A stretch of 64,000 nt of DNA. It comes from Beverwykella pulmonaria. Its lineage: Eukaryota; Ascomycota; Dothideomycetes; Pleosporales; Melanommataceae. The notes under the pieces were generated by a model. It saw only the letters and a program-made list of their open reading frames with translations. It had not been told where the DNA came from and made no database searches. Below are positions 1 through 64,000 of the stretch, piece by piece. How positions within the stretch are numbered: the first letter of the stretch is position 1; each line of letters begins with the position of its first letter. The stretch spans positions 193,905 to 257,904 of the forward strand of contig BCHH01000004.1 in assembly GCA_001599595.1 (NCBI GenBank), read 5' to 3'. The translations under genes and the position numbers were made by a program.

Positions 1-83
1 CCTTTGTTTGGGGAACTTTTCATATAAGTAATCTTCTTTTGAGGCATAGATGCAAGCACTCAAGCCTAACATTTACTTTCAAG

Positions 84-3000
84 ATGAAATTATCCACTCT
101 TTTTTTCCAATCGTCATTCATTTTTCCCGCTTTGATTGTTCATGCCGTCGGTCAAGATTTCACAGTCCAAGCAGAGAAGCTGGTAGAATGGAACAGCTGC
201 ACCGATAAACAGAAGCAAGAGGTTAGAGATGCGTGGGATGAAGCCATAGACATTGCATATGTTTCTAGTGGCAAGCTCGAATGGACTTTTCAAGCAGCAA
301 GAGAATTTCTTGGAAATGAGAAAAAGAACGCACCTTATCAAGACACTATCAAAGGTAGAATAAATTTCCCAGAAAATATATGTTGGGCAATTCTGACGGT
401 TAAATAGCTGTTCTCAACAACGCACACACATTTAAACGATCATATTGGTGGAATCCCTCGAATTGGAAAGCTTGGAAAACAGCCATACGCTGCGACGACT
501 TCGACGGGACTTGTAAAAAGTATCCAACCGCTGCAGCATACACCATTAACCCAGGAAAGAGAGATGACCCAAAAAAGAAGGAAGTGACGAAAGACACGAT
601 TGTTATCTGCCCAAAAGTATGGAAGGATAAGCCAACATGTGCAGCAGCTCTCGCAGAATTTGGAAGGCACACAAATCCTTCTAACAACCTTAATGACTTC
701 CAGTGCAGAGGTAAGCTCACTTTTTATGTTGACAATTACTTTCCTATACTAAGTAACGTGCTAATTGGGGATTATCAATAGGTTATGTTATATTGCATGA
801 GCTGTTTCACTTAGATTCTTTATCAAATATATCAAATGGTGGTCACATCAAGGACATTGATATCCGCTACCAGTCTGGCTTCGATCCTGTAGTAAGGTGG
901 TATCCGGCATATACACCAACCCGAACAAAGGTTCTGGCTCTTTGGCCAAATGATGATTTGGGAAAATACATTGTCACAAACGGTAAGGCAGTACTTGTTT
1001 AACAACGACCACCGAGACGCAACTTGCTAATTGGATCATAGCTGATAACCTGGCTCAATACTCGCTCGCACGGTGGGTACAGATAAACCAGAGAATGTAA
1101 GTGCTGATGAATCGTGTTCTTGATCAAGATTACAGTTCTTATAAATATCTAGATATCCTCATCAGCCAAGGCCGGACGGCGTCCCTGACACTACTTATAC
1201 CCCGAGATTCTTTATCGAAAGCGACGATCCCGTCACCATAGACCCTCCTGCGCAGACTGGTATGCCAACATCAACCGAGCCACCCCCTGATCAAATTCTT
1301 GACTGCAACAACAAGGGGCAAATGGAATGGGCCACCGCGCCTTCAATATCTCAACCATTCGCTCAGAGCACAATCGAAAAATTCTGCAACAACATCAACA
1401 GCAAGAACATTGACGGGTTTGACGTGCCAGATGCCACTGGGACAAAGCTCTTTCTAGGAGCCCTCGCTCAAACTGACGATGCTTCGTGTACTGTGTTGAG
1501 AAAGAGAGCGGTATCACCAACCGAATGTAAAGAACAGCTTGGCAAAGTTATCAATGGTTGTGATACAAGCTCAATGAGTAGGAAGTTTGGCGGAATAAGT
1601 GCCACCAAATGCACGGCCTGGATCGTGCACATCAGCGGCCCTCGGGCCGCTGTAAAACAACCAGATGCACCGTGGTCATGTTCTCTATTGGTTGAGAATG
1701 ATTCCTTGGGCTGCGCTTGCACGGATGGTAAAGTGTACCCTATTGTTGATGAAGCTTGTCCCTATGACAAGGCGCCTACGGACCCTCCATCCTCGACACC
1801 AGGACCAGATCCTCGACCATCAATACCTGTTATACTGCCATCAATGCCTGTTGTAATGCCATTGCCGTCCTCAATATCGACTCCTCAAACAACACCGCCT
1901 GCTTCGGCTGCAGGCCAGCAAATTGCGGTGGCGTCATACATTCACCCCCTCGCTGACTCGGCCGCCTGGACTCGGTTGATTGGATACCCAAAGGACAAGG
2001 TGAGCATTTTGGTCGCAAACATCGTCAATGGCCCGGACAATGCGGTGAATGACGATTGGAAGAAGGTCATCGCCGACGCGTCTAGCAAAGGAAAGACGAT
2101 CATTGGCTACGTGCGGACTGGATACCTAGGCGTGAGCGATAAACACTTCAAGACGCGGCTTGGATCCACCGACCTAGCCGACTGGGTCTCCCAGATCGAG
2201 CGAGACGTTGACACGTGGTACCAGCTGTACCCCGGTGACATTGGCGGCATCTTCTTCGACGAGGGCTGGAACGATTGTGGGCCGAACAACATGTATTCGG
2301 AGCTGTACCGTTATATCAACGAGAACACCAAGCGCAAATACCCCAACGCCTTCACCGTGCTCAACCCGGGAGCGACTATGCCCAAGTGCTTTGAGAACAG
2401 CGCCGATACGTTAGTGACATTCGAGAGCAGCTATGACACGTATACGAACAACTACAAGCCAAATGACTGGGCTCCAACTGACCCGCGCAAGATCTGGCAC
2501 ATCATATACAATGTCCCGAAGGCCGAGGTGGCCCGGATCGCTGTGCTAGCGAGCCAGCGCGGCGCCGGCCTGATCGAAATCACTGACGACATCATGTCTA
2601 ATCCGTACGACAATCTACCTGACGATGCATACATGCAGGAGCAAATGAACGCCGTCAGTGGCGGCAGTCCATGGGTTACTGGTCCTTTATCATCCCCTGC
2701 AGGTGGCGGACTCTCAGTCTCGACACCGGGCGGGCTGACAGTTACTACGTCCGAGTACACCTCTGTCAGCCTGAGCTGGTCAGGGGTGGCAAACGCCGCT
2801 GGGTACCAGGTTTATCTCGACGGCACGGCAGCTCTCAGTCTCACGGCAGCGATGACCCGGGTCACCATCGGCAACCTCATTCCAGGAACCTCCAAGTATA
2901 CCTTCGAGGTGACTGCTCTGGGGGATGATGGCAGCGAGTCCGGAAAGTCGAATTTGGTGTCGTCTGGCACCAAGAACCCACCTAACCCGGGCAGGAACGT

Positions 3001-3445
3001 GTTCAACGTCAAAGTGTCGACATCGGCCGCGTCGACCACCTATCAGGCAGACATTGTGGTTCCGTACGCCTTCCTCCGCATTTATGTCTGGGACAGCGAC
3101 CAATATTGTGATTTTGACAAGTCTCCGGGATGGCCGGTCAACTATGCTGTTGCCAACTACGTTTGCACCCACTACATGGTTGAGGGAGAGACGCTGTACC
3201 AATTCACTGGCAAGGTCCCGAGCGGCACCAAGAACGTCCCGTGGTCGTGGGCAACGATGGACGGTAGTGTTCAGGTCGAACAGAATGGCTATACCTACAA
3301 GTGGACCATTCCCATCGGTACTTCGACCACGGACACTAGCAAGTTTGTGATTCAGGCCGAAGGCTACGGACCGAAGACGAACGTCTTCTCGCCGTGCCCA
3401 ACTTGGAGTGGTGGCCCAGACGGCACCGGTCGATACTGCGCCTAG
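84..3445 (+). CDS. Secreted metallopeptidase-like / spherulin-4 / Fn3 multidomain protein
   Basis: Five exons (84-354, 408-710, 782-982, 1042-1096, 1153-3445) join in phase into a 1,040-aa protein. The start at 84 gives a hydrophobic signal peptide (MKLSTLFFQ...). Residues 25-277 resemble deuterolysin-like zincins: HELFH at 197-201 is an HExxH zinc site, and NADN at 258-261 sits where M35-like fungal proteins carry a conserved Asn-Ala-Asp. A middle cysteine-containing region and a Pro/Ser linker lead to a spherulin-4-type TIM-barrel domain (about 533-777), an Fn3 domain (about 803-881) and an unrecognised C-terminal domain (about 893-1040). I infer an extracellular protein acting on host or cell-wall protein and polysaccharide; the substrate is unknown. 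All introns are 53-71 nt with good GT-AG ends, so the fusion is not an annotation artefact caused by missing stops. Two adjacent genes fused by a wrong intron call is the main alternative, but exon 5 has no own start with a signal peptide. Confidence 0.75.
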
Positions 3446-5907
3446 ACGTAAGGTCTCATTGCCCACCAGCATCACAAGGCAGTAGAGGCCAGGGACAGCC
3501 GCAGCCCTAATACTACGGTGATTTTGCGGCTGCGCGGGTCTGGAAATGGGCAACTGCTTGGAGAAATAGATACGGAAATTAGACTGAGATAGACGTATTA
3601 GACATGAAGTTAAATTATGATTTAGAGTTTGCATCTTGGTAGTCGGCCAGGTTGCAATCTAGAGCGTCAACTATCTGGCTTATTATAGTAATATGATCAA
3701 CTAGACCTTCCACCCCAATAACGACTTCTCGAGTGACTATAAACTCCCGACAGAACAGCAGAGAATCTCTACAGCGAGATGTGTATAGTAGACTTGGGAT
3801 TTCTAGGTAGAGGGAGAAAGAACTAGTCCGGCTTGCGACATCCTACCGTATCTGCCAGGAGTATCTTTGCACTATCGTCTGCAGTACTCCGTAAAAGGAA
3901 ATAGAATGGATAGATATCAGCGAGGAGCAAACCTCAATCCTGTCGACGTTGAACGACGATAAACCTCATCTTGAGCGGCCCGGATTTTCTCCGCCTCTTG
4001 TATACACAATATGTCCTCCCGTAGGACAGTCAAGCAGATCTTCTGTATTAGCAAAAGGATCGGCTATACTCTGCTCAACCCTACTGTATTTACTAGCAGG
4101 GCTTTCACACCTGCCAAAGACCGACCTCCTTGAGACGTATTCTTGTTATACTCCTTGGCTGCGTTCACATGCAGTAGGCCCCGCTGTCAAGAGACACTAC
4201 CTTACGATCGTTTGATGGCATCGATTATATTTGTCGATACCCACCAACTGCATTTTCATCACTCAACAACTCTGTCTACAGCACAGGCAACGTTTTAAAC
4301 ATTCAATTACCCAAGTCGAGCATTAGGAACACAGGCCCATTTTGCCCCACGCTGTCCTAATACATCTGCCAGGAGGCATCAGTAGTAGCAGTAGCAATAC
4401 CAGTAACATGACGGTTTTTGTTTCCAAAAACCTTCTTTAGCCTTTCTCTCCTACAACATCTTGGACTTTACACACCCAGACCTCCCTCCACTCCCATTCC
4501 ACACCCGAGACTCATTCTCCCTCGTCCGAATTCCTCTTTCCAGTCTTCGCCAACCTGACCCTAGGGTTGCGGAACGGGGAGCGAAGGATCAAAAGCTGTT
4601 CCCACAGAAAAGGCACACAACAATCCAGGGGTGGTAGAAAACGCCACCGCGTGAATTACCCCTTGGAGCTTGCATCTCCTAAGCGAGACAGACGTTAGGC
4701 ACATACCGGTTCCATGAGAGTCAAACTTAAATTTCTTTTCCCTCTTCTGCCAACTCCGAAACTCAAGATCACGAGAAGAAAGTTGCCGCGGTTGAGTTCG
4801 TGACGAGAAGCCATGATCGATATTGAAACCCAAAAGGCACGACCTCTATTCCGTGCCCCTGACCATCGAACGCAAATCCCCACATGCTTACCTTGCACCA
4901 GGGCATAGCCCTCGCAATCACCTTTCCACCCTCTCGTACAAGCAGGGAATCTACAAATACATTCTCACATCTGAAACAATGCATCCATCAGGGGCAAAAC
5001 CCAAGCCCAAACCAGGCCCCCACACAAGGAAACACGAGCCGAACTGCCCTCTCACTCCACAACCTCATCTCCCCTTCAACCACACGTTTTCGTCAGTCTC
5101 AAGTACACATCAGCGCCGGAGATCATCCAAATCCAAATCTAAATAATACCTAAAATATCAATACCGGTTTGATACGCGCATGGATTTATCGGGATAAACG
5201 CGTGTGCTGTTGGGATTTGAATAAAGCGCATGAGTCGCTGACGTCGGCGATAGATTGTGTAGTTATGTTGAATGTGACGTGGGCGAGCCAAGCGACGGCA
5301 AGATGAGTCCGAATTATTTATTGAGACTATGAAGGCATGAAGGTGCAGGGTTAAGAGGGTGGTGAACGTACCCCACAGCGACATACTAGAATGGCAGGAA
5401 TAAGCGAATCTCCAAACGTTCCACCAATGAGAATACACCACTCTAATCACTTCAAATGCTTCGCAATGGAATGTAAAGAGCACAAGTATTGTCATGTGCA
5501 CAGGTCTTCGAAGCGGCCTATCGCGCTCCCCGACCATTGAATTTAATATTACACTAGCATTGATGACATCCCATTCGGCATCTCTCCCTGGATCCGAATC
5601 TGTAAATCAGCGCGTTGAATATACTGGAAATAATTCAGGTTGCCCTGGCATCTCTACTGTCTGCCCGGAACCTAACCCAAGTGTGCCGTGTACGCTGTCG
5701 GCAATCCAGAGGATGGAAAACAAAAACGCCTAAAGATGCTGATATATGATGCAAGCAGAAATGCGGGCTTGAGAAATCGACCAGCGTTCATAAAAAGAAA
5801 ATCCGACCCAATGCAATGCACGCTTGAACGCAGTTCAATAAAATATAAAAAAGATATGGGAACGAGGAAATATGTGTACAGGAACGCAGGTAAAAAGAAT
5901 GCCAGTA
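3446..5907. other. Gene-free stretch between convergent genes
   Basis: About 2.5 kb between the 3' ends of the multidomain secreted protein and the cyclin gene. Only short ORFs of low-complexity or basic composition occur, on both strands, and none shows a family signature or a convincing intron chain. 3' UTRs are expected at both ends. Confidence 0.5.
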
Positions 5908-7831
5908 TTAGCGACGGAAGACTGGCTGCTGGGGAATGGGCAGCTGGTTGTACTGGTGTGTCTCGGGCCACGCGCCATGGTCCATGTATGGTAACGGACC
6001 CGCCCGACGTTCAGTCGTAGGTCGCCCCAAAGGTTGATACTGCATTTGATCGTATCCAATATTGCGAGCGGCATCGTACATCGATGTCGAGGGAGGAGGC
6101 ACCAAGAGCGTCTGCACTGTGCGAACTGGTCGATAGGGCGATTGCCGTTGGTTGAGGAAATACGAGGGCGACAATTGTCTTTGGTTCGACGGCGGAAAAG
6201 AAGCACTAACCGGCGAGGAGCCGGCAGAAGGTGGATAGGGGCTGACTTGGCGAGATCGGTCACCTGCTGTCGGCGTGTGAGACTGCGGGAAGGAAGGTGC
6301 AGCGGTAGATGTGGGTGTGCCAAATGGTTGCTTCCATTGGACTGGCGGCGGGTATACCATAGCCATGGATCGACCACTCGGCGTGGGCAGAGGAAGTTCC
6401 GACCAGCTGTGAACTTGGACAGGCGGGGTTTGTTGTGGGGCTGGAATTGATAGACTTGGAAGGGGTGGCAATCGGTTCATGGATGGAAGAGACTCGAATG
6501 ATCGATTAACTGGGGTCTGAAGCGTGGGAATCAAGGGAGCATTGCTATATGGCCCAGGGGCAAACCCGTAAGCCAGTCTCTTTGGTGCGGGCTCAGCGCC
6601 ATGATCTGCGCTTCGTTTGCGTTGCACAATGGGGCCGAGTTCCGGAAGAGTGCCAATCGGGGATACGACAGTTGACGTAGCCTGAGGCTGGAGAAGCGGC
6701 GTGTTGGAGAATTGCGAGTGGCTTGGCGAGTACATCATGGTCGAGGGGGGTGAAGCCTGTTGCGAGGTTGGAGGTGAAGGGACAAAGCCTTGAGGAACTT
6801 GGAGAGTCGGAGCCGGTCCACTGATTGGGCTAATGGCGCTGGAGACGGGCATCCTCGACGCACGCTCGAAATACGTGCCAAATTTGCCAAGAACGGCGTG
6901 CCAGTCTTCCCACTTCTTCTGCGACGTGAAGAGGCTGTACCTCATGTTACTAAGAAATTCCACTTCCATGATATGCACCTCTTGCACCGAAATGCCCGAC
7001 ACCTCAGCCCATGTCTTGTTCGTATACGTGTTGTCGTCCAGAAATTTGTTGCCTAGCATCAAGGCTACTGTCAAAAGCCGATACTCGCTGCCTGGCTTCC
7101 CCTTCACCGTGGGATTGGTCAGCTTCAGTCTATAGATGAACAATAGTGCCAATAGGATAACATTCTGCGCCACCTGTGTCGTCGTCAGGATTGTTGTCAC
7201 CCATTTCCTGAAACCGGTAGTTGGGATGGCGTCTGGTACAAGGGATTGGATCGGGAGTCGAGGCGAGCTGGCGTCCAAGACCTGTTTGAGAGTAGAGGAG
7301 CTTTCAAACCAGAAAAGGCAAGTCACCTGGAAGACATTAGCTGGTGGCTTCATTTACTTGACAATTCCAACTTACTTCTGCTGCCAATTGCGGGAGTCCC
7401 TCCTGAGGGGCGCTGATTGTAGAGGGTATTCTGAGATTTGGCGATATGGTCCACTTCTTCCGCGATTGCTGAGCCATGTCCTGAGATGATGAAGACTGCG
7501 TTGGTCTTTGAGATGCGGGACTTTTTTGGGTTGTGACTGTCCTCGAGTTGCCTATTGCGGGCAGCTGATAGCCATACTCGTGACCGGCTCCCTCGTGAGG
7601 GGGTAAGGACACAACTCTCACCGCTGAGGTCACTGTATCGGACGGTGGAGTGAGGGGCGGTCGGGGAGTAGTCCTCAGCACATCATGCTCATGCCCAGGG
7701 TTGATTCTGGGAACTGGTAGCTGCATGTGGCGGGCCGAGTCGAACTTCTGGGAAGCTCGGGAGGGAGAGTAGAAGTCGAGAGAACGCTCCCGCGGAATGG
7801 CGTGCGGCATTGGGTGCGGAAGTTGGAGCAT
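5908..7831 (-). CDS. Pho85-type cyclin (Clg1-like)
   Basis: Two exons (7831-7376 and 7326-5908) separated by a 49-nt intron with a gtaagt donor give a 624-aa protein in phase. After a disordered Ser/Pro/Gln-rich N-terminus of about 150 residues comes a cyclin box (about 155-310). It contains the helix stretch LLALLFIYRLK, the NKFLDDNTYTNKTW segment and LSNMRYSLF, typical of Pho80/Pcl-type cyclins that activate the kinase Pho85. The long Pro/Ser-rich tail, ending in a conserved-looking YQPLGRPTTERR segment, resembles Clg1 proteins of filamentous fungi. The role would be nuclear or cytoplasmic kinase targeting in nutrient or cell-cycle control. The cyclin box is certain; the Clg1 subgroup is less so. 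The upstream region is exceptionally long (about 8.5 kb without another gene). Confidence 0.8.
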
Positions 7832-10800
7832 TGGAGAAGCGGGACCGGTGAGTGCGTGGAGGGCGAGGGGGAGGTGGTGAAGGTGAGGTTGACGTCTTCA
7901 GCGCGGCTTCACCGGCATGGGCGAGGCGGGGTGCTTAATGCTCCTAGACTTTGTTTGCACTGCTCTCCTTCACAGCATTGCCACAGGGTGGAATGGTCCT
8001 ACGGTGGGGTCGGAGTGCTTGGATCGGGCAAGCAAGGAGACGGCGGTGGTTGTTGGCGGTATGCTCTGTAGCAAATAGCTGAGCCAATGGTTACAACGTT
8101 GCTTCCGGGGAGTTTTCAGTTGGGTGCAGTAGAGAGCAGAGACTCAATGAAAGGGTGTGGGCGACGGTGACAATAAAGAGAGGCAAGCGCGGAGGAGCAG
8201 CGGACTGGGCAATGAAGCCGCGGTCTGCTGGTGGTCTTTTGGACTCGCGGTGCTAGGCCGAGTGCGGGCTGGGGTGCCCGTGCGATTGTATGGAAGTAAC
8301 GCAGCGGTGCAGATTGTCGGCGGGCCGCTCGCTGCTTGCGCAGGCATGGCTTGGGGCCGTTGGGTTGTGATAAAACATAATTCACGACTCCGTGAAGGCG
8401 CGGGAGGTTCCAGGCAAGGGGACAAGCGGTACGGACGCCCCAAGAGGCTGATCCAGAAGGAGAAGCCGCCAGCAGCTTCTGACATCAACCGCGCCTGCGC
8501 AGCCGGGGCCGCACGGGCAGGGCCAGGATTGCACCGTGAGGGGAGAGGCAGTCGCTGTCCGCGGCGGGTTAATTATGGGACATAGCGCCCGGGCGACGAC
8601 GCGCACCGCACGCACGAAGCAAGCACAGGCGGGGTGTGTGGGCGTGGGTTGCAAGCAGCGGATGCATCATGGATGGATGGGACGGCGGGTGGATGGCGGC
8701 GGCGTGATGGGCTCGCGGATTGAATCATGGATGCGCGAGGCCAGGCTAGCATTCACCCAGCCGGCTCTCCATGAGGGCGAGGCCAAGGCAACTGGCACGT
8801 CTGATGAGCGTCCGTTTGCTGCATAACCGTCATGGATAGGGTTCTCAGCCCTCCCGCGACGTCCTCTCCGTCGTCATGGGATTTGATTATTCACGACCGG
8901 CCACCGCCATCTGACCCGCAGCGCCCACACACAAGCGACAACACCACACGCAACCCCGTCGTGTCATTTAGAGACTCCAGCAGGGCCGTTGCCGCGCTTG
9001 TCCCGATGCGCCCGCCTCACTGCATCGACTTGTTGCGCCTCTCTGCCAGCTCCCTGATTGCACCGGAGCGGCTGGGCAAGCAAACAGGCTGGTGCAAAGA
9101 CACCCCTGGCAGAAAGCAGCACGACGGTGCTTCGTAGCGCTGTGAGAGTCCTGTGGGCATCGTGCTGGTTGGAGCATCAATAGCAAAAGTCATGCACGGC
9201 CTGCCTGCGCCGCCATCACCAACCTCGCAACCTAACTCTAAGCGTGGTCTTGTTGCGGCGCCGCCTCAGCAGCGTCACCGACTGCGGTTATTGGCTGGCC
9301 CGCGGCGGTGCGGTGCGCTCAGCCATCCTCCACTCTTGAGTCCTTCCTTACTAAGAAGAGTCGTCGCCAGCGCGATGGCAAACGTGAGCGAGATCCCTTG
9401 CGCAGCAGCACGGCCTGCTGCACCCGGCCAAGGCGGAGCACACACACACACACGCACGCACACAAGGCCACTCAAACCACATTACTGCCACCAGAATCCC
9501 ACGACACCGGCCCTGCCAGTGTCGAGTTTTGTATCTAGCAATACCCGCAAGCGGCATCAGTTTAGCATGAGAGAAGCAAGACTCCACGGATAGGACTGTC
9601 TAGGCCAACATCGCCGAGCAGGCGATGGCGCAGCTGGCGACTCACAGCCGACACGCTCTTCAGTGTCGGCGGGCGGTCTGGAATGGCATTTCGTGCGTGC
9701 ATCATTCCGCTCATGCCGTGTTTGATTTGCTGCAAATTTTACTAGGCCGTTCGCGGCACCATTTCACTGCAGCACAAGCGCTCCTAAAAGCACAAAGCAG
9801 AACGCTGATGCACCACCAACACCGCGACTCTGCGGTGTCTCCGCCAGGTATCAGGACGTCGATACGAGAGCATCACGCCCGCCATGGCTCGCTGCTTTGC
9901 CCTAGGCACTGTCTTACCCTAACCATCGTGTAATTCCGAGCCCGAACCCTGTCCAACGCGAACTTGTTGCGGGCTGAGGTGCAAAATGTGCTGATCATGG
10001 AATCCTCTGCTGCAAATTATTTGCATCCTGTGAGAGCCTCCCAATAAAAGTCGCCAATGGCCGCGAGCATCCTTCGGGCGCGGTCCTTTCCGGCCAATCA
10101 GCTGCCCGCCTCGCCCGGCGCTAGAGCGACATTTCACGGCGTCGCTGAGGCCAGATTGTGCCGTTCCAAGTTGAGGCAATCTGCACCGCAGGACCGCCTT
10201 CTCAGCGCCCTGGCGAAACACGTATCGACGTATCCATACCCACGCCTCTCTGCACACTTTCCAAGTCGACACCGTCACTTCCGGCCCTGCTTGGAGAGCA
10301 CATAGAGCAAGGCTAGGGTTCGCGGCTTTGTTTCCACCTGTCCTGCCGCCGTGATTGCAGGCCGGACACGGCCAATTTGCAAACGCATGTCGACGCTTGA
10401 CGCCCAAGGGGTGTGAAATGCAACCGCTTCGCAGCCGTCGCCCGCGGTTCCAGTGCCAGCCAACAAAACCGTCGTGGATTATTGCTTTTCGAGTCGGCAT
10501 GCCACTTGGGTCCCTGCCAATTGATAGTGCAACCGTGACGGGGCCAGAGTAATGCATTTGAAAGCACGCGCAAGGGCGCCACAGCAGCGAGGGACCAAAG
10601 GGATGATGTTGTGTGCCTTTGTCGGCGGCGTGATCCATTTGGGTTCCGGAAAAAGCTTCACCGATATGTGGAGCGACCACCGAAGCGCGAGACAACTCGC
10701 CCCTTCTATGGGACCTATTGGACGCTGACCGCTCCACAATCGGCCCGTAATGTAATACGAAACATCCACGTAATCATGGCGAGATCAACGCACGGGATAT

Positions 10801-11227
10801 CCTCCAACGTCAATTGGTGCTCCGTACAATTTCAACGGTGTATACGAACCTTACGCTACGCTAAAGTACGTGTTGGATTGCGAAACTGGAGCTCATCCAC
10901 CTACTCATCGGGCCAAACACCTACCTCACCTTGATTTTCACAAGGGAGACAGTAATCTCAAACCCAGTCCGCTCCGCCAATATTCATCTACAGAAATCTC
11001 TCTCAAAGTTTGCAGCCGTTTCCACGGATTACGAATCTAAAACGCGGACGACTCACACTGTCACCGGCGGCATTGGGTTCGCTGTACTGGTTGATCACAA
11101 GCATCATCCATCACATCCCGTATTTAACGTCTCTCTGCACAGCCAGTTCACCCTTAAATTCAATCTCTGCATGCTTTGGCTACGAAGGATACGACAAATT
11201 GTCTTCGGTCAACCGCGTAGAATACGG

Positions 11228-11246
11228 AAAAAAAAAAAAAAAAAAA
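11228..11246 (+). repeat. Poly-A tract (19 A)
   Basis: Nineteen consecutive A residues followed by a short T run. No target-site duplication or SINE-like body was recognised beside it. Confidence 0.9.
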
Positions 11247-14200
11247 TTTTTAAACGGAGCTTGAGAGTTGATAGAATGTATCTAGGATGTAGCGCGCGTT
11301 CAGCGTTCAAATTTGAGGATAGTCTTGCAATAGTCTTTGTTGAAGGCCACTTTGCTTACTCCATGTCGAAAGGGGAAATTCAATACATTACTTAGAATAC
11401 AATACAAACGAGGGGCAAATACGGCTGCAACCCCTCTCCTCACACATCATGTGCAGCCCACACAGGCAATTGCGAGTGGTGGCGAGTCGAGTCGTTGGCG
11501 TGAGACGGAGCTAGGCTGTATCTGGAAGCATTATCAGTTGCTCCCACGGCGCGCCGCGCTGAGACGTACCGCGCCTTGGATGGTCGACGCGTACACGGCA
11601 CCACTGGTCGCTGATTTATTATTGTCGTTTCTCGCCATGCGAAGGCCTTTGGAGCCATGCCACTCATTGAGGCGTCGTGACACACTGCTCCTGAATGGTC
11701 GAAGACAAGCTGTGGATGTGAAAACTCTATCGAAACCCATGGAAGACAGCAACTCTTGCCCTCGCCACTTTGTTATGTGTCAATTTACGCCCCCAAGTGG
11801 ATCTGCTTGCGAGATAGGAAACAGTTTGATGAGAGAAGGCAGTTCCGGGTAATAGATCACAATTGTTCCGCTCTTCGCTGAAGGAATGTGGAGCAGCAGA
11901 CCGCAGTCCGGATCCACCACCGTCCTAAGAGCTCGCTCTTGGTTTACACGCACCACCCCTGCTTCGATTTGAATGTTGTTTGAGAAGCGGCAAGGCTGTG
12001 AACACGGCCACTTTGTTTGCACCCCTGCTGCTTCTTTCCAGAGTTGCGACTGTGGCGAGCCAACTTCGGCTGCATCTCACGAAAACGACACTGGGCTGGA
12101 CCGAGTTTAGCCCTCACCCTCTGCATCCCACTTGCCCCCGCTTCTCTGCAAAAAGTAGTGTAAGACGGCCCCAACGAATGAGGAGGGCAACGCCACGCAT
12201 CAGAGAAAATAGTTAGCAGGTCCCAGATCCAAGGCCACCCATCACCGGTCTGATGGATCGTGACTTTGTTCTGGTACCCTGACACATCAGAGGATCTCGT
12301 ACCGCCATTGTGTCATTATCCTCTAAGAAGCAGCCACTTTGACCGAAAATCTTCTTGTACGAAGCACAACCTGACTGTGCCGACGTGGTGGATGTACTCT
12401 GGGCGCGCGGGGCACATATTGCAGACGAGACACGGTCAGCTTGCGCATCCACACTCGAGATAGCAAGAGCAATATTGGCCTGCGAGGGCTCCTTTTCCGA
12501 ATCCACCAAGGAGCAGCGTGGGCATTTAGTCGCCCGCGCCCATGCACAGCTGACCGAACCGAGGAAGTGCGCCTGTAATTTGTATCCCGACGATGCTGGT
12601 CCTGTCACGGAGGACGGCTGGTCGTCGCGGTGAACATCAACCTTGGAGGCTTGATGGATGGAGATACGCCACGCGTTTTAGCTTTTTGATAGCCTCGCCG
12701 AGGATGCAAGCATCTGAGTGGGAGGGGGCAGTTGTTGGCGACCAGCCTCTTTTGTGTGACCAAAAAGCCGTGTTTCCAGTTTTCTTGCCGATGTGTGTGG
12801 TGTGTGTTCACCAAACACTATTTCGGCCCCCGCTCCATCGATATCGCCAAATACCCACTACCCTTGGAAGACTAACTGAATCATGTGGTGCCTTGCTTTG
12901 TCGCCAGGATGCTGGCGAGACGCTTCCGCAAAACGCAGAACGACCCACGCTTCCTCTTCTGCTCCCAAATCAGTGATGATGATCTGTCACTTTCCAAGCA
13001 CGACTGTGAGCGGCGTTGCCTTCGCCTGACATGAGAGCCAATGGACTCATGCAAGGTCGTCAAGGCAGACGACCATTCTTCTCACACCACATTGGGCGCC
13101 TTGCATCCAAAGTCATAACGAGAGCCGAACTGGACACCGATGCAGCTAATCACCCTGGCCCAGCGACACCACATCGATGTCGTACACCCTGGGTTCGATC
13201 TATCGTGTCATTGCCACTCCTCTTCTCCGTGGACAATCATTTACCATCACACAACAATTCTCAGCCCTTCTTGGACCGCTTCAAAGTATGCAACGGGTAT
13301 ATATGCTGCCTGAATGCGGCACCCTCCGTCACCTGCACAAGGGTCTAGGATAGGATGATAATGCCAGACGCAGTCATGGATTTGGCTGACTTGCCCACCA
13401 CCAGGCAAACTGTGTAGCGCGAGCAGATAATCCCCTCAAAAGCAAGATGCCGCAGGCAGCCGTGGTCTCGAGCTTGAAAATGTTTCACTGGCTCGCACAA
13501 ATGGGGTGCACCGGCATGGCACCTTTTCCAACCACCGATGTGCCTCTTGGTCCACGATGAAGGTCTGCATGTTTCGTAAAACGCTTTTGCTTGAATCCGT
13601 ATCTTTCGCGTCGGTTGCTTCATTTTGCTGGCTTGCTTTTCATGATTCGTTGGCCAGCAAGCCCGGTCCCGCGTTTTGAGTCACGGTTCTAGAATATCTC
13701 AAGTGTCGTGACAGGAATCCTTTCCTCGCTTGAAGCCCGCGTCTTCCGGCTCCACATGAACATATTTCTTACTTTTACGTTGCCCCTGATCAGACAATGT
13801 TCTCTTTGCAACCCCGCGGGATATCCACATCCGGTCACATGCTTTCCTTTACCATCTGCAGAACCGAGCATTGGGCTGTCTCTACTACCCTTTCGTTGGC
13901 CTTGCCATGAGAGTACGAGGTGCCACCATCCGGCTGAATCTGTTTCGGAAATGGATCCTAAAGAGCCATGCGCATCGGGCAAAGGACGTGTTAATAGGGT
14001 CTTACTAAATGACCGAGACGCCAAGGTATCCCAGAGCATTTGACTGCAGCATTATCCTTCGAGTCGGGTCTCAGCAGTATTGAACCACCTTCCGCATCGC
14101 ACACCCAACCTGCGACATAACCCGAACGATATGAATCCGCAACACTTTGCAAATCTTCCATCCTACCATGGACGCATCACGAATTTCATTATTCACAATG

Positions 14201-15497
14201 TCGCAGCACTCAACATAGCAGTCATGCACACTAACGCTTTTCTTAGATCTCACGCGGCTACTAGACATGCAGATCATCTATTGCACACCATTGAAGTTCT
14301 GCGGTATGATACCCAAGGCAGGGCAGTGCAACCTGCGTTCGAAGCCTTCTCCTAATTACGTGCGATATCAATGTCGCAGCAACAAATCATCGGATGACCA
14401 ATCTCTCGTACAAGGATTTTCATTTCTCTCCCCATTCGTCACGTCATCTACTTTCCCCAAGAGCCATGTGCTCAGCATTCTTCATTACCGTCTCATCTCG
14501 TATCGCTCTGTCCATGTCTGTTTCATTATCTCACATCTACATCGCATTTCGCCTGGACAGTAAAGGTTGGACAAAGGGGGCTCCCAGGCAACGCTGCATC
14601 CGCCACCATGCTCACATCACTCATTCTATCCAGGGACAGAGCACCTGCACCTGCACCCGCATGCTCGACAACGCCGACACCGGATTTCCAAATGAAATTC
14701 CTCGAGTCTCGCACAAAGGGATTACCTGCTATTCCGTCGTACCGTTAGCCTACCACACAGCGTCCATAAAAGGAAGTATCTCCGCTGCAGGGTCGAAGGT
14801 ATGAAGACCACCAACGCCCAACGTCCAAGCCTTGCCATGCACGTCAAGTGAGCGTTGCATCCGTCGAAAAGAGAGTGATGTGTAGTCCAACACGCCCCTT
14901 GGTGCATATTTAGAACGACTTCGTGGACCGAAGGCTTAACGTCTTCTCGCACGCCTTCGGGTGGAAAGACGCATGAATGAACATAGGCCCAGGCAAGACT
15001 GGTCGCAATCGAGGATACAATTTTGCGCATCAGACGCAATTCACCACGTCCTCAATCAACTTCACATCCATAACTACCGTTTACGCTGAGCGTAATTTCC
15101 CGTAGATAAAGAGACCATCGTAATGCGTCACCATCAATTATCTCTCAGCCTATAACCAAAACATACACAACGTATCTATACCAGCGGCTATAACCAAGAA
15201 ATCAATACTGTTCAACAAGAGCACCACTTACGGATTCAATTCACGCATATTATTTTCCATCATCACCACCGGGCTGCGATTTGTGTCGCCTGCCTTTTAG
15301 GACCAGCATCTCTTCAGACCCCACCGCCTTGAAAGATTGTTCGCGAGCGCAGTTCTCTTCTGCTGTTACGCCCTTTTCTGGTCCACTTCATTTCTTCATC
15401 TAGGCGAACGTTGAGCTGCAACACATTTATTCCGATGAAGTCTTATACATCCCAGCCTAGCGACATCTACATGCAGGCAGGCCAATTTTCCAAAAGT

Positions 15498-15514
15498 AAA
15501 AAAAAAAAAAAAAA
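15498..15514 (+). repeat. Poly-A tract (17 A)
   Basis: Uninterrupted run of 17 A in otherwise mixed sequence. No associated element recognised. Confidence 0.9.
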
Positions 15515-16374
15515 CCCTGGTACAGCAGAGTCATCCCAGTTCACGTAGATTGTAGATCAAGGCAGTATATGCTTCTCCTTGAGCCTGCAGCTTTCGCACT
15601 GGTCAATCTTGCTAGACGTTAAACAGATCAGACCGTCCCTACCAGGCTCTTTTTTGTGATGTCATGACACCCTCGCTCAGGGCCCTGGGAATCAACTTGG
15701 ACACAAATCAAGCCCACCTCACAGCATCCACATATAAGGTCATAATTCAGCACTAAGAAGTTCAACCACTGGTCAGATGTCAAGCCAGCTCCAGTAGGCG
15801 ACGCTGCGCGTGACAGGAGACTAATCTTCCCAGCGAGCAAGTTCACCAACAACCACACCTGTTTGATAATCAAGTACAGTGCCCTACTTCAAACGTGAAT
15901 TGCAAATCCGAGTCGCTTCATGTTCACCTCACGGTCTCAAAGTCATTTTTCACAATGTAGCGTCAGTCTACTTCTTCATGCAAGCGTGGCTTTGGAGCAG
16001 ATTGTGCCTCTTCCCACCAGCTTCTTAGATGTGAGGAGGAATCTCCAGCGTAAACATAACCGATGTAACATAGAGGTTGCATGCCGTTCCGTGACTGAGA
16101 GTTGAAGAGCAGGTCCACTAACGCGTGCCTTCAGAGGCGAAGAATGGACGAAAATGTGGTAGGTACGGTGATTGCGTCTGAGCCCTATGATTGGCTTTTA
16201 ATCTCTCGTCGTGTAGCGACGTGCTACCCGTCTAATCGTCACGACTGTAAGTGACAATTAACATCCATCGTACATTTCGGGCATCAAATACACGAGAAAA
16301 ACGCAAGTTCCACATCCGTATACCTACAATAGTCTGTATCCCGATCATACACCCCGTCTTACCCCAATTCACCT

Positions 16375-17865
16375 CTAGAAGAGTCTGTTATCCGCCGTCG
16401 CCTTTGCAGCAGCCCTCTTCGCCATCTGCTTCTTCCTATCTTTCACCTCGCCCGGCGGCTTGAAGAACAAACTAGCACTCTCTCCATCCTTAACCGTCGA
16501 ACTCAGATACCCGCGATGCGCAGGGTCCCGATAATACTCTATATCCTTCCTCGCCGTTGCATCAGGCAGCCTGTACTTGTACTTCTCCCCAACCTTGGCC
16601 AGCACTGCCTTCATGGCCTCATTCTTCACCTCTTCCGGGGTATCCAGCACACTGAGAGCAGCTCGAAGCGGCGACACTACGGCTTCGCCTAGGGTTATAG
16701 GGTTTGCAGCGCGCGCGAGAAAGGAAGCGTCGGCTTGGAGCGAAATCGCGGGGTGCGAGTCGCCGCGTAGTACACGCCTGATCGACGTGGGGGAGTAGAA
16801 GCGTGTGGTGACGGAGCCGCCGAGGGCTTCGATGCGCGCAATGGCCTGCTCGGACGCTCGGGATACGATGATGTTGATTGCCGTTTTTAGTTGATCAGCA
16901 TTCTGCGGTCGTGTTTCATATTAGCAGATGTATATGCGCCGTGGTGCGAGGTGTGTAGGATGAGTAAGACGAGGTGGGATCTGGGCTGCTCATCAAACGG
17001 TTGGAATTAGGATAGTGGTGGTGAGGTGAGGGAGGCGCGGGAGCGAAGCTGCATTTCGGGCGAAGCTGGGGTCGGGGTTGGGCTGCTTTGAGAACTTTGC
17101 AGGTACGATATTCGTTCGAAGGATCCGAGATTTTAGGCCAAGTAGGCGTGCCATGCCAACCCGCAACCTCGAGCTTGTCCCGCCTAGACTATTCATGTCG
17201 CTTCCGGCTGGTCTGATGATGTCTTGCGCTTCGTATAGTGAAGGGGGAAGAAAGGTGGCGGGGTTGGTAGAAATGTGTGCGGTCGGACGTACCCTTGCTA
17301 GAATCTTCACGCCGTGCCGCTTGACGCCGTGCAGACACCGCGACTTGTGCAGTTCTTTCATTGTGATGGGTTTCGTGGGATCGAGGCGGCCTTGGTCAAT
17401 CCACGATTGGATGCGGTCGAGGTTTACGGATGACATTTCGACTTTGAAACTTGGGAATTGCCACGTTAGCATGCGGTCCGCTTAATTGTTGCTCCATAGC
17501 TCCTCGAAGAACTTTGGGTATTTCAATCGAACCTCCACTCACGGATTGTATTTGTTCCTCCCCCTCACCGGCGTCGTGATCTCCAGCGGCGTCTGTCCGC
17601 CCTGAAACCCCGCGGGCACCTTTCCGTGCGCATGTTGACCCTTCTGACCTCGTCCCGCTGTCTTTCCCTTGCCAGATGATGGTCCGCGGCCCTTGCGGAT
17701 GTTCTTGCTGTATGCGCCTTTATTGTCGGAGAGGGAGGAGAGAATAGATGCGGAGCGCTGCTGGGCGGGGAGTAGGAAGGGCGCGAGGATTGACGTGACG
17801 GGTGAAGCGTGCGGTCTCGAGAGGAGGGAGGAGACCAGCCGGAGCGTCTTCAATTGGGGTGGCAT
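16375..17865 (-). CDS. MRPL10: Mitochondrial large-subunit ribosomal protein uL15m
   Basis: Three exons (17865-17543, 17449-17293, 16902-16375) give 335 aa. The N-terminus is basic and serine-rich, as expected for a mitochondrial targeting peptide. The uL15 glycine-rich block follows ([18 protein letters not shown]), then [33 protein letters not shown] and the late block [26 protein letters not shown], all typical of bacterial-type L15 in fungal mitochondria (yeast MRPL10). It acts in the mitoribosome large subunit near the central protuberance. The second intron is long (390 nt) and shows no extra exon; family alignment from memory runs straight from KILAR to NADQL. The C-terminal extension with [18 protein letters not shown] is usual for fungal forms. 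Confidence 0.92.
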
Positions 17866-18520
17866 GGTTATGAATGTAGAGTTGTTGATGGCATCGTGGC
17901 GTGGATCCGCTACGAGAAAATGTAGTTAGTCAGCATATGATGCTTTTCCCGATTAAGACAACTTGGTAATTCACCACTCAACCATATTAAAAGTTCCATC
18001 TCACAAAGACACCGAAGGTCCTTCACAAAGTATCTATCAGCATTTAAGTTGCTTGATGGTTATTTACTGCAAATATATAATATTATGTCATCTGGAGGAA
18101 ATCAGTAGAGCTCCTACCGAGTAACTTAGCAGCTCACAAAGGTTCTACTGGCCGACCCAATAAAGCTTATCAGGAGCCAAGTTGAACCCTCTGCTTATTA
18201 CTTGTGTCTGATTGACGGCCCTACGAGTTTTCTATGAGAGTCAAGACTTATGGACGTTACTTTTTCTCGTACGAATCTCCTATTGTATCTTTCCATCCAA
18301 AGCATGGATTACTAAGCGGTAGGACTGTATCATATCGCAAAGCACGCCCTGCCAAGTTCGAGGGCTCGGAGTCTTGTTACAAACAAACCTCATATAGTCC
18401 AAGACTTCCCTCTATACTCATCGAAACGATTCCAACGGAAGATACAATACTGCGGGCACTCTCACACCTAACTCGAGAGAGAGGTAACTGACTGAGGCCA
18501 ACGCATAACTTGAATCGATA
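17866..18520. other. Intergenic, divergent promoters
   Basis: About 650 bp between the start of the uL15m gene and the HET relic. An 85-codon ORF on the plus strand (18234-18491) has no recognisable features. Confidence 0.5.
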
Positions 18521-19164
18521 ATGGATGACCCCGAGCAGCCAAAAAAAAGCGAGTGTGAATGCAAATGTTTGGCTTGCCACCAAAATCTCATTGGAAAATA
18601 CTCCAAAATTTCGCGGACACTCAGATTGAGTACATTGGCCGCTTCCGTACGCGATTGCAATAGCTGCAAGATTCTGGCAAATGCCATTCGATCAATATGT
18701 CAAGCACACATTGAAGTTTCCATCATACCCTGTATGGTGCGAGGCTTAGACAACCCACGAAATTCGGCTTCACTCTACGCAATGAGGAAGACGTACACTC
18801 GCCTAATAGTCATCGGCGACGTTGGCCTTGGCAGGACAGACTTTGGGAACTGTTTACTCCACCTAGTATGATATACGATAATCGAGGTGCGATTCCGATG
18901 CAAAAACTCACTTGGACATGTAGGTCAAGATAATGAGCATGCCGCCTTCCTACCTTCCAATTTGCTGACGGGAGACAAATCTTCGGAGGAAACGTATAGA
19001 GCTGGTTAAGTTCTTGCGTTTCAAACCACCGAAAATGCAATTCTTCGTTGACATTACAGTCCATATTACCTAACCGTATAATCGATGTAGGTCCCTTCGA
19101 CACCAAGGGAACTATAAGACGCAGAGAAACGGCCGATGACGAGAAAGGCATATACGAAGACTGA
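18521..19164 (+). pseudogene. Truncated HET-type (heterokaryon incompatibility) gene
   Basis: The ORF from 18521 has the cysteine pairs usual at the N-terminus of fungal HET proteins (CKCLACH, then CNSCKIL). A plausible intron follows codon 116. Further downstream one frame reads LTGDKSSEETYR, and a different frame from 19003 reads WLSSCVSNHRKC followed by LPNRIIDVG. This is the classic WLxxCxxxHxxC...LPTRxIDVG stretch that precedes the HET domain. Going from the first to the second frame needs a frameshift near 19000, where an in-frame TAG also occurs. The homology then stops at a TGA (19162-19164) inside a perfect palindrome, before the HET core (SHCWG-type) motif. The gene is therefore frameshifted and cut off. 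The family call rests on motif recognition only. Confidence 0.7.
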
Positions 19165-19185
19165 AGACTATAGTCTTCAGTCTTC
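19156..19185. repeat. 30-bp perfect palindrome
   Basis: The two 15-base arms are exact reverse complements with no spacer; each arm contains GAAGACT twice. It sits exactly where the HET homology ends and is followed by AT-rich non-coding DNA. Confidence 0.95.
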
Positions 19186-19598
19186 ATATATAATAGTTGT
19201 GACAGACTTTGTCTAGTATATTCTTAGACTACAAATGCGTCTTTCTCTATTAACGAAACTTAATTTGTGACGGTTTTGGATAGTCTTATACAAATTATTA
19301 TCTAGAATGATATTGTTGAATATTTTTCTAAGTGAAATGAAACCGATGTGGGGTTATAGAAAGACACAGGCAACGATAAGGGGAAATAACGCAACAAGTT
19401 TCGAACAACCAACGCAAAAGTAATGACCGTCGTTGGCAAAAAGGCTCGACAAAATCAAAGCTGCAAGTATGTAAGGAATATGTAAGCCTAGGACACCTTA
19501 CCGTACACAGAATACGCATCCTGATACTCTTTCTCCTACACCCTGCTTATAGAAGAAAACCCCAACCGAATTCTCAAGCCTTCACATTTTGATCATTC

Positions 19599-20784
19599 CT
19601 ATAACTTGAACATGCAGCCCGGGCTATTTCTGATATCGCAGACTTTAGCCAACTCCCACTGAAAATAGTCACGATCGAATCTGCCTCCCCGTTTCCAGAA
19701 AATCTGACCATCTTGACTTGGATCACCTTTCTCGAAGATTAGCATAGGAGCCTCGTAGTGTGAACCAAAACCTTACACGTCTCGATGATTGTGGAGAAGA
19801 TATTCTTGCAGAGAGCTGAGTTGTTCTTGCCCCCAATACAGAGAACGACTCGATGACTGTCTCTCCTTCCAACCAACGAATGACGAAATTGACGGAAATA
19901 TTTTCATTGCTAACTGGTTGAACAGACCCAGACCCAATGCATTTGATGTTCTTTGAGAAGCTGGTGTGAAGTTGACCAGGTCTGATTGGCCAGGTATATT
20001 TATTGAATCACAGGCAGAATTCATTCATGGTATCTGTGGCAGCATTCGGGCACATGTTCCAATTATTGAAGCCGCTACTATCCACATTGTGCTCGGTTAC
20101 ATATGTCAGGTTTCCAGAATTGTCGTCATGCGCAGGAGGTGGTGGTGGTGGAGATGTAGTTGGGACTGGTGCCTGCGTAGTAGTGGGAACTTGGAAATCA
20201 CAGCCCGAGGCAATAATTGTCTCTGCAGCATTCCTCGTGGGCGTTATGTAATTGTAACCGTAATTGTCGTTACAAGTACAGCTAGTAGATTCTGTGTCCG
20301 ATAAAGTGAACTGAGATTGTCAGTGAGCATCAATAAGGATCGAACAATCTTACACGACTGATCGGCAAGATATTGCTAGAGGACAAGATATAAAAAGTGT
20401 GGTTATTGTGACCTGTGTGGGCGGAATGGTGCTATATGCGCGGGGTGCCATCATAGCAGGAATGCTTGAATGTACACTGGTGTGAGGCTCGCCAATCTTG
20501 CCACATGCACAATAGTCCGGTGGGTCCCAATAAGGTTTGTCGTCAAAGTTTCTATCGCCAATGTGAGTATCACATTCGAATACGAATTCCGGAGTAGATT
20601 CAATTTCCCGGAGCAATTGGTCTTGCAGGAACAACCAGGATGGATTGATTAGATCAGGAAAGCCGCCATATAAGATGTTCCCGAGCCAGTCACAATCCTT
20701 CTATTTCCCGTATAGTTGTCCATGGATAGGTGAAGCTAGAATGGAACTCAGAAAAAAGAGCGCAATAAAACGCGCAACTCTCAT
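19599..20784 (-). pseudogene. Broken gene for a secreted protein with a proline linker
   Basis: The start at 20784 opens a good signal peptide (MRVARFIALFFLSSILA), but the same frame hits TAG at 20703-20701 and then continues sensibly (KDCDWLGNILYGGFPDLI ...) to about 20410. No GT donor can remove the stop. Further pieces on the same strand include CTCNDNYGYNYITPTRN, a TTTQ/Pro linker with six prolines, NSALCKNIFSTIIETC and a C-terminal exon ending in SPGCMFKL with a stop at 19601-19599. These pieces need at least two frame changes, one at a G5 run and one near 19780, or a stop codon there. I read it as a decayed extracellular cysteine-containing protein. The family is not recognised. A sequencing-error explanation is possible for the G run but not for every lesion. 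Confidence 0.5.
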
Positions 20785-22465
20785 AGTAATTCAATTGTAA
20801 CAGTTTAGGCTTGTCCTGATGTAGCTAGTTGATCAAGATCAGACGGCTTATAAGCTGCTCTGACTTGATCCCTCCTAGAACAACGCAGTCGCCAAATGAT
20901 CATTGCCCCCCATTAGAAAACCCTAACGTCAATTAACGATAAATATTGCGCCGTAGCGAAGAGCTAATTTGCCCGAATCTACCTCAGGCAATGGTTGAAC
21001 CTTTGGAGGCATGGTGCAGGGAAAGGGTCTTGGTTTCTTCACTTAACGCGACATATATATGGGCATCCGAACACCACGCCCATCGATCATCGATCAACGA
21101 TCATGAACCGAAAACCGGCCACCGAACACGCGACCCTCACTGGAACGAGATCACGAATATTCTTCTGTCTTTCATCACATATATCTTTCTTTCCTCTGGT
21201 AGCTAGATATAACGGAATTGCAACAGTCTGCTGCCAAACTTCATTTTTTTTGTGAACGTCACCCGAGACATTTTGATCCTTCCTACCATCAGTGCATTGC
21301 TGCTTCGGACATCGCATGGCTGCGAGTCGCCCTATACCCTCCTGATTTCTATATCACACCTTTACTCCACCAAAATATCCTTTAGGAAGGGAAAGCTTGT
21401 GATGGAAAATATGAGGCATGTCAATAGATCCATTCATGTTCAGCGGGGATAACAGGAGGATAAATTCTACTTATTTAGTACTTTACGTCGCAATATCTGG
21501 GTTACTAGCTTCCGGAGCGCCTTAACACAAATAGCAAACTGATGACCAGATGTGGACTGATGAAGCCAACCTGAACAGACCAGTGTTATTACTACGGTCA
21601 GACCACGTTCTAAAACACAAGCCAGACATCTTGGAGTAGGTCCGTAGACATGCGTCGACCGCTTCATGTCAGCAGATAGGCACTGACAAGGAGGGGCAAG
21701 TCCAACGACGATGCATTGAATGAGTAATTTTCACACCAGGTCGGCATCACAATCGAGATCAGGAGCAGGGAACGGGTGAAATGGAAATTATGAACTCATA
21801 AGCCCATGACTCCGGCTGCCTCATAAAAGCACTGTGACTTTTCTCCTAGACCAGACTTCATATCCCTTTGGTCCAAGTTTGTTCTATATAATCACCAGGG
21901 ACGAATGGAGACAAATGTGGGAGATGTGACCTACGAAAAGGATTCCGCGTGTCTGGCGAGTTAAAATTTGAGGTAATATCATTGGGAAGCGGATATATGC
22001 CGAGGGCAGCTGAAGCAGTTGACAGCCCGCAAGAAAACTTGTATGAAATGGACGCGTGAGAAAAAGTGGTGGAGGCGCAGACAAGCCAACCTCAGAGGAT
22101 AGCATTAGTAGCTAGATATATATGCGCAGTTCAAATGCGGGTTGAGGAAGCGAGTGGCGCCATTCACGCTAAGTTTCACCCCACCTGAAAGGCAATGAAA
22201 GCGGAAACTTCCTTTTTCTCTTGCCCAGATCACCGTAAAAGAAGTTTTGGTGGATATGCAGCGTCATCGCTCGACTGTCAGCCTTTCTGCTCTTGACGGC
22301 CCATTCGCTCATGAGATCATGCTCACGCGAGTGTTTACCATCTCCAGCTATGGATTTGGTTAAAGTGAGAAGAGTACACAGGGAAGGCTTCCGACGTAGG
22401 CCGACATCTTTTAGCCCTTGTTCCAATTCTGCTCAGCAGTCCTGTATTTACGATACCCTCTTTCC
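20785..22465. other. Intergenic, no gene seen
   Basis: About 1.7 kb, AT-richer than the flanks, with only short overlapping ORFs. It contains the promoter of the membrane-protein gene to the right. Confidence 0.5.
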
Positions 22466-24289
22466 ATGATAATGGACTCTATTAATACCAGACAACACAG
22501 AAGTCTCGTATTGCCCATTCTCGCGTTGACTTTGTCGATCGCTATTACGGCCGTCCTTATACTAGTCATTTTCCACCCCACCTACCTTACCTCTTCCGGC
22601 ACGATTTCTACGACGACCCGTACCGTTTATGTCACAGGCATAACCGTTCTTGCAACACTACTTACAGCATTTATCGGCTCGCAGATTCAGCTGCTTCTAG
22701 CAGGGCTCTTTGATGAGAAATTGAGTCAATGGGATTCCCAAAGATCGCTTTCAGCGCTGAATGCCCGTTGGCGTGCGATTATCAACATCGATAGCGTCAA
22801 AGAAAAACATCGCAACATCCATATTCACGCGGTATACCTTTCTGTCGCACTCATAACAACTGCTATGGTCACTAGCCTTACGCCTTTCTCCGCCATATGT
22901 TCAGTACCCTACACTCAGCATTTGGCCAATGGACCCAGCGCACATATTGGTGGGACCCAAGGCCTATGCACAGAAATTGTACCTAAAGCCTCTCGTAAGA
23001 ATCCCAATTGGCCCTGGATGTGGGACTTCGGCCACAACGGCACTGTTTACCTGGTGCAAGTAGCGGAGGGCGCCTGTCCAACACGCGAAGCCCAAATGCT
23101 TCTCGGGAATGTGAATGACCTAGATACAGATGCATTTGGATATGCAGACGCTGGCGTAGCAGTTCATCGGAGTGCCATTGGTGCACCACTGAGCATATAT
23201 TCACCCGCGCGATCGTGGGCTCCAGAATTCGGCGGGCTCCTAGACAAGTACGGAACGAGCGCTCTGACAACAACACAATGCGTGCGCATCGTAAAGCAAA
23301 ACCCAATTCATTGCCAGCCATCTGGCACAGCTGTTCTGGCTAAGCCATGGTTCAACATCACATCCCAGGATGGCGAATGCTCCAGGGCCCGCAAGTTTAG
23401 CACTGCCCAGTGGAACTCATACAATGGTGAGGGCTCTATGCTGAACGAATTTTGTGCCCATGGCGAAGTCGGCCAAGCCACCGTAGTGTTCGGCGCGCAC
23501 GGCGGTTATGCCCATTGGTTAGCCCATTCCATCAATGACTGGAAGCGGGCACCTCCTACCCTGAACACTTCCACCTACGCCATAACCTGTGATATTGATG
23601 TTCGCCATGTCTTCGACTACCAAAAAGTTTCTCTCAATATTAATAACCGCGGGAATAAGCAATCGCGGTTCTCACGTACTCTCAACGGGACGGGAAATTG
23701 CTCCGGTCCTACCATCGACACTGCTATAGTGGCCACCACCGCCGCCGCATTATGGCAGATCCTCCTACAGAACGAGGGCCTTGATGGCTGGTTCGACCTC
23801 GTCTGGCAGAAGACTGGCGACAACCGCGGTCCACCGTACGCATTCAGCGACTCCAAAAACGCACTTGAGGACGTCCTGGGGTTAGTCTCAGCGATGGTGT
23901 CGTCAAGGATAAACTCCACGTTCATGTACGAGATCCCAAGTACCCTTGAGGTTTCAAATGTGCGGGTTGGGAACGGGAAACTGGTTTCTCTGCTCTTCCT
24001 CTTGCCTCCTGTCGCAGCCACTGTGGTTCTTGTGTATCTCATCCTTGCCACGAAGTTTTCGTCCAATTTTCGCACCGATTCTACGGATTTGGAACAACTG
24101 ATAAGGTTTGGTTGGCGGCATGGAGAGAAGACGGGTCTGGGGTATAGGATAGCAAGGTCGCCGTCGGACAGCAACGGAGAACAGTCCGGATTACTGTATC
24201 AACATACATTCAATCCAGGGAAGGTTTCGCTACAGAAGAATTCTGAAGGAGCTTGGAACTTTTCAATGTCTTTTAAGGATGAAGTGTGA
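22466..24289 (+). CDS. Fungal membrane protein of unknown function
   Basis: Single-exon 607-aa protein. The first ATG of the open frame is at 22466 (MIMDS). Two hydrophobic segments near the N-terminus (about 13-35 and 52-75), a third near 118-140 and one near 525-550 suggest four membrane spans. A large region of about 380 residues, with cysteines and several N-x-S/T sites (FNITS, LNTST, LNGTG), lies between spans 3 and 4 and is probably extracellular or lumenal. A short charged tail follows. This topology is common among uncharacterised Pezizomycotina membrane proteins that often lie near HET and secreted-protein genes. I do not recognise the family. The long intact frame, good codon structure and flanking decay of its neighbours suggest it is still under selection. 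Confidence 0.75.
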   Translation: MIMDSINTRQHRSLVLPILALTLSIAITAVLILVIFHPTYLTSSGTISTTTRTVYVTGITVLATLLTAFIGSQIQLLLAGLFDEKLSQWDSQRSLSALNARWRAIINIDSVKEKHRNIHIHAVYLSVALITTAMVTSLTPFSAICSVPYTQHLANGPSAHIGGTQGLCTEIVPKASRKNPNWPWMWDFGHNGTVYLVQVAEGACPTREAQMLLGNVNDLDTDAFGYADAGVAVHRSAIGAPLSIYSPARSWAPEFGGLLDKYGTSALTTTQCVRIVKQNPIHCQPSGTAVLAKPWFNITSQDGECSRARKFSTAQWNSYNGEGSMLNEFCAHGEVGQATVVFGAHGGYAHWLAHSINDWKRAPPTLNTSTYAITCDIDVRHVFDYQKVSLNINNRGNKQSRFSRTLNGTGNCSGPTIDTAIVATTAAALWQILLQNEGLDGWFDLVWQKTGDNRGPPYAFSDSKNALEDVLGLVSAMVSSRINSTFMYEIPSTLEVSNVRVGNGKLVSLLFLLPPVAATVVLVYLILATKFSSNFRTDSTDLEQLIRFGWRHGEKTGLGYRIARSPSDSNGEQSGLLYQHTFNPGKVSLQKNSEGAWNFSMSFKDEV

Positions 24290-25440
24290 AGTTTTATAGC
24301 TCTTTCTTGCGGTTATATAAGTGCGAAAGCATTGAAGTCTCATTGTGCTGTATAGTATTTTATAAGGCGAGCGGCCCACCTCATCAACAAACCACGACTC
24401 TAAAGCAAAATAACTACAGAACGCAGGAAGATATAGACTATGTGACGGGCAGATATGAGAGCAGAGAGATGAAAGCGGGTTGTATTATAAATAACTAGGT
24501 GCCGAATAGAGGTGAGTTCGCTGGGTGTTTGTATACACGGCGTGGCGCGCTAAGACTATCTATAATTTGCAAATTTACACGTACGAATATTGTGTCCTGT
24601 TTCTTCGCAGCGGCTACAGCGTAACTACTAAGCCGCATTGCTACCTAAGGGCGCTCTACTTTGACGCATTTCGCCTTTAAGCTGTACATTAACGTCCATT
24701 TGAGCACTTATATTAGCGCCCTCTGCCTTCCTCACAATCACCTCTATATCTGCCTTTTTTTGGGCGTGCATTACGCTTTGTCGCAGCGAGCAACTCAATT
24801 GCGTAATAGTAATATACTTAAATATATTATCAAATGTATTACTACCTTAGCGACTCGCACAATTGTGAAAGGGAACTAGCTAAAATGGTACATATAGCAG
24901 AACACGTGTGACACGTGACATTTACTCTCTCGCCTCCGACAACTTTTTCGAGCCACCTATCCCCATATCTGGGTGATCTTTTCTCTGTCTTTGCGAGGAC
25001 CTATACCCTTCCTTCTGTGGTTTGATTTTCCACCGTCTTTCGCCTGCAAGCTCCTCTCCACATTTCAGCACACTCGAGTCACCCATTCCCCGTTGGTGAT
25101 ATCTTTACGAGATTTACCGCGCTTCTCCCATATTCACTATCTACCGGAATACTTTAAATCCCCCGAGGAAGAGATCGGGCAAACTGGAGATAGAGAAGTA
25201 GATGTGGTACTAGATCAATGCTCTCAAAGGCTCGAATATCAGGAACACGCAGAAAAGGAATGAAGAGTATGATAAGTTGCGTGATGAGCATGACTAAATC
25301 TGGACCGAGCACCACGAAGAGCTTGCCAGGATTTGAGCATTGGCTGGAGGTACAAATGGCGCCCGATAGAAGCTGGCTGTTTTGCACACTCAGTACTTAA
25401 GCGCACCTTGCGCCTGCCTGACGGGAAGCCAACACTGGAC
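24290..25440. other. Intergenic, AT-rich patch
   Basis: About 1.15 kb without a gene. The stretch 24540-24890 is AT-rich and may be old repeat sequence, but no ends or coding relic were recognised. Confidence 0.4.
24903..24917. promoter_or_regulatory. Paired CACGTG E-boxes
   Basis: Two exact CACGTG palindromes (24903-24908 and 24912-24917) start 9 bp apart. CACGTG is the core site of Cbf1/Pho4-type bHLH factors. They lie about 520 bp upstream of the broken dehydrogenase gene; a function is not shown. Confidence 0.35.
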
Positions 25441-26578
25441 ATGTCCACCTACATTCCACCTTGGACCCTTGTCGTCGGTCTCATTGTCATCGTCGTCTTG
25501 AGCGCTATCATGACTGAGTTCCGGGAAATGACCCGTGTTACCCTGTTTGGGTCACGCAATAAGACATCCGCTAATGGCAGCGGCGCCGCCTTTGACGTCT
25601 CGCGCGACATCCCATCCTTGGTAGGCAAGTTTGTTCTCATCACAGGAGCCGCTGGAGACCTCGGCCGCTAGACGGCCATAGAACTCGCGTCTACGTTGCA
25701 GACCTGCCGCGCGACGAGACGGCCAAGAAGGCAGTTGTCCATTGCATCACCCACGAGGCGTTTGGAGAGTCCGGCAAATCTAAGGGAGCCGACACACGTG
25801 CGCCCAGAACCGAGGTGCGCTTTCTCGAGCCGGACCTGACGTCTTTTGAGAGTATTCGCAGGTGCGCCGTCGAGTTTGTGGCCAAGGATGAGCGACTCGA
25901 CGTCCTCTTGCTCAACGCGGGCATAATACGCGTCGCGACGGGGACCACAACTATCTTGGCCATGCACTTCTGTCGAGGCTGCTGGTGCTGACCATGGTGC
26001 ACACGGAACATCAACACCCCGGTGCTGATGTGCGTGTCGTGGTCGTCTCGAGCGAGGGACATGCCATGGCGCCCAAGGGAGGGATCCAGTTCGACAAACT
26101 GAAGACTGATTGTGCCGATATGGTGCGTTATTCTCATGCCATCCTCTGCGGTCCCCGCTGGACCGGCCGAGAACATGCTGACACGCCAACTGGATTGTAG
26201 TTGTATACACAGCGCTACGGGCAGAGCAAGGTGGCTCTTATCGGCCTTACACGCGAACTCGCCCACCACTACCCTGAGCTGAAAACTGCTGCAGTACATC
26301 CAGGGAGGATTCTCACGGGCATGGCTACCGCTCTGAAAAAGGAGAGCTTACTCGTACGCGTACCGGCGCCCATTGCCCCCTTCTTCTCCGTACCCGTGTC
26401 TGTCGGCATCACAAGCCATCTATGGGCGGCGACTAGCCCTAGTGTAGTAAGCGGCACGTATTATGAGCCAGTGGGTGTGCCTGGGAAGGAGTCGGCCGTG
26501 GCGAAGGACAAAAATCTATCTACGAGACTGTGGGAGTGGACCGAGAACGAACTAAAGAACGTCAAGGCGCTCAAGTAA
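25441..26578 (+). pseudogene. Broken short-chain dehydrogenase/reductase
   Basis: The start at 25441 gives a hydrophobic anchor (WTLVVGLIVIVVLSAIM) and a Rossmann motif LITGAAGDLGR. A TAG follows at 25669-25671, where related proteins usually have Gln (TGAxGxLGRxTA). The frame then shifts (frame 1 to 3 near 25686: RVYVADLPRDETAK ... LDVLLLNAGII) and shifts again (frame 3 to 2 near 25950: NYLGHALLSRLL, VVVVSSEGH with the catalytic Ser). A normal 78-nt intron (26123-26200) leads to the last exon with the YGQSK catalytic pair and the stop at 26578. Both frameshifts coincide with missing residues (after ELA, and between NAG...VA and NYLGHALL), so short deletions are likely. Family members reduce carbonyls with NAD(P)H. 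This copy cannot make a full protein. Confidence 0.85.
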
Positions 26579-27726
26579 AAATCCCTTGGGTAAGAGCTAA
26601 GAGAAACTACGAGAGCTACTAGCCAGCCTACGGCTATGGAATAGAAAAAGCTCTCCAAAGCGCTATGCTCCCAAGTTCAGTCGAATGTCGGCTCTCGGCT
26701 AGGTACCAATGTCCCCATGCACATGCTAGATACACGCTAATTGTAGTTCTATCTTGTCAACCGGTAATATTACGATTAGATGGCCATCCATGTCAAGCGA
26801 CGCCCCTCTCCCAGAGATGGCAACAAAAAGTAAGAATAACGCTTTTTTCGAAGACATAGTAATGACACCCCTCAATGCCTCTTGAGCGATTGATGAATAC
26901 GAGCACTGTATTCTTCCATCTTAGCATCAATTTTGGCCCATGTTCTATCTAGGGTACACGGAAGCCAAGTAGAACGCTTCTGCTTTATGTAGACGAAGAA
27001 ACGTGGCTTCACTCTACCCAAGGACCATGCCTCTGTTCTTCCGGCACTTTTCCAACAGTAGCGTCTCGATTAACAAGGTGTGATGGTATTCGTTACAAAC
27101 TTAGTTGCTGGAAGGAAGTAGACGGACGGTCGGACAGGGTGTGGAATATTGAGGTTGTTGACGATCATAACGCTCCACGCTTCCGAATAGAGCCAACTGC
27201 GAACGTACACTTAACTAAATTGTGGATGATTGTGAGTCTGACATGAATGTGGCTGGCTGGTTTGCGCTAACACTGTTTAGGTCTTCAAGATACGACGGAT
27301 TTTGCAAGAAGAGGGGGGGGAAGGGAAGGTTTCCTTTGGAGCAAATTCGCCAGATAGTTGGGGAATTCGGCTATGGGTAAGCGGAGATGCCCCTGAGCTG
27401 AATGACTGTGCTGGGGAGATTTATAGGCCTGGAATTTAAGAAGAGACGGTATTTGCGAGATTGAAGAAATATATGATATTGATGATGATGTGTCCCCGGA
27501 CACGTATGTGTACCGGAGGGGTTCCGGTCGCGGGTGAGCTATGATCACATTCACTTGATATATCTATGTACATGTATATAGTCCGACAGTATTTCATTTC
27601 TTTTAGTTTTGTTGGCCTCCTTCGTCTCCAAATTGAGCTCTGGTGTTATTTTGATAATTCTCTCAACTATTGCTATTCCTTTAAAGTCTCCTTCAGCTAT
27701 TAATTCCCGCTTTGTTCCCTCGATGG
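26579..27726. other. Intergenic, no gene seen
   Basis: About 1.15 kb of mixed composition between the dehydrogenase relic and the 3' end of the small secreted-protein gene. Nothing recognised. Confidence 0.5.
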
Positions 27727-28320
27727 TTAAGAGCCTGATGTCTCTGCGCCTGGTAGCAACGCTCTGTTATAGGTTGGCACATAAGGATCTGTTGCAGTGG
27801 GTCCTTCCAACACTATGCACGGACAATCCTTCCACATCCCATCCTCTAACTAGAACATCAAAGAGTCAGCTTCCATTTACTTGGCTCAAAATCCGCGAAG
27901 CAAACGTAAAAAACAACAACCTACCCCCAAACACGTAGACTTGCCACGTCCGAGGCGTGTCAGCTCTTCTAGATCGACTGAGCCTCCACAATGTTTACAG
28001 AATAAATGGTTCCAGAACTCGACCTCTTGTGGGCAGATATATAAAGGTTTCTTCAATATAGTCTCCGTGTTGGCTGACGATTCTTCGTTGTTATTCTCGG
28101 TTGCCGATTCGGTGCTGGATGATGACGCGTTGGTTGTACTTGCGTGCTGCTGGCTGGACAGGGGCAAGGTGGTATAAATCAGGTCAGATGACTCTAGTAT
28201 AGACGTTGTGAGGACAATTTGAGGCTGAGAAATTCGCACATCTGGGGGAGTCTCGTTCAAAACAGGAGGACGAAAGATGGCACCGAGGAGGAGGCAGTAG
28301 GAAAGCTTGGCGACAGACAT
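27727..28320 (-). CDS. Small secreted cysteine-containing protein (effector-like)
   Basis: Two exons (28320-27925 and 27849-27727) with a 75-nt intron (donor gtaggt, acceptor ttctag) give 172 aa. The N-terminus MSVAKLSYCLLLGAIF is a short signal peptide. A Ser/Thr-rich region follows (about 45-85). The C-terminal half holds the cysteines: ICPQEVEFW, LFCKHCGG, KSTCLG, then across the intron WKDCPCIV. The C-C..CGG...C...C-C arrangement is seen near the C-termini of several fungal secreted proteins, but I do not know a named family. The intron model is supported by phase and by the cysteine-rich continuation. Size, secretion and cysteines make it an effector candidate; that is inference. Confidence 0.65.
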
Positions 28321-29167
28321 TTGAATATGTATGGAAGTTAGAATTAATAGATTGATTGTGTGAACGAGAAGAAGTTCGCAGCTATGCTCGATGAGCTAAA
28401 GTCAGCTATATAAATGTTTGCGTTCGAAGTGTGTGCGGTGAGGCGAGGTGCGGCGCACCATAGAAATCAACGGTACGTAACCTAGCGCTTATTTTTCATA
28501 CTGTACCGCAGGATGGCACGTGATAGCATTATATAAGCGTCTTCAGCGCACGCGCCACCGAGGGTAGCCTCGAAGACGCGACTACAGACCTCCTTTCTGC
28601 AATCTTCGAGTGCAGACAGATTTGGAAATAGGTGGTAACACGAGCCAGCATACGTATTATAGAGAATCCTTATATCTATAGGCCCGAGGCGGATCTTGAA
28701 TAATCTTGCGTCCATAGCGCGTGGTAGCCATTAATTCCTTCGTGGAATTTAGGTCGACCAGTTGACGAGCGTAGTTTTCCGATTAATTACGTGAATGAGA
28801 CAATTGTCGCATCTTCAGTTTTCGTTTTTAGCTTTGATACTGTCGTTTCCATCGATCGCTCGACTCATTTATCAAAAGTCTCACTTTGAGCCTTCTGTCA
28901 TCGTACTAATTGAGCTCCGCAGCTCGAGCAAAGGAGAGTCCTACGTCATCTATGTAGCATACTTGGTGAACACTGATGGTTTAGGCTGGATGCTAACCGG
29001 AGGTCTGGGCTCCAGAACGAGCAAAATATTGAACGCGTCGGTGCTCGTGCGATTGAGTGGCGATTATATCGTGAGAATCAAAGATGATGTCGGGTCGTGG
29101 ATGTGGTTGGGAACAGCGGGCAAGCGACACATATCTTCATATATTACACCGAGTTGCATTGAACATC
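28321..29167. other. Intergenic between 5' end of the secreted gene and 3' end of the glycosyltransferase
   Basis: A TATATAAA-like stretch lies at about 28404-28413. A 126-codon plus-strand ORF (28795-29175) starts with a hydrophobic segment but shows no family feature and was not called. Confidence 0.4.
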
Positions 29168-30677
29168 TCAGGTAGCTTTCAGTGGACGCGGTAACCCTTC
29201 ATCCCATGCGACAAACTTCTGGTGTTCATACCCACCAGGAATGCACTTGACCTTCTCCGGGGGCGCGGTCTCCCACGAAATCTTGTCGTTGTCATCATTT
29301 TTGGGAAGATGCTGCGATGTGTATCCTTTTAATGCTTTGATCTTCTTTGCAGCCTCATCCCTGTACTCCACATTGACGCTAGGTACCACAGCAATCTTTC
29401 CGTAACCGTGATACCACATGTCTTTTGCAAATAATTTTGGCTCCCCTTGATAACATTCGTTGTCGTAGTGGTCTCGAAACCGGATCTTTCCTTCTATGAG
29501 TGGTTTGGCAGTGAAAGCTGTGATCCCATTCCAGCACGAAAATACCTGGAACGGCTTTGAGTTCATCCAACGGGAGTGAGCCTGCTCGTCATTCCAGAAA
29601 AGATTCCAGGCGTAATCCCAGCTTCCATCCTCAGGAATGTTGAAGAATGAGTCGCCTGTCATTCCGCGAGCAATCCAAACGTCGTAAAACGTTGGATGTT
29701 CCCCCACGTAGGTCCAGTCCATGGCGCAGGTCATGTCAGCTCCCTGCATGATCCGCTGGTGCACAATCTCTAAAATATCTTCCATACAGAGAGCAATGTC
29801 GTTGAAGAAGATGACTGTCGTGTCGTCCGCATAATTCTTTGGGTGTTCAATGAGATCCTTGACGGCCATGTTACGAAGTTCGGCGAGAGCTTTGATCCGG
29901 TCCATTCCTTTGCCCTTGGGATTGATGTTGCTCGACTGGAGAAGGTACCTGATTCCAAGACGTTCCATCTCCACTCGAAGTTCCTTTAATACTTCAAATG
30001 TACCGTCGTCGGATCGTCCTTCTACAATGGAGAGCGCGCAATTTTCCGGGTCGAGAAATCTTATGGCTTCGATGATAGAACCTATCAACCGAGGAAGAAG
30101 TTGCACGCATTGGTGTAGATCGAGAGCGAAGAGGTACTTTGGGCGTTTGGATTTAGAAGGTTGTTTGAGATATTTGTAACGGTCCTCATTCGAAAAAGGG
30201 CACTCTAGTCTTGGAGATGTCACATCCGTCGAATTCATGATCGCGACAATATACGGCGATGCTTGAGCAACCAGCGTATTGTTCCCACTTTTAAGGATAG
30301 GATCCATTTCAGAGGTTGTATTTCCATTATCTATTTTGATGTTAATAGCTAATCAGATCTAGAACAAGAAAAGATCACGAACTTGATGAAGTGGAGATCG
30401 AGTAGTCAGAACTGATTGATTTGGCCTGTAACCATTCGTTGCCGTGGGGAAAGGAGCCGAAACCGACAAAAAGTAGGAAGACAGCAGCAACAAGGAAAAT
30501 AGCTTGGACAAGGGTTCGTATGCTTCTCTTTATCACTACCGAGCGTGGAATAGTCCTAGAACTTAGATGAATTTGCCTGAGCAAGGTTGTAGACTGCGAG
30601 AGAGCAAAGAGAAATGGGCTTATTAAGACACGAGAGGACTACGCCGCATTATTTCGCGTGATCACGTGCAGTCGCAT
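29168..30677 (-). CDS. CAP59/CMT1-type alpha-1,3-mannosyltransferase (GT69)
   Basis: The main exons are 30593-30383 and 30330-29168 (52-nt intron, phase 1). The N-terminal part carries a single hydrophobic span (LVQAIFLVAAVFLLFVGF), giving a Golgi type II topology. The lumenal domain has the hallmarks of the CAP59/CMT1 family: ALSIVEGRSDDGTFEVL, then FFNDIALCMEDILEIV, GADMTCAMDW, FYDVWIARGMTGDSF and a CWNG segment. Such enzymes transfer alpha-1,3-mannose to wall or capsule glycans. No in-frame ATG exists in the exon that encodes the membrane span. A polypyrimidine-AG at 30594 suggests an upstream mini-exon; ATG at 30677-30675 with a 12-nt exon and a 72-nt intron stays in phase (461 aa). The start is the weak point; the enzyme family is firm. 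Confidence 0.82.
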
Positions 30678-32009
30678 TTAACCAGCTAAGCGCTTAATGT
30701 GATACGAGTCGCCGCAGGCGTCAACTGAACAGGCTAGACGAATCACATCATGCCCTAGGCGCCCATTCGCTTTTGGAACACACAGCGATGTGTTTTATAC
30801 TAACAACAAGAAGTTTCGGTTGGTTGTTGGTTGTTGGACGGCAAACATCGCAATGCGGAACTTCGAGACAAAATGCTGTCCATTGCATGTTATAAAAGAG
30901 CTTACATTTGCACGGCACGAACAAATAGTGTTCTAGGCGGCGACTTGCTTGACATTTCCACAAGAACTATTTCTTGTGATTCGTTATCTAGATTTGACTT
31001 CATGCAAGATTTTGCAATGAAGCCGGGCGGATATGTGTCTATATCTTTTTAAAGCATAGGCCGATTGACTTGGTAGAAGATACGAGCTGCATGTAGTCAT
31101 GCGGCGTAGCCATACGGTGTAACCAAGTATCAATATTATCAAGCCTTGCTGCATTACTGAAAATAGCTGGCACTCTGGCTTTCTACTTTACGGCGATTGT
31201 TCCGCACGCGCTTCCATTCACTCTTTTTCACGACCTAGTGCTTCTCCCACCTCTCATTCTTCTTGTTCTGGGCAGCTCCAACTTGGTACCCGCAAGTCTG
31301 GCTCAAACTCAGACTCTACTTATGCACGGTCGAATGTCAAATGAAACTGCACCAGTTGAGAAGCGATAAATTACCTACATAGTATCCACATGTGGATATA
31401 AGGATAGCGATCCCAAAAGCTCTCAAACAGCCTAACGACTGTGCTCACAGCAACAGACTGTGGCCTGGCTAGCTATTGCGTTGACAAACATTCATGCAAG
31501 AATGGATGCGGAAGATTGTCTGATCGGAAGGAAAGAACAACTGTTACTTGGTATAAGAGCCTTATGTCCTCTTCCATATTGAGTTTTATTAAAAAAATGT
31601 AAGCAGAAATCTAGAGGAAAAGCTACCAAGATGTGTATTCTGTGTGATGTATGTACAGCTGATATATATATGACGGACTGATTAATCAGTGGCATATCCA
31701 TGTAACGGTATGGTGTCCTGGGCTTGCAAAAAAATTAGTGGCGGGTATGAGAGCATTAAACTCCTTTCATGTCCTGGAAACTACGACGGCAGATGACGCG
31801 GGCTTCTCCTTGGACCTTGACGAATGCTCTCTCATTGATCTCGATTTATGCAACACGAACGCATAAAATCTTGAAACTAGAGATAGGACAATCGAATACA
31901 GCCTCTGCGATAGCTAGTCACCGGCGCTAAGTTCACAAAGAGCAATATATGAGTTAAACACCGACCCATGCCCAAGTTCGCGTCTTCCGTCACTCCATCT
32001 GAACAATCC
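30678..32009. other. Intergenic, no gene seen
   Basis: About 1.3 kb between the glycosyltransferase and the transposon. Only short AT-rich ORFs occur; nothing recognised. Confidence 0.5.
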
Positions 32010-32599
32010 TAAGGCCTCGTTTAGTGCTCGGAAATCGGGGCTGATAAAGGCGCACGCACGGTCCTGTTTGTATCGAAAAGATGTTTCGTATTGCGATTTT
32101 GGCCGTACGTTTAGTGCGTTTTGAAAATTGTCGGCATAATTACGATTAACTGCCATTGCGACTTCGGCGAAATTGATTATCGTCAATCGTTTAGTGCTCG
32201 AGCTCCTTTTTGGCCAGAAAAGTGAGGGGTTACGAGCAATTATAACCTTTAGCGCGTCTAGCCCCCTGTAGTTGCTACAAGTAGTTAGCAACTGCTTGTA
32301 AAAGTTCGCACACCTTCTGAGCTGTAGGAACTTCTCAGTTAATTGCTCTCAACCGTGCTCACCGCCAAGGCAACTTAACATCTCACTAATATTAAAAAGA
32401 CCTTGTTAAGTTGATTACCTAAGCCAACAACGCAAATAGATATCCATTATATGGCTGCTATAGAAGTTGCAGTAGTAGTCAAAGTAATAATAGTTATCGC
32501 GTACTACGTCATTAAGGAGGACCTTAAAGAGGAGGATGAGTACTATTAGCCTAAAGGTGTATGCGGCATGTATACTAATGCAATAAGGGGTGAACATTG

Positions 32600-33700
32600 G
32601 CTTTATAAGTTAAAGTATGGCCACGCTAAGCGCCTACAAAATATAACCTAGATGACAACAGAGGTATTTAACTTAGTTGTAGATTTGTGTAAACTTAAGG
32701 GTCTTAAAGATAAGACCTAGCATAGATATTACAATAGTGAAGTGTTAATCTTAGTTGCCTAGCAAGTCCTTATATTTATGCTTGTTATTGCGTAGGGCTA
32801 GTACTTTTAGGCAGTAGCTAAAATTACTTAGTACTCTACAGGGACTATATTAGTGTATGTAAGATTCCCCTTAGTTAAACTTAAACTTACTGTAATATAG
32901 TGCCTTCTATTAGGTGCTTAAAGTCCTAGTTAATGCCTACAAGGATTTTGTAAAGGACCTGCTGCTGTTAACACCACGCTAGGTCCTTAAAGAAACTAAA
33001 CGCTAGCTGTACTTCTAGAGCTGTGTTAGGGTATTAGACAGGACCTATATTCCTATTGCAGTAGCAGGGAAGGAGAAGGCGTATTAGAACAGGAAGCAGG
33101 TTACGTTTTAAAATGTACTTGTTGCCTGTGACTTTAATTGCAACTTTGTGTTTGTATAGGCTGGTTTTTAAGGAGCTAGTTATAATAGTAAAGTTTTGCT
33201 TAACGCAAAGCTGCAGGGAGGATAGAAGGCACCTAGGAAGCACTGTTACTACCTAGCTAATGCTGCGTTTACAAACTCTGCACTTACCTTGTTACCCTAC
33301 TAAAAGGTCTAGTATTACCTAAAGGAGTGGGAAGTTGCTTACGCGCAACCTGTGGATGCAAAAGAGCTGTTTAACCTGCAGCACTTATTACTGTAAAACA
33401 TAATTAAGAGGGTAATTAAAGTGTTAAAGAACAGGTTCAAGATCCTTACTGTAGCCTACTAAGGCTTCTTAATTAAGACCTAGGTCTATATTGTGTACGC
33501 AGTAACGTGTCTACACAACATTATTAACCTCTTCTATCCTACTAATATCCTGCGCTAGTTTGATCTAGATTCTAACGTAGAAAACAACAATAAAGAAGAC
33601 AATAAGGTAGACAGTAATAAGCTAATTGTAATGTTAGTTTATAGGGACGTTATAGTAGTAGAGATGTAGGCAGAGTATAAGGTTAATGTAGCAAGAAGGG
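32600..33700 (+). pseudogene. Harbinger DDE transposase relic
   Basis: Reading through the stop codons gives family blocks in order: MTTEVFNLVVDLC, a helix-turn-helix-like stretch, DRTYIPIAVAGKEKAY (first catalytic Asp), VACDFNCNFVFV, GASYNSKVL, KHCYYLANAAFTNS (second Asp position replaced or shifted) and IKRVIKVLKNRFKIL. This is the DDE_Tnp_4 pattern (D, then G.SHDSRVL-like, YYL.DAG, IERxFG.LK.RF-like). Stops sit mostly where Trp or Gln is expected. The boundaries are approximate. Confidence 0.85.
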
Positions 33701-33929
33701 AACTAGTAAGATAATTAGGAAAAATCCTTAGTAAGCAATAAAGTGAACTGCTTAGTAAGTCTTAAAAGTGGTGATATTTGCCACTGCCAAGACGTAATAT
33801 ACCAATCTTACTAGGAAATTAGATAAAATACGCCAAAATATCCTGCATTTGCAATAAGTTTCTAGCAAATGCAAGATAACTTTTTGTATGTTATCTAATT
33901 TTACATATTACACAGCTATTAGAGTAGTT

Positions 33930-35327
33930 CTTCTTACTCTTACCTTTACCTTTACATTCTATTGTTCTGTGATACCACATCCTAATATTCTAGTTTTGTA
34001 ACTCTATCCTATTAACACTAACTTCTTCCTCTACAACTACCTCCTCACGCACTCCCTCTACTCTATAACACTTATTTAAGCTAGAAACACTGTACAGATT
34101 AATTGTTGCGTTTATATCTGCCTTATTTTTACTAACTTCTGTTCCTAGGTAGTTAGAAAATCTACTAATATAGAGCTGGTCCTGGACCTATAGAGCTTAG
34201 AGCCTTAACAACCTTACTAAGTACGCCCTTGCAAGCAGCTTAGCTTTAGAGCTGTTGAACAGTAATGTTAAATATATAAGTGTAGCATTGCTTAGGTTGT
34301 TGTGCTTAGCCTCTATTACTTTAATTGTGTTGCTAATTAGGCTCCTGAAGTTGTTATTTATAGCCTAGAGCTGCCTGCTTACCTAGCTAAAGCTCTCTAA
34401 CATCTGCTCTATCTAGTTTAACTTCTGCTTCTTCTTATCCTAAGTGTGCTTAGCTTTACTTGTCAACAACTACAATTACTTCTGCATAAGGTCTTAAGCT
34501 TAGGAAGGCCCTAGAGATAGCGCAGGTGTTTCCCTAGAGGTTGTAGAAGCAGGCTCCTTAGAGTTAAAGGACCTTAACATCTAGGAGGTATGTTTCTGCC
34601 TACGCTTACTCTTATGCTCCTAGTAATACTGTCAGGCATCTATAACACCTTTCCTGTTAGCTACAGTCCCCTGTAGCAAGTATGACAGTATCTTATTATT
34701 TTTTAATAGTTTCTTAAAGAACTCCTAAGCCTTAGGATAGGACCTAATATAGGCTTTAGCAACTTCTGCACTACAGTCTAGCAAACCCTCCTTAGTAAGG
34801 CCCTATCCTAAGTTCCCCTTAGTAGTAAACATAGCAGTCTAAATAGCCTATTGCTTCTTAAGTTAGCAGAACTAATAGATACAGCTTGTAGCTAGCACCA
34901 AGTAATTGCAACGCCTAAAAGCAGCCTTACAACGTGTCTATACTATTAGCTTCTACTAGTTATTAGCCTGCAGTCCTGCAGCTTAGCACTTAAGAAGCTT
35001 GTTAAGTAGGATCTTAGTTAAACAATTGTTCCCAGCCTAGTTAACCTAGCTTAATTTAGCCTCCTCTTCCTTACTATGTTCCTTACTATTGCTATCTACT
35101 GCCTTCTGTTTGCGCTTTTTAGTAGTAGAGGACCTCTTTTTAGCAGTCTTCTACGCTAGCTTGGAAGGTGTAAACTTAGGTGGGGGCATGCTCTGGCTTA
35201 ACTTAATAGTCTGGTTGACCTGAGCGTAACCATGTTTAGCTAATACAGCTATAACCTCTGGCGTTAACGTCTCTAGTATATTAGAGCTAGAAGGTGAGGC
35301 AAGGGGATCTTGAGGTGGTTGAGACAT
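33930..35327 (-). pseudogene. Second Harbinger ORF relic (Myb/SANT-like partner, presumed)
   Basis: An ATG at 35327 opens 58 intact codons (MSQPPQDPLASPSSSNILET ...), then stops recur while the same frame keeps basic segments such as KKRSSTTKKRKQK and Lys/Glu-rich blocks down to about 33930. PIF/Harbinger elements normally encode a second, DNA-binding Myb/SANT-like protein needed for transposition. The position and basic composition fit, but the domain itself is too decayed for me to see. Confidence 0.55.
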
Positions 35328-35731
35328 ATTAACAATGCTAGAACTCTGTATCCTACATACAAAATCAACGACAGCAACATTTTGTATGTGTCTTGCCCGC
35401 CAGCCCCGCACCTACTGCATCGCAATCGTCACTATTACCTCTCAATTACTGTTGACTCCAACCACTGATCTCATGCCTCACCACTCGCCTATACAGAACC
35501 GCATGGAGATAACTCTGGGAGGTGATATTAAGGCGCCAAGGATTTGTTATTTGGCTGTGGCTGCTCCGTGCCAAACCGATATTCGGAGTTGCTGAGCACT
35601 AAACGAGTGTGATAAATCAAGCGCGCTTATTTATTACGCCAAGGTCACCTATTCGATTACTTACGATTATCACCTGAACCGTGCGGAAATATTATCAAGA
35701 TTACGAGTTCCGAGCACTAAACACCGCCTAA

Positions 35732-36744
35732 GATTCAAAAGCTCAACTTCTATGCCGCTCGCATCCAAAATGCCCCACACTTGGGCTTACCTTCATTTCT
35801 AGCCTTTAAGGACAAAGAGATCTCATCCTAGTATTAGCACACAGTTTTCTTTCTTGGTATCTACCACCGGTACCACTGATTCATCTTTGATCTTCTCTGA
35901 CCTTGTTTCCAAATGTCCATGGAGATCAACAGCGACTTTGCACCTGCTTCTCTTCGACGATCGAAGCCGCACTCTATGTGCCCGGAAATGATACCGTTCC
36001 CTCGTCTTCCGCGACAGTTATCACGCTGCTGTTGATGGAGCCGTCAGCATTTGATGAAGATGAGCTAAAGTGTGACATCAAGGCTAATGGGATCATGGTA
36101 TGGGGAGTCAGGCGAGGCCCCATGAATCGAACCGCATCTCTAGTTAGAAATAGAAGGGACTAGGGGTGCTCGGAGTTGTTCCCGAAGAAGTGGAGGCCGT
36201 TGGTGCACGGTTCGGGTTTAGGGGCAGAGTGAATGGTGGAGGAGGATGAGAGTGGAAGACTAAGCAGGGAGACTCACTTCCTTCACTTGTACCCAACCGG
36301 ATGTATTAGCGATACGCTACGATTTTCACTTAAACATGTGGAGCTAATAACCCTTACCCCCACTCAGATTTGAACCCCAGTGCAAGCCCTTTCACATCAA
36401 ACCCGCGATATTATGCTGCGATTTTGTGAGTTTCCGACAGTAACACATTTATGAATCGAACACTATCGATAGTCGAGCCGATTAGAGAGCACATAGTCCG
36501 CCATACTCTCCAAATTTTGACATATGCAGAACTGTTTGACGAAAAGATTTCGGTCTTGATGATATGCAGTCAAATTCGGTGTCGGTGAGGCGCGTGCCGC
36601 CCCGCTAGTCTAAACGCTAATGGTGGTTTCCGAAGCTCAAATACATCCCATAAGTCTGTTGTGAACGCATCAGGCCTATAGGCATATAAACATTGGAAGT
36701 AACGAGCGTCAGCAAACCCATAAAATCGAGGAAGCTACCCACAA
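35732..36744. other. Intergenic, no gene seen
   Basis: About 1 kb right of the transposon. An 86-codon ORF (35903-36163) is unsupported. Confidence 0.4.
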
Positions 36745-37050
36745 TCACGCTGCTGTTGTGACAAACCAGTTCCTCAGCTCCGCCGTCTTCTTAGTCGCGT
36801 AAGCGAGGCCTTCAGCTCGGCTTACCGGTACAGGCTGGGCTTGGGCTTCATCAGCCAACACTTTTCGTCCTTCATGCTCCCAAGCTTCAGGATTCACCTG
36901 TACATTCTGATGGGGCGACTTGCCTGTTGCTTGCTTAGTAGAACCCCCCAGTTGCATATATTCCGTCCGCTGTATAGCCGATGGCAGACGATCGATCAAA
37001 TTTGTCGCAAGCTTCGTCACAGCTCCACCATCTGGCTTCGCGGGATCCAT
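36745..37050 (-). CDS. Small hypothetical protein
   Basis: A 101-codon intact frame begins with ATG (MDPAKPDGG) and ends at 36745. The product is hydrophilic, without a signal peptide or membrane span, and with balanced composition (segments NLIDRLPSAIQRTEYMQLGG and AYATKKTAELRNWF). No family recognised. It could be a real short gene, or the last part of a gene with an upstream exon, or chance. Confidence 0.35.
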   Translation of the reverse strand: MDPAKPDGGAVTKLATNLIDRLPSAIQRTEYMQLGGSTKQATGKSPHQNVQVNPEAWEHEGRKVLADEAQAQPVPVSRAEGLAYATKKTAELRNWFVTTAA

Positions 37051-37548
37051 GGCTTGCGCAGAGCAGTCTAGCCCTACATCACTTACGCTGTGGCGTGCAG
37101 TGTGCCATTTTGAAGACGTCCATAAAGGGTGGACATCGCTTCACTATTGTTCGTTTAGGTAGCTCAATTGGGAATGGATCGACATCTCCAGTCTCCACAG
37201 ATACCAGGCCGAGAAACGGGCCATGCCGTTTCCCTCAATACCTGTGTATGTAGATGCTGACTGGCGACCTGAGTAGCTGATGTTGGCTAAGATTTAATAT
37301 GAAAAGGCAGATGGCTTGTGCATATGTGCAACCCACAGCCCTCACCGCGAGGAGGCACCAGCCAGCCACTAGTCAATGGCTTCTATCGGTGAATATAAAG
37401 AAAATATGTTGCCCAACATCTGGTGTGATGTTTGCAGTTCTCAGCCTTTGGTTACTGATTTTTGGCCATCAGCAGCCCGACTCTGGTGTATAGACCAAAA
37501 TATCCTTTCTTTTCTGACCACGCCTTTCCATTGAATTTGGTCGCCAAC

Positions 37549-39883
37549 ATGGCTCCACTCGACAGAGTTTTGTCCTGCATCACCTATGTGCTAAGCTACT
37601 TCACATTTTCCCCTCTCAGGGGATATGAACAAGTTCCAATCCTCCCATCTCTTGTACCTTCCCACCAAGCTCCGCCCAAGTATCCGAGCTTCAAGCCTCC
37701 TGGCGGTCGCGTCGGCGACGGCGAAGGCAAGAACTTCAAATGCGAATATCCATCGCTCGTCGGATATAAAAGTTGCTCTACTCCCGAAAATCGAACTTGC
37801 TGGCTGAGGAACGACAAGACTGGACATGAGTATTCACTCTACACAGACTATGAAGATACCAATGAGACGCCGTTTGGTATTCATCGTCAGTACGAAATAG
37901 ACGTCACCGACCAATGGCTTAACCCGGATGGTGTAAATTTTACTGAAGGCAAGCTATTCAACAACATGTATCCTGGTCCTTGGATTGAGGGTTGTTGGGG
38001 AGACGTATGGGTTTCAATCGCTAAAGATCTGTTTTCAGTGACTAACATTGATTTAGAATATTACAGTCATCGTCCACAACAAGCTGAAGCATAATGGTAC
38101 AAGCGTACACTGGCACGGGATCCGGCAGTGGTTAACTATGCACATGGACGGCGTGAATGGTGTCACGCAATGCCCAATTGCTCCAGGTGACAAATTCAAC
38201 TATACCTTCAGAGCTATGCAATACGGGAGTGCATGGTACCATAGCCACTACTCAGTTCAGTATGCCGATGGTGCCCTTGGGCCTCTTGTGAGTGATGGTT
38301 CCCGTATATACCTACTTTCGCTCATACTTTTCATAGACGTTACATGGACCGGCATCTGAGCCATATGATGAAGCCAAAACTCCATTACTGATGACCGATT
38401 GGGGTGAGTCTTTTCCTTGGATAGGATTTTCCCTCTTAGATCTCGGAACTAAGTCTGCGATATAGGTCACAATAGTGCATTCCAGGCGATGTATCGTCCC
38501 CCAGGCCTTGTCAAGCCAAGCATCCTGCTCAACGGGCATGGTAATATCACTCGAATGAACAACACCTGGAAACCAGACCCAGGCCTCGATATCCCTCTTC
38601 CGTATACCATACACTTCAACGGGTCTGTAGTTTCTGTTGACGGTGGCAAGACAAGGAAGAAGCGTTACTTGATGCGGATCATCAACACTGCCTTCGATTC
38701 CACTTTCATATTCTCCATTGACAACCACAAGCTCCAAGTTGTGGGGGCAGACTTTGTACCGATCAAAAGTTACACCACCGAATCAATCCTTGTCGGCATT
38801 GGGCAGCGTTACCACGTTGTTATCGAAGCTAATGATACTCTACCGGAGACCAACGGGAACTACTGGATTCGCACATATAAGGCCAACTGTTTTAACTTCG
38901 ACCCCACAAAGGTTAGCAAAGGCTACGAAAAGACGGGCATTCTACGCTACACCGAAAACTCCAGCATACCCCCGATCTCCCAGCCATGGGAAAATATTCC
39001 CACCAAATGTTCCGATGAGGATTACAAGAACCTAGTACCGATCCGGAAGTGGACTGTAGGCGCTGCTGCTAATCTAAAGCCTGGCGAGCATGTAGGCCAG
39101 AACTTCAGCGTCACAGCTGGCGACGCTGCAGGGACCATGTTTCCCTTTGCTATTTTTTCCATGGGTGGTGATGATACCCCCGACGAGTTCCTTCCGCTGC
39201 GAGTAGATTATGCAAATCCCACGTTTTTGAACCTCAACAACACAGGGCGGTGGAATCCTCAGTGGGTAGTAGTTCCTGAGAATTATAAAAATAATGATTG
39301 GGTAAATATATTTTTTTTAGTTTTTTTCATCGCGCTTAGAGTCACCTCACTAAATTTATCAAAGGTCTACATGGTCATCAAGGGCAAGAAGATCGACGGG
39401 AAAAATGGGGCACACCCAGTAAGTCCTAACCGCAAGTTAGACCCACATCCTGAACAGAATACTCACATATTACAGATCCACTTACATGGCCATGACTTCG
39501 CCATCCTCCAGCAGGTAGAACAAAAGAGGTTCCCCGACGGCCTCGAACTCAAGCTCGACAACCCTCCTCGTCGTGATGTGGTCCTCCTTCCCACCAACGG
39601 CTACGTCGTCATCGCCTTCAAGACCGACAACCCTGGCGCATGGCTCGTCCATTGTCACATTGCGGACCATGCAAGTATGGGTTTGGCTATGCAAGTCATG
39701 GAGAGGCAACAAGATGCTGCAAACATCTGGCCTAGAATTAATGTTTCGCATGCTCTTAATGTGACAAAGGAGGGATGCATTAAGTGGAATGAATGGTGGA
39801 GTAATTGTAAGAATTGGTGGCCGGGCGATGGAAGTAGCTGCAGGTTGGGTGAGCTTGAAGCGTCGCCAGATTCAGGCATATAA
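37549..39883 (+). CDS. Laccase-like multicopper oxidase
   Basis: Six exons (37549-38004, 38057-38287, 38337-38403, 38466-39301, 39365-39418, 39476-39883) give 683 aa. All introns are 49-63 nt with clean signals; the first uses the acceptor at 38055-38056, which alone keeps the frame. The four copper-binding blocks are present: HWHG at 170-173, WYHSHYS at 212-218, HLHGHDF at 550-556 and [11 protein letters not shown] from 607. A Cys-flanked N-terminal extension (about 1-110) precedes the first cupredoxin domain. The family oxidises phenols or metal ions with reduction of O2 to water, usually outside the cell. The start ([15 protein letters not shown]) gives a weakly hydrophobic signal or anchor. 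Possible roles are pigment or lignin-derived phenol oxidation; the substrate cannot be read from sequence. Confidence 0.92.
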
Positions 39884-41365
39884 GAGAGGATTAGAAAGCG
39901 ATGGAGTGTGCCTAACCCTAATCATGTTAGGTTGTTCAGGAATTATTCAGAACCTTTCTCCCAGTCATTAACGCGCCTCGAGGTCCCATTGTTCTACTTC
40001 CAATGGTTTACCACCTTACCCAAGAATTCAATCATGCATTATGACCTTGTCTGACTCCTGACATAGACCGCTGTATATCTAGTTAGTTTAACTAAGCTCT
40101 CTTAATTTAATCCACACCTTGTCTCTTTTCATCACAAACTTGTCTCCAAAACTACCCCCCTACTCACTCATCCCACGCCACGTACCCCACGAAATAGACT
40201 TTCTATAGCAAACGGCAGTATAAAACGCTGCTTTTTGATCTCTGATGGATTCATCATGCTCGATATTTGAATAGGAAACGTATAGGTAGAGTTTATTTTA
40301 GCCTCTCTTTTCCAATAGTCAAGGCTCCTGCTCAAATTCAAACTGCTACCCTGTGAAGTCCGCAACATATTGCTTCTTCCTAGTATTGATTAGCGTAGCA
40401 GAATGGCCCGGTAGAGTGTTTTTATTTATGGCGTCTTTTTCTTTGAATTCGAAATACCGGTACATCTTAGGTTGGGATTCAACACTTAGCCGATCTACTG
40501 CATTTCTATGTTGAAGATATCTTTAGCCTAGAACTTTTACTGCGAACGAGCTCGGTTAGACAAAAGACATTCCAATCGCAGTGATTGGCCGTTGCCAGCT
40601 ACTCGAACTAGGGATTGGCGGGGATCAACTTCGTGAGAGTTCAATGAATAGAGCGCGATACGTATACGATTTACGGGCTATGACACCAGATATGCATTGG
40701 AAAGACGTCAGGGCTTTCTTCAGCACAACAAGCTCACACAACATGGTAGATGATGTGACAAAGATATCATGATGAGACTGGATTCTACTTCTTTTATCGC
40801 TCAGCTATGATTGCTTCATCAGCATACGGTGAGTATGATCAACCGTGGAATAATCCGAAATGACAAGAATGATGAATTGAAGTTCTTGCACGGCTGACAA
40901 TCCGCCGCATTCAATACGTTAGACGGAAGGCTCCGCGAAGCATCTCTTGATGTGCAATAATGTTTGGTAGATGCAATGAGTCTACAAATCAGTCGACTTG
41001 GCCGGCGCAGATCTCATTTGATGAGTATTGGTAGCAGCGTAGTGACAAAAACATACACGCAATGACAGTATCAACTAATAGGTGAACTTTGAAAACAGCA
41101 TGATTAGGAAAAGTTGCTTGACTGAGATGCCTAAAAGACGCGATCCCTTATATTACAGAGCTGAAGGCCAGAATAGAAAGGGCAAGGTAATAGTTGAACT
41201 TAGGATGGTCCGATAAAATCTCGTAGACTTCACAATAGATTTTGAGAACACTCCAACCCCTTCCCACTCTGTCCTTCTACCTTCTCTCTCCCTCTCTCAA
41301 GTCCCTTAACCAAATGAATGAAAGTTTGGAGCTTTAACGTCATTCCGAATCATGTATCCATTCCT
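39884..41365. other. Intergenic between convergent genes
   Basis: About 1.5 kb, AT-rich near 40.0-40.4 kb. No ORF with family support; nothing recognised. Confidence 0.5.
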
Positions 41366-41776
41366 CTAGCAAGTGACACTAATAGACTTGATGGGTGGGC
41401 CCAAAGCATAGCATTCAAAGCTCGTAACATTGGCGAATTGCGTCACACTCGAGCAAGTCTCATCGTTCCAAATGGTCACTTTTCCAAACTCGTTAGCCAT
41501 CTATCCCAACTCTTTTATTAGCCTATGGCATTGAGAAGGCTTACATTTACAACCAGGTGAAGCATAGTTCAAGTGCAAACTGGCGGTACAGCTATCGGTG
41601 ATGACATTACAACCAACATTAAGGTCGCCGGAACCGGCAATATTGCACACGGTGCCAGTGCAGCCAGGGCCAGCAAAGCGGTCAACAGATGCGACGGTCT
41701 GGCGAGCAATGAGATCGTTCGTCGGGGCCGCGGTGGCGAGGCCGAGAGCAGTGATGAGGGCGGCGAGGTATTGCAT
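41366..41776 (-). CDS. Small secreted cysteine-rich protein (114 aa)
   Basis: Two exons (41776-41545 and 41478-41366) with a 66-nt intron (donor gtaagc, acceptor gaaaag). Residues 1-17 are a signal peptide (MQYLAALITALGLATAA), and NDLIARQ just after it suggests a short propeptide. The mature part has eight cysteines (GCTGTVC, VGCN, DSC, SPGCK, ETC, FEC, VTC-stop), an even number fitting four disulfides. Segments LTIWNDETCSS and CYALGPPIKSISVTC match a widespread fungal SSCRP pattern of about 110-130 residues known from plant-associated ascomycetes. The function is not known. The second exon is too short to be found as an ORF by itself. A TATA box about 100 bp upstream supports the start. Confidence 0.82.
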
Positions 41777-41873
41777 TTTGGTAAATATAGATAGATGATA
41801 TAATTGTGCACTAGAGACTTAGTTGGAGGATGTGCTGTTGAGTGATGAGGTGATGAAGAGGGGAAATTGAGGC

Positions 41874-41879
41874 TTTATA
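41874..41879 (-). promoter_or_regulatory. TATA box of the secreted cysteine-rich protein gene
   Basis: TATAAA on the minus strand within GCATATAAAGCC, about 98 bp upstream of the ATG. Confidence 0.55.
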
Positions 41880-42372
41880 TGCCTTCGAAGATACACCGGT
41901 AGGAAGCTTCACTCAGATACTGTTGCTCTTCACCACCAGGATATCCAAAACGGGGGGTCGTGCCACCAACAAAATGTCTCGTATGCTTGAAGCCACTGAA
42001 GCGGGCATGTCGTCGTGTTTCTGTCGAATGCGGATACAGATCTTAGCAAATAGGATGAGCGGAGATCTTAGCAGCCAATCAATTCCCTAACCCAAACAAC
42101 AGTCTGGAGATGAGGCAGTGAGCTTACGCTAATGGATGTTTCACTTCTCTGCATTTCGCTCACATGATGTCGTACAACAAGATCTGGAAGATGAGTGGCG
42201 GCCGCCATTATGATTTCTTCTTGGGCTGAGTAGTTGAGGGTCTCCTCGTGGCTTTTTTGGTGCACCGTAATAAAAAGTAAGCAGAAGCACTGCATGGATA
42301 CGATAGAGGAACTTTCAAGGGCACGCTCTGACCTTTGTTGGTATTTGGGTAGTAATAGTAAATTTCTAATTA
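41880..42372. other. Upstream region, no gene seen
   Basis: About 490 bp between the cysteine-rich protein promoter and the MITE; nothing recognised. Confidence 0.4.
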
Positions 42373-42545
42373 CAGTCAAACCTCGTTATAACGATGTGGC
42401 GTTTTCGCCGAATTTTGATCGTTATAACGAAATATCGCTATAGCGAGTCGATTTGGTATGAGAATTGGAGAATCGGTGCCATCAAAATCCATCGTTCTAA
42501 CGAAATTGTGGCTTTCTTGGCAATCGTTATAACGAGGTTTGACTG
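42373..42545. mobile_element. 173-bp MITE, pogo/Tc1-mariner type
   Basis: Perfect 23-bp terminal inverted repeats begin CAGTCAAACCTCGTTATAAC at each end, and TA dinucleotides flank both sides (42371-42372, 42546-42547) as target duplication. A CAGT start and TA duplication are typical of pogo-like elements. The 12-bp palindrome TCGTTATAACGA is present in each TIR and again internally near 42419, with a variant near 42491. There is no coding capacity, so movement would need a transposase from elsewhere. Confidence 0.9.
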
Positions 42546-43959
42546 TACAGAGAGAGAGGGAAGAGTTAGTGTCCGTGTCAGAACTGATTACCTTCATAAT
42601 CTGCTTTGCGTTTAGAGCAATATGCATAGAAATGTTGAGGGCCCGAGACAAGTTGGAGAGGTAGTACAAAAATTAGTGCGTGTCATAACGAAGCAAGACA
42701 TAGGTACGCTTAAGCGTTTACCTCGTCGCCAACCTTCGTGTTTTGGAATGTGTGTCGATGCAGGTTCGTCGTGATTCCACAGGATACACCACGTTATTGG
42801 ACGGTGAGCTTTACTTGAGCTTACAAGGCAACAATTGTTCGACGCCACCGTCATCCCATTTCCGCGAAACAGGCATCAACGGGAGTGCATGAATCGTCCC
42901 AACCTGATATAAGATCTGGTGTCACCACGTGTGCTATATCGCATGCAATATACATAGGCGAGATAGGGTACATCAAATTAGCAGAGCGTCCGCGAACCCG
43001 GTTCGCAAAAACTTTATCTGCAAGATACGAATGCAAGTCAAACACAGACAGGATGTTTACCCGGTAAGCACGTCATAGCGTCCAACACTGGGCACTCATC
43101 GACATGCTGTTCCTACCTGTCCGCTCTCAGCTTATTGGTATCGCTGACCCTTATATAATGTTGGCGGGACCCAGGCAAGAGGTGCACTGATGTAGAACGG
43201 TTATGACAACATAACGTGAACTACAAAGGCAGTGTAGTATGATGATAGTAAAGAATTTGGAGGAGGCCTCGCCGAGTCTGTTGACAATTCACGAACCTTG
43301 CTTGTCTGTAGAATGTTATCGGGAAGCTTTTGGCGCTGCGTTAAAATATCTGCTCGTCAAAGGTAACTTAGGTGTCTTCTTTCGATATCAAAGCGGTAAT
43401 TGGAATCTCGGCCATATAGTAATTGGACTTGCGGACTTCTGCCCGTACGCTAAAATTCAAGGAAAAGGAAAAGTTGGTGGAATGAAAATGCGCAATTTCC
43501 ACTCAATCAAAATAGGAATCATTGTAGTCGTCCACTCAAGATGTACTCATGAGCAAGATCTCAGAGTCATTATAATTTTTTAGAATGATTTAGTTGCAAG
43601 TGACAGATCACCATGTCTCCGCGGGAGTAATCGGGCCGCGGGTCGTTTAGAATCCGAATGGGAGTTCCTATCATTTCAAGTTATCCTTGAATGCCAGCAT
43701 TCAAAGGTATGTTGAGGTTGCTCAAAATCTGTCCATGCATTGCTACCGAACCGAAACTAGTAACTCAGCTGCAATGGTACCTTCCAATTAAAAAGGACAG
43801 TTGTCCGAGGGTTGCAAAGCGACCGAGAACCAAGGCCTCTTCGATCGTCCCTCAGCATACTGCGTTCCTTTGTGTATCAATGACATTGGTTTGCAACTGT
43901 ATTCATGTTGAAACACTAAGGTCTTGATTTGCTATTTCTGCTGTACATCAGACAGAGTT
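42546..43959. other. Intergenic, no supportable gene
   Basis: Contains a 114-codon plus-strand ORF (43239-43583) without recognisable features. Nothing else seen. Confidence 0.4.
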
Positions 43960-44800
43960 GGCCCTAATGGGGTGGTCTCCATATGATTTTGGCTAAGCTA
44001 GTAGAATGAAATAGGAATTCGAGATTCAAGGGGAGGTTGTAAATATTTTGCAGTAAACGACGGATAGTGCGAAAGTAAGTATCTCTCTGAACTGTTATCG
44101 GAATGCCCACGGTTGGCTTCAGTGCCTTGCGAGAAAACTCGAGCTCTTGGGCAATGGCGACATTGTCGGGTATCAACAACAAAGAATATGGTGGTGAAAT
44201 AACAAGGAAAATAATGATGTAAGGCACTGCAGAGTAGATGAGCACGGCGTTTGCACACTTGCCGCGTTTCTTCTTTGAGAAGCCGCCAAAGAGAACTTTC
44301 CAATAAGCGTGCGGCTTCTGACTCCGTGGGGTTCTACTTTCACCAGTCGAGCGAATGTCTCCGTCCTCCTGATGTCCTCAAAGCCCATTGCTATAATTTA
44401 AGCATACAGCACTGATCAAGGTGGGACCGAACCTCCATCCGAAAAGGAGCACCATGGAGCCATCGTCCTACCCCAGCCCATTGTTCTTATTTGATTGCCA
44501 GCATATCAACCATATTGTTAGAAACAAACTGAGGCAGAACACAACAGTGAATCCAAGAAAGGGGCCCCAGGAGGGCATAGGGTAACCAAGCCAGCATTCC
44601 CAGTTGTTGTTTGTCCGGAACTGTGAAACACAAAGTTGAATGTATATTTGCAGAAGCTCATAGTCAACTCACTTATCGAGGAGGATTTTTCCCTCCATAG
44701 ATAAGTCCTCATTAAAGATCTTTGAACGGGAGTCGGACTGAGATCGGCTGGAGTTAACAAAACGGCTTGAACTTTGATCTTAACCTGTCGCACGAAGATT
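43960..44800 (-). pseudogene. Possible degenerate multi-exon membrane protein
   Basis: On the minus strand, hydrophobic coding-like pieces occur in different frames. About 44650-44520 reads NNNWECWLGYPMPSWGP followed by a span FLGFTVVFCLSLFLTIWL. About 44290-43970 reads KKKRGKCANAVLIYSAVPY followed by IIIFLVISPPYSLLLI and RKALKPTVGIP. A TAG interrupts after the first piece, and a frame change is needed between MGFEDIRRTETFARL (44388) and the KKKRGK piece. The pieces could be exons of one membrane protein that is broken or that I have spliced wrongly. The family is not recognised. Confidence 0.3.
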
Positions 44801-45354
44801 CACATCCCCCAGTTGAAATTCTCCCACAAAGGCGAACATCAGGAGACAAGGATGAAGGCGCAGAGAGGGTTGAAGCTAACATGACAACAGTAATATACTG
44901 TTCGGGGTCCGGAGTATCAACACACCTGTGTAATAATACACAGCACGAAGATGTACCTGCGCATCGTTGGTTAAACACAATAAATGAGATGCAGTCAATG
45001 GGAATAGAGAAATCGCAGGCTATGAAGTAGGCACAGACACCAGTTTTCAGCTCGATTCTTGGTAACCAGGAAACCGAAAATCGTAAAGGAAAGTCCAAAG
45101 AATGCGCACAGGAGAGAGTAAGTGGGTTCCGCAGAAGAATAACTTCAGACAAGACATACCGTGAACAATAACCGTGTATTCGTGCGTACTATATAAACTG
45201 ATAGTGAGAGTTTGTTCTACTCCTAAATGAAAGAAGATCTGATATCTAAACGACTGAACAAAGAAGGGTATACGATCACTCACTCATACCCGCATAATTG
45301 TACATCTTAGGCCGTTAGTCGTTAACAATGCAATGGGTGCCTCCTATGGACCCT
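44801..45354. other. Intergenic or unresolved exons
   Basis: A 132-codon minus-strand ORF (45152-44754) is partly hydrophobic and might belong to the unresolved membrane protein. I could not chain it. Confidence 0.3.
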
Positions 45355-46791
45355 TCATATTTCATCCTTGCTCCACGCCATCTCCTCATCATCATCTTCA
45401 TTTATTGGCCTGTCTACTAGCTCCCCCTCGTCATCCCATGCCAACGCCTTCATGGGCCCCTCGCTCTCTTGATACCACTCGTTCTCTGCCCACTCAATGA
45501 TGGTTTCCTTCGCATGTTCGCTCATGCTGTAGTACCCCGGATTGCTCCGCGGCTCAAACATGCTCATGTGAGCCAGGGTTTCAGCCGTGCTCTTGTCATT
45601 AACACTCGGAATGAAGAACTTCTTCAGCTCGCCCTTCGGCAAGTTGCAGAAGGTGCGATCCTTACCCAACACCTGCTTAGCATAGGAAGCCTTTCCTTCG
45701 TTCTGCACAGCGTGACCAAGACACGTGTAGATGTTCGTGAAGCCAATGCCCAGTGTTTCCGTGAGCTTGGCGACATTGGCGAGCCGCTTTTTCATGTCCT
45801 CAGGTCGCGCAAGACTACCGACGAATTCGAGATGCGAGGTTGCCCAGCTCCATCCCTCAGAAATCTGATCTCTCTTCATGTATGCTGCTGCGCCACCTGC
45901 GGCAACGGCGCCTGCTGCTCCTGCGAACAGTGCAACTCTGCCGTATCTCTGCCACAATGGCGCTGACGCCGCATCCGCGTTCGAGTCGTTGACCGCTTGT
46001 GCCACTGTTTCAGGCGCGGGAAGCATCCTGCTCGCGTCTACAGCAGCCCCCGCCTCCGGGCTCTTTCCCCAGAATGCGCCCACAAGATTTGAATATGCAG
46101 AGTAAGCCGTGTTCGCCGTGTTCCAGTGCTTCTCTGCTCCATGCGCCACGACTCCTGGCGCAATCCCCAGATATGGCGTGTCGAATGCGAGGATGCCCTG
46201 TATGTAGGGAAACATGAGCAACGAGGGGTCGGGGAGGGAGGAGGCCGAATCCGAGGCCGAGTTCTGCAAGGAGTGAATGGGCTGCTCGTTGATGATGGAT
46301 AGGAGGGTCTCAGCAGCCACGATGCCGCCCATGGAGTGACCGACAAGGATGGTGCGGACAGAGGGGTCGACGGTGGGGGAGGGGGTATGGTTGGCGACCT
46401 CGAGGTCGATGACTTTGTTCTGGAGCCTGCATTCATCAGCACCTGTTATCCGCGTCGAGATGCATTCGCAGCGTGTTCCATGCGCTCTCTTCCGCATGAG
46501 CACAATTCATAGACTCACCATTCCTTGAACCGCGACACACACTCCTGCAAATCGCCCCTCGTCTCAAATTTTGGATATGTGATGGCTAGCACCGTGACTT
46601 TGGGCAGCGCATGCTGGAGGATAGCTTTAAGGTGCGAAGGGAAGGTGGCGAAGGTGTCTTCGCCGCCCTGTTACCCACGTGTCAATATTCGACCTACATT
46701 CCCGCTGCCCAGTCTCCTGCAATGGGGACCCAGAATATGGATGCCTTACCTTGAATCCATGTATAAAGCACAGTAGCAGCGTCTTCTTCAT
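45355..46791 (-). CDS. Alpha/beta hydrolase (DUF676/lipase-like)
   Basis: Three exons (46791-46750, 46667-46519, 46426-45355) give 420 aa; introns are 82 and 92 nt. The start MKKTLLLCFIHGFKGGEDTF carries the HGF oxyanion-hole motif typical of this fold. GHSMGG at 93-98 is the nucleophile elbow with Ser95. FPYIQGILAFDTPYLGIAPG follows, the strand-plus-loop after the elbow that is usual in lipase-like proteins. A short hydrophobic Ala/Gly-rich segment (AGAAGAVAAGGAAAYM) in the middle may be a membrane insertion. HMSMFEPRSNPGYYSMS near the C-terminus supplies a plausible catalytic His. The tail is acidic. A serine esterase or lipase acting at a membrane is likely; the substrate is unknown. The first exon has only 14 codons. 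Confidence 0.85.
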
Positions 46792-48031
46792 TCTGGCCCT
46801 CGACCGTGTTCCTGCATGGCGGGGCCAAACTGGAGCTGAGACGCAGGAGCAGGAGCAGTGACGGCGCGACGTCTGGGATGCGGCACGCGGCTTCCTCGCT
46901 TATGGGGCGAGATGTGATTGGTTGGCGGATTGCTGTCTATCTTGCCATGTTGGTGTGGAGGTGTCTTGAACAGCAAAGAAACGATATTCATGAAGTTGGG
47001 GCCCTTGGTAGGGGCGCGAGATTCAGAGTCTCGATGATGAATGGCATCGCAATGGCATCTACATGACTCTATCTCCTAACACCGCCGTTTTTCGTCTCCA
47101 CGACCGCATTCGAATGGCCGGATATGTAGCCACTACCTTTCCTCCGGAGCTTATCGTCAATACAACACAGGAGAATATTGAGCTAAGATTGCAGAGTGGT
47201 CAATTCCTTCTTCCTAGTCGCCGTCATGAGCAGGTAGCCTGAGCAGAAGTTGGTCACTGTGTATGCAAGCCACCTGTCCAACAGAATGCCTCCGCGTCCT
47301 TGTACTTCAAGATAGATGCAATGGCTGGCTAGCAGCACCTTTAGAGCTGCCAAATGCTTCTTCCTAGTGGGCGAAGCAGAGGACGCTGTAGTATGTTGGG
47401 AATGGAGCCACCTATCAAGTTGGACGCCCTCACATCCTCTGCGTCAAGGAGCTGCGAATAGATGACTGGCAGTACTGTCAGCAAACTCGGCGCTTGTCCG
47501 CTGCAGCGGGGTAGCCAGTCTCTTCTGCAGTTGTTTCTAGTAATAATTTTGGCAATATTGTCCCAAAGTATAAAAAGGAAAGAAAAGTTCCCATGTTGGT
47601 TCTCATGTTGGTGGGGTTCATGACCGCGGGGCAACGTCATGGATACACATTCGTATGCCTTCAGCATCAACGCTGGCCAGGAGTAGACACTCCTCCGGTG
47701 GCTCCGAGTGTTAGAGCCGAGAATATTCTGCCTGATCGTAAAGCCTTCTCTATGCAGCGCGGCTCTGAGCTGCACGATAAACGATAGCGCCGTCATAAAG
47801 ATTATGACGCAAGGAGAACCGGAGTGCAAGCGGGGCATGGAGACGAATGAGGAAAGCGTCACCGCACAAGCAGTCCTGCAGCTTGAAGAAGCCTGGAAAT
47901 ACATAAAGAGAAGATGGTCGACCTTTCTCGAGGTTGTTTTGATCTTCCCAATTTGCAGCATTCCAAGTCTACCTTACCTGCCTTGCACAATAAGACTGCT
48001 TTGAAATTACTTTGAAATTACTCCAACCATA
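46792..48031. other. Divergent promoter region
   Basis: 1.24 kb between the hydrolase and alcohol dehydrogenase starts. A 206-codon minus-strand ORF (47961-47341) has no domain and overlaps other open frames; I regard it as chance. The region holds the promoters of both genes. Confidence 0.5.
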
Positions 48032-49227
48032 ATGACCCCAAGTATTCCAAAGACCTGCCGCGCCGTCGTCATCGAGAAGGCCGGCGCGCCATGGGCCATT
48101 AAAGATGTCCCCGTCAATGAGCCCAAGACAGGGGAAGTCCTGATCAAGGTCGATGCGTGTGGCATCTGTCATTCCGATAGCTTTCTCCAGCAGGGAGCGT
48201 TCGGAGACGGGTTCGTAACATTATTCCCCGATGATTGGAGAGGCATTGATTAGGCATCATACAGTGCATCCTTTCCTCGGATCCCCGGCCACGAGGTCAT
48301 TGGCACAGTCGTTGCTATCGGTCCCGACGAGAAGAAGTGGAAGGTTGGCGATAAGGTTGGCGGGGCGTGGCATGGTGGCCATGACGGGACCTGCAAGTGG
48401 TGCAATCGGGGACTGTTCCAGGTGTGCGAGAATGAGCTGGTTAATGGCGTTACACGCGATGGAGGATGTCAGCCTATTTTCCATGCCTTTGTTGAATTGA
48501 CTCGAGCTAACGTAGGAATGCAGACGCTGAGTACTGCACCCTCCGCTCTGAGGCCGCCGTCCGCATCCCGAAAGACGCCGACCCAGCCGAGTACGCGCCG
48601 CTACTTTGCGCAGGCGTGACTGTCTTCAACGGCATCCGCAAGATGGGCATCATCCAGGGCGACATCGTTGCCGTCCAGGGACTCGGCGGACTGGGTCACC
48701 TTGCCATCCAATACGCGCGGAAAATGGGATACCGGACAGTGGCCATTTCCACCAGCAGCTCCAAGAAGGACTTTGCAGTCGAGTTGGGTGCCACGGACTA
48801 CATCGATACCAGCAAAGAAGACGCCGCAGAGGCCCTGCAGAAGATGGGCGGTGCGTCATTGATCGTGGTCACGGCTCCGAATCCGTCCGTCATGGGCCCT
48901 TTGGTGAAGGGATGCGCGCCGATGGGCAAGGTGTTGATCCTCGCTCGTAAGTTTCATTTTCTCCAAACGGACATTGGGCGCACATGCTGACTTTTCAAAG
49001 CCGTTGGCGAGGTCCCCGTGGACACGGTGGCTCTGATCTTGAAGGGCCTCTCGGTCCATGGCTGGCCATCGGGCCACGCGCTTGACTCGGAAGAAGCAAT
49101 TAACTTTGCCGAGCACCAGCACGTAAAGTGTATGATTGAGAAGTTTCCGTTTGACAAGGTGGAGGACGCGGTGGAGCACATGAAAAGCGGAAAGGTGCGA
49201 TTCAGGTCCGTCATTGTCATGACCTAG
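48032..49227 (+). CDS. Zinc-dependent alcohol dehydrogenase (AdhP-like)
   Basis: Four exons (48032-48210, 48265-48467, 48524-48946, 49001-49227) give 343 aa. Introns are 54-56 nt. The catalytic-zinc region CGICHSD (43-49) and GHE (68-70) are intact, and the Rossmann motif GLGGLGHLA is present (NAD(P) binding). The structural-zinc loop reads GGHDGTCKWCNRGLFQVC, with three cysteines instead of the usual four, as in a known subgroup of fungal and bacterial AdhP-like enzymes. The family interconverts alcohols and aldehydes or ketones in the cytosol. The C-terminal EDAVEHMKSGKVRFRSVIVM is normal length for the MDR family, so the gene is complete. It is divergent from the hydrolase gene, which may share its promoter. 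Confidence 0.92.
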
Positions 49228-50422
49228 GCAAGTGGTAATGAGCGAGGAGGATGGAGGATTTGTTTATGAAGGGAACGATATAAGAGAAACGTTCGAAACA
49301 GCCCTACTTCATGCATCTCACCTCCAGCCACCTGTGTCTGCTTTTTCCATCGTGGATGGGCTGTTGGTGGTGTGGCCAAGAGGGCCGATTTGCGACCCGT
49401 CACACCCTAATCCCCACACATGGCCATGAAGGTGCCCGCTTTTGCTTCCTTCGCCGCCGCCATCCGCAACACTAGACATGATTGGCGTTGATGGGCGTTC
49501 TGAGATGGCCGGGGCCCGAGGCCGACTGCTGTGAGTCGTGACGAGGGCTGCCACGATAGCCTGTGATCGTGAACGTGCCGATGGATAGGCTGCACCGCAC
49601 CACTGATAGGCTGACGGACTGGGCGCTCATGACCAGGAGGCGGCCGCAAGAGGCAGCGCTCAGCTGCACATTCTCCCTCTTGAGCGCCAAATCCCAAGGT
49701 TCACATTTCACGCTTAAATAAGCGCCTCTCTGAAACAAGTCGCTCGCCACTCTCAAACAGCTTGGCAGGGGGCAAGAGGGGTGAACCTTGACCATCGCAT
49801 ATACCCTAGCCTTCGTGCTCGTTCCAGGCATGAACGACTGTCCATCACGACCATCGCGACGATCTTGCCCTTCTTCTCTCTTCTTCCCCCCTCGACCCTC
49901 GAGAGCGCAGCGCTGGCCGTACTTTTACTTTACTTTCTCTCCTTGCAGGCCGGGCGCCCGAACTGAATTCATCCCCACACACTCCTTTTCTGTCGCTGTT
50001 GCACTCGCTCACCTGGCAGCATTTGTGCGGAACTCTCATTAAGCAGCGATTGGCCTCGCCGCAGCGCAAAGCAGGAGGTACCGTTGTTCGTCTCCATCCA
50101 CGACAAGACTCCTGGCAGTGTCTGAGAATTTGGAAACGGAATTCCACACAGCTCTGAAGTGGGCAGCTGAAGAGCCGGAGACCGCGCGCTCGCTTTACGA
50201 AATAGTTCGTGTTGGAGCTAACGACATCATCGCCAAAACAGCCCACGTCTCACAACCACATCACTTCGCGCAAACCCCAGTCGCCACACCACACCGTAGT
50301 GCCTCTGCTCTCCCGCTCACCACACCCGGCACAACACAAGTGTGCAACAACGCCTTCCAGGACACACCCAGATCTACACATCGAGTCCACGTTTATCGAC
50401 CCACCCGCACCTCGCGCCCACG
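49228..50422. other. Intergenic / long promoter
   Basis: 1.2 kb with CT-rich blocks near 49860-49960 that resemble a fungal core promoter of the GPI-protein gene. No gene seen. Confidence 0.5.
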
Positions 50423-51151
50423 ATGTCGCTCACCTGCCGCCTCCGCCTTGTCATGGCGGGCCTCTTTGCCGCGCACGCAGTCGCCGCTGCCTCCTCCGTC
50501 TCGCTGTCTGATTTTGTTCCCCGGATTGAAAGCCTTCCCGCGCCGTGCGCGACGGTGTACAATCAAGCCATCAAAGGATGCGTGGCCGCCGACTTCGATG
50601 CGAGCAAGCAGCGCTGCAGCGCGACGTGCGTCGACGGCCTGATCGAGATCTCAAAAGAAGTCAACAAGGCATGCTCGATGAACGACGTGAGCGAGACAAG
50701 CATCATCGGGGTCTTCCTCCAAGGACAGGGCATCCCGATTCTGTGCGTGGGAGTCAGCGTCACAACCATTGGGGAGTCATCATCAACAACATCGACATCG
50801 ACAACGTCGACAAAAGCACTAGCCACCAGCACCCAAGAAGCGGAATCACAACAAGCTAGCAGCGCGAGCTCTCAAGCAGCAAGTAGCACACTCGTCACGA
50901 GCGCCGCGAACACGCAAGCGAGTACCCCTACACAGGTACCGCCGATCAGCTCAGCGGCCTTGCAACCCTCGTTTATATGGAGCCTGCCCGCACCCACATC
51001 GACGGCGAGTTCTCAAAAATCGAACTCGGATTCGGGAGGTGGGAGTCCATTTGACGTCGTTGCCACAGGATCATCACCACAATCACGGATTGGTACAGGC
51101 CTGATGGGCGCGATACTAGGCCTGGCGGCACTGGCGTGTGTCGTGATATGA
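50423..51151 (+). CDS. GPI-anchored cell-surface protein, Ser/Thr-rich
   Basis: Single-exon 242-aa protein. The open frame extends upstream, but the ATG at 50423 begins a clear signal peptide (MSLTCRLRLVMAGLFAAHAV). A small cysteine domain follows (about 30-118: PAPCATVYN, KGCVAADF, QRCSATCVDG, KACSMND, PILCVGV), then a long Ser/Thr/Ala/Gln-rich stalk likely to be O-glycosylated. The C-terminus ends in a hydrophobic segment (GTGLMGAILGLAALACVVI) with small residues before it, as required for GPI attachment. The cysteine domain with six or seven Cys resembles secreted fungal domains found on GPI proteins, though it lacks the full CFEM pattern. A wall or plasma-membrane surface role is inferred. 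Confidence 0.82.
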   Translation: MSLTCRLRLVMAGLFAAHAVAAASSVSLSDFVPRIESLPAPCATVYNQAIKGCVAADFDASKQRCSATCVDGLIEISKEVNKACSMNDVSETSIIGVFLQGQGIPILCVGVSVTTIGESSSTTSTSTTSTKALATSTQEAESQQASSASSQAASSTLVTSAANTQASTPTQVPPISSAALQPSFIWSLPAPTSTASSQKSNSDSGGGSPFDVVATGSSPQSRIGTGLMGAILGLAALACVVI

Positions 51152-51553
51152 GGACAAAAAAGTATGACAACTGGGGCTGCTGCCTTTTCCATCATTGACT
51201 GATAATTATGAGCATTGCCAGGAGCATGGTGTTTGAGATTGGATTGATGTTTCTTTTGTACTATATACCCTGTCTGGATTAGGAGATCGGCAGTTGGACC
51301 GGTTAGCTAGTATGATGGATTATGGAGCTTAGAGAAGCGAGATGGTGGAAGAGAGAAGGTGTATGATTGTGTCTAGACCGCACTGACGGGGGGATAAGGG
51401 GATGGCGCCCAGTCTGAAAGGATCTCTCAAATAGTCGAATGCTGTGAATTATGAATCAAATCAAGTAACCACCTCATCCATGCTGAGCGTCTTCGTGCAA
51501 TGCAAAATTGTGAATGTAATTCGGGTATCTAATTTTCCGCAACCACTCCCTTC
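51152..51553. other. 3'-3' intergenic gap
   Basis: About 400 bp between the convergent GPI-protein and cyclophilin genes; contains only their 3' UTRs as far as I can see. Confidence 0.6.
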
Positions 51554-53236
51554 TCACCACGCATCGAAATTCCCAAACCCCCCACCACCAACCTTATTCT
51601 TCTTCCTCACGGGTTCCTCGTTGTCCACCAATCCTACAATCTCATCCTCTTTGCTCTCCATCTGCGCCTTCTTCAAATACTTCCCCACGCCCAGACTCTC
51701 CCCCTCCTCGCTCTCCACTTTGCCATCCGCCCTAATCCTCTTTCCCGTCCACGTCGTCCTCTCATCTGCCCTACCACCCGCCTTCCGGACCTCCTCCTCC
51801 TCGAGCTCCTTGTCCTCTTTGCTTTTCCGCTCCTTCTGCCACTCCTCAAATGGATCCACGAATACCACGACATCTAGGATCTCCATCTCTTCCACCGGTC
51901 TGTCCTTTTCGCCTACTTTTGCCGACTCCATGGCCTGGAGCGTCGTGTCCAATCCGCCTACCACACGCGCGAAGATGGTGTGTTTGCGGTCCAGATGTGG
52001 GACTGCTCGATACGTAATGAAGAACTGCGACGTATTCGTATTCTTCCCCTTATTCGCCATGCTGATGATCCCCCTCTTGTCATGCTTCTCTGGCCCATCA
52101 AACTCATCGTTAAACGGCTTCCCCCAAATACTCTGACCGCCCTTTCCAGTCCCTGTGGGATCCCCGCCCTGCACCATGAAGCCCTTGATGTTGCGGTGGA
52201 AGATGGTGCCCTGGTAGTACCCCTTTTGCGCCAGCTTGACGAAATTCCAGACCGCGCGGGGAGCGAATTCGGGCAGGAGTTCGATGTTCAGGTCCCCGAG
52301 CGACGTCACGATTCGTGCGTAGCCCTTTTGTTTTATGCGCTTGGGGCGCAGCATGTAGTCTTCGTCGGAGAGGAGGGCGCGCTCGCCGGACGTGTGCGGT
52401 GTCATGCCGGTCGACGTGAAGGACGCGGCTGCTTTGCCAGAGGTGTAGACGGCGGCGTTGTAGGCTGTTTTTGGTGCGGGTGTGCTGCCCTTGGGTGCGG
52501 TGCCGTTCTTTGATGCTGCGACAAGGGCTTTCGAAGGCTGGTGTCCTTGTGCCTTCGCTGCGCGCTCTGCTCGTGCCTTTGCGACCGCCTCTTTCGCCTT
52601 CATGACTTTGAGATTGGACGCGCTGCCCAGCGCGGCGGTATTGACGCTGCTCTCTGTTTCTGGGAGGAGCGTCTCGCCATCCTTGATGTGCTTGTACGAT
52701 GCAAAATCCCTCGACTCAATGTTCTGCGGGTCCTGCAGCGTAATGATATCTTTACGCGAGAACTCCTCGTCGCTCAGCAGATCTCTCCAGTTCTTCGCCT
52801 TGATGTTCAACCGCTCCACCGTGTCCCAACTGAACACATTTCCCGAGTTCCGCAGCGCGACTATATGCGTGTTGTCCGTGAACACCTTGTACGTGACTGG
52901 ATCCACATACTCGCCGTCTTCGTTCTTGGTGTAGTGGAGGGTAATGAGCTCCGAGCGCTTGAGGGGCGTACCATCGACGGGGTTCGTATTTTCGTGCTTG
53001 GAGAGCCAGGTCAGGATGTGCGTGAGGTCGAAGATGGTTCCTGAGGCGGTGCAGACGGGGTCAGTAAAGGGTTGGAGAGAGACGGCGCAGTAGTTGAAGG
53101 GCAGGCGCTTGAAGGTTGAGGATAGGCCGCTGGCTGTCTGTCGTCCGCCAGTGTTTGCGCCGCGCGAGTTGCTGAAGGCGTCAGAGGAGGACCACTCGGA
53201 GTGCGTGATATAAAGTTTGTCTGTGTTCTTGCCCAT
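51554..53236 (-). CDS. cyp8: U-box cyclophilin, peptidyl-prolyl isomerase-like 2
   Basis: Single-exon 560-aa protein. I choose the ATG at 53236 because MGKNTDKLYITHSEW is the conserved start of the PPIL2/Cyp8 family, although the frame is open further upstream. A U-box follows (about 40-115: LPFNYCAVSLQPFTDPVC ... NPVDGTPLK), the E2-binding fold of ubiquitin ligases. A cyclophilin domain lies at about 310-480, with FHRNIKGFMVQGGDPTGTG and FFITYRAVPHLDRKHTIFA. The usual Trp of the cyclosporin pocket is His in this subfamily. The C-terminus GGGGFGNFDAW is also family-typical. The protein is nuclear and associated with the spliceosome in other eukaryotes. Full length, no lesions. Confidence 0.95.
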   Translation of the reverse strand: MGKNTDKLYITHSEWSSSDAFSNSRGANTGGRQTASGLSSTFKRLPFNYCAVSLQPFTDPVCTASGTIFDLTHILTWLSKHENTNPVDGTPLKRSELITLHYTKNEDGEYVDPVTYKVFTDNTHIVALRNSGNVFSWDTVERLNIKAKNWRDLLSDEEFSRKDIITLQDPQNIESRDFASYKHIKDGETLLPETESSVNTAALGSASNLKVMKAKEAVAKARAERAAKAQGHQPSKALVAASKNGTAPKGSTPAPKTAYNAAVYTSGKAAASFTSTGMTPHTSGERALLSDEDYMLRPKRIKQKGYARIVTSLGDLNIELLPEFAPRAVWNFVKLAQKGYYQGTIFHRNIKGFMVQGGDPTGTGKGGQSIWGKPFNDEFDGPEKHDKRGIISMANKGKNTNTSQFFITYRAVPHLDRKHTIFARVVGGLDTTLQAMESAKVGEKDRPVEEMEILDVVVFVDPFEEWQKERKSKEDKELEEEEVRKAGGRADERTTWTGKRIRADGKVESEEGESLGVGKYLKKAQMESKEDEIVGLVDNEEPVRKKNKVGGGGFGNFDAW

Positions 53237-53769
53237 GGTGAAGTGTGACGAGTGTATATGGATAGGATTGGGAAAAGTTGCGAGGCGGAAATGCTGAAAC
53301 TCCAAACTCTCCCAGCAGAGACCCTGGGAGCCAATGACGCGTCGGGGCATCTTCGGCAGCGCTAGTGCCCAGCTTCTAACTTCGCCTTCACTTTGGTCTT
53401 TCACCACTAATTATCACAATTCGCCGCAGTCATTGATCATCACGACGACTCAAATCACAGTAGGATGGGGATTTTGCGCGCTCGGTATGTTTTTGCACAA
53501 CAATTCAAAATGTCTGCCATGGTTAAAGGACAGGTACAACGTCGATTATTGATAGATGATCCCTAAGTCGCATTTTCATCTTTTTTTTTAATCTGAATTT
53601 CGTGTCATCACACGTGTGTTTTCCTCTCCTCTCAGCTGTCCATGTGTGTCATGTTCAATTTCCAGTCGTCTCAGTCTGTCCGCGTTCATGCCCACTAGAA
53701 GTCCACCATGATTGCAGAATCAGATTAAAGTTCTTCGCGAAGCCCCTGATCGCCAAATCCTATCCCCAG
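53237..53769. other. Promoter of cyp8 / 3' region of next gene
   Basis: About 530 bp with no gene. Confidence 0.55.
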
Positions 53770-54918
53770 CTACAGCATCCAGTGTTCATGTGTTGCTTCC
53801 GCTAGCCTACCTCGGTTTCTCCACACCAAATGGTGGTTACTCCTCGCCACATCCCCTCCCCACTCCTTCAGGCCATCCACAGCTCCCACCAAATAGAGGT
53901 ACCCAACTTCCTCCCCCGCCTTCCTAGCTTCCCTCTCCGCTGTCTCGAGTTCGTTCGCCTCTTCCATCAACCGCATGGCCTCCTTCAGTTCTTCGTCAGC
54001 CACAAACTCCTCTGCAGACTGGCAGTAACTCAACAAACTTCTTCGAGGTCTTGGTCTTGGCATGTTCCCTCTTGTTTGCCGCTCGGCCATGCGTTTTGCT
54101 TCTAGTACCTGTCGATAGCTGTTCTCAACAGTCAGACCGGAGATGGGCGAGTCCCAAAAGGTCGGATCGAACCGGCTGTCTTCCCCCAGGTGGTGTTTTC
54201 TGCGCACAGCAACCTCGGTCTTGTAGCGTGTTTCCCACAGCTGGTGTTCTGATGTTGCGGTGAGGAGGGCTGTCCGCAGTTCGTGGATTACTTTGCGCAT
54301 CGAGGGTGATCCCTTTGGTGTGCATTTCATGCGCAGAGACCGAGATCGTGGGAGTATTTCGGGCTCTGGTGGTCTTGCCAGGGCGCCTCGACGATCCCAC
54401 CACACAACGCCACTATCAACCTTCTGGGGCGGCAGCTCGACTCCACCAACACTCATAGATAAACACACGCGGCAAACCGAAGCCACTTTCTGCTCCCACT
54501 CTTCATTGATTTGCTCTGGCTTCGACTGCAGATGCGCCTCGTCCCAGGCGTGCTCCCTCTCCCACCGCAGCTGATCTCTCTTCCTCGCCTTCTCGAGCCC
54601 ACGCAGAGCCAAATAGTATACGAGCCTCGCCTTCACCCATTCTCTGTCCCTGAGGACCCAGGCACGGTCTAGGCCCCCCTCGATCACAACTTTCTCCTGC
54701 GCCTTTTCCAATCTGGCTTGGGCGGCATGTAAGATGCACGTTGGGCAGAGAGGGGTATGAGCGCATGCGGATGGATGGAGCTCGTGGCTGCACTTTGTTG
54801 CAAATCGCTTCGGGTGCGGGTTTTGTGGTGGTGGAGATGCTGCCGTGGGCGGATCGACCTGCACCACGGGATCCGAGGACTTTGGTCTGTCACTTCCTTC
54901 GTCAGGCGCGTGCGGCAT
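53770..54918 (-). CDS. Hypothetical coiled-coil protein
   Basis: Single open frame. The first ATG is at 54918 (MPHAPDEGSDRPK), giving 382 aa. A Pro-rich N-terminus is followed by a cysteine/histidine cluster (CSHELHPSACAHTPLCPTC), which could bind zinc. Long charged helices come next, rich in Arg/Glu/Leu and probably coiled coil (LEKAQEKVV, RDQLRWEREHAWDEAH). A conserved-looking WDSPISGLTVENSYRQVLEA and an acidic helical tail end the protein. No signal peptide. I do not recognise the family. It lies 534 bp upstream of cyp8 on the same strand. Long uninterrupted frame and non-shadow composition support it as real. Confidence 0.7.
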   Translation of the reverse strand: MPHAPDEGSDRPKSSDPVVQVDPPTAASPPPQNPHPKRFATKCSHELHPSACAHTPLCPTCILHAAQARLEKAQEKVVIEGGLDRAWVLRDREWVKARLVYYLALRGLEKARKRDQLRWEREHAWDEAHLQSKPEQINEEWEQKVASVCRVCLSMSVGGVELPPQKVDSGVVWWDRRGALARPPEPEILPRSRSLRMKCTPKGSPSMRKVIHELRTALLTATSEHQLWETRYKTEVAVRRKHHLGEDSRFDPTFWDSPISGLTVENSYRQVLEAKRMAERQTRGNMPRPRPRRSLLSYCQSAEEFVADEELKEAMRLMEEANELETAEREARKAGEEVGYLYLVGAVDGLKEWGGDVARSNHHLVWRNRGRLAEATHEHWML

Positions 54919-55763
54919 TACGTATTGCTCATGTTTTGATGCAGGAAATGGATGGAAAAGGGCAGTCAACCAGGCTTGTTGGCACCTTACAGTAGTTGGA
55001 GTCAGGTTCGTCGACCGAGTGTCAACGGTTTGTCAGTGACAGCGGTTGTATATCTAGTGGAGAGGCAAGACGCGCAAAATTATTACGAGGTAGGTGATCA
55101 TACCGCCCTTTTCTGATTGGCACAGAATATCCAATCGCTTGTGCGGAAAATTTCCTTTTTCTGTCTATCTTGTTTGGTCTATAAGTTTAGTGCTCTGCAC
55201 TGAAAGTATCTAAAGAGGCTCTGCAGCGCAGACGGTGTTCAAGGTCCTGGCAGCATGCTCGTCTAGTCTTGAAGCATGACTAAAAAAAATTTCTACCGTT
55301 GCTACACTTCACTCTTTACATTAGAGCCTCAAACTAGATCCCGGGGCACGTGAGACCGCACCGAAGCGCCTTGTTGAGTAACATGGAAAGGCGATGGTGA
55401 ATGCGGCGGCCCAAACTCATTCACCTTCACGCTGACACTTGACGCCAGCAGAGCCCCTCATCTTGCCCTCCTTCACTTCTCACATATTAAAACCTCCGGC
55501 GTAGGTTCTGTACGGCCTCAGTGCAGCGCTTCCACAATATTGTTTAGCACTGTCAACGCAGCCCGCGGCATAGAACTGCTAGGCCTTGGATCTGCAGCAT
55601 CGTCTCCTGCGAGCAAGTTGCCGTGGTCATTCACAGCTGTAAGTCAACTACTGACTTCTCTCTCCGATGGCTGTCTATACATGCCGTCTATTTGCATTGC
55701 TAGCCCGCTTCATGCTCACAACCGTTCGCACAGCCCGACCCCGATACAAAGCGCCCCCTCATA
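54919..55763. other. Divergent promoter region
   Basis: 845 bp between two divergent genes of unknown function. A CATATTAAAACC stretch near 55484 may be a TATA-like element for the right-hand gene. A short ORF (55540-55764) probably lies in its 5' UTR. Confidence 0.45.
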
Positions 55764-57698
55764 ATGGATCGAAAGCCGAATTCGACCTTCAACCCGGCGG
55801 CGGTGTCTTTCAACCCCGCTGCGGCGGCCTTCAAGCCAACTGCTCCTGCTTTCACACCGACTGGGACCAAGTTACCAGTCCAGGTGCCTACATCCCCAGC
55901 GGGCAGTGCAGTGATCGCGAGATCCTCTCCCACCACGCCGGTTGCTATTATCGAACGTTTGTCTGCCTTCACAACGCTGGGCAAGTAGTCTAGTGCTTAC
56001 ATTTATGCTGTAGACACTCCTGTCCCCTTCTGGAATGGGAACCGAACACAATTTGGGGACCTGTTTCCTTCTCCACAGACGCTAAAGAAACCACCGAGTA
56101 AATTGTTGCCATTCTACTTGAACAACATAGAGCTCATAGTAGTATAGAAGGACCTGTCGAAAAGCCAGCCGCACCTGAGCAGTTGTCCAAATCGGTCACT
56201 CCCTCGACACCCCTGTGGTTCGCTGGGCTCGGCCTCAACGGCGAAACTGAAACTCACAGCGCGAACGGCGGACGTGAGGTTCCATCGGGGCGGGACCCAA
56301 CGCGCCCAATCATGGCTCCGGCTGGGAGCTGGGCGTTCGAGCGTCCACATGAAGATGATCTTCAAACACTCATGGGTGTACATAACAAAATTTCATCTCT
56401 TTCATACAAGTCGCCTGCTACTTCAAATGGTAAGTCAATGGCGAATGGTGCAGTCACGGGCCAAGGCATTCACTTCAATGAAGAGGGATGGGAAAAGTCG
56501 GGATCCCCCACCTACCCGACTGGCAAAGACACTGGGGCTGAGAGCAAGATAAAGTACGTCAGTGAGCTCGGCCTGCAGCAGACTCCTGCGCTCATTGTCT
56601 ATTGTAAGTTCTCCGAGAACACAGATGCCAACAGATGCTAACAAAAGCACAGCGAATGGACCTGCCATTCCCATACTGAAAAATATACCGAAAATCCCAG
56701 CTGGCCATGACGCAGCCTCCCAACCAGCCACGACTCCTCGTCCCCCAGCACTCATTCACTCGCGAGCTGAGACCGGAGCCATATTCGACACTGGCTACAA
56801 CCACCCCAGTGTGATTGATCCTCACCGCCCCGGTCCCCAAGTGCGATCTGGCATCTACCACTGTCCCACGGGGATACTCGACTGCCACCGATACAATCCC
56901 GAGCTGTATGGCGCCCAGATCATGTGTCCAACCACTGCGAACATGGCTCATCGTGGTGGTGGAAAATCTCGTGGACACGTAAGAAAGCCCAAAATAACCC
57001 GCTTAAAACGCACTGATCAGGGCCCGATGCCGTCAGAGGCTGACATATACCCCGATGATGCACGGGTTGACCATGGACCTCCCGACTTCACATACGAGTT
57101 CGATTGCGGAATTCGTGCCGATGCTGGAAACTTGGAGTTTGATGCAGAAGTCGAGGATATAAAATACGCAGCACGCGCGAGCGGTGCCGCTGCTGATGAC
57201 GAGGAGGAAGTGTGTTATCAAGAGGAGATGGTGCGTCGGAACGCCACTGAGAATAAGGAAGCTCTTCAGAGAGAGGAGATAGCAAGCTGGAACACCACTG
57301 CACTCAAAGACACACAACATCAAGATGAATTAGGCCAGCACGAGAATGAGGACATCCCCAGCCCCTTGGAACCCTCAACCAGTGTCTCCACCACCTTCCA
57401 GCTCATTCTTCCCCCAGAACCAACCATCTACCCGGCCGACGACGAACGCAATCTACTCCCTTCGCCGCCACCAACCACAATTGGGAATCGTCCCACGACC
57501 AGCTCACGCATGAGGTGCGATGCGCGTCCAATGTCTCCAGGCCAAATGGATGGGACTAGGTATGGTTTGAGCTTTTGGGGTATTGGACTCGGTGACCCGT
57601 GGTGTATGCCGAAGGTAAAGCAAGGGACGAAGTTCAGAGTTCGTTCTAAGGATCATGAGGGGTGGGGTGAGCAGGCTTGGGGGGAGGGGAAGAATTGA
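55764..57698 (+). CDS. Hypothetical protein with N-terminal PAM2-like repeats
   Basis: Four exons (55764-55956, 56014-56097, 56148-56603, 56653-57698) give 592 aa; introns are 49-57 nt and all phases agree. The start MDRKPN leads directly into an overlapping triple repeat, STFNPAAVSFNPAAAAFKP and continuation. It fits the PAM2 pattern (S.LNP.A..F.P) that binds the MLLE domain of poly(A)-binding protein, with Phe instead of Leu. The rest is disordered and Pro/Ser-rich. It has a repeated-looking short block (HTPVPFWNGN, STPLWFAGLGLNG), an acidic Glu-rich stretch (about 430-500) and a Trp/Gly-rich C-terminus (GLSFWGIGLGDPW). No enzyme domain is visible. An mRNA-related role would follow from the PAM2 reading, which is inference. 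Confidence 0.65.
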
Positions 57699-58125
57699 CA
57701 GGGAGAGTAGAGGGACAAGGGAAAGAGCATGGTCATAACGAGGGCGTATCGATGACGAAATGAGGAAACGAGGACGTAGGAGCTGTAGGGCGCTGTCGCT
57801 ATTACTACGCTTGGTTTCGGCTTTGGTGCCTGAGCTACTCATCGCCACTAGTTATGAAGCCAAGTTATAGCCTAGAAAAATACGGAATTTGCTAGGTCAG
57901 CCATTTTGGCAGTAGGGCATCTTTTCGTTAAATGACATCTGCTGTGGCCTATTAACCCACTACTGTGATTCAGGAACGTGATTGTAAAATTGTGGCGGGT
58001 TTACGAAGGAGAAATTAGGTGGCTTCAGAGCTGTAAGCGAACTTTGTACGACAACGCAAAGGACCTCCTCGAAATTCATATGTAAAATTTATATGTCTAC
58101 ACACCGAAGCGTAGTGTGCTTACTT
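57699..58125. other. 3'-3' intergenic gap
   Basis: About 430 bp between convergent genes; no feature seen. Confidence 0.55.
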
Positions 58126-59817
58126 CTACTCATCTTCCTCCACCATCGCTCTTTGTTTCCCCATCGCTATCCTTCCCGCATCCTCCTTCCCCCTCTCAAC
58201 ATCCAGAACCCACAACAATGGGCCCGGCAACACTGCCAAAATCGCCAAAAATATAAATGCTGGCCTAATGGTACCGGCTCGGTCCACAATCCACCCTACA
58301 AGTGCAGGCCCAAACGCACTACTTCCCTTATCCGTAACCGCATACAGAGCGAAAAAAGCCGCCTCGCTCCCTTCCGGTATCAACGGCGCATAAACCGACC
58401 TAGCATAACTACCAATGCCGGCCATGATGAAGCCGTGGATTGCGCCCAGCGGGTAGATTTCCCAGGGTTGTTGGAGACCGCCGACTTGGATGCGGCGGAG
58501 GAAGGGGATGTAGCCTAGGAGGCCATACAGGGGCACGATTTCCATTAGGAAAGTGCAATAGAGGAGCACGGTCTTAGACGAGAGGGAGAAGTAGCCCGCG
58601 ATCCGTGGCCAGGCGAAGGCGCCGACGATGCCGAAGCTAATCGAAGTTATGGAGAGCAGGGCGATGGCTATGGTGCCCATTTGCAGTTCTGTGCGCGCGA
58701 AGAGGACGGCGGTGCCGGTTATGGTTGCGATGGCATCGCTGAGGAGGAACCATGCCAAGAGAAAAATTGTGACTTGGCGAAGGCGGAGGGCGCGTTTGAG
58801 GGTCGTCCAGAAAGAGGATAGTGAGAAGATTGTGTAGAAGACGAATGATCCTTTTTGGTTGAGGGGGTGTTTGGATTGGGTGGGGAGAGGAGGACCAGGT
58901 CGGGACCGGAGATAGAGGATTGTGGGGATGCTAAAGGTAGCCCACCATATACCAACAAAGAGAAGGATGAAGCGTATTGGAAGACTGGGGTTGTTGGTAG
59001 CTATTGGTGTTTTTGTGAAGACGACGAGGATGCCAATGCTCAACACTTCAGCGGTCACGGCTGCAATGTACCCGAGTCCGAGACCAGTGGAGGATAGTTT
59101 TGCTGATCGCACGAGGTCGCGGGTGAGCTTCTCGAGGTCTGAACGGCGAGTAGTGATTGCTTCCGGGTTGAGAGCTTCGAGCTCGAAGTCCGATGATCCG
59201 TCATCGAGCTTTTCGTCCTGATAGTTGGATACGAGTAATGGGAGGAAGGCGTTGAGGAGAGTGAAGGAACAGCCCAGGCATGTGACGCCAATGATAACAA
59301 GAATCGGCGCGATATAGAAGACGCTAGGAGAGATGAAGATGAAGAGAGCGCTGGCGACCGAGCCCGAGTATGCAAAAGTTAACAGCATTTTCTTGCGATA
59401 CGGCCCTGTGAAGTTCAGTGACCCACTTTTTAACATTCAAATGGTAGCATACCGTAGTCGGCAAACGAACTAACGCATATCAGCGTGATGGCCTGCACAA
59501 CAACCGCAGCAGAAACCGTATACATCGCAAACGACGCTGTCGTGACATCTGCACCTAGAAAACTGACAACACACTGTTCTTTCAGATCATCTTCTGCTTG
59601 ATTTAGCCGTCTCGTCGGATCTCCATCGCTTCCGGGCCCAGACGTGTGGTCAACACATGGCTTTAACCTATCTGAGAAGAAGACGCCTCGTTCTCGCGCG
59701 AGCTGTTCGAGTAGGACTGGCAGGAATGCGCCTTTCTGTGTTATTAGGTTTTCTTTTTTTTCACTGGACAAGAGAAGAGATAGATGCTTGCTTACCAACC
59801 GCAACCACGGCGAACAC
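58126..59817 (-). CDS. ATG22: Atg22-like vacuolar transporter, body of the gene (start exon displaced)
   Basis: Exons 59817-59796 (partial), 59731-59453 and 59405-58126 run on the minus strand with introns of 64 and 47 nt. Family blocks are clear: AVGAFLPVLLEQLARERGVF across the first intron, then GVTCLGCSFTLLNAFLPLL, LLFVGIWWATFSIPT, FLLSDAIATITGTAVLFAR and YGLLGYIPFLRR. PLGAIHGFIMAGIGSYARS and PEGSEAAFFALYAVTDKGSS follow. About twelve membrane spans are expected. Atg22 exports amino acids from the vacuole after autophagy. Upstream of 59817 the frame meets TGA at 59835-59833 and has no ATG. The missing 40 residues are encoded next to it on the opposite strand. As assembled the gene cannot make a normal N-terminus. 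Confidence 0.9.
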
Positions 59818-59982
59818 CACCACCGTCAGCCGTCACAGCAGCATCTCTCAAACAACATCGGCATGTCTTTTGACGAGGTGGTAAGACCACGCCGATCCAA
59901 TAGGTACGATGGCGAAGATACGAGCGCAACAGCCAGATGGGAGATCTATGGCTGGTACTCGTACGCCATTGCCGCAGAGGTG
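59818..59982 (+). other. ATG22: Inverted first exon of ATG22
   Basis: On the plus strand ATG at 59863 opens 40 codons ending in RWEIYGWYSYAIAAEV at 59982. This is the Atg22 N-terminal signature, which should be followed directly by FAVVAVGAFLPV. That continuation is on the minus strand from 59814. If 59818-59982 is turned round, the codons join in frame (total 1,698 coding nt, 565 aa). The inverted piece ends in CAC on the left and GTG on the right, so the exact breakpoints are ambiguous by about 3 bp. Its first 45 bp are the natural 5' leader. Confidence 0.88.
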
Positions 59983-60824
59983 GATGTCGTCGAGAGGCTA
60001 GTCTGTTTTCAGAGCTAGCTTGTTTCCGTTGGGAATTAGTCAGATGCTAAAGACAACTACAGCGAGCAACTCCATCCCTCCATGTCGTTTATCGTCCACA
60101 GCTCATCAAGTCAAATGAATCATCATCGCCAGCCTTTGTCATCCCCGTAATGGGACAATTCCGCATCATCTTCTCTTGGCAGACAAGGTGAACAGCTTTG
60201 TACTGAGCCTATTATTCTTGTCGCACTGAAATCTCGAAATTGGGAGAGGTAAACCACCAAAGCAAACAAAATACATCACGGGTTATCCTTTCTTCGAATC
60301 TCAGTGGATTCAAATGTAGAGAGCCGCCCGGATGCGTGTTCGATTTGTCGCTGTATGAAAAGTCATACAAATTCCACAGCCGCGTCCTAACCCCTCTCAA
60401 CCGCTATTAGCCACTCTCACTGTGACATGCTCTTTCAAGCGCTGTATCTACGTATCGAAGATAGCGTGGGTGAAGGAAATGACAGTGAGCTATACTTTGG
60501 CTACGGCATGAATCAAAGCCTCGTTCGATTGCTCGTGCAAATATTGAGTTAATCGTGTGTTTCGAAATTCCAGTCACGCCAGTAATCTCATCATTCGGGT
60601 TACCAGCCGCCTTTAGAGCAACAACTAAGGCACGAGTAGCAATATCATGAGGAGCTATTGTACAAGAGGTATAGAATTGAGTTGAGAACCGATGCTGAAA
60701 AAGTGAGGTTGAGCAAAGAACATGTCAGCTCAAAGCAACACCTAAATCAAGAATAGAGCGTCTACCCCTGTCTTGCCAAGGTGGGCAAGAACTTTTGAAA
60801 GGCACCTCCGTATAGCGTAACTCA
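59983..60824. other. Intergenic, ATG22 promoter side
   Basis: About 840 bp without a gene. Confidence 0.5.
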
Positions 60825-62216
60825 TTACAACCCCGGAGGCAACGAAGTCGCCCGCCCGCCATACCGTCCCTCCTTAATCCTCCCATCCGTTCCAAGCCCG
60901 ACCAACCCCTCCAACCTCTCACGCGCATCATCATACACCCTGAACGCCTCGCTCTCCACACTCTCTATTATGTCATCCGCTATCACCCCCGCACTCTCCC
61001 TCATCTCGTCTAATTTAGCCGAGCATTCCCGATTCAGCTCCGAGATGCCATCTTCCTTAACCATGATGACGTCGAGCTTATGGTCGTCCAATTCCTCGTG
61101 GAATTCGATTTCGGCCATTTTGCGAACATCCGCAGCGTGCTCGAGCGCGTCGTCAAACATTTCCTGGAAGAGGTCTTTCGTGTGGCTAGTGAGGAAGGTT
61201 CTCATGGTGTTGTGAAGCGTTGGCATAGGGGTCGGTTTCCGACCCGGGCTCGGGGGGGGCGACAGCGATGACGGGGGTATGGAAAACATATTGTGAAGCA
61301 TGCCTGGCAATACGGTCTGTAGCGCGTCAGGGAGCAGCGTCTCGACTGCGCTCTTCACCACGTCTTGGAAATCGGGCGCGCTGACGGGAGGCGAAGACAG
61401 GGGTCTAGCGTCAGGTGTCGACACCGTCAGAGTGGCCGGCTTAGTTGGCGAAGGTGAGAAAACGGGCTCGGGGGGAAAATGCACGCGTTTTCGGGCCAGG
61501 GGCTCAGATGAGCTTGTCGCAGCTGTACGGTGTCTGTGAGTAATGTGCGAAAGGACCTACCTAAATATAATAAACTCACACTGTCTGTGGCGTTCATTAG
61601 TCGCGCCTGGGTATAGGGGTGGAGGCGCCTCAGGTGCGGCATCGTCGCCGAGACTAAACACCGTCCAGTCTGTGTTCCTGTATGGGTTTGTCGAACGCTT
61701 AGAATGAAAACCGGCTAGCCTTTCTGGGTGGCTGACAAGACTCTCAAACTGTGCATGTTTATCGTGGTGTAACCAGTTATAGTCGAACAGAATATGCACG
61801 CTTCTTGCTTTGGCAAGGTCCACGAGCTGACAGAAGCGAGCATCAAAGTCATGATTGGGTCTTATACTTCCAGAAGAGGGAGGACAACGGACGGTGCAAG
61901 ATTTCTTCATAACAAGGGACAGCGTCTTCAGATCGTGTTTCGAATTCCGCGCAATCTCGTCCAGCCTGTCTTGTGGAACAGATACAGTTGCAGGTTGAAG
62001 CGAGGCTGCGCCAGGCACCATGTTGTCAGGATCGTAAAGCAGGCTGATGTATTGTTCATCGTCAAAACCATGAATGGGAATTGAGAATTGTAGGCGTATA
62101 GAAGCTTTTTCGAGAGCCTCAGCGTACTTGATGATCAGGAAGCATGTGGACAGAGTACCAGGTGTGAGATAAGCCAAGGCGGGGGTACCTTCTTTGCGTA
62201 GAAGTTTGTGTGACAT
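60825..62216 (-). CDS. Hypothetical protein, two exons
   Basis: Exons 62216-61580 and 61522-60825 with a 57-nt intron (donor gtgagt, acceptor gtacag) give 444 aa in phase. The N-terminal half (about 1-180) is globular-looking: GTPALAYLTPGTLSTCFLII, IPIHGFDDEQYISLLYDP, VHILFDYNWLHHDKHAQF. The C-terminal half starts with a Pro/Ser-rich stretch (VHFPPEPVFSPSPTKPATL) and ends in a helical Glu/Asp-rich segment (FQEMFDDALEHAADVRKMAE ... DDIIESVESEAFRVYDDARE). No signal peptide or membrane span. I do not recognise the family. The tandem duplication at 62356-62711 lies in its promoter. Confidence 0.65.
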
Positions 62217-62355
62217 TGTTAATGAATCCTTTCCACTGGTATGGCTCAGCTCACCAAAAAAAAGCCCCCCTTACTATGTAGGGGAAACCCACCCACCCGG
62301 GCTCAGATTGGCAGAGAGCAGCCCTGGCTCTGTCGCGCCCAGCCACCCGGACTCG

Positions 62356-62711
62356 CCGTGTTCACACCGCCCGACCTGAATGAGAATCACCCCTCTAACG
62401 CGCAGATACAGCTAACTGTTGATAAGCAGCTGTATGCAGCACGAAAAAGGCCTTGTGGAATCCGCAAGGATGGTGGACTGAAACAGGACAGCAGACGGTG
62501 CAAAGACTAAACAATGAAACGGGTGGAGGACGGCCGTGTTCACACAGCCCGACCTGAATGAGCATCACCCCTCTGACGTGCAGATACAGCTAACTGTCGA
62601 TAAGCAGCTGTATGCAACACGAAAAAGGCCTTGTGGAATCCGCAAGGATGGTGGACTGAAACAGGACAGCAGGCTGTGCAACACTAAACGATGAAACGGG
62701 CGGAGGACGGT
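62356..62711. repeat. Two-copy tandem duplication, unit about 178 bp
   Basis: Unit 1 is 62356-62533 and unit 2 is 62534-62711. They align with an offset of 178 bp and only scattered substitutions; both contain CAGCTGTATGCA and AAGGCCTTGTGGAATCCGCA. Confidence 0.9.
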
Positions 62712-63027
62712 GTTGGCGTGTGCGAAGGGTACAATTCGGGCGAGGGTGAAAGAGTATGAACAATGGTGATGGCGAGTTGAACGAGCGGAAAATGCTGGAT
62801 TTATATAGAGAAGCGCCAAGTAGGCTGCAGCGGACGACAAATTGGCACCCAGCCCCCCGTACCCAAAATGGTTAACAATAATAACGCGCTTTGTTTGTGG
62901 GGAAAACCGAGCTCGCCGGTTTCCTACATGTTCATTCAAGGCACTACAATGTCTGTGCGCGTGCCGCCCGGATTCGCGTCTGCCTTACTCTCTTTCCTTT
63001 CTATGTGTCGGCCTGTGGGTTATATGA

Positions 63028-63196
63028 TGAGTCACTTTGATGTTTTCTTATGTGACTCACCTCTAGGTTTGACTCACTTCTATGTTTCGTGACTCACCTC
63101 TAGGTTTTCTTATGTGACTCCCCTCTAGGTTTTCTTATGTGACTCACCTCTAGGTTTGCTTATGTGACTCACTTCTATGTTTGCTCATGTGACTCA
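63028..63196. repeat. About 25-bp minisatellite carrying a TGACTCA array
   Basis: A unit of about 25 bp (with shorter variants) built on GACTCACCTCTAGGTTT and CTTATGT is repeated. Exact TGA(C/G)TCA heptamers occur at 63028, 63053, 63070, 63090, 63140, 63165 and 63190, with a one-base variant (TGACTCC) at 63114. TGACTCA is the Gcn4/CpcA (AP-1-type bZIP) consensus. Confidence 0.85.
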
Positions 63197-63401
63197 TCTC
63201 TATGTTTGCGATTGTCACAAGAGGCTATCTGTAGTGATGAACAAGGGTCAATTGACTACGGATACAATCTTAGGTGCGATAAATTATCATACAAGACGTT
63301 GCGTAAGGAGCTCAACCAGAGGTCCTTCGCGTTCAATAAGTACTCGGCATGGTTCGTCCAAGTTAGACAGGTTAATTGCTGAGCTCGTCGTTCAGAGGGT
63401 A

Positions 63402-63526
63402 CACCGGAGTCCCATGAACAAGTGACTAGCGCGAGCCACCACACATGTGACATTTGTATGGAACACTAATGATATGTATGGAAGACGCACGGATAGCGCT
63501 AGTCACTTATTCATGGGAGGGCCGTG
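63402..63526. mobile_element. 125-bp MITE with TA target duplication
   Basis: The ends are imperfect inverted repeats of about 32 bp. The left end starts CACCGGAGTCCCATGAACAA and the right end, reversed, starts CACGGCCCTCCCATGAATAA; both continue GTGACTAGCGC. TA flanks each side (63400-63401 and 63527-63528). Short, non-coding and TA-flanked, it fits a Tc1/mariner-derived MITE. Confidence 0.85.
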
Positions 63527-63671
63527 TACTGTGTCGTGGTGTAGAATACAGTGCCCCTGACAGTTTCACGCCTTAGGATATAGCTAACTAAGCTTAACTC
63601 TCGCTAGGCACTATTGCAGATTGCTCAGACAGTAGCATTCTCTCTAAGCCCTTCATCTCAGTACAGCGACT

Positions 63672-64000
63672 CTACTTCTCCCCCAACAAAACTCGTTCCT
63701 TGACCCTCACTAACAACGACGGACTCTCCCACAGCAAATCAATCGTTGAATCGCGATGTAAATCCATATCCACATTCACAAGCTCTACCTCAAAACACCA
63801 AACTATCTTACAGATAACCTGGTGCATCTCTACCCACGCAAGACTGTATTCCACGGTTTTTTGTTAGCATACATCCTATCGCCATACAACGCATATACGT
63901 ACTTTTGCCCCAAACAGCCCCTCGACCCCAGCCCAAAAGGCTGACTAGCCTCCAGTACATCGCCCGACCCCCCCACGCCATTCTCATCTTCCCGAGCCCA
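63672..64000 (-). CDS. Cytochrome P450, 3' end only
   Basis: Two terminal exon parts (64000-63904, running off the window, and 63843-63672) joined across a 59-nt intron. The first carries the heme-binding block QPFGLGSRGCLGQ (Cys ligand) and the second LAWVEMHQVICKIVWCFEVEL, the usual helix L that follows, ending ERVLLGEK-stop. The intron falls between Gln and Asn-Leu-Ala, a common place in fungal P450s. The rest of the gene lies beyond the right edge. Substrate class cannot be told from this part. Confidence 0.9.

What the first reader, a model, noticed from the sequence alone, without database searches (positions are those of the whole stretch)
59796..59982. Micro-inversion of the ATG22 start exon
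The minus-strand Atg22 gene lacks its first 40 codons, and those codons stand immediately upstream on the plus strand with the correct ATG. Inverting about 165 bp (59818-59982) rejoins ...AIAAEV to FAVVAV in frame and gives a 565-aa coding total divisible by three. As assembled, the minus frame meets a stop at 59835-59833 before any ATG. Short CAC/GTG repeats at the breakpoints fit a microhomology event. Either autophagic amino-acid export is impaired in this strain, or the assembly has flipped a small segment. A reversible switch is a third, speculative option.
Basis: partly seen in the sequence, partly recalled or inferred. Interest (0 to 1): 0.9.

Follow-up and report, generated by a model that had tools for sequence, protein, structure and literature searches.

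The report
Fungal gene with flipped starting segment
In this fungal genome a piece of about 160 base pairs that holds the start of one copy of a vacuole transporter gene lies backwards, so the gene as assembled has no proper start; it is probably a recent, uncommon but known kind of mutation that disables one of two related genes.

Summary
The minus-strand gene at 58126-59814 is an Atg22-1 transporter (PF11700). Its first 40 codons lie on the plus strand at 59863-59982. Matched separately to relatives, the plus piece aligns with the N-terminus of Trematosphaeria Atg22-1 (30 of 43 identical, E 5e-18) and, weakly, Pfam positions 1-20; the minus pieces match 24-98 and 98-481. The flipped core is 59819-59978 (160 bp), ending in a 4-nt inverted repeat, CACC/GGTG. 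The break lies inside exon 1; 19 nt of that exon stay in place. Frames and both introns are intact, and one copy was found in the 45.6-Mb assembly. By their protein models, 48 of 55 NCBI-named relatives among the best 120 hits have the start exon in line; 7 models lack it.

Best reading: a recent microhomology-mediated micro-inversion that removes the start from ATG22-1, leaving a second gene, ATG22-2, with a normal start. Assembly artefact is less likely but only reads can exclude it. A reversible switch has no support; impaired autophagy is not shown. A worn transposon relic lies about 520 bp upstream. New member of a known kind of mutation; modest interest.

The parts
59863..59982 (+). First 40 codons of ATG22-1 (ATG to ...AIAAEV), lying on the opposite strand to the rest of the gene
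   Evidence: Translation; BLASTP to P0002 E 5e-18 and P0001 E 2e-13; PF11700 positions 1-20 (E 0.045, below cut-off)
59819..59978 (.). Unambiguous flipped core, 160 bp; outer limit 59815-59982
   Evidence: register analysis; protein register of relatives
59819..59862 (+). Presumed 5' leader, flipped together with the codons (inferred; no relative DNA or RNA held)
   Evidence: Position only
59815..59818 (.). Left arm of the 4-nt inverted microhomology (CACC)
59979..59982 (.). Right arm of the 4-nt inverted microhomology (GGTG)
59833..59835 (-). TGA that closes the FAVVAV frame upstream on the minus strand; only non-AUG codons (CGG CTG ACG GTG GTG GTG) lie between it and TTC 59814
59796..59814 (-). 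Remaining 19 nt of exon 1 (FAVVAV and first base of the next codon), in place
59732..59795 (-). Intron 1, 64 nt, GTAAGC...AAAG
59453..59731 (-). Exon 2, 279 nt
   Evidence: ORF 59430-59825 matches PF11700 24-98, E 4.4e-20 and P0001 72/89
59406..59452 (-). Intron 2, 47 nt, GTATGC...CACAG
58126..59405 (-). Exon 3 with stop, 1280 nt
   Evidence: ORF 58126-59436 matches PF11700 98-481, E 1.6e-123; 80% identical to Pleomassaria siparia Atg22-1 over 95%
60505..60813 (-). Worn relic of a repeated element with a homeodomain-like (HTH_23, below cut-off) reading frame and terminal inverted repeats in two longer copies; a neighbour, not at the breakpoints

Best explanation
A recent micro-inversion in this strain or species. 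A break or replication fault inside exon 1 of ATG22-1 was repaired with the help of the 4-nt inverted repeat CACC/GGTG, so that a 160-bp stretch (presumed 5' leader plus 40 codons) was copied or rejoined in the opposite orientation. The promoter side and the remaining exons kept their orientation, so a minus-strand transcript would carry antisense start-exon sequence, a TGA ahead of the remaining frame, and no usable in-frame ATG until exon 2; ATG22-1 should be null or nearly so. ATG22-2 on another contig keeps a normal start. Shown: the orientation, the ends (within 4 nt, by the protein register), the open frames, the single copy found, the paralogue. Inferred: that the DNA of the strain really has this order, the repair route, the loss of function and the recent date.
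For: Both pieces match relatives separately and abut at AEV|FAVV with no residue missing. By their protein models 48 of 55 NCBI-named relatives among the best 120 of 1531 hits carry the start exon in line, so the collinear order is ancestral. One copy of 59780-60010 found in the assembly, so not an inverted duplication. 4-nt inverted microhomology, reached by 1.7% of 200,000 random registers in the window. All frames and GT-AG introns intact. Inverted repeats of 4-8 nt flank about half of 59 definite human-chimpanzee microinversions, for which microhomology-mediated break-induced replication is proposed (PMC8755829, abstract and Discussion). The window has no N and contig C4 is 3.24 Mb.
Against: No reads, no second isolate and no relative's DNA were available, so an assembly fault is not excluded; the perfect state of the gene fits an artefact as well as a recent event. 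The human-chimpanzee events were 17-33 nt, far shorter. Other registers near the ends have 5-nt matches because of the CACCACCACC tract, so the exact ends are not proven. The last 26 residues of the flipped piece are relatively the least conserved of 47 sequences (mean residual -0.10), which could mean relaxed constraint, but sister Pleomassaria siparia ranks fourth lowest (-0.074).
Confidence: 0.73

Rival explanations
1. Assembly artefact: the strain has the collinear gene and the assembler or a gap-filling step placed a small piece backwards.
For: The gene is otherwise perfectly preserved: every frame is open and both introns are intact, as expected if it still works. No raw data were seen, and how the assembly was made is unknown.
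Against: No N in the window. None of the 11 inverted pairs of 8 nt or more in 59600-60200 sits at both ends. Of 3 inverted pairs of 16 nt or more in 57800-62200 none sits at the ends; one imperfect 19-nt pair (84%) lies on either side but more than 1 kb away (58620-58638 and 61632-61650). The longest match at the ends is 4-5 nt, too short for an assembly graph to flip through (my judgement).
Confidence: 0.22
2. The gene still makes a protein: translation starts at a non-AUG codon (CTG 59829 or ACG 59826) just before FAVVAV and gives an Atg22 without its first 40 residues, starting inside the first membrane helix.
For: The codons between TGA and TTC read R-L-T-V-V-V, mostly hydrophobic, so a membrane segment could survive (inference; no membrane prediction was run).
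Against: It would lack the W-x4-[IV]-AAE stretch seen in the relatives listed and Pfam positions 1-20. Twelve minus-strand ATGs lie between 60200 and 59829, four of them in the flipped segment (59969, 59864, 59858, 59844), which would disturb scanning if they are in the transcript. No strict splice donor offers a new start exon joined to the natural acceptor of intron 1 (0 found; 7 with any GT), and no AG acceptor lies between TGA and TTC.
Confidence: 0.04
3. A reversible DNA switch that turns ATG22-1 on and off.
For: The ends are clean and the coding pieces are intact.
Against: A 4-5 nt repeat only at the ends. No recombinase or invertase family among 22 translated stretches scanned with Pfam, which cover 16 of the 28 window ORFs of 180 aa or more, so the window was not searched completely. 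One orientation in the assembly.
Confidence: 0.01

Closest known systems
Microinversions between human and chimpanzee (Potapova et al. 2022, PMC8755829; abstract and Discussion read)
   Same: Clean reversal of a short segment with short inverted repeats (4-8 nt in about half of them) at the ends
   Different: Those were 17-33 nt; this is about 160 bp and cuts a coding exon in a fungus
Drosophila melanogaster / pseudoobscura microinversions (PMC1779558; passages and the confirmation section read)
   Same: Small inversions at genes; that study checked three by PCR and sequencing
   Different: None of the 143 overlapped an exon of the host gene (7 overlapped an exon of a nested or overlapping gene); this one cuts a coding exon of its host gene
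Mesosynteny of Dothideomycetes (Hane et al. 2011, PMC3219968; abstract read)
   Same: Filamentous ascomycetes, most strikingly Dothideomycetes; could be explained by frequent chromosomal inversions
   Different: Concerns gene order along chromosomes, not a segment within one exon; any link is speculation
Atg22 proteins of filamentous fungi (PMC9959203 and PMC6562804, abstracts read)
   Same: Protein family; more than one copy per genome
   Different: Those are working genes that were deleted in the laboratory; here one copy has its start reversed as assembled

Membership tests
Atg22 family (PF11700) | Profile match over the domain | tested here: met
   Minus pieces 413.4 and 72.3 bits against a cut-off of 24.1; plus piece 12.9 bits, below the cut-off alone but at the missing positions 1-20
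Atg22 family (PF11700) | Vacuolar location and nutrient efflux | not testable with these tools
   Known from yeast; taken from the PMC9959203 abstract
Working Atg22 gene | Start codon in line with the remaining exons | tested here: not met
   TGA 59835-59833 before any ATG; in line in 48 of 55 named relatives by their protein models. The locus is a disrupted member as assembled
Microinversion | Segment is the reverse complement of the ancestral segment in place, without a second copy | tested here: met
   at protein level only, no relative DNA held
Microinversion | Short inverted repeat at the ends | tested here: met
   4 nt, 1.7% of random registers
Microinversion | Present in the organism's DNA (reads or PCR) | not testable with these tools
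   No reads held
Invertible DNA switch | Recombinase sites as inverted repeats at both ends | tested here: not met
   4-5 nt only
Invertible DNA switch | Both orientations present | tested here: inconclusive
   One orientation in the assembly; reads not available

The most novel reading that the evidence does not exclude
The flip is real and segregates in the population or flips back, so that strains differ in ATG22-1; or the flipped locus still makes an N-terminally shortened Atg22 from a non-AUG start, a new protein form created in one step by a micro-inversion.
Probability: 0.06. Interest if true: 0.6.

Novelty: new member of a known kind. Interest (0 to 1): 0.32.

Why it matters
If real, it is an unusually clean example of a coding exon cut by an inversion of about 160 bp with a 4-nt repeat at its ends, probably in a group of fungi (Dothideomycetes) for which frequent larger inversions have been proposed. 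It is also a reminder that a truncated Atg22 gene model can hide a rearrangement: 7 of 55 named relatives have models without the start exon and could be checked in the same way. For the fungus the effect is probably small to moderate, because a second Atg22 gene exists (inference).

Tried and rejected
Considered and rejected: inverted duplication (one copy found); alternative minus-strand start exon joined to the natural acceptor of intron 1 (0 with strict donors, 7 with any GT; a first attempt failed through a coordinate fault of mine); a structured RNA at the locus (no Rfam match at gathering threshold in 57500-61000); a chance reading frame. Pfam scans of other frames across the segment gave nothing at E 0.01 (59602-60018 +, 59792-60046 -, 59567-59884 +); the first of these contains the plus piece, whose match (E 0.045) is too weak for that threshold.

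Decay test: of the 120 listed hits, 52 have 540 aa or more; 46 of these with the AEVF-like motif were compared with the window, and 6 (P0040, P0061, P0065, P0078, P0095, P0107) were dropped for lack of the motif. Result inconclusive, as told under evidence against.

Folding of 59780-60020 as DNA is stronger than all of 200 shuffles (z -2.84), from local hairpins; the left arm CACC is unpaired in that fold, so it does not support a simple hairpin between the two arms.

No DNA of relatives: the viral collection gave none. The other collections hold prokaryotes, phages and plasmids by their description and were not searched for fungal DNA. Literature searches listed 8, 15 of 104, 1, 9 and 6 papers; by title and start of abstract none of these listed concerned a coding-exon microinversion in a fungus. 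The library holds open-licence papers only, so this is no proof of absence.

Full report
What is there. The window lies in a 45.6-Mb assembly of 31 contigs (G000:C4:193905-257904). On the minus strand at 58126-59814 are three pieces of an Atg22 gene: the last 19 nt of exon 1 (59814-59796), exon 2 (59731-59453) and exon 3 (59405-58126), separated by introns of 64 and 47 nt with GT-AG ends. The ORFs holding exon 2 and exon 3 match PF11700 at positions 24-98 and 98-481 (E 4.4e-20 and 1.6e-123). The nearest protein listed is Atg22-1 of Pleomassaria siparia, 80% identical over 95% of the exon-3 ORF, so the fungus is probably a member of the Pleosporales (inference from the names in the hit list); no near-identical protein was listed.

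The missing start. In the frame of the 19-nt remnant the minus strand reads back through GTG GTG GTG ACG CTG CGG to TGA at 59835-59833 without an ATG. On the plus strand 59863-59982 encodes 40 residues beginning with ATG. These align with the N-terminus of Trematosphaeria pertusa Atg22-1 (30 of 43 identical over residues 1-43 of the ORF, E 5e-18) and with P. siparia (20 of 30, E 2e-13), and match PF11700 positions 1-20 weakly (E 0.045). In relatives these residues are followed directly by FAVV or a near variant, which is where the minus-strand remnant begins. Among the 120 best of 1531 hits, 55 carry an NCBI name (my count): 46 contain the start exon followed by the AEVF-like junction, 2 (Bipolaris, P0078 and P0095) contain it with a differently modelled junction, and 7 models lack it. 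None of the other 65, mostly shorter unnamed metagenome ORFs, has the motif. These are protein models; the DNA of the relatives was not seen.

The ends. In the register that fits the protein of relatives, the reversed segment ends in CACC (59815-59818) and GGTG (59979-59982), a 4-nt inverted repeat; 1.7% of 200,000 random registers in the window do as well. The core is thus 160 bp and the outer limit 168 bp. Other registers in the CACCACCACC tract give 5 nt; they fit the relatives' protein less well by my reading. No longer inverted repeat sits at the ends. The breakpoint lies inside exon 1, not at a splice site.

Copies. The 231 bp around the segment were found once in the assembly. PF11700 gives a second gene on C1 (577.7 bits), 48% identical to the exon-3 ORF over the main stretch. 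Its start exon is in normal order on the same strand and open for 80 codons, and its last exon follows in frame after an intron; the TAG that one search reports there is the end of that intron, by my reading. Its ORF is 84% identical to a P. siparia protein over 88%. A weak match with two stops lies on C21 (23.6 bits alone, 24.1 with its neighbours).

Surroundings. Upstream, 60505-60813 is a shortened copy of a repeated element: it matches copies on C1, C2 and C6 over about 280-300 bp at 82-84%, on C5 over 229 bp at 84% and on C7 over 177 bp at 81%, and its end matches further places. Two longer copies of about 1 kb have terminal inverted repeats of roughly 80 bp (L011 on C1, L012 on C6), and a frame in the window copy has a homeodomain-like match just below its cut-off (22.6 against 24.6 bits). 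The stretch 59983-60520 between it and the flipped segment matched only itself. The relic is about 520 bp from the right breakpoint, and nothing ties it to the flip.

Mechanism. The 4-nt inverted repeat and the loss-free left junction fit microhomology-mediated break-induced replication or template switching, as discussed for microinversions with short repeats (PMC8755829, abstract and Discussion read). That paper doubts template switching for repeats of 3-4 nt and favours the break-repair route; its events were 17-33 nt, so the extension to 160 bp is mine. The DNA strand folds better than its shuffles (z -2.84), but the arms do not pair with each other.

Age and function. The frames and introns are intact, which points to a recent event or to an artefact. 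The comparison of the last 26 residues of the flipped piece with the rest of the protein puts the window lowest of 47 in relative conservation, with its sister P. siparia fourth lowest, so it does not decide. As assembled ATG22-1 lacks a start and should not make the normal protein. The effect on the cell is unknown: in Beauveria bassiana four Atg22-like proteins exist and their ablation did not block autophagy, although they contribute to starvation response and virulence (PMC9959203 abstract), while in Fusarium oxysporum deletion of atg22 affected growth, an autophagy stain and pathogenicity (PMC6562804 abstract).

Verdict. In Drosophila none of 143 microinversions overlapped an exon of the host gene, though 7 overlapped an exon of a nested or overlapping gene (PMC1779558, passages read), so the case looks uncommon, but it is one disabled member of a small gene family in one assembly: a new member of a known kind.

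Noticed in passing
60505-60813: Shortened relic of a repeated element (HTH_23-like frame below cut-off; two longer copies of about 1 kb with roughly 80-bp terminal inverted repeats on C1 and C6) between ATG22-1 and the next ORF.
   Followed up: partly
L009 (G000:C21:40823-41065): Weak extra PF11700 match with two stops (23.6 bits alone), possibly an old Atg22-like remnant.
   Followed up: no
37459-39883: Multicopper oxidase (laccase-like): Cu-oxidase and Cu-oxidase_2 domains in the ORF at 38453-39883; the ORF at 37459-38094 had no Pfam match at E 0.001.
   Followed up: no
1145-3445: 766-aa ORF with Spherulin4 and fibronectin type III domains.
   Followed up: no
P0045, P0090, P0094, P0101, P0108, P0115, P0119 (proteins): Seven NCBI-named Atg22 models lack the start exon; Paraphaeosphaeria sporulosa has both a short (P0094) and a full (P0097) model under one name, so gene-calling differences are likely.
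   Followed up: no
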